A DNA stretch of 56,701 bases from Gammaproteobacteria bacterium (lineage in GTDB: Bacteria; Pseudomonadota; Gammaproteobacteria; Magnimaribacterales; D2472). The position numbers and the translations under genes were made by a program. Positions within the stretch are counted from its first letter, which is position 1. Each line of letters opens with the position of its first letter. This document shows, one piece after another, positions 1-56,701 of this stretch. The notes beneath the pieces are model-generated. The model did not search any database. It saw only the letters and a list, made by a program, of their open reading frames with translations, and had not been told where the DNA came from. The stretch spans positions 76,026 through 132,726 of the forward strand of contig NZFS01000011.1 of NCBI GenBank assembly GCA_002690725.1, given 5' to 3'.

Positions 1-729
1 ATTATTGATGGTTTTTCAGATTCTATTGAGCAAATAAATTCTAAAGAATTCTGTAAAGATATTGATTTAATCATTCTGTCAGTTCCCCCAAAACAAACAC
101 TAGATGTTTTAAATAAACTCAAAGATGTATGGAATTCTGATACAAGTATTACTGATACATCAAGTGTAAAGAATCATATTAAATTAGAGGGCACTTCTAA
201 TATCTTACTTTCTCACCCAATAGCAGGATCAGATCAATCAGGCATATCTTCAGCAAATGCTAATCTTTTTACAAACAAAAAAAATGTTCTCTGCGATCCA
301 TTTAATTGTGATAAAGAACACTATGAAAAGGTTGAGAACTTTTGGAAAAATGCTCTGCAGATGAAAATTGCCTTAATGACAGTTAATGAACACGATTTGG
401 TTTTTGCAATGACGAGTCATTTACCTCACCTAGTATCTTATGCCTTAATTGATTCAATTAGATTATCTAATCATGATGTTGAGGATAATGCTGGAGGAGG
501 ACTAAAAGAATTTTTAAGATTAAGCGGATCTAATTCAGAGATGTGGCGTGATATCTTTGTTTTAAATAGAGTTGATTTAATTAAAGCTCTTGCCGGGATG
601 CAGATTTCGTTAAACAATCTTCTAGAACTAATAACAGAAACAAAACAAATTCCAGATATTTTTTCGCATCTAGAGCTACTTAATAAAGAACTTGATGAAA
701 TAAAGTCTTTCAAAGAAGATAAATTTTGA
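1..729 (+). CDS. tyrA: Prephenate dehydrogenase, C-terminal part (left-truncated)
   Basis: The reading frame is open from base 1, so the N-terminal NAD-binding start lies outside the window; 242 residues are visible. Prephenate dehydrogenase converts prephenate to 4-hydroxyphenylpyruvate for tyrosine synthesis in the cytoplasm. Family motifs are visible: HPIAGSDQSG (about fragment residue 72; family form HPMAG.E..G), then EHD and SHLPH in the dimerisation domain. The stop overlaps the aroA start by four bases (TTGA), so the two are probably translationally coupled. Next-door aroA, cmk and rpsA match the common gammaproteobacterial order. It could be a bifunctional TyrA, but the missing N-terminus prevents a decision. 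Confidence 0.9.
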   Translation: MIDGFSDSIEQINSKEFCKDIDLIILSVPPKQTLDVLNKLKDVWNSDTSITDTSSVKNHIKLEGTSNILLSHPIAGSDQSGISSANANLFTNKKNVLCDPFNCDKEHYEKVENFWKNALQMKIALMTVNEHDLVFAMTSHLPHLVSYALIDSIRLSNHDVEDNAGGGLKEFLRLSGSNSEMWRDIFVLNRVDLIKALAGMQISLNNLLELITETKQIPDIFSHLELLNKELDEIKSFKEDKF

Positions 730-2039
730 ACTTGATATCTCATAAGACAAAATCTCTCAATGGAAAAATTAATTGTCCTGGAGATAAATCAATTTCTCAA
801 AGAATATTAATTATAGGATCACTTTTAAACTGTGATATGCAATTAGATGGTTTTTTAAATGCAGAAGATCCAATATCAACTATGGAAGCACTAAATGAAA
901 TCGGAGCTTCAATTTCAATAAACCAAGATTACGTATTTTTAAATAAAAGAGACGTTCCATTTAAAAATCCTAAAAATGATTTAAATTTAGGTAATTCTGG
1001 AACAGGCTCGAGGCTTTTACTGGGTTTAATTTCTGGTTTAGGAATAAGATGTAACTTAACAGGTGATGAGTCTTTGTCAAAAAGACCTATGAATAGAGTT
1101 ATTAATCCTCTAAAAAAAATTGGATCAGTAATAAAGAGTAATGATGGAAAGCTTCCAATATCTACCATAGGTTCAAATATTATTAACAATTTTGAATACA
1201 AAATGCCAATTGCCAGTGCACAGGTGAAATCTTCACTGCTTTTAGCTGCTTTAGCTTCAAAAAAACAGATTAGAATAATTGAACCTAAAACAACCCGAGA
1301 TCATACAGAAAGGATGATAGAATTTTTTGGAGGAGATATTAGCTATGGGGATAGTTTAAATAAAGGTACTATCTCATTAAATGATTATAAGATATCTCCA
1401 AAAAATTTATACACTATTCCTGGTGATTTCTCATCCGCAGCTTTTATAATTGTAGCTTCTGTTATCTCAAAAAATTCTGAAGTCTTAATAAAAAATGTTG
1501 GATTAAATAAAACAAGAAACGGACTATTAAAAATTCTATTATTAATGGGTGCTGATATAAAAATTAAAAATGAAAGACTATTATCAAATGAAGAGGTTGC
1601 AGATATATTGGTAAAATCGTCAGATTTAAAAGGTATTGATGTCCCTGAGGATATTATTCCCAATATTATTGATGAAATTCCTATTTTAAGTATTGCAGCC
1701 TCATTCGCTAAAGGGGAAACAAGAATTACTAATGCAGCTGAATTAAGAGTTAAAGAATCCGATAGATTGATGGGAATTTCTGAAGGTTTAAATAAATTAA
1801 AAGTACTACATAAAATTTTTGAAGATGGAATATTTATCAAAGGAACATCTGAAGAAATTTATTGTGATAGCCCAATAGATTCTTACAACGATCACAGAAT
1901 TGCAATGAGCTTTCTAATATCAGGTATAAGATCAAAAAATTCGGTAAGTGTTTTAAACTGCAAAAATATTGAAACTTCATTTCCGAATTTCAGACATATA
2001 ATGAATTCATTAGGAATGAAAATTGATGAAAAAAATTAA
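726..2039 (+). CDS. aroA: 3-phosphoshikimate 1-carboxyvinyltransferase (EPSP synthase)
   Basis: Transfers the enolpyruvyl group of PEP to shikimate-3-phosphate in the shikimate pathway. The 437-residue length is normal. Visible motifs are CPGDKSISQR near the N-terminus (PEP/phosphate binding), LGNSGTGSR, GDESLSKRPM, SAQVKSS and the C-terminal NDHRIAM. The start is TTG at 726, which overlaps the tyrA stop by four bases; no better in-frame start lies close by. The 3' end overlaps cmk by about 14 bases. The gene sits inside the tyrA-aroA-cmk-rpsA-ihfB run, presumably one transcript. Confidence 0.95.
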   Translation: MNLISHKTKSLNGKINCPGDKSISQRILIIGSLLNCDMQLDGFLNAEDPISTMEALNEIGASISINQDYVFLNKRDVPFKNPKNDLNLGNSGTGSRLLLGLISGLGIRCNLTGDESLSKRPMNRVINPLKKIGSVIKSNDGKLPISTIGSNIINNFEYKMPIASAQVKSSLLLAALASKKQIRIIEPKTTRDHTERMIEFFGGDISYGDSLNKGTISLNDYKISPKNLYTIPGDFSSAAFIIVASVISKNSEVLIKNVGLNKTRNGLLKILLLMGADIKIKNERLLSNEEVADILVKSSDLKGIDVPEDIIPNIIDEIPILSIAASFAKGETRITNAAELRVKESDRLMGISEGLNKLKVLHKIFEDGIFIKGTSEEIYCDSPIDSYNDHRIAMSFLISGIRSKNSVSVLNCKNIETSFPNFRHIMNSLGMKIDEKN

Positions 2040-2685
2040 TGTAATAACCATTGATGGTCCGTCTGCCTCTGGTAAGGGTTCTTTATCAAAAGAAATCGCT
2101 AATAGTTTTGACTTTAATCTTCTTGATAGTGGCGCTTTGTATAGACTATATGCATATCTGTCTAACATGAGTTTTACGTTAAATGAAATTGTTGGCCAAA
2201 TTAGAAAAAATGTGAATTTTGATCTAAACGATAAAGAACTTTTAATTAATTATTTAGATAATGATATTACAAGTGACTTGAGAACTGAAGTTATTGCAAA
2301 AACTGCTTCAAAATTAAGCTCGATTAAAGAAGTTAGAGAAGCTTTATTTAACATACAAAGAAATTTTTATGACGGAGGTGTCTTAGTTGCTGACGGACGA
2401 GACATGGGTACCGTTGTATTTAACGACGCAAAATTAAAAATATTTCTAACTGCATCTTCTCAAGAAAGAGCGAAAAGAAGATATTTAGAGTTGCAGAATC
2501 GTGGTCAAGAAGTTAATATGCCCGCTCTGATAGCAGATATTGAAGAAAGAGATTTAAAAGATAGCTCTAGAGAATTATCACCTCTCTTTCCAGCTGAAGA
2601 TGCTCATATTATTGACTCTTCAAACTTATCGCTTGAAGAAGTATTCAGTATTACTGAAAATTTAATAAATAAGGAATTTATATAA
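2026..2685 (+). CDS. cmk: Cytidylate kinase
   Basis: Phosphorylates CMP/dCMP to the diphosphates using ATP. The P-loop GPSASGKGS is at about residues 11-19, DSGALYR at about 34-40, and DGRDMGTVVF at about 123, all typical of bacterial Cmk. The ATG at 2026 is preferred; a TTG directly before it at 2023 is a one-codon alternative. The start lies inside the end of aroA, and the stop (TAA) is directly followed by the rpsA ATG, so expression with the neighbours is likely coupled. The length, about 219 residues, is normal. Confidence 0.95.
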   Translation: MKKINVITIDGPSASGKGSLSKEIANSFDFNLLDSGALYRLYAYLSNMSFTLNEIVGQIRKNVNFDLNDKELLINYLDNDITSDLRTEVIAKTASKLSSIKEVREALFNIQRNFYDGGVLVADGRDMGTVVFNDAKLKIFLTASSQERAKRRYLELQNRGQEVNMPALIADIEERDLKDSSRELSPLFPAEDAHIIDSSNLSLEEVFSITENLINKEFI

Positions 2686-3993
2686 ATGTCTGAAACTTTC
2701 TCTGCTTTACTTGATGATAGTTTAAATGCACTTGATATGCAGCCAGGATCAATAGTTTCAGGTGTTGTCTTAGATGTTGATAAAGATTATGTAACTATAC
2801 ATGTTGGCTTAAAATCTGAGGGAATAGTCTCTTTAGATGAATTCAGAAATAATGATGGCAAGATCACTATTGAGGTTGGAGATGAAGTTGAAGTTGCCTT
2901 GGAAGCTGTGGAAGATGGATATGGTGAAACAAGAATTTCAAGAGAAAAGGCAAGAAAAATTTCAACATGGAAGATGTTAGAGGAGGCCTTAGAAACAGGC
3001 GAATTTGTAACAGGAAAAATTCATAACAGAGTCAAGGGTGGTTTTGCAGTAGAAGTTGACGTTGTTAAAGCATTTTTACCAGGTTCATTGGTTGATGTTA
3101 GACCAGTAAAAGAGGCACCTGATATTGAAAATACTGTCCAAGAATTTAAAGTAATAAAACTTGATTATAAAAGAAATAATGTTGTTCTCTCAAGGAAAGC
3201 AGTTCTAGAGAAGAATAATTCAGCAGTTAAGGTAGAGCTCTTAAAGAACCTTGAAGAAGGCCAGATTGTTAAGGGTATTGTAAAAAATATCACTGATTAT
3301 GGAGCTTTTATAGATCTTGGTGGTTTAGATGGATTACTCCACATAACCGACATATCTTGGTCAAGGGTGTCAAATCCCTCTGAACATTTAAATATAGGGG
3401 AAGAGATAGACGTAAAGATTTTGAGTTTCGACAAGGAAAAGCTTAGAGTTTCACTTGGCCTCAAACAGATTAATAATGATCCATGGGAGAATGTTGAATC
3501 AAATTACACTGTTGGTGGTATTTATGAGGCTTTTGTCTCAAATATAACTGATTATGGTTGCTTTGCTCAGCTTGAAGAAGGCATTGAAGGATTAATTCAT
3601 TTGTCAGAGCTAGATTGGACAAGTAAAAATATCCATCCTTCCAAAGTTGTGGAGTTAGAAGAAAAAATAAAGGTTATGATTTTAGAAATAGATCATGACA
3701 AAAGAAGAATTTCTCTGGGTTTAAAGCAAACTAAACCAAATCCATGGACTGAATTCGCTAATAAATACCTTATTGGTGATAAAGTTGAAGGCAAAATCAA
3801 GTCGATAACCGATTTTGGAATTTTTGTTGGTCTTGAAGGCGAAATAGATGGCCTGATTCATTTATCTGACATATCTGAGGAGGAAGATCCAAAGAAGGCG
3901 CTGGATAAATTCAAGAAAGATCAGGATATAAAATGTATAGTTTTTGCAATTGATTCAGATAAAGAAAGAATTTCTTTAAAACTTAGTGAATAA
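2686..3993 (+). CDS. rpsA: 30S ribosomal protein S1, five-domain form
   Basis: S1 binds mRNA on the small ribosomal subunit and helps unfold leaders for initiation. Five S1/OB repeats can be read in order: about residues 21-90, 106-170, 190-260, 276-345 and 362-432; repeats 3-5 carry the strong GxxxxIxDxGxFVxL and GLIHLSDIS-type signatures. The protein is 435 residues against about 557 in E. coli, whose S1 has six repeats, so one repeat is missing, apparently the last. An AAGGA Shine-Dalgarno at 2671-2675 precedes the ATG. The order cmk-rpsA-ihfB is conserved in gammaproteobacteria. The frame runs directly to its stop with ihfB beginning inside it, so a downstream frameshift does not explain the short length. 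Confidence 0.95.
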   Translation: MSETFSALLDDSLNALDMQPGSIVSGVVLDVDKDYVTIHVGLKSEGIVSLDEFRNNDGKITIEVGDEVEVALEAVEDGYGETRISREKARKISTWKMLEEALETGEFVTGKIHNRVKGGFAVEVDVVKAFLPGSLVDVRPVKEAPDIENTVQEFKVIKLDYKRNNVVLSRKAVLEKNNSAVKVELLKNLEEGQIVKGIVKNITDYGAFIDLGGLDGLLHITDISWSRVSNPSEHLNIGEEIDVKILSFDKEKLRVSLGLKQINNDPWENVESNYTVGGIYEAFVSNITDYGCFAQLEEGIEGLIHLSELDWTSKNIHPSKVVELEEKIKVMILEIDHDKRRISLGLKQTKPNPWTEFANKYLIGDKVEGKIKSITDFGIFVGLEGEIDGLIHLSDISEEEDPKKALDKFKKDQDIKCIVFAIDSDKERISLKLSE

Positions 3994-4279
3994 AATCAAG
4001 AAAGAAACATTTACCCGCTCAGATATAGAATCATCTCTTAAAAAAGAATTCCCAAGTATTCCAAAAACAAAAATTTCAGAAGTAATTGACATAATTTTAG
4101 ATACCATAGTCGAATCAATTGCTCTTGATGAGAAACTTGAAATACGAGGTTTTGGTACTTTTTCAAAAAAATTTATTAGGCCTAGAAAGTTTATTAATCC
4201 CAAAACAAAAAAAATTTCGTACTTAGGTGAAACGGCAACAATGCATTTTAAGCCCTCAAAATCACTGATTAAAAAATGA
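3986..4279 (+). CDS. ihfB: Integration host factor subunit beta
   Basis: DNA-bending nucleoid protein that forms a heterodimer with IhfA. The 97 residues contain the HU/IHF core RGFGTFS and NPKTKK on the DNA-inserting arm, and the C-terminal HFKPSK. Proline is kept at the arm tip, but the usual PRTGRNPKT reads PRKFINPKT, so the Gly-Arg before Asn-Pro is lost. The start is GTG at 3986, inside the rpsA end. The stop overlaps the pyrF ATG (ATGA). Position after rpsA supports the beta-subunit call; the alpha subunit is at 49155-49427. Confidence 0.9.
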   Translation: MNKIKKETFTRSDIESSLKKEFPSIPKTKISEVIDIILDTIVESIALDEKLEIRGFGTFSKKFIRPRKFINPKTKKISYLGETATMHFKPSKSLIKK

Positions 4280-4938
4280 TTATTGTTGCAATAGATGAAA
4301 TTAATTTCAAAAAAGCATCAAATATTATAGATAATCTTGATTCAGAAAAATGTATGATCAAAATTGGAAGTGTCGCTTTTAATTCTTTGGGCCACAAAAT
4401 AATTGATTATGCTGCTCAAAAAAGTTTTGATATATTTCTTGATTTAAAACTCCATGATATCCCTAATACAGTAAAAAAAACTATCGAAGGCCTTTCGTCA
4501 TTACCAATAAAAATCCTAACCGTCCATACATCTGGTGGAAAGGATATGATGTCAGCTGCAATGGAAGCTGTCTCTGGAACAGATATAAAAGTTTTTGGAG
4601 TAACAGTTTTGACTAGTCTCAATGATGATGATACAACCGCAATATTCAAAAGAACACCTTCTGAGCAAGTAGAAGCAATGTTAGATGCAGCGGAATCAGC
4701 GGGAATCGATGGAGTTGTTTGTTCTCCTCATGAATTAAAGCAAGTTAAAAAAAGAGAATCCTTATTATCAATAACTCCTGGTATCAGATTACAAAATTTG
4801 AATGATGATCAAAAAAGAGTTATGACTCCAAAAGAGGCAATAAATCTTGGCGCAGACTTTCTTGTAATTGGAAGACCTATTACAGTTGCTGAAAATATCG
4901 GTGAGACTCTGGATGAGATTTATCAAAACATATCATGA
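4276..4938 (+). CDS. pyrF: Orotidine 5'-phosphate decarboxylase
   Basis: Last step of de novo UMP synthesis. The catalytic DLKLHDIP motif lies at residues 56-63 (Lys58, Asp61), TPGIR in the C-terminal half, and the phosphate-binding IGRPIT near the end; this is the usual bacterial TIM-barrel type of 220 residues. The ATG overlaps the ihfB stop by four bases and the TGA overlaps the pgi ATG by four bases, so it is in the middle of a coupled operon. Confidence 0.95.
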   Translation: MIIVAIDEINFKKASNIIDNLDSEKCMIKIGSVAFNSLGHKIIDYAAQKSFDIFLDLKLHDIPNTVKKTIEGLSSLPIKILTVHTSGGKDMMSAAMEAVSGTDIKVFGVTVLTSLNDDDTTAIFKRTPSEQVEAMLDAAESAGIDGVVCSPHELKQVKKRESLLSITPGIRLQNLNDDQKRVMTPKEAINLGADFLVIGRPITVAENIGETLDEIYQNIS

Positions 4939-6305
4939 GCAAAGAAATGTCTAAAACCTATACTTACGAAGACAACATCTTGCGTTATGAATTTCTTAAT
5001 AATGACTTTACAGAAGACCTTTATAAAGAGTTTGATCATAAAGCAACAGAACTTGGCCTTAATTTAAAAATAGATGATTTGTTAAGCGGCAAAGTTGTTA
5101 ACTTGACTGAAAATCAAGCTGCATTTCATCCTAAATATAGAAAAAACAAAGGCTTTATTCATGAATTTATAAAATCAGATACAGACTTTGCTCCAGATGT
5201 AGAGGGCTTAAAAGATGAAGCATTAATTAACTTTATGTACGAAGCACAATCTGCTGAAAATATTGTTTCTTTAGGAATTGGTGGATCGTATGAAGGACCA
5301 AAACTATTAATTGAAAGCCTTGGTCATGGCGAGGTACTTTCCGAGTGGAAACATTATTTTATAACTGGTTCAGATAGAATTGAGTTGGATGAAACACTAA
5401 AAAAACTAAATCCAAAAAAAACTGTTTTTATTGTCTCTTCTAAATCATTTACTACAGATGAAACAATTGAGAGCCTAAAAGATGCAATTCATTGGTCAGG
5501 AGATATGAATAGATTTATTGCAATAACAGCAAATAAGAAAGAAGCTCAAAAATTTAATTTCAAACACATTTCTCAATTTGATAATGAGATTGGTGGTAGA
5601 TATTCAATATGGTCTAGAATATCTTATGCAGCTGCTTGTTTTGCTATGCCAGTGAATCATGAAAATACTTTTGATAATTTTTGTTTAGGCGGCTCAATTG
5701 CAGATAGCTATATATCTGATAATGAAGATTATCAAAAATTTGTAAAGATGTTAGCCTTTTCAGATATTTGGTTTCATAACTTCAAAGAAAAAAATACTAG
5801 AGCAATCTTATGCTATGACTGGAAGCTTAGATCTCTGCCTAACTACTTTCAACAACTTGAAATGGAATCGCTTGGAAAAAGACCAAGTAAAAATTCTGAA
5901 TTCAAAAAAACTGGTCAAATTATTTTTGGAGGATATGGTCCAACAGCACAACACTCCTATTTTCAATTATTACATCAGGGAACTCAAAATATCTGTGCAG
6001 ACATAATTTTAAACAAAGATAATGAATATAATGGCTTAGCTTATTCTCAGGGCGTAACTCAAGCAAGGCTTCTATCAGAGGGAGCTTCAAATCTACTAAA
6101 AAAGGAAGAAACAATTAATGGCAATGTTCCGGTTAATCTTTTCATCTTTGATGGTATTGATGCAAAAAAATTAGGATTTCTAATTGCAACTTGGGAACAC
6201 AGAGTTTTTATATCCTCAGTAATATTGCAAATAAATCCTTTTGATCAGTTTGGTGTAAATGCTGGCAAGATTTATACTAAGAAATATCAAATTAAAAAAG
6301 ACTAG
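4935..6305 (+). CDS. pgi: Glucose-6-phosphate isomerase (short form)
   Basis: Interconverts glucose-6-phosphate and fructose-6-phosphate. Sugar-phosphate signatures are present: LGIGGS, SSKSFTT, GGRYSIWS. The catalytic Glu lies in QLEMESLGK, the His in AQHSYFQLLHQGT, and the C-terminal Lys in FDQFGVNAGK. At 456 residues it is clearly shorter than the roughly 550 of E. coli Pgi, mainly through a reduced N-terminal part and trimmed loops, while all three catalytic residues remain. It starts with ATGA overlap on pyrF. A second Met five codons in is an alternative start. Confidence 0.93.
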   Translation: MSKEMSKTYTYEDNILRYEFLNNDFTEDLYKEFDHKATELGLNLKIDDLLSGKVVNLTENQAAFHPKYRKNKGFIHEFIKSDTDFAPDVEGLKDEALINFMYEAQSAENIVSLGIGGSYEGPKLLIESLGHGEVLSEWKHYFITGSDRIELDETLKKLNPKKTVFIVSSKSFTTDETIESLKDAIHWSGDMNRFIAITANKKEAQKFNFKHISQFDNEIGGRYSIWSRISYAAACFAMPVNHENTFDNFCLGGSIADSYISDNEDYQKFVKMLAFSDIWFHNFKEKNTRAILCYDWKLRSLPNYFQQLEMESLGKRPSKNSEFKKTGQIIFGGYGPTAQHSYFQLLHQGTQNICADIILNKDNEYNGLAYSQGVTQARLLSEGASNLLKKEETINGNVPVNLFIFDGIDAKKLGFLIATWEHRVFISSVILQINPFDQFGVNAGKIYTKKYQIKKD

Positions 6306-6323
6306 AAGTCATAATTTTTTGCT

Positions 6324-8111
6324 ATGTCTATTAATTTAAAGAAAGTACCCAATACGCCAGGAGTTTACAAATTTTTTTGTAATCATGAAATTATTTATAT
6401 TGGTAAAGCAAAAGATTTAAAAAAAAGGGTCTCCTCTTACTTTGGAAAATCTCACAAAGACAGAAAGACTTCACAGATTAAATTTCTTACTGACAAAGTA
6501 GAAACTTTTACAACAAAAAATGAGGTTGAAGCATTATTACTTGAGCAAATGCTTATAAAAGAAAATAAACCAAAATTTAATATTCTTTTAAGAGATGATA
6601 AGACTTATCCTTATATATACTTTTCTTCAGATCATGATTTCCCAGGTGTTTATTTAAAAAGAACCAAAAAAGCAGTTGATAGAAATTACTTTGGACCGTT
6701 TGTCAGCTCTGAGGCTGTCAAAAAATCAATCAAAGAAATTCAAAAAATATATAAGGTGAGAAATTGTAGTGATACCACCTTTGCTAATAGAACTAGACCA
6801 TGCATTGAATATCAAATGAAAAGGTGTTCTGCTCCTTGTGTAAATCATATAAAAAAAGTTGATTACTTTGAGGATATAACTGGCGCAAAGTCATTTATTT
6901 CTTCTACTGATAAGAAAACAGTTCAAAGATTGATTAAAGATATTGATGTTGCGGTTACAAAATTAGACTTTGAAAAAGCTGCTGAAATAAGAGATCGTTT
7001 AAAAAGATTAAATTTACTAAAGGAGGAGCAATCAGTTGTAACGTTTGCCACAAATGTAGATATCTTTTCTGTGCATTCAGAATTAACTTATCTAGGCATA
7101 TCAATTATTGTTGTAAGAAATGGAAAAATAAGAGGCACTAAGACACATCTCATAAAACAGGCTCATTTTGAAAATATAGAAGAAGTCTATCAAAGTGCTA
7201 TTGTTAACTTTTATGACTATCAGATAGATATCCCAAAGAAGATTTTATGTACAAACTCACTAGAAAATAATAAATTGCTAGAGGATATGTTTAGTTCAAA
7301 ACATCAGAAAAAAGTAAAAATTATTCACTCACCAAATAAATCCATAAGGCCAATTTTTAATTTATGCAGACTCAATGCGAAACAGGTCATAAAAAATCAT
7401 ATTAGCAAGGAGGATAAGTATACTTTTGCAATGCAGGAGCTTAGTAATTACTTAGGAATAGAAAATATTAAAAAAATTGAGGGTTATGATGTAAGTCATT
7501 TTTCAGGTGATAATGCTGTAGCATCCTGTGTAGTATTCTCTATGCAAGGACCACAAAAAAAGAACTATAGATTATTTAATATTCCGGCAGAACTATCTGG
7601 TAATGATATAGGTTCGCTTGAACACGTATTGGAGAGAAGAATAAAATACTACACTGATCCTGATTTAAAGCCTGATGTAATTTTAATTGATGGCGGTAAA
7701 ATGCAACTTAATTTTGTTAACAAAATTATTAATAAATCTGATCATCGTGACATCAAGGTTATTTCGATCGTTAAAGGTTCTAAAAGGGTACGAGCAACTG
7801 AGACCATAATAAGCGAGCATGGCATTATTGAATTAGATAAATACTCCAAGGCTTTTTTAATCCTTCAAGAGATTCGTGATGAGTCGCATAGGTTTGCAAT
7901 TCGAGCACAAAGAAATAAAAAAAGAAAGAAAATTAATCAATCTGAATTAGATTCTATTAAAGGTATTGGGGAAATTTTAAAAAAACGTCTTCTAACGAAA
8001 TTTAAAAACATTAAGAATATTAAATCTGTTGGTATTAAAGAATTAATGACTGTTGAAGGCATAAATGAGAAAATAGCCAAAGAAATATTAGATAAATTCA
8101 AAAATGACTAA
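6324..8111 (+). CDS. uvrC: UvrABC system protein C (excinuclease subunit)
   Basis: Makes the two incisions in nucleotide excision repair. Domain order is complete: N-terminal GIY-YIG nuclease (PGVYKF, IIYIGKAKDLKKRV, residues about 10-90), a Cys-rich segment (RPCIEYQMKRCSAPC), the UvrB-binding UVR motif (FEKAAEIRDRL, about 215-230), the RNase H-like nuclease domain (GYDVSHFSG, DVILIDGGK), and C-terminal helix-hairpin-helix motifs (SIKGIGEILKKRLL, VEGINEKIAKEIL). Length 595 is normal. It overlaps pgsA by eight bases; the uvrC-pgsA pair is conserved in gammaproteobacteria. Confidence 0.96.
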   Translation: MSINLKKVPNTPGVYKFFCNHEIIYIGKAKDLKKRVSSYFGKSHKDRKTSQIKFLTDKVETFTTKNEVEALLLEQMLIKENKPKFNILLRDDKTYPYIYFSSDHDFPGVYLKRTKKAVDRNYFGPFVSSEAVKKSIKEIQKIYKVRNCSDTTFANRTRPCIEYQMKRCSAPCVNHIKKVDYFEDITGAKSFISSTDKKTVQRLIKDIDVAVTKLDFEKAAEIRDRLKRLNLLKEEQSVVTFATNVDIFSVHSELTYLGISIIVVRNGKIRGTKTHLIKQAHFENIEEVYQSAIVNFYDYQIDIPKKILCTNSLENNKLLEDMFSSKHQKKVKIIHSPNKSIRPIFNLCRLNAKQVIKNHISKEDKYTFAMQELSNYLGIENIKKIEGYDVSHFSGDNAVASCVVFSMQGPQKKNYRLFNIPAELSGNDIGSLEHVLERRIKYYTDPDLKPDVILIDGGKMQLNFVNKIINKSDHRDIKVISIVKGSKRVRATETIISEHGIIELDKYSKAFLILQEIRDESHRFAIRAQRNKKRKKINQSELDSIKGIGEILKKRLLTKFKNIKNIKSVGIKELMTVEGINEKIAKEILDKFKND

Positions 8112-8637
8112 TTTTATAAACTTTATCACCATTGCTAGAATATTTTTAGCGCCAATAATTTTGATTTTTTTAATATTTGGAAATTATTTGGTTTGTGTTT
8201 TACTATTCTTTGTAGCTGGATTAACTGATTACTTAGATGGTTACTTAGCAAGAAAATACAATGCTGAGTCGCAATTAGGAGAAATTTTAGATCCTATCGC
8301 TGACAAGATTCTTATTGTATTTATTTTAATAGGATTATCTGTTGATCTTGACAGCTTCCTGATTGCTTTTTTAGGATCTTTAATAATTGCAAGAGAAATT
8401 GGAGTATCTGCTCTTAGAGATTATTCTTCAAGAAATAATAAATCTCATAAAACAAAGGTAACCTATTTGGCAAAAATAAAAACTTCTGTTCAATTATTTT
8501 CTATAGGATTATACATATTTGCATTAGCTTTCAGCTTTAACCTTTTAATAGTTATTGGTGATATTTTTCTAATAATTGCAACATTTGTTACTCTTTATAC
8601 AGGGTATGAATATACCTTAAATGTCTTTAAAAAATGA
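8104..8637 (+). CDS. pgsA: CDP-diacylglycerol-glycerol-3-phosphate 3-phosphatidyltransferase
   Basis: Inner-membrane enzyme making phosphatidylglycerol phosphate. The CDP-alcohol phosphotransferase motif is perfect: Asp45-Gly46, Ala49-Arg50, Gly59, Asp63 and Asp67 (DG-x2-AR-x8-G-x3-D-x3-D). Several hydrophobic helices span the 177 residues. It overlaps uvrC, and its stop overlaps the next ATG (ATGA). In E. coli the gene is followed by tRNA genes glyW-cysT-leuZ; here a tRNA-Cys and a tRNA-Leu(UAA) follow too, but separated by surface-sugar genes. Confidence 0.95.
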   Translation: MTNFINFITIARIFLAPIILIFLIFGNYLVCVLLFFVAGLTDYLDGYLARKYNAESQLGEILDPIADKILIVFILIGLSVDLDSFLIAFLGSLIIAREIGVSALRDYSSRNNKSHKTKVTYLAKIKTSVQLFSIGLYIFALAFSFNLLIVIGDIFLIIATFVTLYTGYEYTLNVFKK

Positions 8638-9488
8638 AAATTGGTATTATTGGATATGGTTTTGTAGGCGAAGCTTTATCAAAAGGTTTCAAGAATGATG
8701 TAGAAGTTTTTAAAGTAGATCCTAAACTTAAAACTTCCATAGAAGATCTAAAAGAATTTAATCCAGAAACTATTTTTATTTGTGTGCCGACACCTATGCA
8801 CAGTGATGGAATTCAAGATATATCAACATTAGAGCAAGTAGCTGAAGATTTAAAAAAAAATAATTTCGATTCACTAGTTGTTCTTAAAAGCACAGTTCAT
8901 CCAGGAAATATAAACGATATAAAAAAAATTATTCCTTCATTAGTTTATAACCCAGAGTTTTTGAGAGAGAAACATGCCTATGAAGATTTTATCAATTCAA
9001 ACCTAATAGTTTTTGGCGGCAATAAAGAATCTTCGAATAAAATAGCACAAATTTATTTAAAACATACTAAATGTGTTAACAAAGATTATATTTTTACTGA
9101 TCTTATTACCGCTTCACTTCTAAAGTATGCAATTAATTCCTTTCTGGCATCCAAAGTAATTTTTTTCAATGAATTTCATGATTTGTTTAATGCTGTAAAT
9201 ACAAATGAATCATGGACAAATTTTATTAATTATCTCTCAAGAGATACTAGGTTGGGCAATTCGCATATGAATGTACCAGGTCATGATGGAAGATTTGGTT
9301 TTGGAGGAGCATGCTTACCAAAAGATGCAAACGCAATCACTGAATATGCATCTAAACTTAATGTTGAAATGAGCTTGATAAAACATGTTATAAATACAAA
9401 CAATAAGATAAGAGCTTCATACGAAGATGTAACAGATCGTGAAGAGCAACAAAATATTAAATATAATGATGGAGAGGTAAAAAAATAG
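8634..9488 (+). CDS. Nucleotide-sugar (UDP-glucose/GDP-mannose) dehydrogenase family, short form
   Basis: Related to NAD-dependent four-electron nucleotide-sugar dehydrogenases that make uronic acids. The Rossmann motif GYGFVG is at residues 7-12, VPTPMHSDG at 51-59, STVHPG at 86-91, YNPEFLRE at 105-112, and the catalytic cysteine lies in FGGACLPKD (Cys227). At 284 residues it lacks the C-terminal UDP-sugar-binding domain of the usual roughly 430-residue enzymes. The next gene starts five bases after the stop, so no lost C-terminus is hidden downstream. It overlaps pgsA by four bases. Whether it is still an active dehydrogenase is unclear; the catalytic Cys is kept. Confidence 0.8.
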   Translation: MKIGIIGYGFVGEALSKGFKNDVEVFKVDPKLKTSIEDLKEFNPETIFICVPTPMHSDGIQDISTLEQVAEDLKKNNFDSLVVLKSTVHPGNINDIKKIIPSLVYNPEFLREKHAYEDFINSNLIVFGGNKESSNKIAQIYLKHTKCVNKDYIFTDLITASLLKYAINSFLASKVIFFNEFHDLFNAVNTNESWTNFINYLSRDTRLGNSHMNVPGHDGRFGFGGACLPKDANAITEYASKLNVEMSLIKHVINTNNKIRASYEDVTDREEQQNIKYNDGEVKK

Positions 9489-9492
9489 AATT

Positions 9493-10266
9493 ATGAAAAT
9501 AATAGTTGTAAGTGGTGGTTTTGATCCTATTCATTCTGGGCACATAGCATATTTTGAATCAGCAAAAAAGCTCGGCGATAAACTTATAGTCGCATTAAAC
9601 AGTGATCAATGGCTTGTTGACAAAAAGGGCAAGTTTTTTATGACGTTCAATGAAAGGAAATCAATAATAGAGAACTTATCAATGGTAGATGATGTTATTG
9701 ATTTTGAAGATGATGATGTTGGTAGTGCTACTAACGCCTTAATAAAAGTAAAAAAGATGCATCCTAGTGATGAGATTGCTTTTGCAAACGGAGGAGATAG
9801 AAGTAAAGATAATATATCCGAGATGTCTGTAGAGGGCGTAGATTTTTTATTCAGCGTTGGTGGAGATGATAAGAAGAACTCTTCATCATGGATATTAAAG
9901 AATTGGCAATATTATTATGAAGAAAGATTGTGGGGCTCCTTCTATAATTTATTTGAAGATGATCAAGTCAAAGTAAAGGAATTAGTTGTCGAGCCTGGTA
10001 AGGGAATGAGCTTCCAGAAACACTTTAAAAGACATGAGATTTGGCTTGTAAGTAAAGGCTCTTGTGTTGTCAACTATAGCAAAGATGATCCAGATAAAAA
10101 GGAAAATATTCAACTTAACAAATTTGATCATTATTTAGTTCCACTTGGGGAATGGCATCAAATAACAAATCCTTTTGATGAAACATGTCATCTTATTGAA
10201 ATTCAATACGGTGAGGCCTGTGTTGAAGATGATATTGAAAGAACGGAGTATTATTCCCCAAAGTAA
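9493..10266 (+). CDS. Cytidylyltransferase-like nucleotidyltransferase fused to a mannose-6-phosphate-isomerase-type cupin
   Basis: The N-terminal part (about residues 1-135) is an HxGH-type nucleotidyltransferase (SGGFDPIHSGH, His14 and His17), resembling the adenylyltransferase half of HldE/RfaE and glycerol-3-phosphate cytidylyltransferase. The C-terminal part (about 140-257) is a cupin with EPGKGMSFQKH, RHEIW, PLGEWHQI and IEIQYGE, as in type II mannose-6-phosphate isomerases. The cupin probably handles a sugar phosphate and the first half activates it. Heptose-phosphate genes 6-8 kb downstream make an activated heptose a plausible product, but this is inference. It lies just before tRNA-Cys. 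Confidence 0.78.
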   Translation: MKIIVVSGGFDPIHSGHIAYFESAKKLGDKLIVALNSDQWLVDKKGKFFMTFNERKSIIENLSMVDDVIDFEDDDVGSATNALIKVKKMHPSDEIAFANGGDRSKDNISEMSVEGVDFLFSVGGDDKKNSSSWILKNWQYYYEERLWGSFYNLFEDDQVKVKELVVEPGKGMSFQKHFKRHEIWLVSKGSCVVNYSKDDPDKKENIQLNKFDHYLVPLGEWHQITNPFDETCHLIEIQYGEACVEDDIERTEYYSPK

Positions 10267-10298
10267 ACAAAATATAATTAATGATAATTAAATTGAGA

Positions 10299-10304
10299 TA
10301 CAAT
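10299..10304 (+). promoter_or_regulatory. Possible -10 box for tRNA-Cys
   Basis: TACAAT lies 16 bases before the tRNA-Cys 5' end, a suitable distance for a sigma-70 -10 element. No convincing -35 is seen at the usual spacing, so this is tentative. Confidence 0.3.
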
Positions 10305-10320
10305 ACTCATCTTTTTATTT

Positions 10321-10394
10321 GGCTGGATGGCAGAGTGGTTATGCAGCGGCCTGCAAAGCCGTTAACGCCGGTTCGATTCCGGCTTCAGCCTCCA
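10321..10394 (+). tRNA. tRNA-Cys(GCA)
   Basis: A full cloverleaf can be drawn: acceptor GGCTGGA pairs with TTCAGCC, the anticodon loop CTGCAAA carries GCA at 10353-10355, and the T-loop GTTCGATTC is canonical. The discriminator is U, as expected for tRNA-Cys, and CCA is encoded (10392-10394). It sits between the nucleotidyltransferase-cupin and the CMP-sugar synthetase genes. In E. coli tRNA-Cys lies next to pgsA and tRNA-Leu(UAA); here both partners are present but displaced. Confidence 0.97.
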
Positions 10395-10411
10395 AAATAT
10401 ATTGGGATTTT

Positions 10412-11131
10412 ATGAAGACTTATGCTTTAATTCCAGCAAGATCAGGCTCAAAAGGTGTGCCCGATAAAAATATAATGAAATTGAATGGACATCCTCTTTT
10501 GGGCTGGTCAATTGCGGCAGCTAAAAAGTCTAAACTAATTGATAGAGTGGTGGTATCGACAAATTCAAAAGAATATGCAGATATAGCAATAAGATATGGC
10601 GCAGATATACCTTTTATGCGACCAGATGAAATATCTGATGACACATCAACAGATTTTGAATTTGTTGAACATGCATTAAATTTTTTTAAAGATGAATCCA
10701 TGGAGCCAAATTATATTGTTCATTTAAGACCAACAACACCAATTAGGGATCCATTAATTTTAAATGCTGCAATTAAATTAGCTCAAAATAGTGGAGAATG
10801 TAGCTCTTTAAGATCAGTTCACGAAATGTCTGAAACAGCATACAAAACACTTGAAATTGATGAGAGTAACTTTTTAAAACCTATCGGTGTTTCAAAAAAT
10901 TTTAGACTTGATAACAATGCGCCTAGACAAGCCTTTCCTAAAACATATCAAGCAAACGGTTATGTTGATATTTTAGTAACTTCAAATATTAGAAGAAACA
11001 ATAACATTCATGGCGATCACTCTATACCATTCTTGACAGAATATGCTGTTGAAATTGATTGCGTTGATGATTTCAAATATTTAGAATACACACTAGAACA
11101 AGATAGTAAACTTGATAAAATCTTTAAATAA
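10412..11131 (+). CDS. Acylneuraminate (ulosonate) cytidylyltransferase family
   Basis: Activates a nonulosonic or related sugar acid as the CMP-sugar. The N-terminal motif ALIPARSGSKGVPDKN is the CTP-binding signature of NeuA/PseF/KdsB-type enzymes, followed by HLRPTTPIRDP and, near the end, EIDCVDDF. Length 239 residues. The ATG at 10412 is chosen because any earlier in-frame start falls inside tRNA-Cys. The exact substrate (sialic, legionaminic, pseudaminic or other) cannot be fixed; a NeuB-like synthase fusion lies downstream in the same island (18599). Confidence 0.88.
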   Translation: MKTYALIPARSGSKGVPDKNIMKLNGHPLLGWSIAAAKKSKLIDRVVVSTNSKEYADIAIRYGADIPFMRPDEISDDTSTDFEFVEHALNFFKDESMEPNYIVHLRPTTPIRDPLILNAAIKLAQNSGECSSLRSVHEMSETAYKTLEIDESNFLKPIGVSKNFRLDNNAPRQAFPKTYQANGYVDILVTSNIRRNNNIHGDHSIPFLTEYAVEIDCVDDFKYLEYTLEQDSKLDKIFK

Positions 11132-11134
11132 AAT

Positions 11135-12505
11135 ATGTCGTCTCATACATTTTCAAGAAAATCTCAAACAGTGCCATTAATCAATACTAGAAATAGATTA
11201 ATTCAAACTGAAATTCCTTGCAAAGGTACATACGACGTTTTAGAAAGACTAGATAAATATGAATCAAGATCAATGCACGGCCAACTTCCACTTGTGTGGG
11301 ACTCGGCATCAAATTTTAATATTTTTGACGCCTCTGGAAATAAATTTATAGATTTTACTTCTGCTATATTCTTTTCAAATGTGGGGCACTCAAATAAAAG
11401 AGTTCTTGACTACATGAATATAGCTTTAGAAAAGCCAATTATGGGCTGCTATGCATATGGAAATGAAATAAGAGCCCAATATTTGGAAAAACTCATAGAA
11501 TTTGCAGGACCAACTTTCGAAAAAGCTTTTTTAATGTCTGCTGGAACTGAAGCCACGGAAGCAGCTTTTAAATTAATGAGAATGAATGGGCAAGAAAAGA
11601 AAAAAAGAAAATTAGGAATAATTGCTTTCGAAAACAATTGGCATGGCAGAACCCTGGCAGCTCAGATGATGAGTGGTAATCCTAAGCAGAAAGAATGGGT
11701 TGGATATCACGATGAGAATATCCATCACCTTAAATTTCCCTATCCATGGGCTTTAAAAAAAGAATCCGGCGAAAGTTTTTTCAATGCACAACTAAAATCT
11801 TTAAATGATTTTGGCATAGACCCTTCAAAAGATATTTGTGGAATGATACTAGAGACCTTTCAAGGCTGGGGCGCAATATTTTATCCTCCTGATTTTGTTC
11901 AAGCTGCAGAAGATTATTGTAAAAAAAATGATGTACTAATGACGTTTGATGAAATGCAATCAGGATTTGGAAGAACAGGAAAAGCATTTGGTTATGAACA
12001 TTATGATGTCAAGCCAGACTTATTATGTCTTGGAAAAGGCATGGGTAACGGTTATCCAATTTCAGGCGTTGTTGGAAGCAAAGAGGTAATGGATCTGCCT
12101 GAGATAGGAAACATGAGCAGTACTCATTCTGCAAATCCTTTAGGTTGCTCTGCGGGGATGGCAGTAATAGATGAAATCATCGAATGTAATTTAATTGATG
12201 AGTCACATAGAAAAGGGCTCATCCTTCACAAAGGCCTTAATAAAATTAAAGATAACTCAAATGGGTTAATATCTGATGTTTTGGGCAAAGGAATGATAGC
12301 TTCAATTTTATTTCAAGATCCACAAAAAAGAACTCCTGAATCTAAGGTACCTTCAGAGATATCTGAGAAATGTATGCAAAGTGGATTATTGGTTGTCCAT
12401 ACAGGAAGAGAGTCAATAAAAATTGGACCACCATTAAATATTTCAGATGAAGCTTTGCTTGAAGGTATTTCAATAATTAATGAAATTGTTGGAGAATATT
12501 TATGA
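11135..12505 (+). CDS. Class III PLP-dependent aminotransferase
   Basis: Fold-type I aminotransferase of the acetylornithine/GABA/glutamate-semialdehyde group. It shows SAGTEATEAAFK (residues 135-146), NNWHGRTL (about 167-174), the PLP-binding FDEMQSGFGRTG with Asp272, and the Schiff-base lysine in LGKGMGNG (Lys301). Length 456 is normal. It is three bases after the CMP-sugar synthetase gene and overlaps the next by four bases, so it belongs to the sugar operon. A role in aminating a sugar or sugar-acid precursor is inferred from context only. Confidence 0.85.
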   Translation: MSSHTFSRKSQTVPLINTRNRLIQTEIPCKGTYDVLERLDKYESRSMHGQLPLVWDSASNFNIFDASGNKFIDFTSAIFFSNVGHSNKRVLDYMNIALEKPIMGCYAYGNEIRAQYLEKLIEFAGPTFEKAFLMSAGTEATEAAFKLMRMNGQEKKKRKLGIIAFENNWHGRTLAAQMMSGNPKQKEWVGYHDENIHHLKFPYPWALKKESGESFFNAQLKSLNDFGIDPSKDICGMILETFQGWGAIFYPPDFVQAAEDYCKKNDVLMTFDEMQSGFGRTGKAFGYEHYDVKPDLLCLGKGMGNGYPISGVVGSKEVMDLPEIGNMSSTHSANPLGCSAGMAVIDEIIECNLIDESHRKGLILHKGLNKIKDNSNGLISDVLGKGMIASILFQDPQKRTPESKVPSEISEKCMQSGLLVVHTGRESIKIGPPLNISDEALLEGISIINEIVGEYL

Positions 12506-13206
12506 AATTAAAAAAAAATGACTCAATTAATGAAAATTACATCGATGTAATATATAACGAGGAAGTAAAACCATTAACAGATTATCCTTATAAACTATCT
12601 TCATATCTTATTGAAAAATTAGAAATTGCAAAGGAATCAAAACTACTCGATGTTGGTTGTGGCAGAGGTGATTTCTTAAATGGCTTTATCAGACATGGGT
12701 GTGCGGGTTATGGAGTTGATTTTACAAATGCTGCAAAAAAACATTGTCCAAATGCCAAATTATTCCAAGCTGACATAGAAAATAATGGTATGCCATTTGA
12801 AGATAATTATTTTGATATAATTTTTTCTAAATCTGTCATAGAACACTTTTACGACCCAGCTATATTAATTAAAGAATGTAAAAGATGCCTCAAGCCTGGT
12901 GGTTTAATAATCGTAATGGCTCCATCTTGGGAGCACAACTATAGAATTTATTTTGAAGACTATACTCACAGAACACCTTTTATGAAAAGTTCGTTGAGGG
13001 ATATTTTGGACATGCATGGATTTTGCAACATTAGTGTAAGTTTCTTCAAACAGTTGCCATTATTATGGGGTAAATGGAAATTAATCTTTAATCCAATTTC
13101 ATTCTTAACACAATTGTTAGCACCAAGATTCCTTAGTAACAAGTTTAAATGGGTTAGATTTTCAAGAGAAGTGATGTTGTTAGGCATTGCAACTAAGCCA
13201 GAATGA
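12502..13206 (+). CDS. SAM-dependent methyltransferase, class I
   Basis: A Methyltransf_11/UbiE-like fold with SAM-binding motif LLDVGCGRGDF (about residues 47-57), the acidic GVDF strand end, and the later motif CLKPGGLIIVMAPSWEH. 234 residues; cytoplasmic, though the C-terminal third is rather hydrophobic. It starts in the last codons of the aminotransferase gene (ATGA overlap) and its end overlaps the next gene by four bases. It probably methylates a sugar nucleotide or glycan of the surface polysaccharide; the target is unknown. Confidence 0.82.
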   Translation: MKLKKNDSINENYIDVIYNEEVKPLTDYPYKLSSYLIEKLEIAKESKLLDVGCGRGDFLNGFIRHGCAGYGVDFTNAAKKHCPNAKLFQADIENNGMPFEDNYFDIIFSKSVIEHFYDPAILIKECKRCLKPGGLIIVMAPSWEHNYRIYFEDYTHRTPFMKSSLRDILDMHGFCNISVSFFKQLPLLWGKWKLIFNPISFLTQLLAPRFLSNKFKWVRFSREVMLLGIATKPE

Positions 13207-13631
13207 TTACTCTAAGACACGTGGGCTTAATAGTGAATAGCATTGAGAAATCTCTTAGTTTATATGATTCTATTTTTGGATTTAAACCAAAAATCGATCA
13301 AGTTGAATCAGGAGAATTTTATGAACATTTAACTGGTATAAAAAATGGTGTTGCACGAACTTGTAAATGCTATGCTGAGAACGGATCATGTATTGAGTTA
13401 ATTGAATATGTGTCACATGATCCCAAGAATAGAAATAAGGGACTTTTATCCTCAGGATTTAATCATATAGCCCTTAATATATCAAACTTGGAAGAAGTAG
13501 AAAAAAAACTAAAAAATCTTGACATTAATTTTATTAATCCACCAAAATTTAACGACACTAAAACCGCAAAAGTTGCTTTTTGTGAAGATTTTGAAGGAAA
13601 CTTAATCGAACTAGTTCAGGTATATGAATAA
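13203..13631 (+). CDS. VOC/glyoxalase superfamily protein
   Basis: A 142-residue protein with two beta-alpha-beta-beta-beta modules of the vicinal-oxygen-chelate superfamily. The opening ITLRHVGLIV places a His at the first metal position, CIELIEY a Glu, GFNHIALNI a second His, and GNLIELVQ a C-terminal Glu; this 2His-2Glu arrangement fits epimerase and lyase members. Overlaps of 4 and 8 bases with its neighbours make it part of the sugar operon. Methylmalonyl-CoA-epimerase-like or sugar-modifying roles are both possible; I cannot name the substrate. Confidence 0.75.
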   Translation: MITLRHVGLIVNSIEKSLSLYDSIFGFKPKIDQVESGEFYEHLTGIKNGVARTCKCYAENGSCIELIEYVSHDPKNRNKGLLSSGFNHIALNISNLEEVEKKLKNLDINFINPPKFNDTKTAKVAFCEDFEGNLIELVQVYE

Positions 13632-14448
13632 GGTAGCTTTTGTTCAAGGCAGATTAGTAGACTTAATTGATGGCAAAATTCAGGCATTTCCAAGAGATGA
13701 TTGGGAAAAAGAATTAAAAATTGCTGCAGAAAACAATATTAATTTCATTGAACTAACCGTAGATTTAAAAAATATTTGGGAAAATCCTATCACTAGCAAA
13801 ATTGGTCAAGAATATTTGAAAGGAAAACTTTCAAAAGCAAAAATAAATCCCTTAGCATGCACTGCTGATTTTATTATGCACAGCCCACCATGGTTTGGAG
13901 GAATAGATAATTTCAACCAAATGAAATTTATAACTGAAGAAGTTATTTATGGATTAAGTAATCTTGATTGTAAAATTATTGTGATACCTTTTGTCGATCA
14001 GTCTTCTATAAAAAACATTAACCATCAAATAGCTATTGATTTCTTAAAATCTCTTACAAAAGTATTAGAAAAAAAAGAAATAAAAGTTGCAATTGAAAGT
14101 GATTTTGAGCCAAAAAAGCTGAAGTCGTTTATTGATGAACTGCCAAGTGAGTTATTTGGTATTAATTATGATATTGGAAACAGCGCAAGTCTAGGCTATG
14201 ATTTATATGAGGAATTTGATTCATATTTTGAAAGAATAATTCATATTCACATAAAAGATAGGATCTTAAATGGAACAACCGTTCCGTTAGGTGAAGGCAA
14301 CGCTAATTTAAAAGATTGCTTTAAAATTCTTAGGAAAGAGAAATATGAAGGTAATTTTTCTATGCAAACTGCAAGAGATCCCTCAGGCATGCATGTCCAA
14401 GCAATGTTAAGATATATTAAAATAATAGACGAACTTTTGGATATATGA
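13624..14448 (+). CDS. Sugar phosphate isomerase/epimerase, xylose-isomerase-like TIM barrel
   Basis: 274 residues with the AP-endonuclease-2/xylose-isomerase fold: FIELTVDL with the first metal-region Glu, VAIESDF, YDIGN, and HIHIKDR plus PLGEGN, which in this family line the metal site. The last family glutamate position reads FSMQTAR, so a Gln may replace a metal ligand. It is coupled to the VOC gene (8-base overlap) and the following SDR gene (4-base overlap). The C-terminal half of the NeuB fusion at 18599 has the same fold, so two members act in this locus. Confidence 0.78.
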   Translation: MNKVAFVQGRLVDLIDGKIQAFPRDDWEKELKIAAENNINFIELTVDLKNIWENPITSKIGQEYLKGKLSKAKINPLACTADFIMHSPPWFGGIDNFNQMKFITEEVIYGLSNLDCKIIVIPFVDQSSIKNINHQIAIDFLKSLTKVLEKKEIKVAIESDFEPKKLKSFIDELPSELFGINYDIGNSASLGYDLYEEFDSYFERIIHIHIKDRILNGTTVPLGEGNANLKDCFKILRKEKYEGNFSMQTARDPSGMHVQAMLRYIKIIDELLDI

Positions 14449-15200
14449 TTTTGAAGAAAGATTTTAAGCAGAATGTTTTAATTACTGGATCAACTAGCGG
14501 CCTAGGATATTATTTATCAGAATTATTTATTAATGATAATTATAATGTTTTTATAAATGGATCTTCAAAACCTAAATTAGAAAGAGCAAAAAAAAAGCTG
14601 GAAGTTGATGGTTATGCTTGTGATGTTACCAAGCCAAATGAATGTTCAAAACTCATAAATAATGCTAGAAAATCATTTGGAAACATTGACATCATTATTT
14701 GTAATGTTGGCTCAGGATCCTCTGTTCCTATTGGCAAGGAAGATCCAAAAGAATGGAAGAGGATGTTCGACTTAAATTTATTTTCAACAATAAATACAAT
14801 TGATGCATTTTTAAAAAGTCCACAAAAATCTCCGTCATCAGTTATTTGTATATCATCTATATGTGGACACGAATATGTACCTGGAGCTCCAGCAACTTAC
14901 TCAGTTGCTAAGTCCGCACTAAATACATACATAAAAGTCTATTCAAAATATCTAGAGGGGCAGAATATTAATCTAAATGGTTTAGTTTGTGGAAACATTT
15001 TATTTAAAGGTTCGGTTTGGGATAAAAAAATGAGACTTAATAAAAATATAAAATCATCTTTAATGAAAGATGTTCCTGTAAAAAGATTTGCTAAGCCAGA
15101 TGATATTTATAGAGCAATAAAATTATTTACAAATAAAAAGAATTCTTTCATGTCAGGCTCTCTATTATTAATTGATGGCGGTCAAACGAGATCAATATAA
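14445..15200 (+). CDS. Short-chain dehydrogenase/reductase (SDR)
   Basis: Classical SDR of 251 residues: cofactor motif TGSTSGLG at residues 14-21, CNVGSG in place of the usual NNAG, the catalytic Ser in ISSICG, and Tyr152-x3-Lys156 (TYSVAK). The C-terminus ends in LLIDGGQTRS, typical of the family. It overlaps the preceding isomerase gene by four bases and is followed two bases later by a second SDR. It probably oxidises or reduces a sugar intermediate; substrate unknown. Confidence 0.85.
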   Translation: MILKKDFKQNVLITGSTSGLGYYLSELFINDNYNVFINGSSKPKLERAKKKLEVDGYACDVTKPNECSKLINNARKSFGNIDIIICNVGSGSSVPIGKEDPKEWKRMFDLNLFSTINTIDAFLKSPQKSPSSVICISSICGHEYVPGAPATYSVAKSALNTYIKVYSKYLEGQNINLNGLVCGNILFKGSVWDKKMRLNKNIKSSLMKDVPVKRFAKPDDIYRAIKLFTNKKNSFMSGSLLLIDGGQTRSI

Positions 15201-15202
15201 AA

Positions 15203-16012
15203 ATGACATCAATATTTAAAATTAATGGATTAGTTGTGATAACTGGAGCAGCAGGTTTATTGGGGGAGCAACATGCAAAAGCAGTCCTTGAACATGGTGG
15301 TTCAGTTGCGTTAATCGATATTAATAAACAAAAGCTACAGGCATTAAAAAATAAACTTATAGATTATAAAAATGAAAATATTAATATTTTCGAGTGCGAT
15401 ATCACAGATAAAAACCAGGTTGAAAATGTTTTAAAAACAATAAATGAGGGCAAAAATAATATTGTTGGTTTAATTAACAATGCTGCTATTAATCCAATAG
15501 TAAGTCAGAGTTTGAATGATTCAAATGAACTCGAGAATTTTAATCTTGACAATTGGGACCTTGAGTTAAATGTTGGCGTAAAAGGTGCCTTAATATGTAC
15601 AATGATTTTCGGAAGCAATATGGCTAAAAATAAATACGGTTCAATTATAAATATTTCGTCTGATCTTGGGTTAATTGCTCCTGACCATAGAATTTACAAT
15701 AACAAAAAAAGTATTTCAAAAAATTATAAACCAGTAACATATTCAGTAATAAAACATGCATTAGTTGGTTTAACCAAATATACTGCAACGTATTGGCATG
15801 AGCATGGAATAAGATGCAATACTTTACATCCTGGTGGGATAAGAGATGACCAAAATTCAGATTTTCTGAGCAAAGTATCAGAATTGATACCACTTGGAAG
15901 GATGGCAAATAAAGAAGAGTATAGAGGCGCTGTTGTATTTTTACTTTCAGATGCATCATCGTATATGACTGGTTCATCAATGGTCATAGATGGCGGAAGA
16001 ACTATTTGGTAA
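15203..16012 (+). CDS. Short-chain dehydrogenase/reductase (SDR)
   Basis: 269-residue classical SDR: TGAAGLLG at residues 14-21, INNAAINP, the catalytic Ser in NISSDLG, Tyr180-x3-Lys184 (YSVIK), and the C-terminal MVIDGGRTIW. Two SDRs in tandem, separated by two bases, suggest a stepwise oxidation and reduction, for example an epimerisation, on one sugar substrate; that is inference. It differs clearly from the neighbouring SDR, so it is not a recent duplicate. Confidence 0.86.
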   Translation: MTSIFKINGLVVITGAAGLLGEQHAKAVLEHGGSVALIDINKQKLQALKNKLIDYKNENINIFECDITDKNQVENVLKTINEGKNNIVGLINNAAINPIVSQSLNDSNELENFNLDNWDLELNVGVKGALICTMIFGSNMAKNKYGSIINISSDLGLIAPDHRIYNNKKSISKNYKPVTYSVIKHALVGLTKYTATYWHEHGIRCNTLHPGGIRDDQNSDFLSKVSELIPLGRMANKEEYRGAVVFLLSDASSYMTGSSMVIDGGRTIW

Positions 16013-16028
16013 ACATTAAGGAAATGAT

Positions 16029-16604
16029 GTGAGTATTAAAGATAGGTTGAAAATTCGAGCTGAAATAATAAGTTCAAACCATGATTTTTTTGTGAGCTCA
16101 ATAAATGATGTTTCATCAATTATTACAAATTCTCTGACTAAAAATAAAAAGTTGATGTTTTGTGGAAACGGAGGTAGTGCTGCAGAAAGCCAGCATATGG
16201 CAGCAGAATATTGCGCCACCCTAAATCACAAAAATTTTAGATCAGGATTTGCTGCAATGTCATTAACTGTTGATACTTCATTTATAACAGCTTGGTCAAA
16301 CGATTTTGGATATGAAGATGTTTTCTCTAGACAGGTTGAGACATTGGGAAATGAAGGGGATATTCTCTTTTGCTATTCAACAAGCGGAACAAGTAAAAAT
16401 GTTTTGTCCGCAATATCTATGGCAAAGTCGTTAAATATAAAAGTGATTCTTTTTACAGGAAATAATAAAGATATTGAAATTAAAGATACTTGTGACTATG
16501 TTTTCTTTGCTCCCTCCTCAAACACAGCAATTATTCAAGAGATTCATACCATAATAGGCCATGAAGTATGTCTTAAAGTTGAGGAAAATTTAATCAAACT
16601 TTAA
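16029..16604 (+). CDS. gmhA: Phosphoheptose isomerase (SIS domain)
   Basis: Converts sedoheptulose-7-phosphate to D-glycero-D-manno-heptose 7-phosphate, the first step of activated-heptose synthesis. The phosphosugar motif CGNGGSAAESQHMAAEY is close to the family form GNGGSAADAQHIAAE; CYSTSGTSKNV and the late QEIHTIIGHEVC follow. 191 residues. The start is GTG at 16029, supported by AAGGA at 16018-16022; the nearby ATGs are out of frame or run into a stop. Followed by a gmhB-like HAD and a heptose-kinase-like gene. Confidence 0.9.
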   Translation: MSIKDRLKIRAEIISSNHDFFVSSINDVSSIITNSLTKNKKLMFCGNGGSAAESQHMAAEYCATLNHKNFRSGFAAMSLTVDTSFITAWSNDFGYEDVFSRQVETLGNEGDILFCYSTSGTSKNVLSAISMAKSLNIKVILFTGNNKDIEIKDTCDYVFFAPSSNTAIIQEIHTIIGHEVCLKVEENLIKL

Positions 16605-16611
16605 ATATTTC

Positions 16612-17142
16612 ATGTATTCAGCACTTTTTTTAGACAGAGATGGAGTTATTAACATCGATTATGGATATGTGCATAAGAAAGAAGATTTTATTTTTAATGA
16701 TGGTATTTTTGACCTTGTTTCCTTTGCAATATCAAAAAAGTATTTAGTAATTGTTATCACTAATCAAGCAGGCATTGGAAAGGGTTTATACACAGAGAAA
16801 GATTTTAATGAACTTACACAATGGATGTCAGAGATGTTTATTCAAAATGGTGGAAAAATTACAAAAACATATTTTTGTCCTTTTCATGAAGACGCAGTTA
16901 TTGAAAAATATAGAAAAAAAAGTAAGTACAGAAAACCTTCGCCGGGAATGATTTTAAAGGCTTGTAGGGAATTTAATATTGATCCAAAAAAATCTATTAT
17001 TGTTGGAGATCAAATGTCTGATATTGAAGCAGGAATAGCTTCAAATATTGGAAAATCGATCTATTTTGGCTTAAAAAATTGTAATCATGCTTATAAGTCA
17101 GTAAAAAAACTTTCTGATATTAAAGATGAATTAATATTCTAA
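16612..17142 (+). CDS. HAD phosphatase, heptose-1,7-bisphosphate 7-phosphatase-like
   Basis: A HisB-N/GmhB-type HAD phosphatase of 176 residues: the nucleophile pair is Asp8 and Asp10 (FLDRDGVIN), then VITNQAGIGKG, RKPSPGMI and VGDQMSDIEAG. GmhB removes the 7-phosphate of heptose bisphosphate. The zinc loop is degraded: the first pair Cys89 and His92 remain (CPFH), but the usual CxCRKP reads SKYRKP (Ser104, Tyr106), so zinc is probably not bound as in GmhB. Position between gmhA and the heptose-kinase-like gene supports the role. Confidence 0.85.
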   Translation: MYSALFLDRDGVINIDYGYVHKKEDFIFNDGIFDLVSFAISKKYLVIVITNQAGIGKGLYTEKDFNELTQWMSEMFIQNGGKITKTYFCPFHEDAVIEKYRKKSKYRKPSPGMILKACREFNIDPKKSIIVGDQMSDIEAGIASNIGKSIYFGLKNCNHAYKSVKKLSDIKDELIF

Positions 17143-17222
17143 ATCTTAATATATGCATTAAAATGATCATAAAAAATATTATATTTTCTTTTAGTTGCTT
17201 GCATAAATAAAATTAAATCAAT

Positions 17223-18579
17223 ATGAATAATTTTACGATCCAAAAAACAGAAACAATTAAGACTGCATTAGAAAAAATAGAATCTAATGGAGATGGAATA
17301 ATTTGCATTGTTAATAAATCCAATAAACTTATTGGTATAGCGACTGATGGTGACATAAGAAGAAAACTTTTGGATGGAATCACCCTAGATGAACCCATAA
17401 GTTCATGTATGAATGCGTCATTTATTTCAGCATCAAGCAATGACTCAAGAGAAACTCTGCTAAAACTTCTCGATAATGGAGCTAAAGCAATTCCGTTGGT
17501 AGATGACAATAAAGCATTGTTGAAGTTAATAACACGAAGCAACTTACCAATCTCAGGCGAAAAGAGAAATTTTGCTCGTTCTAAAGCACCAGTTAGAGTA
17601 AGTTTTGGAGGAGGTGGATCAGACTTAACACACTTTTTCTCTAAATCAAATGGCGCGGTAATTAACGCAACAATTTCTATATATTCTCATGCATTTCTTA
17701 AACAAAGAAGTGATAAAAAAGTTATTATTAAATCTAGAGATTTAAATGAAGTTATAGAAGAAGATAGCCTTGATATAGCCTTGAAAAAAAAAATCTAATT
17801 TAAATTTAATTCAATCAATAATAAAATTAATAAGTCCTGAATATGGTTTTGAACTAGAGATATATTCAGATTTTCCATCAAACTCAGGTCTTGGAGGCTC
17901 CTCTGCTATATCTGCTGCAGTTCTTGGTTGCTTTAACGAATTTAGAAAAGATCCATGGGATACGTATGAACTATCTGAGCTTGCTTTTCAAGCAGAAAGA
18001 TTAAGCTTAAATATTGCTGGAGGTTGGCAAGATCAGTATGCATGTACTTTTGGAGGATTTAATTTTATAGAATTTAATAAAGATAAAAATATTATTCATC
18101 CTTTAAGAATTCAAAAATCAACTAAATTAGAGTTAGAGGAAAATCTTATCTTATGCGATACGGGTATTTCTCATAATTCTGGAAATATTCATAATGATCA
18201 AAAACAGAGTATGCAAAATAAAGATATAGATAGTTTGGTTAAAAATAATGTAGATTTAACCTATGAAATTAAAAATCAATTATTAAGAGGAAAATTAAAT
18301 GATTTTGGTATTTCAATGGATAAAGCCTGGGAAAATAAAAGAAGATTTAGTAAAAGCATATCTTCATCTGAAATTGATAATATATATAGTGAGGCAAAGA
18401 AAAGCGGAGCTATTGGGGGTAAGCTATTAGGAGCTGGTGGAGGTGGATTCTTTTTGTTCTATGTAGATCCATCCAAGCGTCAAAAAGTATTGAAAAAACT
18501 TGAAAAAATGAACTTAAATATATTCAGATTTATTTTTGATGACCTTGGATTGCAGTCCTGGAAGACTAGAGAAGAATGA
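17223..18579 (+). pseudogene. CBS-domain pair fused to a heptose-7-phosphate-kinase-like GHMP kinase, frameshifted at A10
   Basis: Two pieces of one gene. The first frame (17223-17798) encodes a CBS-domain pair (about residues 1-118, with GIATDGDIRRKLL) and then the GHMP start KAPVRVSFGGGGSDL. It stops just after a run of ten A (17784-17793). Removing one A gives an uninterrupted frame to 18579 carrying SGLGGSSAISAA, GGWQDQYA and GGKLLGAGGGGF, the ATP-binding and motif 3 elements of D-glycero-D-manno-heptose 7-phosphate kinase (HddA). The repaired protein would have about 451 residues. The strong conservation on both sides suggests a sequencing indel, slippage rescue or a very recent lesion rather than an old pseudogene. 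Confidence 0.85.
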
Positions 18580-18598
18580 CAACACTAAGAGTTATATT

Positions 18599-20485
18599 AT
18601 GAAAATTGGAGAACACTCAATAGGTGAAAATAGGGTATATGTAATAGCTGAAATAGGAAATAACCATAATGGAAATTTTGATAGAGCTATCAATATGATC
18701 GATGAAGCAAAAGATGCAGGAGCCGATTGTGTAAAATTTCAAATGAGACACTTAAATAAAGTCTATAGAAAGAAGACATTACTAAAAGATAGTGAGGATC
18801 TTGGAACAGAATATGTAATAGATTTATTAAATAGATTTGAATTACCAAAGGACCAACATAAAAAATTATTTGAATACGCAAAAAGTAAAAATATTACATA
18901 CTTGTGCACACCATGGGACACTGATAGTGTCAACTTCCTTGACAATATGGGTGTGGAAGCATTTAAAGTTGCATCAGCAGACTTAACAAATTTACCGCTC
19001 ATAAAATCTCTTATAGATACTGCTAAGCCTTTAATCTTATCAACAGGAATGAGTACGGAAAGTGAGATTCATAAAACTGTTTCGTTTCTTTTAAAAAACT
19101 CAGCAAAATTTGTCTTATTACATTGTAATAGCACCTATCCAGCCCCACTTCATGACATTAACCTAAAATGGATTAATCAGCTTAAAAAGATTCATAAATA
19201 TGTTGGATATTCTGGTCATGAGAGAGGCATCAATGTTTCTTTAGCTTCAGTTAGTTTTGGTATTTGTGTCTTAGAAAGACATTTTACCCAAGATAGGAAT
19301 ATGGAAGGACCTGATCACGCAGCAAGTTTAACTCAGTCTGAATTTAAATTGATGGTCGATGGAATAAGAGAAATTGAGAGTGCTTTAGGAGGTTCAAAAA
19401 GAAAACTGTCACAAGGCGAGATGATAAATAGAGAAAATTTAGCAAAAAGTTTAGTTGCGTCAAGAAGCTTAAAGAAAGGAGAGATTCTTAAGGCTGATGA
19501 TATTAAAGTCAGAAGTCCTGGACAGGGTCTTTCACCTCAACATTTTGAAGAATTGGTAGGTATAGAAGTTCGACATGATATGCAGGAAGAAGATTTCTTT
19601 TTTATGAGTGATATAGAAAATACTCGAATAGAACCAAGAGATTACACATTTTCTCGCCCATGGGGAGTGCCAGTAAGGTATCATGATTTTAATGAATATA
19701 ACGATAAAATATCTCCCGATTTATATGAGTTTCATCTTTCATATTCTGACATGGAATTAGATATTTCTAAATTTCTAAATGGAACATATAAAAATGACTT
19801 TGTTGTTCATGCACCTGAGCTTTTTGAAGGGAGCATGTTACTAGATCTTGCAACTCCTGATAATCAATACAGAAATCAATCAATTAAATATATGCAAGAA
19901 GTAATTGATATTACAAAAAAATTAAAAACTTATTTTCCAAAAACAATTAGACCTATGATAGTTACAAATATTGGAGGTATTTCAATGGACTCAAATCTTC
20001 CTGATGATCAGGTAAATGAAGGGTACGAAATATTCAAGAACAGTTTAAAAGAATTAGATTTATCTGGCGTAGAAATTATTCCTCAAACAATGGCACCTTT
20101 TCCATGGCATTTTGGTGGCCAGAGATATCAAAACCTATTTGTTCATCCTCATGAAATTGTAGAGTGGTGCAAAAAGCTAAACCTTAGAATGTGTTTTGAT
20201 ATATCACATTCATTTTTGACTTGTAATCACTTTGGTTATGATTTTTATGAATTTTGTAAAGAAGTTGCGCCTCATAGTGTTCATTTTCATCTGGGGGACG
20301 CATATGGAGTAAATGGAGAAGGCTTACAAATAGGAGAAGGAGAAATAAACTTTGAATTATTGGGAAAAATATTAAAAACATCATGTCCTGACGCATTCTT
20401 TATCCCAGAGATTTGGCAAGGTCATAAAAATGGTGGTGAGGGATTTTGGATCGCACTTGATAAATTAGAAAAGACATTACAATAA
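18599..20485 (+). CDS. N-acetylneuraminate synthase family (NeuB-SAF) fused to a xylose-isomerase-like TIM barrel
   Basis: Three parts in 628 residues. Residues about 1-265 are a NeuB barrel (VIAEIGNNHNGN, DCVKFQ, FKVASADL, STGMSTE, LLHCNSTYPAP, YSGHERG) condensing PEP with an aldose. About 283-345 is an SAF/antifreeze-like domain (SLVASRSLKKGEIL, RSPGQGLSP). About 350-628 is a sugar-phosphate-isomerase barrel with CFDISHSF, HFHLGDA and QIGEGEINF. The ATG at 18599 matches the NeuB N-terminus; an upstream in-frame start overlaps the kinase gene. Together with the CMP-sugar synthetase at 10412 this argues for a CMP-ulosonate; the C-terminal barrel could make the substrate or modify the product. 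Confidence 0.86.
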   Translation: MKIGEHSIGENRVYVIAEIGNNHNGNFDRAINMIDEAKDAGADCVKFQMRHLNKVYRKKTLLKDSEDLGTEYVIDLLNRFELPKDQHKKLFEYAKSKNITYLCTPWDTDSVNFLDNMGVEAFKVASADLTNLPLIKSLIDTAKPLILSTGMSTESEIHKTVSFLLKNSAKFVLLHCNSTYPAPLHDINLKWINQLKKIHKYVGYSGHERGINVSLASVSFGICVLERHFTQDRNMEGPDHAASLTQSEFKLMVDGIREIESALGGSKRKLSQGEMINRENLAKSLVASRSLKKGEILKADDIKVRSPGQGLSPQHFEELVGIEVRHDMQEEDFFFMSDIENTRIEPRDYTFSRPWGVPVRYHDFNEYNDKISPDLYEFHLSYSDMELDISKFLNGTYKNDFVVHAPELFEGSMLLDLATPDNQYRNQSIKYMQEVIDITKKLKTYFPKTIRPMIVTNIGGISMDSNLPDDQVNEGYEIFKNSLKELDLSGVEIIPQTMAPFPWHFGGQRYQNLFVHPHEIVEWCKKLNLRMCFDISHSFLTCNHFGYDFYEFCKEVAPHSVHFHLGDAYGVNGEGLQIGEGEINFELLGKILKTSCPDAFFIPEIWQGHKNGGEGFWIALDKLEKTLQ

Positions 20486-20513
20486 TTATCTTGATGTGAT
20501 AGGAGCACAATCT

Positions 20514-21383
20514 ATGGGAAAAATCTTTAATTTGCTTGAGTCTTTAGAATTAACCTCTAAAAATACAGCCGAAATCTTTTCAGAATCTACTAGAGATGTA
20601 GAAAACCTGAGAGTATTTAAGGATTCAGTATCAGATATTATTTTTATTGATGATTTCTTTGTAGGTGATGATGTATATATCGAAGGTCAATATAGAGAAG
20701 AAGAGGCAACAGCTCAATCTGCATCAATTGAAGATATTGCAGATAATAAAAGAAGGGCATCCGATTTTTTTAATCTTTATAAAAATAAAATTATTTGCGA
20801 TTTTGGTTGTGGACAAGGCACCTTTTTAACAAACACTATTAATGAAACTAAAAAATCTATTGGAATAGAAGTTCAAGACAATTATCTGCAAGAGCTTAAT
20901 AAGAATAATATTGATTGCTATAGAGATATTGCTAATCTTGATGATCATTCAATAGATTCTTGCTTTCTTTTTCATGTTTTGGAACATTTTGAAGATCCCA
21001 TACATCATTTAGATTCAATTAAAACCAAATTAGTGGAAGGTGGAAAAGTTGTTATTGAGGTTCCCCATGCAAGAGATCTTTTAATTAAAAATCTTAAAAT
21101 TCAAGAGTTTATTGACTTTACTTTATGGTCTCAACATTTAATTTTACATACAAGAGAGTCTTTAGAAAAATTTCTTTCAGCAGCGGGTTATAAAAATATT
21201 AAAATTTATGGTGTTCAAAGATTTTCTATTGCAAACCATTTGCAGTGGGCCACAAATAAAATACCAGGTGGACATAGAGGCGAGCTTGCATATATAGAAG
21301 AACCTGAATTAGTAATGGCATATCAGGAAACTCTTAATAGAATTGATGCAACAGACACATTAATAGCTATTGCTAATAAATAA
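20514..21383 (+). CDS. SAM-dependent methyltransferase, class I
   Basis: 289 residues with SAM motif CDFGCGQGTFL in the middle, GIEV for the acidic strand, FHVLEHFEDP, and VVIEVPHARD. The N-terminal about 80 residues precede the fold and may bind the substrate. The ATG at 20514 is preferred because AGGAG at 20501-20505 sits eight bases before it; a GTG at 20496 is possible. It is the last gene of island I before tRNA-Leu and probably methylates a sugar; target unknown. Confidence 0.82.
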   Translation: MGKIFNLLESLELTSKNTAEIFSESTRDVENLRVFKDSVSDIIFIDDFFVGDDVYIEGQYREEEATAQSASIEDIADNKRRASDFFNLYKNKIICDFGCGQGTFLTNTINETKKSIGIEVQDNYLQELNKNNIDCYRDIANLDDHSIDSCFLFHVLEHFEDPIHHLDSIKTKLVEGGKVVIEVPHARDLLIKNLKIQEFIDFTLWSQHLILHTRESLEKFLSAAGYKNIKIYGVQRFSIANHLQWATNKIPGGHRGELAYIEEPELVMAYQETLNRIDATDTLIAIANK

Positions 21384-21452
21384 CAATTAACTTTAGACTA
21401 TTTTAGTACCAGATCATTTACTGAAATTGATTTAATTATTATAAAAATAAAA

Positions 21453-21458
21453 TATAAT
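21453..21458 (+). promoter_or_regulatory. Possible -10 box for tRNA-Leu
   Basis: TATAAT lies 13 bases before the tRNA-Leu 5' end. Candidate -35 hexamers (TTGATT at 21427, TTAATT at 21432) have spacings of 20 and 15, so only the -10 is persuasive. Confidence 0.35.
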
Positions 21459-21471
21459 AAGTTACCTATCA

Positions 21472-21558
21472 GCCCGGGTGGTGGAATTGGTAGACACAAG
21501 GGACTTAAAATCCCTCGCCAGCAATGGCGTGCCGGTTCAAGTCCGGCCTCGGGTACCA
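21472..21558 (+). tRNA. tRNA-Leu(UAA)
   Basis: Class II tRNA with a long variable arm. The acceptor GCCCGGG pairs with CTCGGGT (G-U at 1:72), the anticodon stem AGGGA/TCCCT encloses loop CTTAAAA with anticodon UAA at 21506-21508, the T-loop is GTTCAAGTC, and ACCA ends the gene (CCA at 21556-21558). It strongly resembles E. coli leuZ, the tRNA-Leu that stands beside cysT near pgsA. It closes surface island I. Confidence 0.97.
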
Positions 21559-21569
21559 ATCTAATTTAG

Positions 21570-21591
21570 ATATATTATTGAATTAATATAT
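21570..21591. terminator. Possible AT-only hairpin between tRNA-Leu and the converging FkbM gene
   Basis: ATATATTA and TAATATAT form a perfect 8-bp stem with a 6-base loop in the short spacer between two converging genes. There is no GC in the stem and only short U runs, so any terminator activity would be weak. Confidence 0.3.
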
Positions 21592-21599
21592 AGCTTATT

Positions 21600-22562
21600 T
21601 TAGTCAATTAACTTTTTGGCACTTTCAAACATAGTCGCATCCCTGCAACTATTAATAAAATAAGATAATTCATCGTTAAGAAAGCTTTTACTAAAATCTT
21701 CAGGCACAACTAGAAAATCAAAACAATAAAAAGAATCTGCAGTTAATTGATAAAATAATATTTTTTTACTGAAAGCTATATCATCTATTTGGTAGTTCCC
21801 ATGATAATTACCTAAATTGTCATAAATAAATAAATTCGAGTAACCATAATTTTTTAAATCAACTAGCGAATTAATACAGTCTTCAACATAATTTTTATTT
21901 TGTATTGTAAATACCTCAAACATTATCCATGGCATATTGTTAGTAATAGTATGCTTTGCACCTTTTAAAACTTCAAAATCATATCCATCAGTATCTATTT
22001 TGATGATATTGGGCTTTTTTAAATTTTTTAATTCTTTTAACATTGAATCAAGAGTTCTTTGTTTGATTGGCTCGCCATTATCATTAAGATTTATGAACGC
22101 AGTTCCACTTTTTTCAACAAATGCATTATTTGAAAATTCATCTTTTGATGAGCAAATCTCATAAATTATTTCAACTCTTTCATCTGATTTCCAATTTAAA
22201 TCTAAGTATTTGGAGAACTTAACATGTGGCTCAATTGCCAAAAATTTTGATTCAATTTTGTTATGCGAATCAAATAGTGCAAGAGTATCGCCGACGTTTG
22301 CTCCAACATCTACACAACTTATTTCAATATTATTTTTGTCAAAAAAGTTTGCAATTCTTATAGGCAAATTATCGTAATGCGTGAAGGATGATATATAGTC
22401 TGGAACAGCATGTGACAAAGGAACTATTATCTTTTTACCATTGATTACGTAACTAGTTTTTGGATCTGAAAAAACAGTAATCAATATGACCCTAACCAAA
22501 CCCCAAATTCTTTTCATGAAACCTTTTGAATTTGAATGTTGTTGTGTAATAAATGAAAGCAT
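21600..22562 (-). CDS. FkbM family SAM-dependent methyltransferase
   Basis: 320-residue FkbM-type methyltransferase: SAM motif CVDVGANVGDT, FLAIEPH, and the family signature IIKIDTDGYDFEVLKGA, followed by WIMFEVF. These enzymes O-methylate sugars or polyketides. It is the only sizeable minus-strand gene between the two islands; it converges on tRNA-Leu and diverges from the wzz-like gene across a 143-base spacer. Its isolation and orientation suggest a separate acquisition. The start is ATG (complement of 22560-22562). Confidence 0.88.
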   Translation of the reverse strand: MLSFITQQHSNSKGFMKRIWGLVRVILITVFSDPKTSYVINGKKIIVPLSHAVPDYISSFTHYDNLPIRIANFFDKNNIEISCVDVGANVGDTLALFDSHNKIESKFLAIEPHVKFSKYLDLNWKSDERVEIIYEICSSKDEFSNNAFVEKSGTAFINLNDNGEPIKQRTLDSMLKELKNLKKPNIIKIDTDGYDFEVLKGAKHTITNNMPWIMFEVFTIQNKNYVEDCINSLVDLKNYGYSNLFIYDNLGNYHGNYQIDDIAFSKKILFYQLTADSFYCFDFLVVPEDFSKSFLNDELSYFINSCRDATMFESAKKLID

Positions 22563-22677
22563 GTACTTATTTAACCAAACGAAAGTTTTTAGTAATTTTA
22601 ATTTTTTCGATTATATATTATTTTGATAATTATTGTGTTTTGTTAAATTAGTCTGAAATTATAGGGTGTGGCTATAT

Positions 22678-22704
22678 GTGTTAAAAAAAATATATAATTA
22701 ACAC
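22678..22704. promoter_or_regulatory. Palindrome GTGTTAA-N13-TTAACAC abutting the wzz-like start codon
   Basis: A perfect 7-bp inverted repeat (22678-22684 and 22698-22704) ends one base before the ATG at 22706. TATAAT, a possible -10 (22693-22698), lies inside it, which would make the message nearly leaderless. No Shine-Dalgarno is seen. It could be an operator or a start-masking hairpin; the spacer is also the divergent region for the FkbM gene. Confidence 0.4.
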
Positions 22705-22705
22705 T

Positions 22706-23659
22706 ATGGAAAACAATAACCATAAAAATACTGCTTTAAATTATGACGCAGAGATTGATTTTAAGGAATTATTTCAAATAATTTGGGATTCTAAAATTCT
22801 TGTTTCCTCAATAACATTTATTTTTATGGTAATTGCCATTTTATATAGCCTTCTTCAACCAAATATATATCAATCGAATGCACTTTTAAGTCCAATGGAA
22901 AGTCAAGGTGGATTAAGTAGCGCTCTTGGAAATTACAGCGGAATTGCAACAATTGCTGGAATTAATATCCCATCTCAGGATAGCGATAGCAATGCTGTAA
23001 AATCAATAAAAAAATTAAATAGCCTCAGTTTTTTTTCTGAAAATATTCTACCAAATATTTTTCTTCCAGATCTCATGGCAATACAATCTTGGGATTCTGT
23101 CTCTAATGTCAATAGTTATGACGAAGATATCTATGATGCTTCCAAACAAACATGGGTCAGAGATTATCAATATCCACAAAATCAGATACCAAGTGCACAG
23201 GAAGCTTTCAAGATTTTCATGAAAGAGCATCTTAGTGTTGATAAAGATATTGATACCGGCTTTGTTACTATCTCCATAAAACACCAATCACCATTTGTAG
23301 CAAAAAATTGGACTGAGGTAATTGTTGATCAACTTAACGATTTTTATAGAATAAAAGATAAGGCAGAAGCAGAAGCTGCTATTGCTTTCCTTAACATGCA
23401 GATTTCTCAAACAAGTTATTCTGAAATTAAACAAGTCATCGCAGAGTTAATTCAACAGAAGACCCAGCAGTTAGCTTTAATAGAAGTAAGTAAATTTTAT
23501 GTATTTGAATATTTAGATCCTCCTGCTGTAATGGAACAAAAATCAGAACCAAACCGGATGTTAATTTGTCTGTTTGGAATTTTTTTAGGAGGATTTATAG
23601 GAATCTTAACAGTTATACTTAGGCACTATGCTTTTAAAAATGACTCTTATAAAACTTAA
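22706..23659 (+). CDS. Wzz-type chain-length determinant (polysaccharide co-polymerase)
   Basis: Inner-membrane protein that sets polysaccharide chain length together with the Wzy polymerase. 317 residues: an N-terminal cytoplasmic stretch EIDFKELFQIIWDSK, a transmembrane helix at about 30-50, a long periplasmic part with helix-rich PSAQEAFKIF and AEAAIAFLNMQIS, the Pro-rich PPAVMEQKSEPNR, and a second transmembrane helix at about 288-308. No kinase domain follows, so it is the O-antigen/Wzz type rather than Wzc. It opens island II, with a palindrome just before its ATG. Confidence 0.85.
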   Translation: MENNNHKNTALNYDAEIDFKELFQIIWDSKILVSSITFIFMVIAILYSLLQPNIYQSNALLSPMESQGGLSSALGNYSGIATIAGINIPSQDSDSNAVKSIKKLNSLSFFSENILPNIFLPDLMAIQSWDSVSNVNSYDEDIYDASKQTWVRDYQYPQNQIPSAQEAFKIFMKEHLSVDKDIDTGFVTISIKHQSPFVAKNWTEVIVDQLNDFYRIKDKAEAEAAIAFLNMQISQTSYSEIKQVIAELIQQKTQQLALIEVSKFYVFEYLDPPAVMEQKSEPNRMLICLFGIFLGGFIGILTVILRHYAFKNDSYKT

Positions 23660-23681
23660 CATTAAATATCTAGAAATTTAA

Positions 23682-24716
23682 ATGAAGAAAAAGGCTCTTA
23701 TCACTGGAATTACAGGACAAGATGGTTCATATTTAGCAGAACTTCTTTTAGGCAAGGGATACGAAGTTCATGGTATAAAAAGAAGATCATCTTTAATAAA
23801 TACTGAAAGAATTGATCACATATATCAAGATAGACATTTGGATGATTCTAATTTTTTTCTTCATTATGGAGATTTAACTGATAACTTAAATCTTTCAAAA
23901 TTAATTGGAACCATTCAACCAGAAGAAGTATATAATTTGGGTGCACAATCTCATGTTGCAGTAAGTTTTGATTTGCCTCAATATACTGCTAATTCAGATG
24001 CTTTAGGAACTCTAGCTTTGCTGGAAGCAATTAGATTCAACAATCTAGAAAACAAAACAAGATTTTATCAAGCATCTACTTAGGAATTATATGGAAAAGT
24101 TCAAGAAATTCCTCAAACTGAAAAAACACCTTTTTATCCAAGAAGTCCATATGCAGTTGCTAAACTTTATGCATATTGGATTGTTGTTAATTACAGAGAA
24201 GCATATGATATTCATGCCTCTAACGGGATATTGTTTAATCATGAAAGTCCAAGAAGAGGCGAAACTTTTGTTACGAGAAAAATAACCAGAGCAGTTGCAG
24301 CTATTGAAAGAGGTATCCAAGATAAGTTATATCTAGGAAACTTAAATGCTAAAAGAGACTGGGGGCATGCCAAAGATTATGTTGAGATGATGTGGATGAT
24401 GCTTCAAATGGAACAACCTGATGATTATGTTGTAGCAACAAATGAAACTCATGAGGTTAGAGAATTTGTATCGCTTGCTTTTAAAGCTGTTAAAAAAGAC
24501 ATTATTTGGGAAGGAGATGGCGTCAATGAAAAAGGAATTGATAAATCAACAGGTAAAGTTTTAGTTGAAGTTGATCCAATGTACTTTAGGCCAACAGAGG
24601 TAGATTTGCTTATTGGAGACTCCTCCAAGGCAAAAGAAAAGCTTGGCTGGGAGCCTAAAATTAAATTTGAAGATCTCGTGACAGAAATGGTTGAAAGCGA
24701 TTTAAAGAGAGTTTAA
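23682..24716 (+). pseudogene. gmd: GDP-mannose 4,6-dehydratase with an in-frame amber stop
   Basis: Makes GDP-4-keto-6-deoxymannose, the precursor of GDP-fucose and GDP-perosamine. The frame is collinear with Gmd from start ([16 protein letters not shown]) to end. Codon 134 at 24081-24083 is TAG, inside the catalytic motif: YQAST-stop-ELYG, where Gmd has STSELYG. The following Glu, the YAVAK pair (SPYAVAK), [16 protein letters not shown] and [12 protein letters not shown] are all intact. A single C-to-A change from a TCG serine codon explains it. No other damage is seen, so it is a fresh mutation, a sequencing error or a suppressed stop. The downstream users (gmm-like, fcl, perosamine-synthase-like genes) are intact. 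Confidence 0.9.
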
Positions 24717-24727
24717 TTTAATCTGTT

Positions 24728-26200
24728 TTGTCTTTTTATAAAAATAGTCTGTATACCCTTTTTTCTCATATATTTATTGTTGCGCAACCAATAATAATAG
24801 TTCCTTTACTTATAAACTTATCTTCTCAGGAGCTCTATGCAGAGTATATTCTTTTGTTATCTTTTCTTGGAATAGTATCAGGTATTTCATCGCTTGGGTT
24901 CGATGTCTCATACAAGAGAAGGTATCCGACTTTACAGGTTTCTAAAGAAATTTACTCAAGACAAGACTTATTTTTTACACAGTTTTGGTTTCATTTATTT
25001 TGTTCTTTAATTTTTGCTATTTTTTGTTTTTTTTGTATTTTCTTAATGGTAGGTTCTTTCATAACCTTTGGCTATGAAGAAATATGGATTGTTCCAGTAT
25101 ATGTTCTAGCAAACACTTTTTTTAATCAATTTGTGAGCTATGCAAGATATTCAAACAGGTTAGGTTTTCATAATCTTTTATTATCACTCAACCCTGTTCT
25201 ATTTATTTCTACAGTTTTTTACTTTTCTTCAATATTTGAAATTACACTTTTATCATTGTTTTTGATTCATTCTTTAAACCTATTTACATTAGGCATAGCA
25301 GCAAGCTTATATGTATTTAGTGATTTGGGTTTTAAATTTAGATTTCCTAACTATAAAAAAATAAAATTTGAATTGGTTATTGGATTTCCATTTTTGCTAA
25401 CTTACATAGTTGATTCATTAATAATATCTTCTGATAGATATTTAATAGCATTTATAATTAACCTTTCATCTGTATCTTATTATGTTCCAGCTTATATCAT
25501 TGGGAGTCTGCCAATTTTAATTGCTAGAGTTTTGGGTGTTGTTTTGCCTCAAATATTATCATTATGTGTAGACAAGAATTTTGATGAACTTGGAAAAAGC
25601 CTTATCAAACAATCTAAATTAATATTTTTAGTTATTTCTATTCCTTTTTTTCTTGGTAGTATTATTGTTGGTAATGAGGTTCTCACTATTTATACAAATT
25701 CAGAAATTGCCAAACAAGGTTATATAGTTTTATCAATAATTTCGTTTTCTTCAATATTCTTTGGTTTGTTTATTATCAATTCGAATATTTTATTTGTTAG
25801 GCTAAAAACAAAAGAGTTATTTAGAGTAAATTTATGGATGTTTTTTATTAATTTCATTTTTAATTTAATTCTTCTGTATACATTTAAAGATATTAATTAT
25901 GCAGCTTTGGTAACTTTATTTAGTTATATTTTTGGCCATATATTTTTATGCAATTTAATTCTTAATGATTCTTTATATTTTAAGACACTTTATAAAGATA
26001 TCTTAAGAATTTTGTTTTCAAGTTTTACGGCAGTATTTGTTTTAATGATGCTTCAATCATTATATGACCAAGGAAGCATTTACTTAAATATATCAATAAC
26101 TGCCGCTATATACTTTGCAATGTTATTAATTTTCTTTTACAAAAGACTAAAAGACTCCTTTAAAAAGTTAGATGAATTAAAAGTTTTATTTAAAGCTTAA
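24728..26200 (+). CDS. Oligosaccharide flippase (Wzx/MATE-like)
   Basis: 490 residues, almost entirely hydrophobic, with about twelve to fourteen predicted transmembrane helices and the N-terminal pattern of polysaccharide transporters (LFSHIFIVAQPIIIVPLL). It would flip undecaprenyl-linked repeat units to the periplasm. The start appears to be TTG at 24728; no ATG or GTG lies close in frame. Its company, a Wzz-like protein, an EpsG-type polymerase and glycosyltransferases, supports a Wzx role. Sequence in this family is poorly conserved, so the substrate cannot be read. Confidence 0.8.
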   Translation: MSFYKNSLYTLFSHIFIVAQPIIIVPLLINLSSQELYAEYILLLSFLGIVSGISSLGFDVSYKRRYPTLQVSKEIYSRQDLFFTQFWFHLFCSLIFAIFCFFCIFLMVGSFITFGYEEIWIVPVYVLANTFFNQFVSYARYSNRLGFHNLLLSLNPVLFISTVFYFSSIFEITLLSLFLIHSLNLFTLGIAASLYVFSDLGFKFRFPNYKKIKFELVIGFPFLLTYIVDSLIISSDRYLIAFIINLSSVSYYVPAYIIGSLPILIARVLGVVLPQILSLCVDKNFDELGKSLIKQSKLIFLVISIPFFLGSIIVGNEVLTIYTNSEIAKQGYIVLSIISFSSIFFGLFIINSNILFVRLKTKELFRVNLWMFFINFIFNLILLYTFKDINYAALVTLFSYIFGHIFLCNLILNDSLYFKTLYKDILRILFSSFTAVFVLMMLQSLYDQGSIYLNISITAAIYFAMLLIFFYKRLKDSFKKLDELKVLFKA

Positions 26201-26309
26201 CTTTAAAATTTATATAAAAAAACCTATTAGACAATATTTGAGAATTTGGCTAAGTTTCTTTTAAAATGAGTGATACAATAACCAACTTTATCAATACTAG
26301 GGGCATGTA

Positions 26310-27527
26310 ATGAAAATCGCAGAAAATATACATAGAACATGTTGTAGATTGTGTGGCTCGAAATTATCCGAAAATATTATCGGCTTGGGGGATCAATATA
26401 TAAATGATTTCCTAGATGATTTGAGCCAAAAAGGAAGAAATGGTATTTGTCCTCTTGATATAGTTCATTGTGATAATTGTGATTTATATCAATTAAGTCA
26501 TACAGCACCACAAGAATTATTATATTCGAGACATTATTGGTATAAATCTGGAATAAACAACACTATTACAAACGATTTAAAAAATATTGCAAACCTTGGA
26601 GTTGAGCTTGTAAACATACAAAAATCTGATGTTTTTTTAGATATTGGAGCAAATGATGGAACGCTCTTAAGTAATCTTAGAGATAAATGCACAACCGTTG
26701 GATGTGAGCCTGCAAGTAATTTGGCTAGTGAACTTAAAACAAACTGTGATTATCAAATACATGATTTTTGGAATCAAAAAAATTACGAAGATCTTGGAGT
26801 TGGTAAAGCAAAGGTAATCACTGCAATTGGAATGTTTTATGATATGGAAGATCCAAATCAGTTTATTGCAGATGCTGCAAAAGTAATGCATGAAGATGGT
26901 ATTTTTATTGCTCAGTTGATGACTTTAAAGCCAATGCTTGATAACAAAGATCTTGGAAATATATGTCATGAACATCTCGAATATTACACGTATAAATCAT
27001 TGGTATTTTTATTTGAAACCAATGGGCTAGAGATATATAAAATTGAAGAGAACAAAATCAATGGCGGTAGTTATAGAATATTTGCTAAGCATTTAGATAA
27101 AGGAAGCATTGATTATAATGAAAATATTACAAGACAAGATGTTATAAATTTTCAAAATGATGTTGATAAAATTAAACATGATATTCAAGCTTTAGTAAAA
27201 GGTTATCAAAAAGATGGTAAGAAAATATATGCTTATGGAGCCTCAACGAAAGGGAATGTTATATGTCAGTATTTTGGATTAACTAGTAAAGAAATTATTG
27301 CTATCGCCGATAAAAATCCTGCAAAACATGGCTTATTTTCATTAACCGACATTCCAATTATATCTGAAGAAGAGGCCCGTAAAGATGCAGATGTTTTTGT
27401 AATTCTTCCTTATGGATTTACCGAAGAGTTCATAATAAGAGAACGAGAATGGGTTATGAATGGTGGCACTCTTGTCAGCCCATTACCTGAATTAAGAGTG
27501 ATAACAAAAGATTATTATGATTCTTGA
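26310..27527 (+). CDS. Sugar C-methyltransferase (three-domain, zinc-binding)
   Basis: 405 residues with the architecture of nucleotide-sugar C-methyltransferases: an N-terminal zinc site with two CxxC pairs (CRLCG, about residues 14-18; CDNCDLYQL, about 54), a SAM fold (VFLDIGANDGTLL), the catalytic-region CHEHLEYYT, and a C-terminal domain (IYAYGASTKGNVI). Such enzymes add a methyl branch to keto-deoxysugars. Between gmd and fcl it could act on the GDP-4-keto-6-deoxymannose branch; that is inference. It overlaps the Nudix gene by 11 bases. Confidence 0.87.
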   Translation: MKIAENIHRTCCRLCGSKLSENIIGLGDQYINDFLDDLSQKGRNGICPLDIVHCDNCDLYQLSHTAPQELLYSRHYWYKSGINNTITNDLKNIANLGVELVNIQKSDVFLDIGANDGTLLSNLRDKCTTVGCEPASNLASELKTNCDYQIHDFWNQKNYEDLGVGKAKVITAIGMFYDMEDPNQFIADAAKVMHEDGIFIAQLMTLKPMLDNKDLGNICHEHLEYYTYKSLVFLFETNGLEIYKIEENKINGGSYRIFAKHLDKGSIDYNENITRQDVINFQNDVDKIKHDIQALVKGYQKDGKKIYAYGASTKGNVICQYFGLTSKEIIAIADKNPAKHGLFSLTDIPIISEEEARKDADVFVILPYGFTEEFIIREREWVMNGGTLVSPLPELRVITKDYYDS

Positions 27528-27966
27528 TAGTGACTTGTACAAAAAAGTAATGGAAAACATGCCGGTGGTTTGTGTAGATGCCGTCATCATGAATGAGCTT
27601 GGTGAATATCTTCTAGTTAAAAGAAAGAACGAACCTTTAAAAAATAAATTTTGGATGGTAGGAGGAAGATTGCACAAGAATGAGTTAACAAATGATGCAA
27701 TCAAAAGAAAAATTAAAGAGGAAGCAGGAATAGAGAATGGAGTAATAAAGTATCTTGGACATTTTGAAGAATTTTTTGAAAAGACTGAACAAAAGATCAA
27801 AGGTAAGTTTCATTCAATAAGTTTTGTTTATTTTGTTTTTGTTGATTCAAAATCTAATATAAAAATTGATAAACAAAGCTCAGAATACAAGTGGGTAAAA
27901 AAATTACCAAAAATTTTTGATAAATATTTACCATGGTTGGAATTTGAAAAGGTTATAAGAATATGA
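27517..27966 (+). CDS. Nudix hydrolase, GDP-mannose mannosyl hydrolase-like
   Basis: 149 residues with a Nudix-type box GGRLHKNELTNDAIKRKIKEE..G, lacking the canonical REXXEE in the way seen in GDP-mannose mannosyl hydrolases (Gmm), and FHSISFVYFVFV downstream. Gmm cleaves GDP-mannose or GDP-fucose to GDP and the sugar. It lies among GDP-sugar genes, overlaps the C-methyltransferase gene and its stop overlaps the following ATG (ATGA), which fits a role in tuning the GDP-sugar pool. Confidence 0.82.
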   Translation: MILDSDLYKKVMENMPVVCVDAVIMNELGEYLLVKRKNEPLKNKFWMVGGRLHKNELTNDAIKRKIKEEAGIENGVIKYLGHFEEFFEKTEQKIKGKFHSISFVYFVFVDSKSNIKIDKQSSEYKWVKKLPKIFDKYLPWLEFEKVIRI

Positions 27967-28919
27967 AAAAAGCGTTAATATTGGGCATAAATGGTCAGGA
28001 TGGATCTTTTCTAGCTGAGCTTTTATTGAGCAAAAATTACGAAGTTCATGGTTTAGTTAGAAGAACTGCAAAAGATAACCTCCAAAATATAAAACATATT
28101 ATTGAGAAAGTAACACTTCATTATGGTGATTTAGCCGATCCTGTATCAATTCAGCATGCCATTAATGTTTCGAACCCTGATGAAATCTACAATGAGGCTG
28201 ACCAAGATCATGCAGGAATAAGTTTTAATATACCTTCATATAATTATGATGTAACAGGAGCAGCGGTAGGAAGAATCCTTGAAATTATTAAGAATACTAA
28301 TTCAAATATTAAATATTTCCAACCCTTAACATCAAATATGTTTGGCAACATCAGCGAGACACCACAAAATGAAAACACACCCTTTTTTCCTTTAAATCCT
28401 TATGCATGCTCCAAAGTTTTCGCATATCATACATGCAGGATGTACAGAAATAATTATGATATGTTTGTTTCGTGTGCAATTTTCTATAATCATGAGTCGG
28501 AAAGAAGAACTGACAATTATGTAACACGAAAAATAACTAAATCAGCTGCAAAAATTTCACTTGGTCTTCAAGATGAGCTCGTTTTAGGAGATTTGTCTGC
28601 AAAAATAGACTGGGGATACGCTAAAGAATATATGGATGCAGCCTGGAACATTATGCAACAAGAAAATCCAGATGATTATATTATAGGCACAGGAATAGAA
28701 ACTTCGGTCGAAGATTTTGTGGAACAAACATTCGATTATTTAAATTTGGATTCTAAAAAATATGTTAAATCATCAGCAAATCTCTTAAGACCTGCAAAAA
28801 ATCTTTCGTTAGTTGCAGATTATTCAAAGGCTAAAAGTCATTTTGGTTTTGAACCCAAAGTACTAGTTAAAGATTTAATTAAAATTATGGTTGATCATGA
28901 TTTAAATCAAAACCGGTGA
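27963..28919 (+). CDS. GDP-mannose 4,6-dehydratase paralogue with altered active site
   Basis: Clear Gmd relative (318 residues): LGINGQDGSFLAELLL, EVHGLVRR, LHYGDLAD, NHESERRTDNYVTRKI, DWGYAKEYMDAAW. The catalytic Tyr-Lys pair is kept (NPYACSK), but the motif that is TSELYG in Gmd reads TSNMFG, replacing the catalytic glutamate with asparagine; the usual LGAQSHV region reads EADQDHA. It may catalyse a different step on a GDP-sugar or have lost dehydratase activity. It is coupled to the Nudix gene by a 4-base overlap, and the broken gmd is 3 kb upstream. Confidence 0.85.
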   Translation: MKKALILGINGQDGSFLAELLLSKNYEVHGLVRRTAKDNLQNIKHIIEKVTLHYGDLADPVSIQHAINVSNPDEIYNEADQDHAGISFNIPSYNYDVTGAAVGRILEIIKNTNSNIKYFQPLTSNMFGNISETPQNENTPFFPLNPYACSKVFAYHTCRMYRNNYDMFVSCAIFYNHESERRTDNYVTRKITKSAAKISLGLQDELVLGDLSAKIDWGYAKEYMDAAWNIMQQENPDDYIIGTGIETSVEDFVEQTFDYLNLDSKKYVKSSANLLRPAKNLSLVADYSKAKSHFGFEPKVLVKDLIKIMVDHDLNQNR

Positions 28920-28925
28920 TGCAAA

Positions 28926-29960
28926 TTGGAAATAACTTTTGTATTACCCACTTACAACAGAAAGGAGTATGTTGTTAGGGCAATATATTCTTGCTTAAAT
29001 ATTTCAAAAAAATCTCAAAAAATTAAGGTGCGAGTAATTGTTATTGACGGTTATAGTAATGATGGTGCATGGGAAAAATTACAAAAAGAATTTTCAAATA
29101 ATGAATGCGTAAAATTAATTCAAGTTAACAAAGAAAAAGGCTTTCAAGAAACGGCCTTCCTTGGTATTAATCTAGTCGAAACAGAATATGTTACGTTTAT
29201 GTACAATGATGATATTCTTTCAAGTTTTTATTATCAATTAGCAGAAAAAATGATTGATAAAAACCAAGATTTCATTATGGGTTATGGCTCAAATCTTCAT
29301 GCTGACAAGGAATACGATTTTATAGAACCTACATTTATAGATATAAATCCTAAAAAGATAATATTAAATTATTTTGGTTTTTTTAGGAATCTTGAATATT
29401 CATCTCTGCCTGTTTCTCCAATAACATCAATTTCAAAAACCAAAGTTCTTAAGGAGTGGATAAATGAAGTAAGATTATTTGCTGAAAAATCAAATTTTAG
29501 GAATGAGCTATTCATTGGACAAAATATAGGGCCTGATCTAGTTTTATTTTTATTTAATTTATATAGACAGGGAGATTCAACCTTTTTTTGTAATTCAACA
29601 ATTTCTCAATTAAGTTTTCATGAAGAATCAATGAGTATTATGTATGGCAAAACACCATTATCATCTGGATATTGGCTTTCAAGAATATGGTATTTCCATA
29701 AAATATTGAAAGAAGATCAAAAAACAAACATAAGTTTTATGGGAAGACTATCGGCATATATCCTTGTGAGCGGTTTCATGGTTATATTTTTAAACATCAT
29801 TTCTAAAAAATTTGATTATGCATTCGAAGGCCTAAAAGAAATTTTAAATGTGATTTTTATTTCAATTAAAAAGAATTTCTTTTTAATGACAATAATTTTT
29901 GTACCAATAGTTATAATGAATAGACTTTTTAGAGATAAATCAAAACTGACACCAAGCTAA
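28926..29960 (+). CDS. Glycosyltransferase family 2
   Basis: GT-A fold transferase: ITFVLPTYNRKEYVVRAI at the start, VIDGYSNDG, and YNDD as the nucleotide-sugar/metal (DxD-like) motif; 344 residues with two hydrophobic segments near the C-terminus that may anchor it in the membrane. The start is TTG at 28926: an in-frame stop at 28917-28919 rules out anything upstream, and the nearby ATG at 28919 is out of frame. It adds one sugar of the repeat unit; donor unknown. Confidence 0.85.
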   Translation: MEITFVLPTYNRKEYVVRAIYSCLNISKKSQKIKVRVIVIDGYSNDGAWEKLQKEFSNNECVKLIQVNKEKGFQETAFLGINLVETEYVTFMYNDDILSSFYYQLAEKMIDKNQDFIMGYGSNLHADKEYDFIEPTFIDINPKKIILNYFGFFRNLEYSSLPVSPITSISKTKVLKEWINEVRLFAEKSNFRNELFIGQNIGPDLVLFLFNLYRQGDSTFFCNSTISQLSFHEESMSIMYGKTPLSSGYWLSRIWYFHKILKEDQKTNISFMGRLSAYILVSGFMVIFLNIISKKFDYAFEGLKEILNVIFISIKKNFFLMTIIFVPIVIMNRLFRDKSKLTPS

Positions 29961-29970
29961 CTTAAAATAT

Positions 29971-30921
29971 ATGAATAATAAAATGTATTTTGAAAATAAA
30001 AAAATCTGGATCGCAGGCCATAATGGTATGGTTGGCAGGGCATTAGTAAGAAACTTTGTAAAACACGAAAAACTAGAAATAATAACTGCACCAAGTTCTG
30101 AGCTTGATTTGCGAGACAAATCAAAAGTAGAGGAATTTGTAAGGAAAAATAGTCCTGATATTGTAATTATAGCTGCTGCAAGAGTGGGTGGAATACATGC
30201 AAATGATACTTATCCTGTAGATTTTATTCAAGACAACATATCAATAGCTCAAAATATAATGAAATCCTGTCATCACAATGATGTTGATAAAATTATCAAC
30301 CTTGGTTCGTCATGCATTTATCCTAAATTTGCAGAGCAACCAATTGAAGAAGATTCTTTATTATCTGGTAAGTTAGAGACAACTAATCAATGGTATGCAA
30401 TTGCAAAAATTACTGCTGTTAAACTATGCCAAGCCTATAATAAACAATTTAATAGATCATATGTTTCAGTTTTGCCAAGTAATTTATATGGCCCATATGA
30501 CAATTTTAATTTAGAGACTAGCCATGTCATGCCTGCGCTAATGCGAAAGGCACATGAAGCAAAAGAAAATTCGTCACCGTCATTGTCAGTTTGGGGTTCT
30601 GGCAAACCTTTAAGAGAATTTTTGCATGTTGATGATCTAGCAGAAGCTATTGAAAAAATCTTAATAAGCTTTGAAGGCGAGGTAATTAATGTTGGTTCAA
30701 ATGATGAGCTTTCAATAATGGATCTTAGTAATATTATAAAAGACGTAGTAGGATTTAAGGGTGACATTATTTTTGATTCTTCTAAACCTGATGGGACCCC
30801 AAGAAAAAAATTAGATAATTCTCAGCTTGAAAGCCTTGGTTGGTCGCCAAAAATTGATCTTAAGACAGGTATTAAAAATGTTTATGATTGGTTTTTGAAC
30901 ACAGAAGATAAAAGGTTCTAA
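29971..30921 (+). CDS. fcl: GDP-L-fucose synthase
   Basis: Epimerase-reductase turning GDP-4-keto-6-deoxymannose into GDP-L-fucose. 316 residues: IAGHNGMVG Rossmann motif, AAARVGGI, the catalytic Ser in LGSSCIYP, the Tyr-Lys pair in WYAIAK, SNLYGPYDNF, and SGKPLREFLHVDDLA. All family signatures are intact. It depends on Gmd, whose gene here carries an amber stop; an intact fcl argues that the gmd lesion is recent or not real. A Met four codons in is an alternative start. Confidence 0.94.
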   Translation: MNNKMYFENKKIWIAGHNGMVGRALVRNFVKHEKLEIITAPSSELDLRDKSKVEEFVRKNSPDIVIIAAARVGGIHANDTYPVDFIQDNISIAQNIMKSCHHNDVDKIINLGSSCIYPKFAEQPIEEDSLLSGKLETTNQWYAIAKITAVKLCQAYNKQFNRSYVSVLPSNLYGPYDNFNLETSHVMPALMRKAHEAKENSSPSLSVWGSGKPLREFLHVDDLAEAIEKILISFEGEVINVGSNDELSIMDLSNIIKDVVGFKGDIIFDSSKPDGTPRKKLDNSQLESLGWSPKIDLKTGIKNVYDWFLNTEDKRF

Positions 30922-30989
30922 AATTATGCTGTTATTATATATTGATATTAAAAGACTAGATTTAGTTTTAAATTTAAAAAAATGTAAAC

Positions 30990-31403
30990 ATGAAATACGT
31001 TGATAAAGTTACTAATGACTCAGGAGAAATACTCGCAATTATTCTGAGATCAGAGCATAAATCTAAAGGAATAGAATTTTTTACTCCTGACGAATTTCCT
31101 CAACAATTAGGGTATATGTTTCACAAAAAAGGGCATAAAGTTAAACCACATATGCATAACAAGGTTAAAAGACAAGTCAGCTATACATTCGAAGTTCTTT
31201 TTATTAAGTCAGGCAAGGTAAGGGTTGATTTTTATAATGATAATAAAACATTTCTTAAAAGTGATACATTAAATTCAGGCGATGTTATTCTGCTTGCTTT
31301 CGGTGCCCATGGATTTGAAATGCTTGAAGATGCCGAGATGATTGAGGTTAAACAAGGGCCATATGCTGGCGATGATGATAAAACAAGATTTGATCCTGAG
31401 TAG
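30990..31403 (+). CDS. Small cupin-fold protein
   Basis: 137 residues. GHKVKPHMHNKVKR and the EVLFIKSGKVRVDFY strand give the first cupin motif, and LNSGDVILLAFGAHGFEML the second, including the metal-type histidines. It resembles dTDP-sugar isomerase-like or WbuC-like cupins found in polysaccharide loci. It sits five bases before the perosamine-synthase-like gene, so it may isomerise or bind a nucleotide sugar; function unproven. Confidence 0.7.
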   Translation: MKYVDKVTNDSGEILAIILRSEHKSKGIEFFTPDEFPQQLGYMFHKKGHKVKPHMHNKVKRQVSYTFEVLFIKSGKVRVDFYNDNKTFLKSDTLNSGDVILLAFGAHGFEMLEDAEMIEVKQGPYAGDDDKTRFDPE

Positions 31404-31408
31404 TATTT

Positions 31409-32545
31409 ATGTCAAGTAAAAGAATTGTTCCAGTAAATACTCCGTTATTTATTGGCAATGAAAAAAAATATCTTAATGATTGTATTGATACTGGATGGGT
31501 TTCATCTGATGGATCTTATGTTAAGAAATTTGAAAAAGAATTCGCAAAATATATTGGTGTAGATCATGGAATTTCTGTATGTAATGGAAGCTTAGCAATT
31601 GATCTTGCTATAGCAGCTCTGGAACTAAAAGAAGGAGATGAAATAATATTACCCACATTTACTATCATTTCTTGCATATCATCAATAATACGCCTTGGAT
31701 TAAATCCAGTTTTAGTCGATTGTTGTCCCGAAACATTTAATATGAACCCAGATGAAGTTATAAAAAAAATTTCACCAAAAACTAAAGCTATTATGGTTGT
31801 TCACATTTATGGATTGCCTGTAGACATTGATCCAATAAAAGAAATAGCCACTAAAAATAATATTAAAATTATTGAAGATTCTGCTGAGATGCATGGTCAA
31901 ACATATAAATCAAAAAAATGTGGGTCTATGGGTGATATTTCTACATTTAGTTTTTATGCAAATAAACACATCACTACTGGTGAAGGCGGAATGGTATTAA
32001 CTAGCGATGAGGAATTGGCCGAAAAATGTAAATACTACAGAAATTTATGTTTTAAAGCTGAAAGCAGATTTGTGCATGATGATCTTGGATGGAACTATAG
32101 AATGTCAAACATACAAGCAGCAGTTGGTCTAGCTCAGCTTGAATGTATTGACGAGTTTATATTAAAAAAGAGAGATATTGGAAAAAAATATCAAGATAGA
32201 TTGAAAAATTTAAGCGAAATATTTCAGCTACCAATTGAGAAAAATAATTTTGCAGAAAATATTTATTGGGTATTTTCTCTAGTTTTAAAACAAGGACTTA
32301 ATTTTTCATTAAAAGATATAACAAATTACTTATCTAGTCATGGTATTGGTAATAGACCTTTCTTTTGGCCTATGCATTTACAACCATATTTACTAAAACA
32401 AGACTATTTTAAAAATGAAAAATATCCTAACTCAGAATATATTGCTAAACATGGTTTTTATATACCTTCAGGTCTAGGTATTAATGATGATGACATAAAT
32501 TTCGTATGCGATTTGATAGAAGAAGCTGTAAATGAATTAAGTTAA
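31409..32545 (+). CDS. DegT/DnrJ/EryC1 aminotransferase, GDP-perosamine-synthase-like
   Basis: PLP-dependent sugar aminotransferase of 378 residues: GWVSSDGSYVKKFE, CNGSLAIDLAI, DEIILPTFT, EDSAEMHGQTY, and the Schiff-base lysine in FSFYANKHITTGEGGMV. The FYxNKxITTGEGG form is typical of perosamine synthases, which aminate GDP-4-keto-6-deoxymannose. The lysine is present, so it is not a ColD-type dehydratase, where His replaces it. With gmd and fcl in the locus, GDP-perosamine is a likely second product of the same precursor. Confidence 0.85.
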   Translation: MSSKRIVPVNTPLFIGNEKKYLNDCIDTGWVSSDGSYVKKFEKEFAKYIGVDHGISVCNGSLAIDLAIAALELKEGDEIILPTFTIISCISSIIRLGLNPVLVDCCPETFNMNPDEVIKKISPKTKAIMVVHIYGLPVDIDPIKEIATKNNIKIIEDSAEMHGQTYKSKKCGSMGDISTFSFYANKHITTGEGGMVLTSDEELAEKCKYYRNLCFKAESRFVHDDLGWNYRMSNIQAAVGLAQLECIDEFILKKRDIGKKYQDRLKNLSEIFQLPIEKNNFAENIYWVFSLVLKQGLNFSLKDITNYLSSHGIGNRPFFWPMHLQPYLLKQDYFKNEKYPNSEYIAKHGFYIPSGLGINDDDINFVCDLIEEAVNELS

Positions 32546-32551
32546 ATCATT

Positions 32552-33514
32552 GTGTTAGAAAACAAGCAATATAATTATTTATCAACCTATTTAATAGTAT
32601 CCATTTCATTTTTATTTGCTTTAATTATTGGCTCAGGTCTATATGGATATGGTCATGATTTTTATGAAGCGTATTATCAACCAAATTTAACGTGGGGAGG
32701 AATCTTTGATCAACTTGGATATAGGGTTGCAACATTAACTATTTATGGAGTGCATATAGGTGTTCATCTTGTAACTTTTATTTTAAGTATTTCTGCAGGT
32801 TTTTTAATAAGAGAACATATTAAATTTAAACAAAGTTATTCTTTAATTCTATTTTTATCATTGTATATTCTGGCAATTCATACATGGCCAATAATCATGT
32901 CAACAAGCAATGCAATGAGGCAAGGACTGGCAATGTCTTTAATATTCATGGCTCTTATTGCTAGCTCCCGAAAAAATTTTTATTGGATGATTTTATTTTC
33001 TGTATTATCTATCTTTATGCACAAAACAGGGCTTCTTTTTTTCTTGATAATTATTTTTTCAACAGTAATAAATTATTACAATGTAAGTTTGTCTTATAAA
33101 AGTAAAGTTTTTATTAACTTCTTTGTTGGATTAATTCTGCTTTTTTCTTCATATTACGCCTTAAATTTAATCGGCTTCATTTTTAGTGAAGAATCAAGAA
33201 TTATTGGAGCTGACTTTAGATGGGCATTTGTTTCGATTGGCTTTATTTATATAACATCGTCGATATTCTATCCAAATATATTAAGCAATTCATTTAACTT
33301 AACGTTATATTATTTCAGCTTTATATCGCTATCTTTTTACATAAGTGGTTTAAACTGGCAGTATGAAAGGATGGGTATGATGATGTTAATTCCATATATT
33401 TTGTCATTTGGAATTTTGCTAAATAGATCATCTTACAAGATTTACCTAATTTTAACTTTTGTTGGATTGTTATGGTTAACAATCTTAACAGGCATGTATG
33501 GTTCTTTAAAATAA
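32552..33514 (+). CDS. EpsG-type polysaccharide polymerase (Wzy role)
   Basis: Integral membrane protein of 320 residues with about eight to nine hydrophobic helices. The SNAMRQGLAMSL segment followed by FSVLSIFMHKTGLLFF is the hallmark of the EpsG/Wzy-like family (RQ motif and FH.t/s motif). It would polymerise flipped repeat units in the periplasm. The start is GTG at 32552. It is the only polymerase candidate in the window and so completes the Wzx-Wzy-Wzz set. Confidence 0.8.
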   Translation: MLENKQYNYLSTYLIVSISFLFALIIGSGLYGYGHDFYEAYYQPNLTWGGIFDQLGYRVATLTIYGVHIGVHLVTFILSISAGFLIREHIKFKQSYSLILFLSLYILAIHTWPIIMSTSNAMRQGLAMSLIFMALIASSRKNFYWMILFSVLSIFMHKTGLLFFLIIIFSTVINYYNVSLSYKSKVFINFFVGLILLFSSYYALNLIGFIFSEESRIIGADFRWAFVSIGFIYITSSIFYPNILSNSFNLTLYYFSFISLSFYISGLNWQYERMGMMMLIPYILSFGILLNRSSYKIYLILTFVGLLWLTILTGMYGSLK

Positions 33515-33558
33515 ATCGCATTTTTATTATTTTTAAACCATTATAATTATCTATTTAA

Positions 33559-34389
33559 ATGATCTACATAATAGTTCCTACATTTGATAGAGTTGAAGAT
33601 ACAAAGAATTTTTTAAATTCAATTCACAGAAGTGTTTCAAGTAAATACTTAGTTTTGCTAATTGATGATCATCCAAGCAATATTACTTTTAATACAATCA
33701 AAAAAAATAATGTTAAAGTACTTCCATCCAATGAAGAGCTTTGGTGGGTTGGGAGCGTCAATTTAGGAATAAAGAAATTATTGAATGAATATAACTTAAA
33801 CGAAGATGATATTGTAGTTTTTGCAAATAATGATGTTCAAATAGAAAAAAAATCGTTTGAAATTCTTCTGAATGAGATTAAAAAAGATAATTATCAGATA
33901 ATTCATCCAAGAACATTTGATCTTAATCAAATAGAAGTCTCTAGTGGAACAAAAATAATTTCTCTTTTTCCATACGTGACAAAACACCCAAAAAATTTTA
34001 AAAGAAAAAAAGTTGCTATAGACATGGGGACTACTAGATTTCTTATGATGGGTGGAGGTGTTCTCAAAAAAGTAGGCTATATCAATCAAGAACTTCTTCA
34101 ATATGGTGGTGATAATGATTTTACCTTAACAGCAAAGAGATCTCATAATATTAAAACTCATATTATGAGAGATGCTGTTTGTGTTTTAGATGATTCTCAA
34201 ACTGGAATTAAAAATCAAAATATTCCCTCATGCAAGGAATTATTTAAGAGTTTTAATTCCATTAAATCACCTAATAATATTAGATTTAGATATATTCTTT
34301 TTAAGAAACATTATGGCAAAGTTGCGTCATCTCTAATCACACTTAGTTTAACCATCAATACTATTCTAAAGTTTATTATAAAAAGATAA
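33559..34389 (+). CDS. Glycosyltransferase family 2 (rhamnosyltransferase-like)
   Basis: 276 residues: IYIIVPTFDRVEDTKNFL, LLIDDHPSN, and the FANNDVQIE metal/nucleotide motif; then MGGGVLKKVGYIN and YGGDNDFTL, where the GGDNDF acidic motif corresponds to the acceptor-binding ED region. The C-terminus is basic and hydrophobic, suggesting peripheral membrane association. It acts on the repeat unit; sugar unknown. A spacer of about 118 bases without a recognisable element follows. Confidence 0.84.
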   Translation: MIYIIVPTFDRVEDTKNFLNSIHRSVSSKYLVLLIDDHPSNITFNTIKKNNVKVLPSNEELWWVGSVNLGIKKLLNEYNLNEDDIVVFANNDVQIEKKSFEILLNEIKKDNYQIIHPRTFDLNQIEVSSGTKIISLFPYVTKHPKNFKRKKVAIDMGTTRFLMMGGGVLKKVGYINQELLQYGGDNDFTLTAKRSHNIKTHIMRDAVCVLDDSQTGIKNQNIPSCKELFKSFNSIKSPNNIRFRYILFKKHYGKVASSLITLSLTINTILKFIIKR

Positions 34390-34507
34390 TTTTTTTGCTA
34401 GTTCATGAATTCAATTAGAAACATTAATTAAAAGTTTTTAAGTGTCTATTAACTGTATTTTCAATTAATTTCACTATAAACTCTAAAAAATTTAGTATTT
34501 TAATTTA

Positions 34508-35779
34508 ATGATTTTAAAAAATTATAAAATATCCATAATTGGCTTAGGATATGTTGGGCTTCCACTTGCAGTCGCATTTGCAAAAAAATATAAGGTAGTT
34601 GGTTTTGATATAGATGAATCTCGTATAAATCAGCTTAAAGAGGGAAACGATATAACGTTTGAAGTTGATGAAAGCTCCCTTGAATCCATTAAGACTAATA
34701 TTACTTTCACAGCAAATATCAAGGATGCAGAGGACTGTAATATTTTTATAGTGACAGTGCCAACACCTATAGATAGTTCCAATAAACCAGATTTAACATA
34801 TTTAATAGAATCATCTTTACTTGTTGGAACTGTTTTGAAAACTCAAGATATTGTTATTTACGAATCCACTGTTTACCCTGGAGTTACTCGTGATGTATGC
34901 GTTCCAGAATTAGAAAAATCCTCAGGCTTGGCATTCAATAAGGATTTTTATTGTGGATATTCACCTGAGAGAATTAATCCAGGAGATAAAAAACATACCG
35001 TTACAAAAATTCCAAAAGTAACTTCGGGATCGACTCCTGAAATCGCAAAGATTATTGATGAACTTTATAATGAGATAATTTCAGCAGGCACACATTTAGC
35101 TTCAAGTATTGAAGTGGCAGAGGCCTCTAAGGTTATTGAGAACACACAACGTGATGTAAACATCGCTTTAATAAACGAATTAGCAATGATTTTTGATCAA
35201 ATGGGAATTGATACTAATGAAGTAATAGAAGCTGCCTCTACAAAATGGAATTTTATTAAGCTCAAGCCAGGATTAGTCGGCGGTCATTGTATCGGTATTG
35301 ATCCTTACTATCTTTCATATAAAGCTGAGGAAGTTGGCTATTCACCTGATTTAATACTCACAGCAAGAGAGATAAATAACGGGATGAGTAGATTTATTGC
35401 AGAAAAGACAATTTCTGAATTATCAAAAGCAAGTAAAGCTGTTAAAGAATCAGAGATATTGATTTTAGGTTTTACTTTTAAAGAGGATTGTCCTGATACC
35501 AGAAATACAAGGGTAATTGACATTATAAAAGTTCTTGAAGAAGCTGGTGCAAACATAGATGTATATGATCCTTGGATTAGCATTCAGGAAAAAAATAAAG
35601 ATTTTAAAAATATTGAGGACCCATTAAAGTCTACCAAAAAGTATGACGCTATTATTGTTGCGGTAAGTCATAAGATTTTTAAGACTTATACTGAAAAAGA
35701 TTATTCTCGTATCTCAACGGATTCAAAAGTTATAATAGATATAAAAAATATTGTTGAAAATCCCAGTTGGAGACTTTAG
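34508..35779 (+). CDS. UDP-N-acetylhexosamine dehydrogenase (WbpO/TviB-like)
   Basis: Full-length nucleotide-sugar dehydrogenase of 423 residues with all three domains: GLGYVGLPLA, VPTPIDSS, ESTVYPG, YSPERINPGDKKH, EASKVIENTQRDVNIAL, the catalytic Cys in GLVGGHCIGIDPYYL, and the C-terminal GFTFKEDCPDTRNT. This matches the UDP-GlcNAc/GalNAc 6-dehydrogenase group, making UDP-HexNAcA. It contrasts with the shortened relative at 8634, which lacks the C-terminal domain. Confidence 0.9.
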   Translation: MILKNYKISIIGLGYVGLPLAVAFAKKYKVVGFDIDESRINQLKEGNDITFEVDESSLESIKTNITFTANIKDAEDCNIFIVTVPTPIDSSNKPDLTYLIESSLLVGTVLKTQDIVIYESTVYPGVTRDVCVPELEKSSGLAFNKDFYCGYSPERINPGDKKHTVTKIPKVTSGSTPEIAKIIDELYNEIISAGTHLASSIEVAEASKVIENTQRDVNIALINELAMIFDQMGIDTNEVIEAASTKWNFIKLKPGLVGGHCIGIDPYYLSYKAEEVGYSPDLILTAREINNGMSRFIAEKTISELSKASKAVKESEILILGFTFKEDCPDTRNTRVIDIIKVLEEAGANIDVYDPWISIQEKNKDFKNIEDPLKSTKKYDAIIVAVSHKIFKTYTEKDYSRISTDSKVIIDIKNIVENPSWRL

Positions 35780-35827
35780 CAAAATCATTTAAGTGAAAAT
35801 AATTTTTCAAGCTAAAATTACTTCATA

Positions 35828-37045
35828 ATGAGAATTATCTACTTACATCAATACTTTAAGCTGCCTAGTGAATCTGGTGGAACTCGATCTTATGATTTAG
35901 CCAATGGATTTTTAGATTTAGGCCATCAAATTGAAATAGTTACATCAACATCAGATCTTAAATATAAGTCTGGCAAACGCTGGAAAAAAATAGAGAAGAA
36001 TGGATTGTTGATTCATTATATTTATTTACCTTACACAAATGATTTAAATTATTTCAAACGCTTAATAGTTTTTACCAAATTCTTATTTTCGTCGTCATTA
36101 AAATTACTTAGCTTAAAAGGTGATCTAACCCTAGCAACATCAACACCACTCACCATTGGTGTACCGGCATTATTAAAGAAATGGATCCATAAAACACCAT
36201 TTATATTTGAGGTAAGGGATGTTTGGCCTGAAGTTGTTATTGCGATCGGAGCTGTTAAAAATAAAATTTTTATAAGAGCTTTATATATTTTAGAAAGTTT
36301 GATTTATAAAAATGCTAGTGTAATAGTGCCTTTGTCAGTTGATATGAAAAAATCAATTACTTCAAGGTATCCAAAACTCACTCCAAAAATAATTGAGGTT
36401 ATTGAAAATATTTCAGAAATAGATAGATTTCAAAACCAGCATGAGAGCGATAAATTCCTAATAGAAAAAAAAATTGGATTTTTACCACGTTTCAGCATTT
36501 TATATGCTGGTACTTTTGGAAAAGTGAATGGTATTAATTATGTAATCAATTTAGCATCAAAAACATTATCTTTGGATCCATCAATTGTATATATTTTAAT
36601 TGGTGATGGAGCTTATAAAAAAATCATTATAGCGGAAGCTCACAGGAAAGGTGTAATTAATAAAAATGTTTTTTTTCTTGATTCTGTATCCAAGTCAGAA
36701 TTACCTCAATTTTATTTTGAATGCGATATTGGCAGCTCTTTTGTAATTCCAATTAAAGAACTTTGGTCAAATTCAGCAAACAAATTTTTTGATACGATTG
36801 CTGCTGGTAAACCAATTTTAATTAATCATAATGGTTGGCAGAAGGATATAATAAATGAAGAAAACATTGGTTACGTTCTACCAGCAACATTATCAGAATC
36901 AAGTATCATAGATTTTTTAAAATATACCTGTGATGATGTTTTAATAAAAAAACAAAATGAAAATGCTTTAAATTTTGCAAAAAAAAACTATTCTCGAGAA
37001 ATAGCATTATCGAAATATAATAAGATATTCAATAAAATTTTTTGA
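35828..37045 (+). CDS. Glycosyltransferase family 4 (WbuB-like)
   Basis: GT-B transferase of 405 residues: IIYLHQYFKLPSESGGTRSY at the N-terminus, FEVRDVWPE, VIENISE, ILYAGTFGKVNG at the start of the donor domain, LIGDGAYK, and NKFFDTIAAGKPIL in the nucleotide-binding segment. WbuB-like enzymes transfer N-acetylfucosamine-type sugars. It overlaps the next start by four bases and precedes the initiating sugar transferase gene, so it probably adds an early sugar of the unit. Confidence 0.87.
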   Translation: MRIIYLHQYFKLPSESGGTRSYDLANGFLDLGHQIEIVTSTSDLKYKSGKRWKKIEKNGLLIHYIYLPYTNDLNYFKRLIVFTKFLFSSSLKLLSLKGDLTLATSTPLTIGVPALLKKWIHKTPFIFEVRDVWPEVVIAIGAVKNKIFIRALYILESLIYKNASVIVPLSVDMKKSITSRYPKLTPKIIEVIENISEIDRFQNQHESDKFLIEKKIGFLPRFSILYAGTFGKVNGINYVINLASKTLSLDPSIVYILIGDGAYKKIIIAEAHRKGVINKNVFFLDSVSKSELPQFYFECDIGSSFVIPIKELWSNSANKFFDTIAAGKPILINHNGWQKDIINEENIGYVLPATLSESSIIDFLKYTCDDVLIKKQNENALNFAKKNYSREIALSKYNKIFNKIF

Positions 37046-37671
37046 AAAAGTTTACGATGTATAGAACATACATAAAAAGAATTATAGATCTTACAATAGC
37101 CTTTTTTGGCATATTGTTTTTACTACCAATTTTTTTATTAATCATATTAATTGTAAAAATTAATCTTGGCTCGCCAATTTTTTTTATACAGAAACGACCT
37201 GGACGTAATGGTAAAGTTTTCTATATCTACAAATTTAGAACGATGATTAATAAATTTGATAAAAACGGAAACATTTTATCTGATGAGAAAAGACTTACTA
37301 AATTTGGTAAATTTTTAAGATCTACAAGTTTGGATGAGTTACCAGAACTTATCAATGTAATAAAAGGAGACATGAGTTTGGTTGGTCCTAGACCCTTACT
37401 TTTAGAGTATTTACCATTGTATTCAAAAAGACAATCTATTCGTCACAAAGTAAAACCAGGCATAACTGGTTGGGCTCAAATTAATGGACGAAATGCAATT
37501 AGCTGGAATGAAAAATTTGAGCTAGATGTATGGTATGTCTATAATCTATCAGTTGGTTTAGATATTAAAATACTTTGGTTAACTCTGAAAAAAGTGATTT
37601 TGCGAAATGACATAAGCCACAACAATCATGTAACTATGAATAAATTTAAAGGCAATATGAAAAATGACTAA
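37042..37671 (+). CDS. Initiating sugar-phosphate transferase (PglC-like)
   Basis: Monotopic phosphoglycosyl transferase of 209 residues that loads the first sugar-1-phosphate on undecaprenyl phosphate. One hydrophobic membrane-inserted helix (about 10-35), then KRPGRNGKVFYIYKFRTM, the catalytic Asp-Glu in TSLDELPELINVIKGDMS, VGPRPLL, and KPGITGWAQINGRN. TTG at 37042 overlaps the upstream stop (TTGA); ATG at 37057 is an equally good start and matches the usual family N-terminus. Followed by an acetyltransferase and an aminotransferase gene, as in bacillosamine-type loci. Confidence 0.9.
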   Translation: MKKFTMYRTYIKRIIDLTIAFFGILFLLPIFLLIILIVKINLGSPIFFIQKRPGRNGKVFYIYKFRTMINKFDKNGNILSDEKRLTKFGKFLRSTSLDELPELINVIKGDMSLVGPRPLLLEYLPLYSKRQSIRHKVKPGITGWAQINGRNAISWNEKFELDVWYVYNLSVGLDIKILWLTLKKVILRNDISHNNHVTMNKFKGNMKND

Positions 37672-38065
37672 AAGGTTTTCTGATTGGAAGTATCCAGATA
37701 TTAAAGAAGGAGAAACTACAAAGTACAATTGGCTGGTACAAAATTTAGATGGACTTATTTTAGGCAGAGAGACAGATATTGGAGCATTCTCATATATAAA
37801 TGCCCTGAACGGTGTTGTGATTGAAGATAATGTTCAAATAGGATCTCACTGTTCAATATACTCTACATCTACAATTGATAATACAAGTGGTAAAATTTAC
37901 TTGAAAAATAATTGCCGAATTGGAAGCCATACAACTATACTCCCTGGTGTTTCTGTTGGAAAAAATTCAGTCGTTGGAGCCCACAGTTTAGTTAATAAAG
38001 ATATCCCAGATAATGTTGTTGCTTATGGTGTTCCAGCTAAGGTAATCAAAAAACTAGAAAAATAA
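37664..38065 (+). CDS. Hexapeptide-repeat acyltransferase
   Basis: 133 residues of left-handed beta-helix repeats (IGAFSYI, IEDNVQIGSHCSI, LKNNCRIGSHTTI, VGKNSVVGAHSLV) and the typical exit DIPDNVVAYGVPAKVI. It probably N- or O-acetylates an amino sugar. It overlaps the sugar transferase gene by eight bases and the aminotransferase gene by one (TAATG). It lacks the N-terminal Rossmann-like part of PglD/NeuD, so it is closer to WbbJ-type acetyltransferases. Confidence 0.82.
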   Translation: MTKRFSDWKYPDIKEGETTKYNWLVQNLDGLILGRETDIGAFSYINALNGVVIEDNVQIGSHCSIYSTSTIDNTSGKIYLKNNCRIGSHTTILPGVSVGKNSVVGAHSLVNKDIPDNVVAYGVPAKVIKKLEK

Positions 38066-39258
38066 TGATTAAGCAATTTTCACCATGGCCATCTTATAGC
38101 GTTGAAGAAATAGATTGTGTCAAAGACGTATTGGCATCTAACAAAGTAAATTATTGGACTGGTGATCAGTGCCGCAAGTTTGAAAAAGAATTTGCAGCTT
38201 GGTCTGACTCTGAATATGCAGTTTCACTAGCTAATGGAACTTTAGCATTAGACATTGCTATTAAAGCCTTAGGAATTGGAGACGGAGATGAAGTAATTGT
38301 TACTTCAAGAAGCTACATCGCTTCAATTACATCTATAATAAATGCTAAGGCTACTCCAGTTTTTGTTGACGTTGATCCTTCAACTCAAAATATTACACCA
38401 AAAAATATAAATGCAGCTATAAATAAAAATACAAAGGCAATTATGTGTGTTCATTTGGCTGGATGGCCTTGTGATATGGATGAAATAAAGTCTATAGCAA
38501 GCGATAATGATTTATTTATTATTGAAGACTGTGCTCAAGCACACGGAGCAAAGTATAGAGGTAAACCGGTAGGATCAATTGGAGACATAGGTTGCTGGAG
38601 TTTTTGTCAAGATAAGATAATGACCACGGGTGGTGAAGGTGGAATGGTTACAACAAATAACAAATCTCTATGGTTAAAGATGTGGGAATATAAAGATCAT
38701 GGAAAAAGTTATGAAGCAGTATACAACAAGAAGCATCCTGAGGGATTTAGATGGATTCATGAATCTTTTGGAACAAATTGGAGAATGACTGAAATGCAAG
38801 GCGCCATTGGTCGAATACAATTAAATAAAATGGCTGAATGGACAAAGACAAGAAACGGCAATGCTAAGATTCTTACTGAAAAATTTTCTAAATTTACAGA
38901 AAAGGATGGAATTATTAGAATTCCTCAATTAAGAAATGAGGAAGGTTTCATTCACGCTTTTTATAAATATTATGTTTTTGTACAAGAAAAGAATTTGAAG
39001 AATAATTGGACTAGAGATCGTATTATTTCAGAAATTAGTTCAAAGGGTGCCCCTTGCATGCATGGATCTTGTTCCGAAGTTTATTTAGAAAAAGCATTTG
39101 ATAACACTAATTTTAGGCCAGATGAGCGCTTGCCTGTAGCAAAGCAATTAGGTGAGACATCAATTGTTTTTTTGGTTCATCCAACGCTAAATAAACAGGA
39201 AATGTATGACATTGCTGAAATAGCAACATCTGTTTTTGATAAAGCAGGCGTTAAATGA
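38065..39258 (+). CDS. DegT/DnrJ/EryC1 aminotransferase
   Basis: Sugar aminotransferase of 397 residues: NYWTGDQCRKFEKEFA, LANGTLALDIAI, DEVIVTSRSYIAS, EDCAQAHGAKYRG, and the PLP lysine in WSFCQDKIMTTGGEGGMV. With the PglC-like transferase and the acetyltransferase immediately upstream, and the PglF/WbpM-type 4,6-dehydratase at 52023, it may make a UDP-4-amino-4,6-dideoxy-HexNAc; this pathway is inference. It is distinct from the aminotransferase at 31409 in its motif around the lysine. Confidence 0.86.
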   Translation: MIKQFSPWPSYSVEEIDCVKDVLASNKVNYWTGDQCRKFEKEFAAWSDSEYAVSLANGTLALDIAIKALGIGDGDEVIVTSRSYIASITSIINAKATPVFVDVDPSTQNITPKNINAAINKNTKAIMCVHLAGWPCDMDEIKSIASDNDLFIIEDCAQAHGAKYRGKPVGSIGDIGCWSFCQDKIMTTGGEGGMVTTNNKSLWLKMWEYKDHGKSYEAVYNKKHPEGFRWIHESFGTNWRMTEMQGAIGRIQLNKMAEWTKTRNGNAKILTEKFSKFTEKDGIIRIPQLRNEEGFIHAFYKYYVFVQEKNLKNNWTRDRIISEISSKGAPCMHGSCSEVYLEKAFDNTNFRPDERLPVAKQLGETSIVFLVHPTLNKQEMYDIAEIATSVFDKAGVK

Positions 39259-39852
39259 TTGAATTAAACAACATAAGTAATGAGACTCCATATAGAATTT
39301 TTAAAGAAAAATATGAAGATTCTTTGAATGCAAACCAAAAAATAATAGAAGCTATTTGTATTTCTTCTTTTTCATCTGATGAAAATGAGGTTAATGCTAG
39401 ATTTGTAAATTTAAAATTTGTAAAAGACAAGGAGTTCATTTTTTTTTTCTAATTATGAATCACCAAAATCCAGAGACTTTATATCTCATAATCAAATTAG
39501 TGCTTTGATATATTGGAATGCCACAAATGTTCAAATAAGAATGAAAGCGAAAATCAAAAAAACATCAAAAGAATTTAATATGGAGTACTTTGCTAAGAGA
39601 GATATAAAGAAAAATGCATTAGCAATTTCTTCAAAACAGTCAAATAAAATAGCCTCATATGAAGATGTTTCGGTAAATTATGAAAAATCTCTTCAGAAAG
39701 ATAACTTAGAACAATGCCCTGAATATTGGGGCGGATATTCATTTATTCCATATTATTTTGAATTTTGGGAAGGTCACGAATCAAGACTAAATAAAAGACA
39801 AGTATTTGAAAAGAAAAATGATGAATGGAATCAGTTTTTTTTACAACCTTAA
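39255..39852 (+). pseudogene. pdxH: Pyridoxamine 5'-phosphate oxidase, frameshifted at T10
   Basis: PdxH makes pyridoxal phosphate from PNP/PMP using FMN. The first frame (39255-39452) gives the N-terminal part with NARFVNLKFVKDKEFIF and stops after a run of ten T (39439-39448). Removing one T continues in frame: FSNYESPKSRDFI, ALIYWNATNVQIRMKAKI, ASKQS-like SSKQSNKIASYEDV, and the C-terminal CPEYWGGYSFIPYYFEFWEG..SRL that is diagnostic of PdxH. All family elements survive, so the lesion is minimal. PLP demand here is real, since three PLP enzymes are encoded nearby. It overlaps the upstream aminotransferase gene by four bases. Confidence 0.88.
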
Positions 39853-39970
39853 AATATTTGCGTAATTAATTAATTAGTATAAAATTTCAACCAATTATGT
39901 CTGAATATACAATTGTATTTAACAAATCTTGTTAATCATTTAATGTCAATTTTTCTTTGTAATATATTTT

Positions 39971-39977
39971 AAGAAGG
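39971..39977 (+). promoter_or_regulatory. Shine-Dalgarno deciding the infC AUA start
   Basis: AAGAAGG ends eight bases before ATA at 39986. In this frame no ATG, GTG or TTG occurs between the upstream stop at 39941 and this point, so the site fixes the unusual start codon. Confidence 0.65.
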
Positions 39978-39985
39978 TATTTTTT

Positions 39986-40519
39986 ATAGCTACTCCAAGA
40001 AAAAACATAGTTCCAATAAATGATAAAATAAAGGCAAGCGAAGTCTTGCTTGTTGACGCTAATGGAGAAAAAAAAGGTATTGTACCTTTATTAAGCGCCT
40101 TACAGGCAGCCAAAGAGTCATCACTAGATCTGGTTCAAGTTTCTTCATCTGATGCAAATCCAATTGTTTGTAAGATTTTGGACTACGGAAAACACCTCTT
40201 TGATAAGAAAAAAAGTATCGCATCCTCAAGATCAAAAGTGAAAAGAAATACAACAAAAGAAATTAAATTTAGGCCATCGACAGATGTTGGAGATTATAAA
40301 ATTAAATTAAAAAAGATTAAAAGCTTTATTCTTGATGGAGATAAGACTAAAATAAGCGTCCGTTTTAGAGGCAGAGAGATCTTAAATAGTGATATGGGTC
40401 TAAATTTATTAAATAAATTAAAATTAGAACTCGAAGATATCGCGCAAGTTGATCAAGAGCCTTCATTAGAGGGGAGACAATTACTGATGGTTCTGTCGCC
40501 TTTAAAGAAAAAGAACTAA
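39986..40519 (+). CDS. infC: Translation initiation factor IF-3, probable AUA start
   Basis: IF-3 checks start codons and keeps ribosomal subunits apart. Homologous sequence begins well before the first conventional start (TTG at 40046): [12 protein letters not shown], then [17 protein letters not shown], matching the IF-3 N-domain. The only sensible start is ATA at 39986, with AAGAAGG eight bases upstream. This gives 177 residues, the normal IF-3 length, ending in [17 protein letters not shown]. coli infC also uses a rare start (AUU), which IF-3 itself represses. The gene heads infC-rpmI-rplT-pheS-pheT. Confidence 0.88.
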
Positions 40520-40529
40520 ATTATTATTT

Positions 40530-40724
40530 ATGGGTTACAAATTAAAAACACATTCTGGAGCTGCAAAGCGTTTCAAAAAGACTGGCACTTCAATTAAAAG
40601 TAAAAGTGCAAATAGAAATCATATTCTTACAAAACAGTCTACAAAAAGAAAAAGACATAATAGAGGTTTAAATAAGATATCAGGAGTCGTTCTTAAGATG
40701 GCTCAAAAATTACTAAGGGGTTAA
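40530..40724 (+). CDS. rpmI: 50S ribosomal protein L35
   Basis: 64-residue basic protein: [38 protein letters not shown] and KMAQKLL, all diagnostic of L35. It lies ten bases after infC and five before rplT, in the conserved operon that in E. coli is repressed by L20 binding to the leader of rpmI. Confidence 0.95.
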
Positions 40725-40729
40725 TTAAT

Positions 40730-41077
40730 ATGCCAAGAGTTACAAAATCAGTGACAGCTAAAACAAGACATAAAAAAGTACTTAAATCTACAAAAGGCCA
40801 TTATGGTGCTAGAAGTAGACTTTTCAAAACAGCAAAACAATCAAATATTAAATCATTGCAATATGCATATAGAGACAGAAAAAATAGAAAAAGAGCATTT
40901 AGATCTTTATGGGTTTCAAGAATAAATGCTGGTTCTAGGGAGCTTGGAGTTTCTTATTCAACATTGATAAATTCTTTATCTCGAAAAGATATAAAACTAG
41001 ATAGAAAAATTCTATCTGATTTAGCAATCTCTGATAATTCTACTTTCAAAAAGGTTGTAGAAACCGCCATTAGCTAA
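40730..41077 (+). CDS. rplT: 50S ribosomal protein L20
   Basis: 115 residues: PRVTKSVTAKTRHKKVLK, AKGHYGARSRLFKTAK-type sequence, YAYRDRKNRKRAFRSLWVSRINAG and GVSYSTLI. L20 nucleates 50S assembly and represses its own operon in E. coli. The ATG follows rpmI by five bases; pheS starts ten bases after the stop. Confidence 0.96.
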   Translation: MPRVTKSVTAKTRHKKVLKSTKGHYGARSRLFKTAKQSNIKSLQYAYRDRKNRKRAFRSLWVSRINAGSRELGVSYSTLINSLSRKDIKLDRKILSDLAISDNSTFKKVVETAIS

Positions 41078-41087
41078 TACTGGTCCA

Positions 41088-41813
41088 ATGCCAGATTCAA
41101 AAGAAGACAGTTCTCCAAAGTTAATTAAGGAGTTCGGATCGCATCATCCAATCAATCAGATGAAAGATTCTATTATGAATCTCTTGTTATCTTTTGGTTT
41201 TGAAATAATTGATGGTCCTGAAATTGAAACTGAAGAATTTAATTTCGATATGTTAAATATAAAAAAGTCTCATCCAGCTCGCCAAATGCATGACACATTT
41301 TATGTCGACAATAAATCTAGTGTTTTAAGAACACACACTTCTCCTGTTCAAATAAGAGGAATGTTAGAAAAAGATCCTCCATTTGCTTTTATTTCTGGTG
41401 GTAAAGTTTACAGAAAAGATGATGATGCAACTCATCTTCCAATGTTTCATCAAATCGAAGGTATTTATGTAGATAAGGGCGTTAATTTTGCAAATTTAAA
41501 AGATTTAATATATAAAATAATCCAATCCTTATTTGGAAAAGAAATCAGATTAAGATTTAGACCATCTTACTTCCCATTCACAGAACCATCTGCAGAAGTA
41601 GATATATTATCTGATGAAGAGAAATGGCTTGAAATTTTAGGATGTGGAGTCGTAAATCCAATTGTGTTGGAGAACTGCAATATTGATTCAAATAAATACT
41701 CAGGGTTTGCCTTTGGTTTGGGAATTGAACGGATAGCAATGATAAAGTTTGGAGTAAATGATATCAGAGATTTTTATAAATCTAATTTGGACTTCCTTAA
41801 ACAATTTAAATGA
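41088..41813 (+). CDS. pheS: Phenylalanyl-tRNA synthetase alpha subunit, lacking the N-terminal coiled coil
   Basis: Catalytic class II core: HHPINQM, FEIIDGPEIE, NFDMLNI..HPARQMHDTFYV, LRTHTSPVQIRGM (motif 2), FRPSYFPFTEPSAEVDI, and FGLGIERIAMIKFGVNDIR (motif 3). At 241 residues it is about 85-100 shorter than the usual alpha subunit: it begins where the catalytic domain begins, and the N-terminal coiled coil that contacts tRNA is absent. rplT ends only ten bases upstream, so no hidden N-terminus exists. It overlaps pheT by four bases. See pheT for a matching domain loss. Confidence 0.93.
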   Translation: MPDSKEDSSPKLIKEFGSHHPINQMKDSIMNLLLSFGFEIIDGPEIETEEFNFDMLNIKKSHPARQMHDTFYVDNKSSVLRTHTSPVQIRGMLEKDPPFAFISGGKVYRKDDDATHLPMFHQIEGIYVDKGVNFANLKDLIYKIIQSLFGKEIRLRFRPSYFPFTEPSAEVDILSDEEKWLEILGCGVVNPIVLENCNIDSNKYSGFAFGLGIERIAMIKFGVNDIRDFYKSNLDFLKQFK

Positions 41814-43714
41814 AAATACCTTATAAACATTTTGTTAAACATATTGATTCAAAACCCAGTATTGAGGAATTATCAGATAAACTTTTTCAACTAGGTCATG
41901 AGCATGAAATATTTGATGAAATCTTTGATATGGAACTTACACCAAATAGAGGTGATTGCCTTTCACTTAATGGGTTACTTAGAGATTTAGGACTCTTTTA
42001 TAGTATTTCGATCGAAAAAGATATTTATATAAAAGATATAAAACCTTTTAAATTTGAATTTATAAATGATGCGAGTCACTTATGTAAGAATATTTCTTTT
42101 TTAAAGTTAGATATTGATCAAGTCCCAAAAAATTATAATAAATTTTTAGAGAATTACTTTACAGATTTAAATGTTAAAAAGATTAATTTTTTTACTGATA
42201 TATCAAACTATATTTCATATGAAACTGGGCAACCAACTCATTGCTATGATTCATTGATGATCGATGACTACATTAGATTGGGTTATCAAAAAGATCGTTG
42301 TGAATTTGAAACTCTAACAAATAAAAAGATATACATAGATAGCGGTGATTTAGTTTTTTTTGACAAAGATAATAAAATTATTAATTTAGCTGGAGTTATG
42401 GGCGGTAAAGATACAGCATGTAAAGTGGATACTAAATCTGTACTGATTGAATGCGCACATTTTAATTCAGAAGCAATTATTGGAAGATCGTTAAAATATG
42501 ATATTAATTCAGATGCCGCCCATAAGTTTGAAAGAGAAACTGATGCATATAGTCATGATTTTGTTTTAAGAAGATTCATAAAAATCGTTGAAAATCACTC
42601 AAATATCAAAAATATTGAGTTATTTAATGGAAATAATGAGGAAAGGAAAGAGAAAATTATTCCTTTTGATTTTTCAAAGATAAATAATATTTTGGGCATT
42701 GATATTACTGAGAATGAATGCTCAAAATATCTACAAAAACTAAATTTTTTAATAGATAAAAATACTATTAAAATTCCCTCATATAGAAATGATGTTAATA
42801 ATATCAATGATATTGCTGAAGAAATTGCAAGAGCAATTGGTTACGACAATATAAAAAAACAAAAAATTAATATATCTGTAAAAAATAATTTCAATCAAAC
42901 TTTTATAGAACATAAAATAAAAAAATTATTAACTGGAGAGGGTTTTTTTGAAGTAATAAATAATCCTTTTGTGAGTGACGGCACTGAAGAATCAGTAGTA
43001 GTTGATAATCCTCTTGATTCAAATAAGAAGTATGTCAGAACTAATTTAAAAAATTCCTTGATAGAAAATCTTTTATACAATGAAAGAAGACAAAAAGACT
43101 CTATAAAGTTGTTTGAAATAGCAGATTTATATACTAATAAAACCAGAATTGGTAAAAGAGTGATTGGGATAATTGCTAGCGGCAGAATTGATAAAAATTA
43201 TTTAAATTTCTCTAAAAAAATTGATATTAATTATTTAGAAAGTATTTTGCATAAAATCAGTTATGAAAATTTAGAATTAGAAGAAATATCAAGACAGTCG
43301 CTTGATTCCAAATTAAAAAATAAAATTGTTTATTGCGAGTTAGAAATTAAATCATCTATTAAATTCGAATTCTCATATGAAAATTTTAATATAAAACATC
43401 TTAGCGAAAAAAAATATACTCCAATATCTGAATTTCCTAGTTCAAATAGAGACCTTTCATTCTCTATAAAAGATTTTTCAAAATGTAAAATACTTGAAGA
43501 GTTTATTCTTAATTTTGAAAATGCTTTGTTAAAAGAAGTATTTGTTTTTGATTATTTTAAAAATGAAAAGATGAATGAAATTAAAATTGGATTTAGATTT
43601 ATTTTTCAATCAAAAGATTCCACTGTAACCGATAATGAAGTTGATACAATTATTGATGAAATTATATCTGGTGCCCTGAAGTATGATTCAGTAAGTGTTC
43701 CTGGTTTGGTCTAA
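41810..43714 (+). CDS. pheT: Phenylalanyl-tRNA synthetase beta subunit, lacking the EMAP/OB (B2) domain
   Basis: 634 residues against about 795 in E. coli. The opening (residues 1-38) is B1; the sequence then passes directly into MELTPNRGDCLSLNGLLRDLG (about residue 41), which normally follows the roughly 110-residue OB-fold tRNA-binding domain. That domain is missing. B3/B4 (GQPTHCYDS, AGVMGGKDTAC), B5 (SYRNDVNNINDIAEEIARAIGYDNI), the catalytic-like B6/B7 part (DNPLDSNKKYVRTNL) and the C-terminal anticodon-binding FDX-ACB domain (EFPSSNRDLSF) remain. With the shortened PheS this is a reduced heterotetrameric enzyme. Confidence 0.93.
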   Translation: MKIPYKHFVKHIDSKPSIEELSDKLFQLGHEHEIFDEIFDMELTPNRGDCLSLNGLLRDLGLFYSISIEKDIYIKDIKPFKFEFINDASHLCKNISFLKLDIDQVPKNYNKFLENYFTDLNVKKINFFTDISNYISYETGQPTHCYDSLMIDDYIRLGYQKDRCEFETLTNKKIYIDSGDLVFFDKDNKIINLAGVMGGKDTACKVDTKSVLIECAHFNSEAIIGRSLKYDINSDAAHKFERETDAYSHDFVLRRFIKIVENHSNIKNIELFNGNNEERKEKIIPFDFSKINNILGIDITENECSKYLQKLNFLIDKNTIKIPSYRNDVNNINDIAEEIARAIGYDNIKKQKINISVKNNFNQTFIEHKIKKLLTGEGFFEVINNPFVSDGTEESVVVDNPLDSNKKYVRTNLKNSLIENLLYNERRQKDSIKLFEIADLYTNKTRIGKRVIGIIASGRIDKNYLNFSKKIDINYLESILHKISYENLELEEISRQSLDSKLKNKIVYCELEIKSSIKFEFSYENFNIKHLSEKKYTPISEFPSSNRDLSFSIKDFSKCKILEEFILNFENALLKEVFVFDYFKNEKMNEIKIGFRFIFQSKDSTVTDNEVDTIIDEIISGALKYDSVSVPGLV

Positions 43715-43762
43715 TATAATATAAATGTCAGTTTCTACACAAACCTCGGGATACTATTGCTC

Positions 43763-43768
43763 TATAAT
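43763..43768 (+). promoter_or_regulatory. Possible -10 box before the wza-like gene
   Basis: TATAAT lies 18 bases before the ATG at 43787, in the 72-base spacer after pheT where a transcription restart would be expected. No clear -35 is seen. Confidence 0.28.
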
Positions 43769-43786
43769 TTAATGTAAAATCCGATT

Positions 43787-45607
43787 ATGAAAAATTTATT
43801 ATTGTCTATTTTATTAATCTCAGTTTTTTTCCTTAATGCTCAGCAGTTTGATGAGTCATTTTTAGATAGCTTACCAGACGATATTAGAGAAGATCTTGTC
43901 AATAGATCTGAAGAAAACACTAAAGCACTGGATGAAAATTATAGGCCTTCACAATATTCAAGCAAATTACAGCAGTTTGAAGAGTTAATTGATCTGAAAT
44001 CTCGAATTGAGCAGGATTTAAGAGAATTAGAAAAGAGGTTACAAAGTGATGATAAGCTTGAAATTAATACAGAATTAAAACTTTTTGGTTTAGATTTTTT
44101 TAACACATTCCAAACTTCGTTTATGCCAATTAATGAACCTAATCCTGATTCATCATACACGTTAGGCGTTGGTGATGTTCTAAGTATTCAATTGGTTGGT
44201 CAAAAAGACATCATTGAGGATTTTTTAATAAATGGTGATGGCTCAATTAATTTTCCAGACATTGGTGAAATAGTACTAATTGGTTTATCTCTTGATGAAG
44301 CATCAAAACTAATAAAGTCTAGGGTGAACTCTTCATTTATTGGAATAGAAGCATTCATTAGCATGTCAAAGTTAAGAGATGTCAACGTATTAATTACTGG
44401 TGACGCTCAGAACCCAGGTATTTACACATTATCTGGTAATTCAAATATCTTACAAGCAATAAATATTGCTGGTGGAATTAGTGAGTATGGGACATTCAGA
44501 GAAATTAACTTAGTTAGAGATAATAAAATTATTGAAGTTTTAGATGTTTATGAACTTTTAATAAATGGGAATTTTAATCTTAAAGAACGATTAAGGTCAG
44601 GTGATGTAATATTTATAAATCCCAGAAAAAGTGTTGTATCCATAGATGGAGCAGTTAAAAGACCTGCAAAATATGAGCTTCTTGATGAACAAAATCTTGG
44701 AGACGTTATTAATTACGCAAATGGATTTAAACAAACTGCAGATATTCAAAATATATATCTTGAAAGAATTTTGGATGGCACTCTTAAATCAATACCCATT
44801 ACAAACAGTATTCAGTTTGATTCAATAAAGTCAGTTGATGGAGATATGATTTATATAAGAGAATATCCATACAGAAAAGCAACTATTTCAGGTGCTGTAT
44901 TAAAGCCTGGTACTTACACGATGGCTGCTGGTGAAACATTAGACGATTTAATAATTAAGGCCGGTGGTTTTACAGAAAATGCTTATCCTTTTGGAGCTAT
45001 TTTTGAAAATAGAGATGCTAAATTGATAAATGAAGCTGCACAAAGCTTATTATATCAAGAGTTTTTGGATAATATTATTGCACTAAGTCAACAAAATATT
45101 AGCGGAAATTTTGACTTAACTCCTATAGTTGGCCTGACAAAAGAGATTAATGATTTAGAACCAAATGGAAGAATAGTTGTTGATATGGAAAATGAAGCCG
45201 CGAGAGAAACTCTCGGTATTCAAGAGGGTGATAATTTAAAAGTTCCTGAGAAAACAAACAATGTGTATGTCTACGGAGAAGTTTCATCTGAAGGTTCTGT
45301 CATGTATGAAGAAAATAAAAGTGTTGATTTTTTTATAGATAAATCAGGCGGTTATAAAAAATATGCAGATAATGAATCAATTTATATATTACATCCAAAT
45401 GGAGAAACACAAAGATACTCAAAGAAAAGAAATATATTTGAAAATCAACCTAAGTCAGGTATCACGATATATCCAGGATCGGTGATATTTGTTCCAAGAG
45501 AAATAGATAATTCATCCTCAAGAACATTAGCCGCCCAAGCATATGTAACCATACTTGGTAATTTAGGCCTCGCATTGGCATCATTGAACTCCATAAGCAG
45601 TGATTGA
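43787..45607 (+). CDS. Wza-like polysaccharide export outer-membrane protein with four SLBB repeats
   Basis: 606 residues with an N-terminal signal peptide (LLLSILLISVFFLNAQ) without a lipobox cysteine. A charged, probably helical stretch (about 55-95) precedes the poly-export domain (YTLGVGDVLSIQLVG, from about 124, GDGSINFPDIGEI). Four SLBB domains follow: ITGDAQNPGIYTL, IDGAVKRPAKYEL, ISGAVLKPGTYTM and VYGEVSSEGSVMY. It forms the outer-membrane exit for capsule or exopolysaccharide. Unlike E. coli Wza it is not a lipoprotein and has extra SLBB units, as in longer family members. It is followed 12 bases later by the YjbH-like gene. Confidence 0.88.
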   Translation: MKNLLLSILLISVFFLNAQQFDESFLDSLPDDIREDLVNRSEENTKALDENYRPSQYSSKLQQFEELIDLKSRIEQDLRELEKRLQSDDKLEINTELKLFGLDFFNTFQTSFMPINEPNPDSSYTLGVGDVLSIQLVGQKDIIEDFLINGDGSINFPDIGEIVLIGLSLDEASKLIKSRVNSSFIGIEAFISMSKLRDVNVLITGDAQNPGIYTLSGNSNILQAINIAGGISEYGTFREINLVRDNKIIEVLDVYELLINGNFNLKERLRSGDVIFINPRKSVVSIDGAVKRPAKYELLDEQNLGDVINYANGFKQTADIQNIYLERILDGTLKSIPITNSIQFDSIKSVDGDMIYIREYPYRKATISGAVLKPGTYTMAAGETLDDLIIKAGGFTENAYPFGAIFENRDAKLINEAAQSLLYQEFLDNIIALSQQNISGNFDLTPIVGLTKEINDLEPNGRIVVDMENEAARETLGIQEGDNLKVPEKTNNVYVYGEVSSEGSVMYEENKSVDFFIDKSGGYKKYADNESIYILHPNGETQRYSKKRNIFENQPKSGITIYPGSVIFVPREIDNSSSRTLAAQAYVTILGNLGLALASLNSISSD

Positions 45608-45619
45608 TTTCGATCAACA

Positions 45620-47593
45620 ATGTTACTAAAAAAAAAAGAAGCAGGTAACAAAAAATTTTTTTTTGTTTTAATTTTCCTCACCTTTTTATCATCTGCAGAT
45701 AGTTTCGATAATAACCTTTATAACAATCATGGAATTGTAGGCTTAATAAATATTCCAACTGCAAGATCTTACGATGAAGGAGTACATGGAGTTACTATAT
45801 ATGATAGTGATATAGATCAAAAAATTACTTTAACATCAAATCCATATGATTGGTTAGAAGCTTCCTTCTTTTATGTAAATATTCCGAGTATTGAACTTTG
45901 TAGGGCTTACTTTGATGTCAGAACATACTGTCAGGGTTTTAAAGATAAAGGATTCAATCTTAAGTTAAGAATAAAGCAGGAAGGTATTTTTCCTGCAATC
46001 GCTATAGGTTTTATGGATTTTGCAGGGACTGGAAAATATTCCTCCGAATATATAGTTTCAAGCTATGGTGTGGGCAAACTAGATATGCATTTCGGAATGG
46101 GTTGGGGAGCCTTAGGTGGTTCATCTGAGAAAATAAAAAATCCATTTGGCTACATAAGTGATAGTTTTTATTCAAGAGGAGGTTATGCAAGCCTTGGAGG
46201 ACAATTAAATTTCTCTAATTTTTTCTCTGGTCAAGAAGCAGCACCTTTTTACGGAATATCATATAGTTTCAATAAAAATGTGCTTTTTCAAATTGAAAAA
46301 GATACTATTTTAGTTGATGGTGGATCTCTTCCATATCCTGATAGAGAAAGTGACTATACCATTGGCCTTAATTACTTAATTAATGATAATTTTTCTCTTG
46401 GATTTTCATATGAAAAGGGGGGATACTCGTCATTAAAATTTCTATATAAAAATAATCCAAAAAGATCATTTAAGAAATATGAATATCAACAAGCAGATAC
46501 ATCTATAAATGATGACAAATACACAAAATTAATAAAAAATCTTGAGGAAAACGGCATTGGTGTAAATAAAATATCGGAAACTTCAAGATTCTTAGGCCTT
46601 GAATTAACACAATTTATACATCCTGATTTAAATCTAGTTGAGGAGATAATATCACAAGCATCAAGGGATGCTGGAATCAAAAAAGATATAAAAAAAGATT
46701 TAAAAATAACAGATTTAAAAGCTGTATCTGAAATTGATGAGGCTTTTGAAAGAAGTGCTAGAACAATTTATGAAAGACAGCAGTACAGGGGAGTAAATAC
46801 ATCATCAAATATTCGATTTAGGCCTTTTGTAGCATCAAGAGAAGAGTTTTTTAAAGGTGCAGTATTAGCGGAAAATGATACAGAGTTTGTAATAAGAGAA
46901 AATTTATTCTTCAATACAAATTTAAAATATTCTTTAGCTGATAACTTTGATGATCTAATCTTCCCACCTGTTGACACTTTCCCAGCACAAGTAAGGTCAG
47001 ACGTTAAGCAGTATCTAAAAAACATGGATCAAGGAATTCTTGTAGGAAGAGCTCAGATCGACTATCACCTTACTCCAAAAACAAATCACCATTTAATGTT
47101 TACAGGTGGCATCCTTGAAGACATGTTTTCAGGTTATGGAGCAGAATATTTATATTTTAAGCCTAATTCAAATTACTCATATGGTATTGAAGCATTTAAA
47201 GTAAAAAAAAGAGATTACAATTGGGGTTTTGGACATTTAGATTATGAAAATATTACGATGACTGCAAATCTTTACTATAGAAATTATGGGTTAATTCCAT
47301 TTGATATGAAGATTAGTGCTGGTGAATATCTCGCCGGTGATATTGGCTCCACTATTGAATTTTCAAGAACTTTTCAAAGTGGAGTAAGATTCGGAGCATT
47401 TGCAACTTTTACAGATGTATCTTCTGAAGACTTTGGAGAAGGATCTTTTGATAAAGGGATTTTTTTTAATATCCCTATATATGGGAATTTAATAAATTAT
47501 ACTTGGAGGCCTCTTACTAAAGATCCTGGTGCAAAATTAATAAGGCACCATAATTTAAATGATTTATTAGTGAAATTTAGACCATTAGATTAG
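45620..47593 (+). CDS. YjbH/GfcD-like outer-membrane exopolysaccharide protein
   Basis: 657 residues: a basic N-terminus with signal peptide (KKFFFVLIFLTFLSSADS), then the YjbH-family opening GIVGLINIPTARSYDEGVHGVTI, alternating strands rich in aromatic residues (WLEASFFYVNIPSIE, GFMDFAGTGKYSSEYIVSSY), and a C-terminal barrel-like half (SYGIEAFKVKKRDYNWGFG). The family is predicted to be beta-barrel in the outer membrane and works with Wza/GfcE-type exporters. No lipobox Cys is seen. The adjacent Wza-like gene fits a two-part export outlet. Confidence 0.85.
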   Translation: MLLKKKEAGNKKFFFVLIFLTFLSSADSFDNNLYNNHGIVGLINIPTARSYDEGVHGVTIYDSDIDQKITLTSNPYDWLEASFFYVNIPSIELCRAYFDVRTYCQGFKDKGFNLKLRIKQEGIFPAIAIGFMDFAGTGKYSSEYIVSSYGVGKLDMHFGMGWGALGGSSEKIKNPFGYISDSFYSRGGYASLGGQLNFSNFFSGQEAAPFYGISYSFNKNVLFQIEKDTILVDGGSLPYPDRESDYTIGLNYLINDNFSLGFSYEKGGYSSLKFLYKNNPKRSFKKYEYQQADTSINDDKYTKLIKNLEENGIGVNKISETSRFLGLELTQFIHPDLNLVEEIISQASRDAGIKKDIKKDLKITDLKAVSEIDEAFERSARTIYERQQYRGVNTSSNIRFRPFVASREEFFKGAVLAENDTEFVIRENLFFNTNLKYSLADNFDDLIFPPVDTFPAQVRSDVKQYLKNMDQGILVGRAQIDYHLTPKTNHHLMFTGGILEDMFSGYGAEYLYFKPNSNYSYGIEAFKVKKRDYNWGFGHLDYENITMTANLYYRNYGLIPFDMKISAGEYLAGDIGSTIEFSRTFQSGVRFGAFATFTDVSSEDFGEGSFDKGIFFNIPIYGNLINYTWRPLTKDPGAKLIRHHNLNDLLVKFRPLD

Positions 47594-47646
47594 ATTTTGT
47601 TTCAAAATTGATACTTAAAAATTCATAGCTTTTTATTATATTTGTG

Positions 47647-47652
47647 TATAAT
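47647..47652 (+). promoter_or_regulatory. Possible -10 box before the surface-protein gene
   Basis: TATAAT in the 179-base spacer between the YjbH-like gene and the repeat-rich surface-protein gene; a transcript from here would carry a leader of about 110 bases. No -35 at normal spacing is visible. The gene itself has a good GAGGAA Shine-Dalgarno at 47765-47770. Confidence 0.3.
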
Positions 47653-47727
47653 AGCCACCTAATTTTATAAATATGTGTTTTGGAGTGCTATATGTTTAAA
47701 TTTGTAAATATTAGCGTATATATTTAA

Positions 47728-49140
<1,413 letters not shown>

Positions 49141-49154
49141 AATATAGATAACAA

Positions 49155-49427
49155 TTGAGTCTCGGAAAAAAAGATATTATAAATAATATCTCTTCCGAGA
49201 CTTTTTTAAATAAATCTACAAGCAGAAGTTTCCTTGAGTCGTTCATAAGAATTATAAAAAAAAATAAGTCCAATATAGTTAAGATTTCAAAATTTGGTAC
49301 ATTCTATATTCATAAATCTCCTCAAAGAATTGGACGAAACCCAAAGACTAAACAAGAATTTATAATTCCTGAAAGAAAAAAGTTAGTTTTTAAACCATCT
49401 ACATTTATAAAAAATAAAATAAATTAA
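49155..49427 (+). CDS. ihfA: Integration host factor subunit alpha
   Basis: 90-residue HU/IHF protein: LGKKDIINNIS at the N-terminus aligns with the LTKADMAE region of IhfA, then VKISKFGTFYIHKSPQRIGRNPKTKQEFIIPERKKLVFKPS. The arm QRxGRNPKT and the IxxRxxxxFKP ending are alpha-type, partner of ihfB at 3986. The start is TTG at 49155, without a visible Shine-Dalgarno and 14 bases after the previous stop. Normally ihfA follows pheT directly; here 5.4 kb of export and surface genes intervene. Its first 18 codons form a strong terminator-like hairpin. Confidence 0.9.
   Translation: MSLGKKDIINNISSETFLNKSTSRSFLESFIRIIKKNKSNIVKISKFGTFYIHKSPQRIGRNPKTKQEFIIPERKKLVFKPSTFIKNKIN
49158..49207 (+). terminator. 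Intrinsic-terminator hairpin inside the ihfA 5' coding end
   Basis: AGTCTCGGAA (49158-49167) pairs perfectly with TTCCGAGACT (49193-49202). Inside, GATATTAT (49173-49180) pairs with ATAATATC (49183-49190). A run of T follows to 49207. The GC-containing outer stem plus U-tract has the form of a Rho-independent terminator for the surface-protein gene, which ends 17 bases upstream, yet it lies within the ihfA reading frame. Confidence 0.8.
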
Positions 49428-49428
49428 T

Positions 49429-49505
49429 TGGTCGGGATGGCCGGATTTGAACCGACGACCACTACACCCCCAGTGTAGTGCGCTACCAGACTGCGCTACA
49501 TCCCG
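49429..49505 (-). tRNA. tRNA-Pro(GGG)
   Basis: On the minus strand: acceptor CGGGATG pairs with CATCCCG, anticodon stem CTACA/TGTAG encloses loop CTGGGGG with anticodon GGG (complement of 49469-49471), T-loop GTTCAAATC, discriminator A and encoded CCA (complement of 49429-49431). It begins one base after the ihfA stop, in the opposite direction, so the two transcripts converge. Confidence 0.96.
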
Positions 49506-49566
49506 AAATTATATATAATATAGTGATTCATTAATCTGGTGTTATTTGTTAGCTAATTATATAAAA

Positions 49567-51489
49567 ATGAAAAAAATTTACTCAATAACTTTAAGAATTT
49601 TTTATATAACCATTTTTATGTTTCCTGTTCTTCTGTCATCTCGTGATGCCCAGATAAATGTTAAGAATGGTATTAACAATTGGGAGGAAGTTCCATATAT
49701 TGAACCAATACAACAAGATTTTGGTTTGAATAAATCAAGAAATAAAAACCCTATATACACATCGTCTGGAGTGGTAAAGGGAGAATTTCATCGAGGTGTC
49801 TATATTTGGGAAGACATCCCGTATGCTTTACCACCAGTTGGAGAACTTAGATGGAAGGCACCTCGAAAGATAGAGTTTAGTTCAGAACTAATATTACCAA
49901 AGACTAAAAACTTTTGCATACAAAGAACCTCAAACTTTGGTGGTTCCGCTGAATATGCTGATGAAGATGATTTATTATCTGGCAGCGAAGACTGTTTGTA
50001 TCTTGATGTTTTTGCTCCATTAAATAAATCCAAAAAATTGCTTCCTGTAATGTTTTGGATCCATGGTGGTGGAAATACCTCAGGCCTAAAAGATCTGTAT
50101 GATTTTCGAAAATTAGTTAAGAAACATGATGTTATTGTTGTAAGAATTAATTATAGACTAGGTCCATTTGGTTGGTTCACTCATCCAGCAATACAAGGTT
50201 TTCAAAATGATGTTGATAAAACTTCAAATTTTGGAACTTTAGATATTATTTCCGCCCTAGAGTGGGTAAATGAAAATATAACTTTGTTTGGAGGTGATTC
50301 AAATAACATTACCATATTTGGAGAGTCTGGAGGCGGCCATAATGTTTTATCTTTACTGGTGTCTAAAAGAGCAAAGGGACTTTTTCATAAAGCAATATCA
50401 ATGTCTGGTTATACAACATCTTTCTCAACTGAAAATGCATATAGACAGGATATTCAGTCTTTTAGCTCTGATCACACAAGTTGGAAAATTGTAAATAAAA
50501 TTGTTAATGATGTTTCTCAAGATAAAAAACAAAGTGAATATGAAAATAAAGAAATAAGAAAAATTTTGTTAAGCATGTCTGGTAAAGAATTTTATAAATA
50601 TTATTCAGATAGAAAATCTTACGAGGAAATACCCCTTCTTACCAATGATGGTATTGTAATACCTAAGAACGGACTAAGAAATGCTCTGTCGAAAACAGAG
50701 TATGTTAACAATGTACCTACAATGATAGGTTCCAATAGAGACGAAGTAAAATTCTGGTTAGCATTTTCCGAATATTTTGTTGAGCTTGATTATTCCATAG
50801 GTGGTTCAATACTAGGCCTTCCAAAAATTAGCTTAAAAGATGAAGGTGCTTATGAGGCATTTAACTATTATAGAAGCACCGCTTGGAAAATAAGAGGAGT
50901 TGATGAGCCACTGAATTCACTAGCAATGACTGGCAATAAAAATTTGTACTCCTATAGGTTTGATTGGGATGATCAAAGAAGATTTGTAATTGCTAATTTC
51001 AAGCAGATTTTTGGCGCAACGCATGCTCTTGAAGTTCCTCTGTTAGCAGGTGACAACTCTCTTGTTGGAGGCAGACCAGTTTCTAACTTTATTTATCCAA
51101 GAGGAATTTCACGTTTTTATATTTCAAGAAATATGATGAGATTCTGGACAAACTTTGCAAGAAATGGTGATCCAGGATCTTCTTCAAACAATATAAAGTG
51201 GAGACCTTATATTGATGAAAAATCAGATATTACATCCTTTATTATTTTGGATAATAAAAAAAATCTAAGAATGTCTTCAAGCAACACAAACCTTAAAATA
51301 CTTACAAAAGAATTATTTTATGATGAAAGATTAAATAAAGAAGAAAAATGCGTTATTTTATATCAGATGTTTACTTTTGTTGGTAATGATTTATATGATG
51401 AAAATATTAAAAACTATCCTGGAAATTGTAATAGGAACAGCTCAGAGCAATTCATAAAAGAAAATGCAAGTATTATAGATTATGATTAA
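49567..51489 (+). CDS. Secreted type-B carboxylesterase
   Basis: 640 residues with a signal peptide (LRIFYITIFMFPVLLSS). Carboxylesterase/cholinesterase family signatures: DIPYALPPVGELRWKAP, SEDCLYLDVFAP, IHGGGNTSG (oxyanion hole), the nucleophile Ser254 in FGESGGGH, the acidic residue in GSNRDEVKF and the His in FGATHALEVPLL. It probably hydrolyses esters in the periplasm or outside the cell. The ATG at 49567 gives a clean signal peptide; a TTG at 49546 is an alternative. Its 3' end overlaps that of the converging TerB-like gene by 17 bases. Confidence 0.9.
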   Translation: MKKIYSITLRIFYITIFMFPVLLSSRDAQINVKNGINNWEEVPYIEPIQQDFGLNKSRNKNPIYTSSGVVKGEFHRGVYIWEDIPYALPPVGELRWKAPRKIEFSSELILPKTKNFCIQRTSNFGGSAEYADEDDLLSGSEDCLYLDVFAPLNKSKKLLPVMFWIHGGGNTSGLKDLYDFRKLVKKHDVIVVRINYRLGPFGWFTHPAIQGFQNDVDKTSNFGTLDIISALEWVNENITLFGGDSNNITIFGESGGGHNVLSLLVSKRAKGLFHKAISMSGYTTSFSTENAYRQDIQSFSSDHTSWKIVNKIVNDVSQDKKQSEYENKEIRKILLSMSGKEFYKYYSDRKSYEEIPLLTNDGIVIPKNGLRNALSKTEYVNNVPTMIGSNRDEVKFWLAFSEYFVELDYSIGGSILGLPKISLKDEGAYEAFNYYRSTAWKIRGVDEPLNSLAMTGNKNLYSYRFDWDDQRRFVIANFKQIFGATHALEVPLLAGDNSLVGGRPVSNFIYPRGISRFYISRNMMRFWTNFARNGDPGSSSNNIKWRPYIDEKSDITSFIILDNKKNLRMSSSNTNLKILTKELFYDERLNKEEKCVILYQMFTFVGNDLYDENIKNYPGNCNRNSSEQFIKENASIIDYD

Positions 51490-51928
51490 ATGCACTTTTC
51501 ATCAAATCTTTTAACTTTAGAACTTCTATATCTTTTATTCTAATTAAGTCAGCAACTCTTCTTACAAGACGCTCTTCGTCAACTTCAAGTTTTCCGTCAG
51601 CATATGCAATTTTCCAGAGAAACTCCAAAAGCAACAATTTATCATTTTTTGAATAATTCTGATTTATATCTTCAATAAATTCATGAAAAGAAACGCTATC
51701 AGCGCTGTAGGCTTTAACAATACTATATATTTCAGATGTATCTTTATTTACTTTATTTGCAATTTTTTTAATTTCCATCATTAATACTGACAATTCATCT
51801 TCAGAAACATCTCCATCTGATCTTGCAATTTCGTAGGCTAAAACAGATGCAGTTAGCTCGATTTCAAATGATGGCATAACAGCATTTTCTGTTTTTTTAT
51901 TAATATTTTTTTTAAAAAAGTTGAACAT
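51473..51928 (-). CDS. TerB-like protein
   Basis: 151-residue acidic helical protein with the two TerB signatures EIARSDGDVSEDEL and WKIAYADGKLEVDEERLVRRVADLI, in which DGD/DGK acidic loops probably bind a divalent ion. TerB-domain proteins are linked to tellurite resistance and membrane stress, but many stand-alone copies have no known role. The ATG at 51928 is preferred; a GTG at 51943 is in frame. It is minus strand between two plus-strand genes and overlaps the esterase 3' end. Confidence 0.82.
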   Translation of the reverse strand: MFNFFKKNINKKTENAVMPSFEIELTASVLAYEIARSDGDVSEDELSVLMMEIKKIANKVNKDTSEIYSIVKAYSADSVSFHEFIEDINQNYSKNDKLLLLEFLWKIAYADGKLEVDEERLVRRVADLIRIKDIEVLKLKDLMKSAFNHNL

Positions 51929-52022
51929 AATTTTTTTGAGCACTATCTATGTGAGCCTAAATTAATTTTAATCCTATTACTATATTTATGTATACAAATC
52001 TTTTTTGAAGTAAAATTAACTA

Positions 52023-53939
52023 ATGAAATTACTTCTACCAATTTTAAGAAGTTTATCAAGAAGATACAAGTTACTTATACTTTCTATAGTTGACTTAATT
52101 ACAGCATTTACGTGTTGGTTGATATTTGGGCCTCCTTTTACTGCTTTAGTTGCTTCAAATTTTCAAATAAGTTTATACGGAGTAATTATTCAAAATATAT
52201 ATAATTTTTTTATTCCAGCACTAATTACATTTATTTACTTTATATATTCTGGTTTTTACAGGTCTTCAATAAGATATTCTGAATCAAGAGATTTAATTTT
52301 AAGATCGTTAAAAGGTTCAATAGTATTTGGAGTATCATGGGGTATTGTTTATGCAACAGAGTATGAGATTGTAAGAAACCAATATTTATTTGCAACAATT
52401 CTTAAATCTTTATTTTTAGCATATGTTTTTTATGCCTTCTTACAAATCTCTAGAGATTTTGCAAGATTGATTTTAAATTATTCTAAAAATAAAAAAATTG
52501 GAAAACCCGTCTTAATATATGGGGCAGGCGCTGCAGGTAACGAGCTATATCAGTCTTTAAAATATGATAATGAGGTAAATATTGTAGGTTTTTTTGATGA
52601 CTCAAGAGCATTAAGTGGAGCTGAAATAAACAGCATAAAAATTTTTGGAAAGAAGAAACATTTAAAAAAACTATCTGAAAAATATACAAATTTAGAAGTT
52701 TATTTAGCAATTCCAAGCTTGAATCAGCATGACAGAAGATTAATAATATCTGGTCTGGAAAAATATAAAGTTGCAGTTAGAACAATTCCAGCTCTTCATG
52801 AAATTGTTGCAAATCAAAAAAAAATGGTAGAAATGCAAGATTTATCAATCGACGATCTTCTTCCAAGAGATTCTGTAAAAAATTCTGCAACATCTTTTTT
52901 TGGAATGAATATAATGGTTACCGGAGCGGGTGGTTCTATTGGTTCTGAAATAGTAAGACAAGCCTTATTGGGGAATCCTAACAAAATTGTTTTATTTGAG
53001 ATATCTGAAATTAATTTATATTCAATTCAAGAAGAAATCGAATCTATCTCAAAAATAAAAGAGACATCCACTCAAATTATATGCGTTTTAGGCGATGTTA
53101 AAGATAAAGATAGATTAAATGAGATTATTTCTAACCATTCTATTGACTATATATATCATGCTGCTGCATACAAACATGTTCCTATCGTTGAGTATTATGA
53201 AAATATTTCAGAAGGACTCAAAAATAACATCTTTGGAACAAAAGCTTTATGCGAAGTAGCATCCAGTTGTGGTGTAAAAAAAGTTGTAGTAATTTCTACA
53301 GATAAGGCTGTAAGACCTACTAATATTATGGGAGCTTCAAAGAGAATTGCTGAAATGGTAGTGCAATGTATTGATGCAGAAACTAACAAAACTAAATACT
53401 GTATTGTTAGGTTTGGGAATGTCATAAATTCATCTGGATCCGTTATTCCTCTTTTTAGAAAACAAATCGCTCAAGGTGGACCTATTACAATTACACATAA
53501 AAAGGTAACAAGATATTTCATGACAATCACAGAAGCATCTAGTCTTGTAATCCAAGCTGGGGAGTTCGCGAATGGAGGCGATGTTTTTTTATTAGATATG
53601 GGAGAACAAGTAAAAATATTTGATTTAGCTGAAAAACTAATTTATTTATCTGGTAGAAATATTAGTCATGATGGTGAGAGTGATGGTATTGAAATTAAAG
53701 AAGTTGGTTTGAGACCTGGTGAAAAATTATTTGAAGAGTTACTAATATCAGGTGATAAACTTAAAACTTCAAATAGTAAAATTTTTAGATCAATTGAAGA
53801 TTATCCAAATAAAGAAATTTTGACTAAAGTTCTTGATGATTTATATAATGCCTCAATATCTAACGATGTAATAACAATCAGAAATATATTGAAAGAAAAT
53901 GTTGAGGGTTTTAGCGAGGTATCAAGTGAAAAAAAATAA
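52023..53939 (+). CDS. Membrane-bound UDP-HexNAc 4,6-dehydratase (PglF/WbpM/CapD family)
   Basis: 638 residues: about four transmembrane helices (to about 150), a CoA-binding-like Rossmann domain (VLIYGAGAAGNELY), then the SDR dehydratase domain (VTGAGGSIGSEIVRQAL, HAAAYKHVP, ISTDKAVRPTNIMGASKR). As usual in this family, Met replaces the SDR catalytic Tyr (MGASK). It makes UDP-4-keto-6-deoxy-GlcNAc, which the aminotransferase, acetyltransferase and PglC-like genes at 37042-39258 could use, although they lie 13 kb away. It is followed by an overlapping sugar dehydrogenase gene. Confidence 0.92.
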   Translation: MKLLLPILRSLSRRYKLLILSIVDLITAFTCWLIFGPPFTALVASNFQISLYGVIIQNIYNFFIPALITFIYFIYSGFYRSSIRYSESRDLILRSLKGSIVFGVSWGIVYATEYEIVRNQYLFATILKSLFLAYVFYAFLQISRDFARLILNYSKNKKIGKPVLIYGAGAAGNELYQSLKYDNEVNIVGFFDDSRALSGAEINSIKIFGKKKHLKKLSEKYTNLEVYLAIPSLNQHDRRLIISGLEKYKVAVRTIPALHEIVANQKKMVEMQDLSIDDLLPRDSVKNSATSFFGMNIMVTGAGGSIGSEIVRQALLGNPNKIVLFEISEINLYSIQEEIESISKIKETSTQIICVLGDVKDKDRLNEIISNHSIDYIYHAAAYKHVPIVEYYENISEGLKNNIFGTKALCEVASSCGVKKVVVISTDKAVRPTNIMGASKRIAEMVVQCIDAETNKTKYCIVRFGNVINSSGSVIPLFRKQIAQGGPITITHKKVTRYFMTITEASSLVIQAGEFANGGDVFLLDMGEQVKIFDLAEKLIYLSGRNISHDGESDGIEIKEVGLRPGEKLFEELLISGDKLKTSNSKIFRSIEDYPNKEILTKVLDDLYNASISNDVITIRNILKENVEGFSEVSSEKK

Positions 53940-55047
53940 TTTAGTTCTAGGCATTTTAATTTTGTGTGCTTCACTTTCAGCTAATTGCTCAAATCTAGAT
54001 AATTTAATTCTGCCAGACGGCTTTGAAATTAGTATTTTCGCTGATGAATTAAATACACCAAGACAAATCTCTGAAACTGATAAAGGTTATGTGATTGTTG
54101 GCACAAAAAAAGGAGATAAAATTTATGCACTTTATGATAAAGATTTCGATGGATACGCAGAAAAGAAAATATTAATAGCTGATGGTCTGCAAAATCCTAC
54201 CGGTGTAAGTGTTCATAATGGTGATTTATATTTTGCTGAAATCGATACAATTTGGATTGTAAAGAATATTGATGATTGGTTGAGTAAAAACTCTAAATCA
54301 TTACCAAAAAAAACAATTTATATGAATAATCTGCCATCTGAAACCTGGCATGGATTTAAATATATTGATTTTGGTCCAGATGGTAATTTATATATACCAG
54401 TTGGTGTTCCATGTAATATTTGCATAGAGCCTCAAGCTAAAGACAAAAGGTTTGCAGCTATTCATAAGTATATTGATGGAGAGCTAATAACGGTTGCTGA
54501 TGGAGTAAGAAATAGTGTTGGATTTGATTGGCATCCTGTCTCAAAAAAAATGTATTTTTCTGATAATGGGCGAGACTGGCTGGGCGACGACTCCCCTTCA
54601 TGTGAGTTAAATGTCGTAAATGAGGAGGGAAGTTTTTATGGATATCCATACAAACATGCAAAAGACGTTATTGATCCTGAGTTTGGATATCTTATTCCTT
54701 CTGTTGACAAGAAATTTGTAGATCCAATTGTTGAACTGGGTCCACATGTTGCTCCATTAGGAATTACTTTTTATGATGGTCATGTTTTTCCAGATAAATA
54801 CAAAAATAGTATTTTTGTTGCGCTTCATGGCTCTTGGAACAGAACTAAAAAATCTGGATACACCATCGTTTTTGTAAAACTTGATAATGATGGTAATTAC
54901 CTTTATCAAGAAGATTTTATTACTGGATGGTTATCAAATGAGTCAGCCTGGGGAAGACCAGTATCACCATTTATTATGAAAGATGGGTCAATGTTAATAT
55001 CGGATGATAAATACAACGTTATCTATAGAGTTTCATATAAAGGTTAG
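53926..55047 (+). CDS. PQQ-dependent sugar dehydrogenase-like (sorbosone/glucose dehydrogenase) beta-propeller
   Basis: About 373 residues with an N-terminal signal peptide (NLVLGILILCASLSANC), so periplasmic. Propeller features of the soluble aldose/sorbosone dehydrogenase family: DGFEISIFADELNTPRQ, DGLQNPTGV, TWHGFKYIDFGPDGNLYIPVG, GVRNSVGFDWHP, FSDNGRDWLGDDSP, HVAPLGITFYDG and HGSWNRTKK. The usual PQQ-contact His and Arg positions appear occupied. GTG at 53926 places the start right before the signal peptide; an upstream ATG at 53899 would add a non-signal leader. It overlaps the PglF-type gene by 14 bases. Confidence 0.85.
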   Translation: MKKNNLVLGILILCASLSANCSNLDNLILPDGFEISIFADELNTPRQISETDKGYVIVGTKKGDKIYALYDKDFDGYAEKKILIADGLQNPTGVSVHNGDLYFAEIDTIWIVKNIDDWLSKNSKSLPKKTIYMNNLPSETWHGFKYIDFGPDGNLYIPVGVPCNICIEPQAKDKRFAAIHKYIDGELITVADGVRNSVGFDWHPVSKKMYFSDNGRDWLGDDSPSCELNVVNEEGSFYGYPYKHAKDVIDPEFGYLIPSVDKKFVDPIVELGPHVAPLGITFYDGHVFPDKYKNSIFVALHGSWNRTKKSGYTIVFVKLDNDGNYLYQEDFITGWLSNESAWGRPVSPFIMKDGSMLISDDKYNVIYRVSYKG

Positions 55048-55800
55048 ATGACAATTCAAGATTTATCAAAAGATATTGTTCTTGCAAAAAAAGCTGCTTT
55101 AGAGTCCGGTAAATTTTTATTAAACAAGAAAGATCAAATTAATAAAAGATTAAATTCTGATTCAAAAGATGTGAAATTAAAGGCTGATATTGAATCTGAA
55201 AATTTAATTAAATCTGTTATTTCTTCAGAATCTAAATATCCTATCTTGGCTGAAGAAAGTGGCAAATCCACTGAAGATTTAGGAGAAATTTATTGGGTTA
55301 TTGATCCGCTTGATGGAACAGCTAATTACAGTAGAGATATTCCTATATGCTGTGTATCAATTGGTTTAGTAAAAGGAATGAAGCCTCTGCTTGGAGTTAT
55401 ATATGATTTTAACAATAACCAAATGTACTCAGGGGATATATTTACAAATTCGGCAAATATGAACGATATACCAATTAATGTTTCTCAAAAATTAGATAAA
55501 AAAGAAAGCATTTTAATTACTGGCCTTCCATATAATACAGATTATTCAAATAACTCATTGAATAATATGATTCAAGATATGCAGCAATGGCAAAAAATAA
55601 GAATGATTGGCTCTGCTGCAATGGCAGCATGCTACATAGCATCTGGCAAAGCTGAAAAATATCAAGAGAATGGTATTTATTTGTGGGATATAATCGCTGG
55701 CGCTGCTATAGTTGAGTCAGCAGGTGGCTCGGCTGAAATTTTTAATCAAAGAGAAAATTTCCAAGTTGATATAATTTTTTCAAATTCAAAAGTTAAATAA
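55048..55800 (+). CDS. Inositol-monophosphatase family phosphatase (SuhB/CysQ-like)
   Basis: 250 residues with the family's metal motifs: AEES (about residues 68-71), VIDPLDGTANYSR (about 84-96) and WDIIAGAAIVESAGG near the end. These Mg-dependent phosphatases act on inositol phosphate, PAP or histidinol phosphate; the sequence alone does not settle which. The ATG follows the sugar dehydrogenase stop directly, and the photolyase gene starts five bases later. Confidence 0.88.
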   Translation: MTIQDLSKDIVLAKKAALESGKFLLNKKDQINKRLNSDSKDVKLKADIESENLIKSVISSESKYPILAEESGKSTEDLGEIYWVIDPLDGTANYSRDIPICCVSIGLVKGMKPLLGVIYDFNNNQMYSGDIFTNSANMNDIPINVSQKLDKKESILITGLPYNTDYSNNSLNNMIQDMQQWQKIRMIGSAAMAACYIASGKAEKYQENGIYLWDIIAGAAIVESAGGSAEIFNQRENFQVDIIFSNSKVK

Positions 55801-55805
55801 AAATT

Positions 55806-56701
55806 ATGAGAGGTTTAGTCTGGTTAAGAAATGACCTTCGGATTGATGACAATCCAGCATTAAGACAAGCTTGCATTGATACAAATGAAGTTCATTGTAT
55901 TTATATTTATTCATCAGAACAAATGAAACTTCATAATCAAGCAAATTGTAAGATTGAATTTATTATTAATAATTTAATAAACTTAAATGAAAATCTAAAA
56001 AAACTTAATATTCCACTCACTATTGTTGATTCGAAAGGCTTTAGTGATAATCCAAAAAAAATTCTTGATATTGTAAAAGAAAGATCAATATCTAATGTCT
56101 ATTGGAATAATATGTTTGGAACTGACGAAAGTGAAAGAGATAAAAAAGTAAAAGATCTCTTAGATAAAGAAAATATCAAAAATATATCATTTAATGATCA
56201 GGTAGTATTTGCTCCTGGGACAATTAGAACAAAGGAAGAAAAACCCTACTCAGTATTTACTCCTTTTAAGAGAAGATGGATTGAAAACTTCAATTTAGAT
56301 TTTTTAGATATCGAATTTAAATATACTCTTAAAGATAATGCTGATATTAATTCAAATGTAAATGAGTTTAATTTTAAGTTCAATAAAACTCATTCTGTTG
56401 ATATGTCTATATGGAAGATTGGTGAAACTAATGCGCTATCAATATTGGAAGAATATTTAGATAAAAAAGTTCTTCAATATTCCATCAATAGAAATGACCC
56501 AATTTTAGAGGGTACCAGTAGATTATCTCCTTATCTGGCATTGGGAATAATTTCACCAAAAAGATGTATTTTAGAAGCGCTCAAGATAAATAATTTTGAA
56601 TTAGATTCTGGTGAGAAAGGCATAATTAAATGGATTGATGAAATTGTTTGGAGAGAGTTTTATAAAAATATTATGTTTTGTTTTCCAAAAGTAAGCAAAG
56701 G
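55806..56701 (+). CDS. phr: Deoxyribodipyrimidine photolyase, N-terminal part (right-truncated)
   Basis: Light-driven repair of UV pyrimidine dimers. The frame from ATG 55806 stays open to the window edge (298 complete codons). Seen: GLVWLRNDLRIDDNPALRQA at the start of the antenna-binding domain, VYWNN, PFKRRW, and the FAD-domain opening GTSRLSPYLALGIISPK followed by WIDEIVWREFYKNIM. The C-terminal FAD-binding remainder lies outside. A photolyase suits a sunlit surface-water lifestyle. Confidence 0.93.
   Translation, partial: MRGLVWLRNDLRIDDNPALRQACIDTNEVHCIYIYSSEQMKLHNQANCKIEFIINNLINLNENLKKLNIPLTIVDSKGFSDNPKKILDIVKERSISNVYWNNMFGTDESERDKKVKDLLDKENIKNISFNDQVVFAPGTIRTKEEKPYSVFTPFKRRWIENFNLDFLDIEFKYTLKDNADINSNVNEFNFKFNKTHSVDMSIWKIGETNALSILEEYLDKKVLQYSINRNDPILEGTSRLSPYLALGIISPKRCILEALKINNFELDSGEKGIIKWIDEIVWREFYKNIMFCFPKVSK

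Follow-up and report, generated by a model that had tools for sequence, protein, structure and literature searches.

In the SAR86 genome studied here, a divergent ihfA gene carries a stable hairpin and, after it, a run of T within its first 18 codons. We interpret this element as an intrinsic terminator that probably belongs to the preceding surface-protein gene (positions 47773-49140, the proposed owner) and is dual-coded in the beginning of ihfA, with ihfA itself expressed by read-through. From the sequence comparisons given below, we assign this reading a probability of roughly 0.7. A preliminary description of this DNA had put forward that the same stretch is terminator and code at once. 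This idea is well supported: the hairpin is conserved, its stem shows compensatory changes, its presence depends on which gene lies upstream, and it ranks high in a genome-wide comparison.

A hairpin within the first codons of ihfA

The window, i.e., the whole stretch of DNA that was analysed (56,701 nt), comes from a SAR86 genome of 0.92 Mb in 16 contigs that is 79% complete; the assignment to SAR86 is based on the nearest named relative, a SAR86 single-cell genome with an IhfA identity of 94%. The features of interest, in window positions, are:

41810-43714, + strand: pheT, next to ihfA in the ancestral order but here parted from it by a module (ORF; B5 domain at G000:C12:118684-118869)
43787-45607, + strand: SLBB / Poly_export protein, first module gene between pheT and ihfA (Pfam)
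45620-47593, + strand: YjbH-family exopolysaccharide protein, second module gene (Pfam)
47773-49140, + strand: gene for a secreted protein that has Ig-like/HYR repeats and ends in a (TG)n tail; last in the polysaccharide-export module (ORF; Pfam PF16403, PF02494)
49155-49427, + strand: divergent ihfA with a TTG start, hairpin and T-run in codons 1-18 (ORF, NCBIfam, Pfam)
49157-49167, + strand: outer stem, 5' arm, with G49157 in a G·U pair (direct reading, fold, covariation analysis)
49172-49191, + strand: inner stem-loop, 8 bp, loop TAAA (direct reading, fold)
49193-49203, + strand: 3' arm of the outer stem (direct reading, fold, covariation analysis)
49202-49207, + strand: T6 run, the proposed U-tract, overlapping the final stem bases (direct reading, U-tract comparison)
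49429-49505, - strand: tRNA-Pro(GGG), convergent with ihfA and 1 nt past its stop (same neighbour in relatives)

The ORF at 49155-49427 matched Pfam Bac_DNA_binding with 74 bits, over the cut-off, and its top NCBIfam match was IhfA (E 4e-19), under the equivalog cut-off; we therefore call its product a divergent IhfA. The hairpin lies in codons of a protein of the IHF/HU fold that is nearest to IhfA. The TTG at 49155 is the sole ATG, GTG or TTG start in frame ahead of the conserved part. The gene upstream encodes a secreted-type protein with a long Thr-Gly tail; in this protein and in repeat-tailed proteins of other genomes (L159-L166) the C-termini are long runs of Thr-Gly or Ser-Thr that differ widely in length and sequence from one genome to the next.

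Direct reading of the sequence confirmed to the base the outer 10-bp stem, the inner stem and the T-run of the preliminary description, and ORF reading confirmed the upstream stop at 49140. The outer stem, which begins 17 nt downstream of this stop, consists of 10 Watson-Crick pairs (A49158-A49167 with T49193-T49202) and is extended to 11 bp by G49157·U49203; the inner stem pairs 49172-49179 with 49184-49191, and the T6 run shares the last stem bases. The RNA fold of 49120-49240 had an energy of -28.1 kcal/mol (z -4.36; none of 200 shuffles was equally stable), and the 10-11 bp outer stem with its G-C pairs had values of -17.6 to -19.3 kcal/mol. No Rfam covariance model matched at 49157-49207, and a terminator scan limited to loops of 3-8 nt missed the hairpin because of this limit.

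Gene order in relatives and occurrence of the hairpin

In most SAR86 genomes ihfA directly follows pheT, usually overlapping the pheT stop or lying a few nt away, and in enterobacteria ihfA likewise stands directly after pheT (PMC8942017). Part of the family has the order pheT - ihfA - SLBB - YjbH, followed by a repeat-tailed gene that runs the other way and by tRNA-Pro. The order in the window is pheT - SLBB - YjbH - repeat-tailed gene - ihfA - tRNA-Pro; 35 other loci with a usable frame share this layout, although the genes ahead of the repeat-tailed one were read in the window only. Genera g1 and g5 each contain both layouts, and a tree of IhfA, built on few columns and with many open forks, clusters mainly by layout. 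This combination suggests that a cassette including ihfA was exchanged or rearranged as a unit.

A hairpin was found in 32 of the 36 loci with a repeat-tailed surface-protein gene directly upstream of ihfA, and a comparable one in none of the 43 loci without this gene ahead of ihfA. The same hairpin as in the window (type A) was present at 22 of the 36 loci, in genera g1 and g5. At the three g8 loci the register of the outer stem is slightly shifted (ATGTCTTT/AAAGACAT) and the stem is imperfect in L049. In the seven g6 loci the terminator is another one, located at about codons 17-25 (GGGCTATC/GATAGCC followed by T8), and the remaining four (L024, L026, L028, L059) have no such hairpin. The g8 loci (L032, L049, L058) also carry a second stable hairpin at about ihfA codons 25-35 (CAGCTACTTGA/TCAAGTAGTTG) with a short T-run.

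The first 34 codons were compared with synonymous recodings drawn from genome codon usage. The mean z was -3.8 for the 36 loci behind a repeat-tailed gene, 28 of which were below -2.7, while elsewhere it was 0.07 (28 pheT loci) and -0.6 (12 loci of a second pheT-first layout); the Mann-Whitney p of 5e-12 is optimistic, since the loci are related. The strongest exception outside the layout was the sister pair L030 (z -2.6) and L031 (z -1.3), whose hairpin and T-run are weaker; L081 reached a stem-plus-tail score of 30 but showed no synonymous excess (z -0.6). Across 107 genomes of the family, a covariance model of the hairpin (R1) gave strong matches only at ihfA starts and at their own antisense images, and its three non-ihfA matches had E values of merely 0.005-0.009. 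As one half of what would refute it, the preliminary description had named a stem that is not conserved in relatives while the protein is; within this gene layout the outcome on this half favoured its idea.

Compensatory changes and their consequences for IhfA

Covariation was assessed on 21 distinct type-A sequences. In these, 95.8% of cells were paired and 27 cells were two-sided; none of 500 shuffles reached as high a covariation score, and sliding the partner by 1-3 columns lowered pairing to 31-50%. With an IhfA tree that starts at residue 17 and leaves out the hairpin codons, about 12 independent two-sided changes were counted, distributed over pairs 4/48 (about three), 6/46 (about four), 7/45 (about one), 9/43 (about three) and 24/31 (about one). 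The g6 terminator showed 98.4% pairing and, at one pair, a two-sided change from G-C to A-U in two loci, in a set of seven sequences only.

On one side of the stem the two-sided changes alter the protein (Ser/Gly2, Leu/Phe3, Lys/Glu15, Ala/Thr16); their partners on the opposite side are mostly silent. Gly4 is found in all 22 type-A loci and in none of 56 others, position 4 being Thr in 28 of 28 pheT loci; the GGN codon of Gly4 pairs with the NCC of codon 14, forming GG/CC pairs. These patterns indicate that the RNA constraint has steered amino acids of IhfA.

Terminator-like properties in a sister genome

A total of 828 gene ends were scored in G030, a sister genome covered over 800 kb with 830 ORFs. 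The ihfA hairpin obtained the top terminator score of all of them, 33.8, and no ORF had a more stable terminator-like structure in its first 60 nt. This genome has few good intrinsic terminators: about ten gene ends scored at least 28, a value reached by none of 613 internal controls. The other clear terminators start about 18-22 nt past the stop and follow genes for TonB receptors, H+-pyrophosphatase and recA, as named from their protein sequences; such genes are typically highly expressed. The T7 run of the terminator-like hairpin after recA (G030:C1:759554-759612) reaches right up to the ATG of the following gene, so that here too a terminator would be pressed against a start codon. A second candidate for a dual-coded terminator, a hairpin with T8 inside the first rlmN codons at ndk-rlmN (G030:C1:785521-785600; relatives L167-L190), was rejected: it looked good in two close genomes, but the stem of the relatives is weak and largely dictated by the protein.

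In the alternative layout, the putative counterpart of the repeat-tailed gene, which has a different N-terminus, is followed by an ordinary terminator 17-21 nt past its stop in six of six genomes. The gap between the upstream stop and the ihfA start is 9-25 nt in type A, and given the footprint of a ribosome this would leave the stem clear of a ribosome standing on the stop codon. The U-tract after the stem is T6 in the window and T8 in g6; it is poor in about one-third of the type-A relatives (e.g., L009, L016, L017, L019-L022), though the stem is retained. Such loci may terminate only weakly, or their stem may instead influence translation or the stability of the mRNA.

Proposed mechanism and alternative readings

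If the hairpin terminates transcription, most RNA polymerase leaving the surface-protein gene would stop at about 49202-49207 and ihfA would be made from the fraction that reads through; alternatively, ihfA might be expressed if a ribosome that starts translation covers the 5' arm soon enough. Ribosomes perhaps re-initiate at ihfA after the nearby upstream stop. The terminator would thereby keep ihfA at a low level, as a side product of a strong transcription unit. A promoter search between the module and the gene revealed no convincing ihfA promoter, which agrees with read-through but proves nothing. It also counts against termination, as a gene with no evident promoter of its own would receive too little transcription behind a terminator of very high efficiency. 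The poor U-tracts and the four loci that lack a hairpin behind the repeat-tailed gene speak against termination as well.

Since the stem is kept with a poor U-tract in several relatives, roles at the start codon or in stabilising a 3' end retain some probability. According to the first, the stem would fold up the start and the first codons and mainly lower or regulate initiation of ihfA translation, with termination secondary or absent. In all 22 type-A loci the stem indeed opens with the G of the start codon, and the starts are often TTG or GTG without an SD motif. SD motifs, however, are uncommon across the whole genome (27% versus 17% at random positions), the g6 hairpin lies clear of the start codon and carries T8, and hairpins occur only behind a repeat-tailed gene. 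We therefore regard this explanation as unlikely.

Translation could also matter in another way. It had been suggested that translation from the weak TTG melts the stem, and translation-dependent attenuation or antitermination at the ihfA hairpin is possible. No SD motif for ihfA was seen, and neither a leader peptide nor an alternative antiterminator fold appeared in the folds made; ihfA itself would have to serve as the leader. In the most elaborate version, what the ribosome does where the surface-protein gene ends would decide whether polymerase enters ihfA, tying the level of a global DNA-bending protein to the surface-polysaccharide module, and the cassette with its terminator-coding ihfA would have been exchanged between SAR86 lineages. 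We consider this combination rather improbable.

The hairpin could instead protect a 3' end: the mRNA of the surface protein would end further downstream, by Rho or processing, and be trimmed back to the hairpin, so that no U-tract is needed. Rho is encoded in the genome, intrinsic terminators are rare in it, and stems with poor U-tracts would be accounted for; on the other hand, the T6-T8 runs in the window and g6 and the U-tract terminators of the counterpart gene fit direct termination better, leaving this explanation a low probability.

The preliminary description had further speculated on self-control by IHF, in which IHF would bind the ihfA RNA or the DNA beneath it and set its own synthesis. 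While ihfA is autoregulated by IHF in enterobacteria, with the promoter inside pheT (PMC8942017), the pheT-linked ihfA genes analysed here lack the hairpin, and the hairpin tracks the upstream gene and not ihfA. By consensus matching only, no match to the IHF consensus WATCAANNNNTTR lies near the hairpin, the nearest being at 42893 inside pheT; the speculation is thus unsupported, and we hold it to be very improbable. In the window as a whole the consensus occurs three times, the match at 42893 included, against a mean of 13.8 in dinucleotide shuffles.

Finally, the notion that the inverted repeat merely mirrors protein sequence and codon usage has virtually no standing, although part of the inner stem lies in codons for conserved-type residues (Asp7-Ile8 and Asn11-Ile12), as synonymous recoding fails to reproduce the hairpin and two-sided changes preserve pairing while changing amino acids, which rules out chance or a codon artefact.

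Relation to known systems and significance

With known intrinsic terminators the ihfA hairpin shares a stable stem, a U-tract and a position about 17 nt past the upstream stop; it differs in its long A/U-rich inner stem-loop and in sitting within the codons of the next gene, under protein and RNA constraint. In Escherichia coli the frd terminator, which is also the ampC attenuator, limits transcription into the next gene. There too an upstream terminator restricts the next gene, but it stands ahead of the ampC start codon, whereas the SAR86 hairpin lies within the ihfA coding sequence.

The enterobacterial ihfA gene, of the same family, is co-transcribed with pheST and also transcribed from an IHF-autoregulated promoter in pheT (PMC8942017). 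The order pheT-ihfA is ancestral in SAR86 as well, but in the window the polysaccharide module parts the two genes. Mapped RNA 3' ends within coding sequences are common in E. coli (PMC7815308), where the stress is on premature ends of a gene's own mRNA; the end proposed here is that of the preceding gene and is kept by compensatory changes. A literature search that covered few subscription journals gave no precedent, either for terminators overlapping a downstream start codon or for SAR86 with IHF or terminators.

The ihfA hairpin would be a clear natural case of one DNA stretch under two conserved constraints, those of an RNA terminator and of the next gene's protein code, with the RNA visibly steering a nucleoid protein (Gly4 where others mostly have Thr, and the Lys/Glu switch at position 15). 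Terminator annotation restricted to intergenic DNA would overlook such elements. For SAR86, the hairpin would illustrate one way to end transcripts in a streamlined genome from which spacers are nearly absent. It would also show how a surface-polysaccharide module took over ihfA, a gene that is normally linked to pheST.
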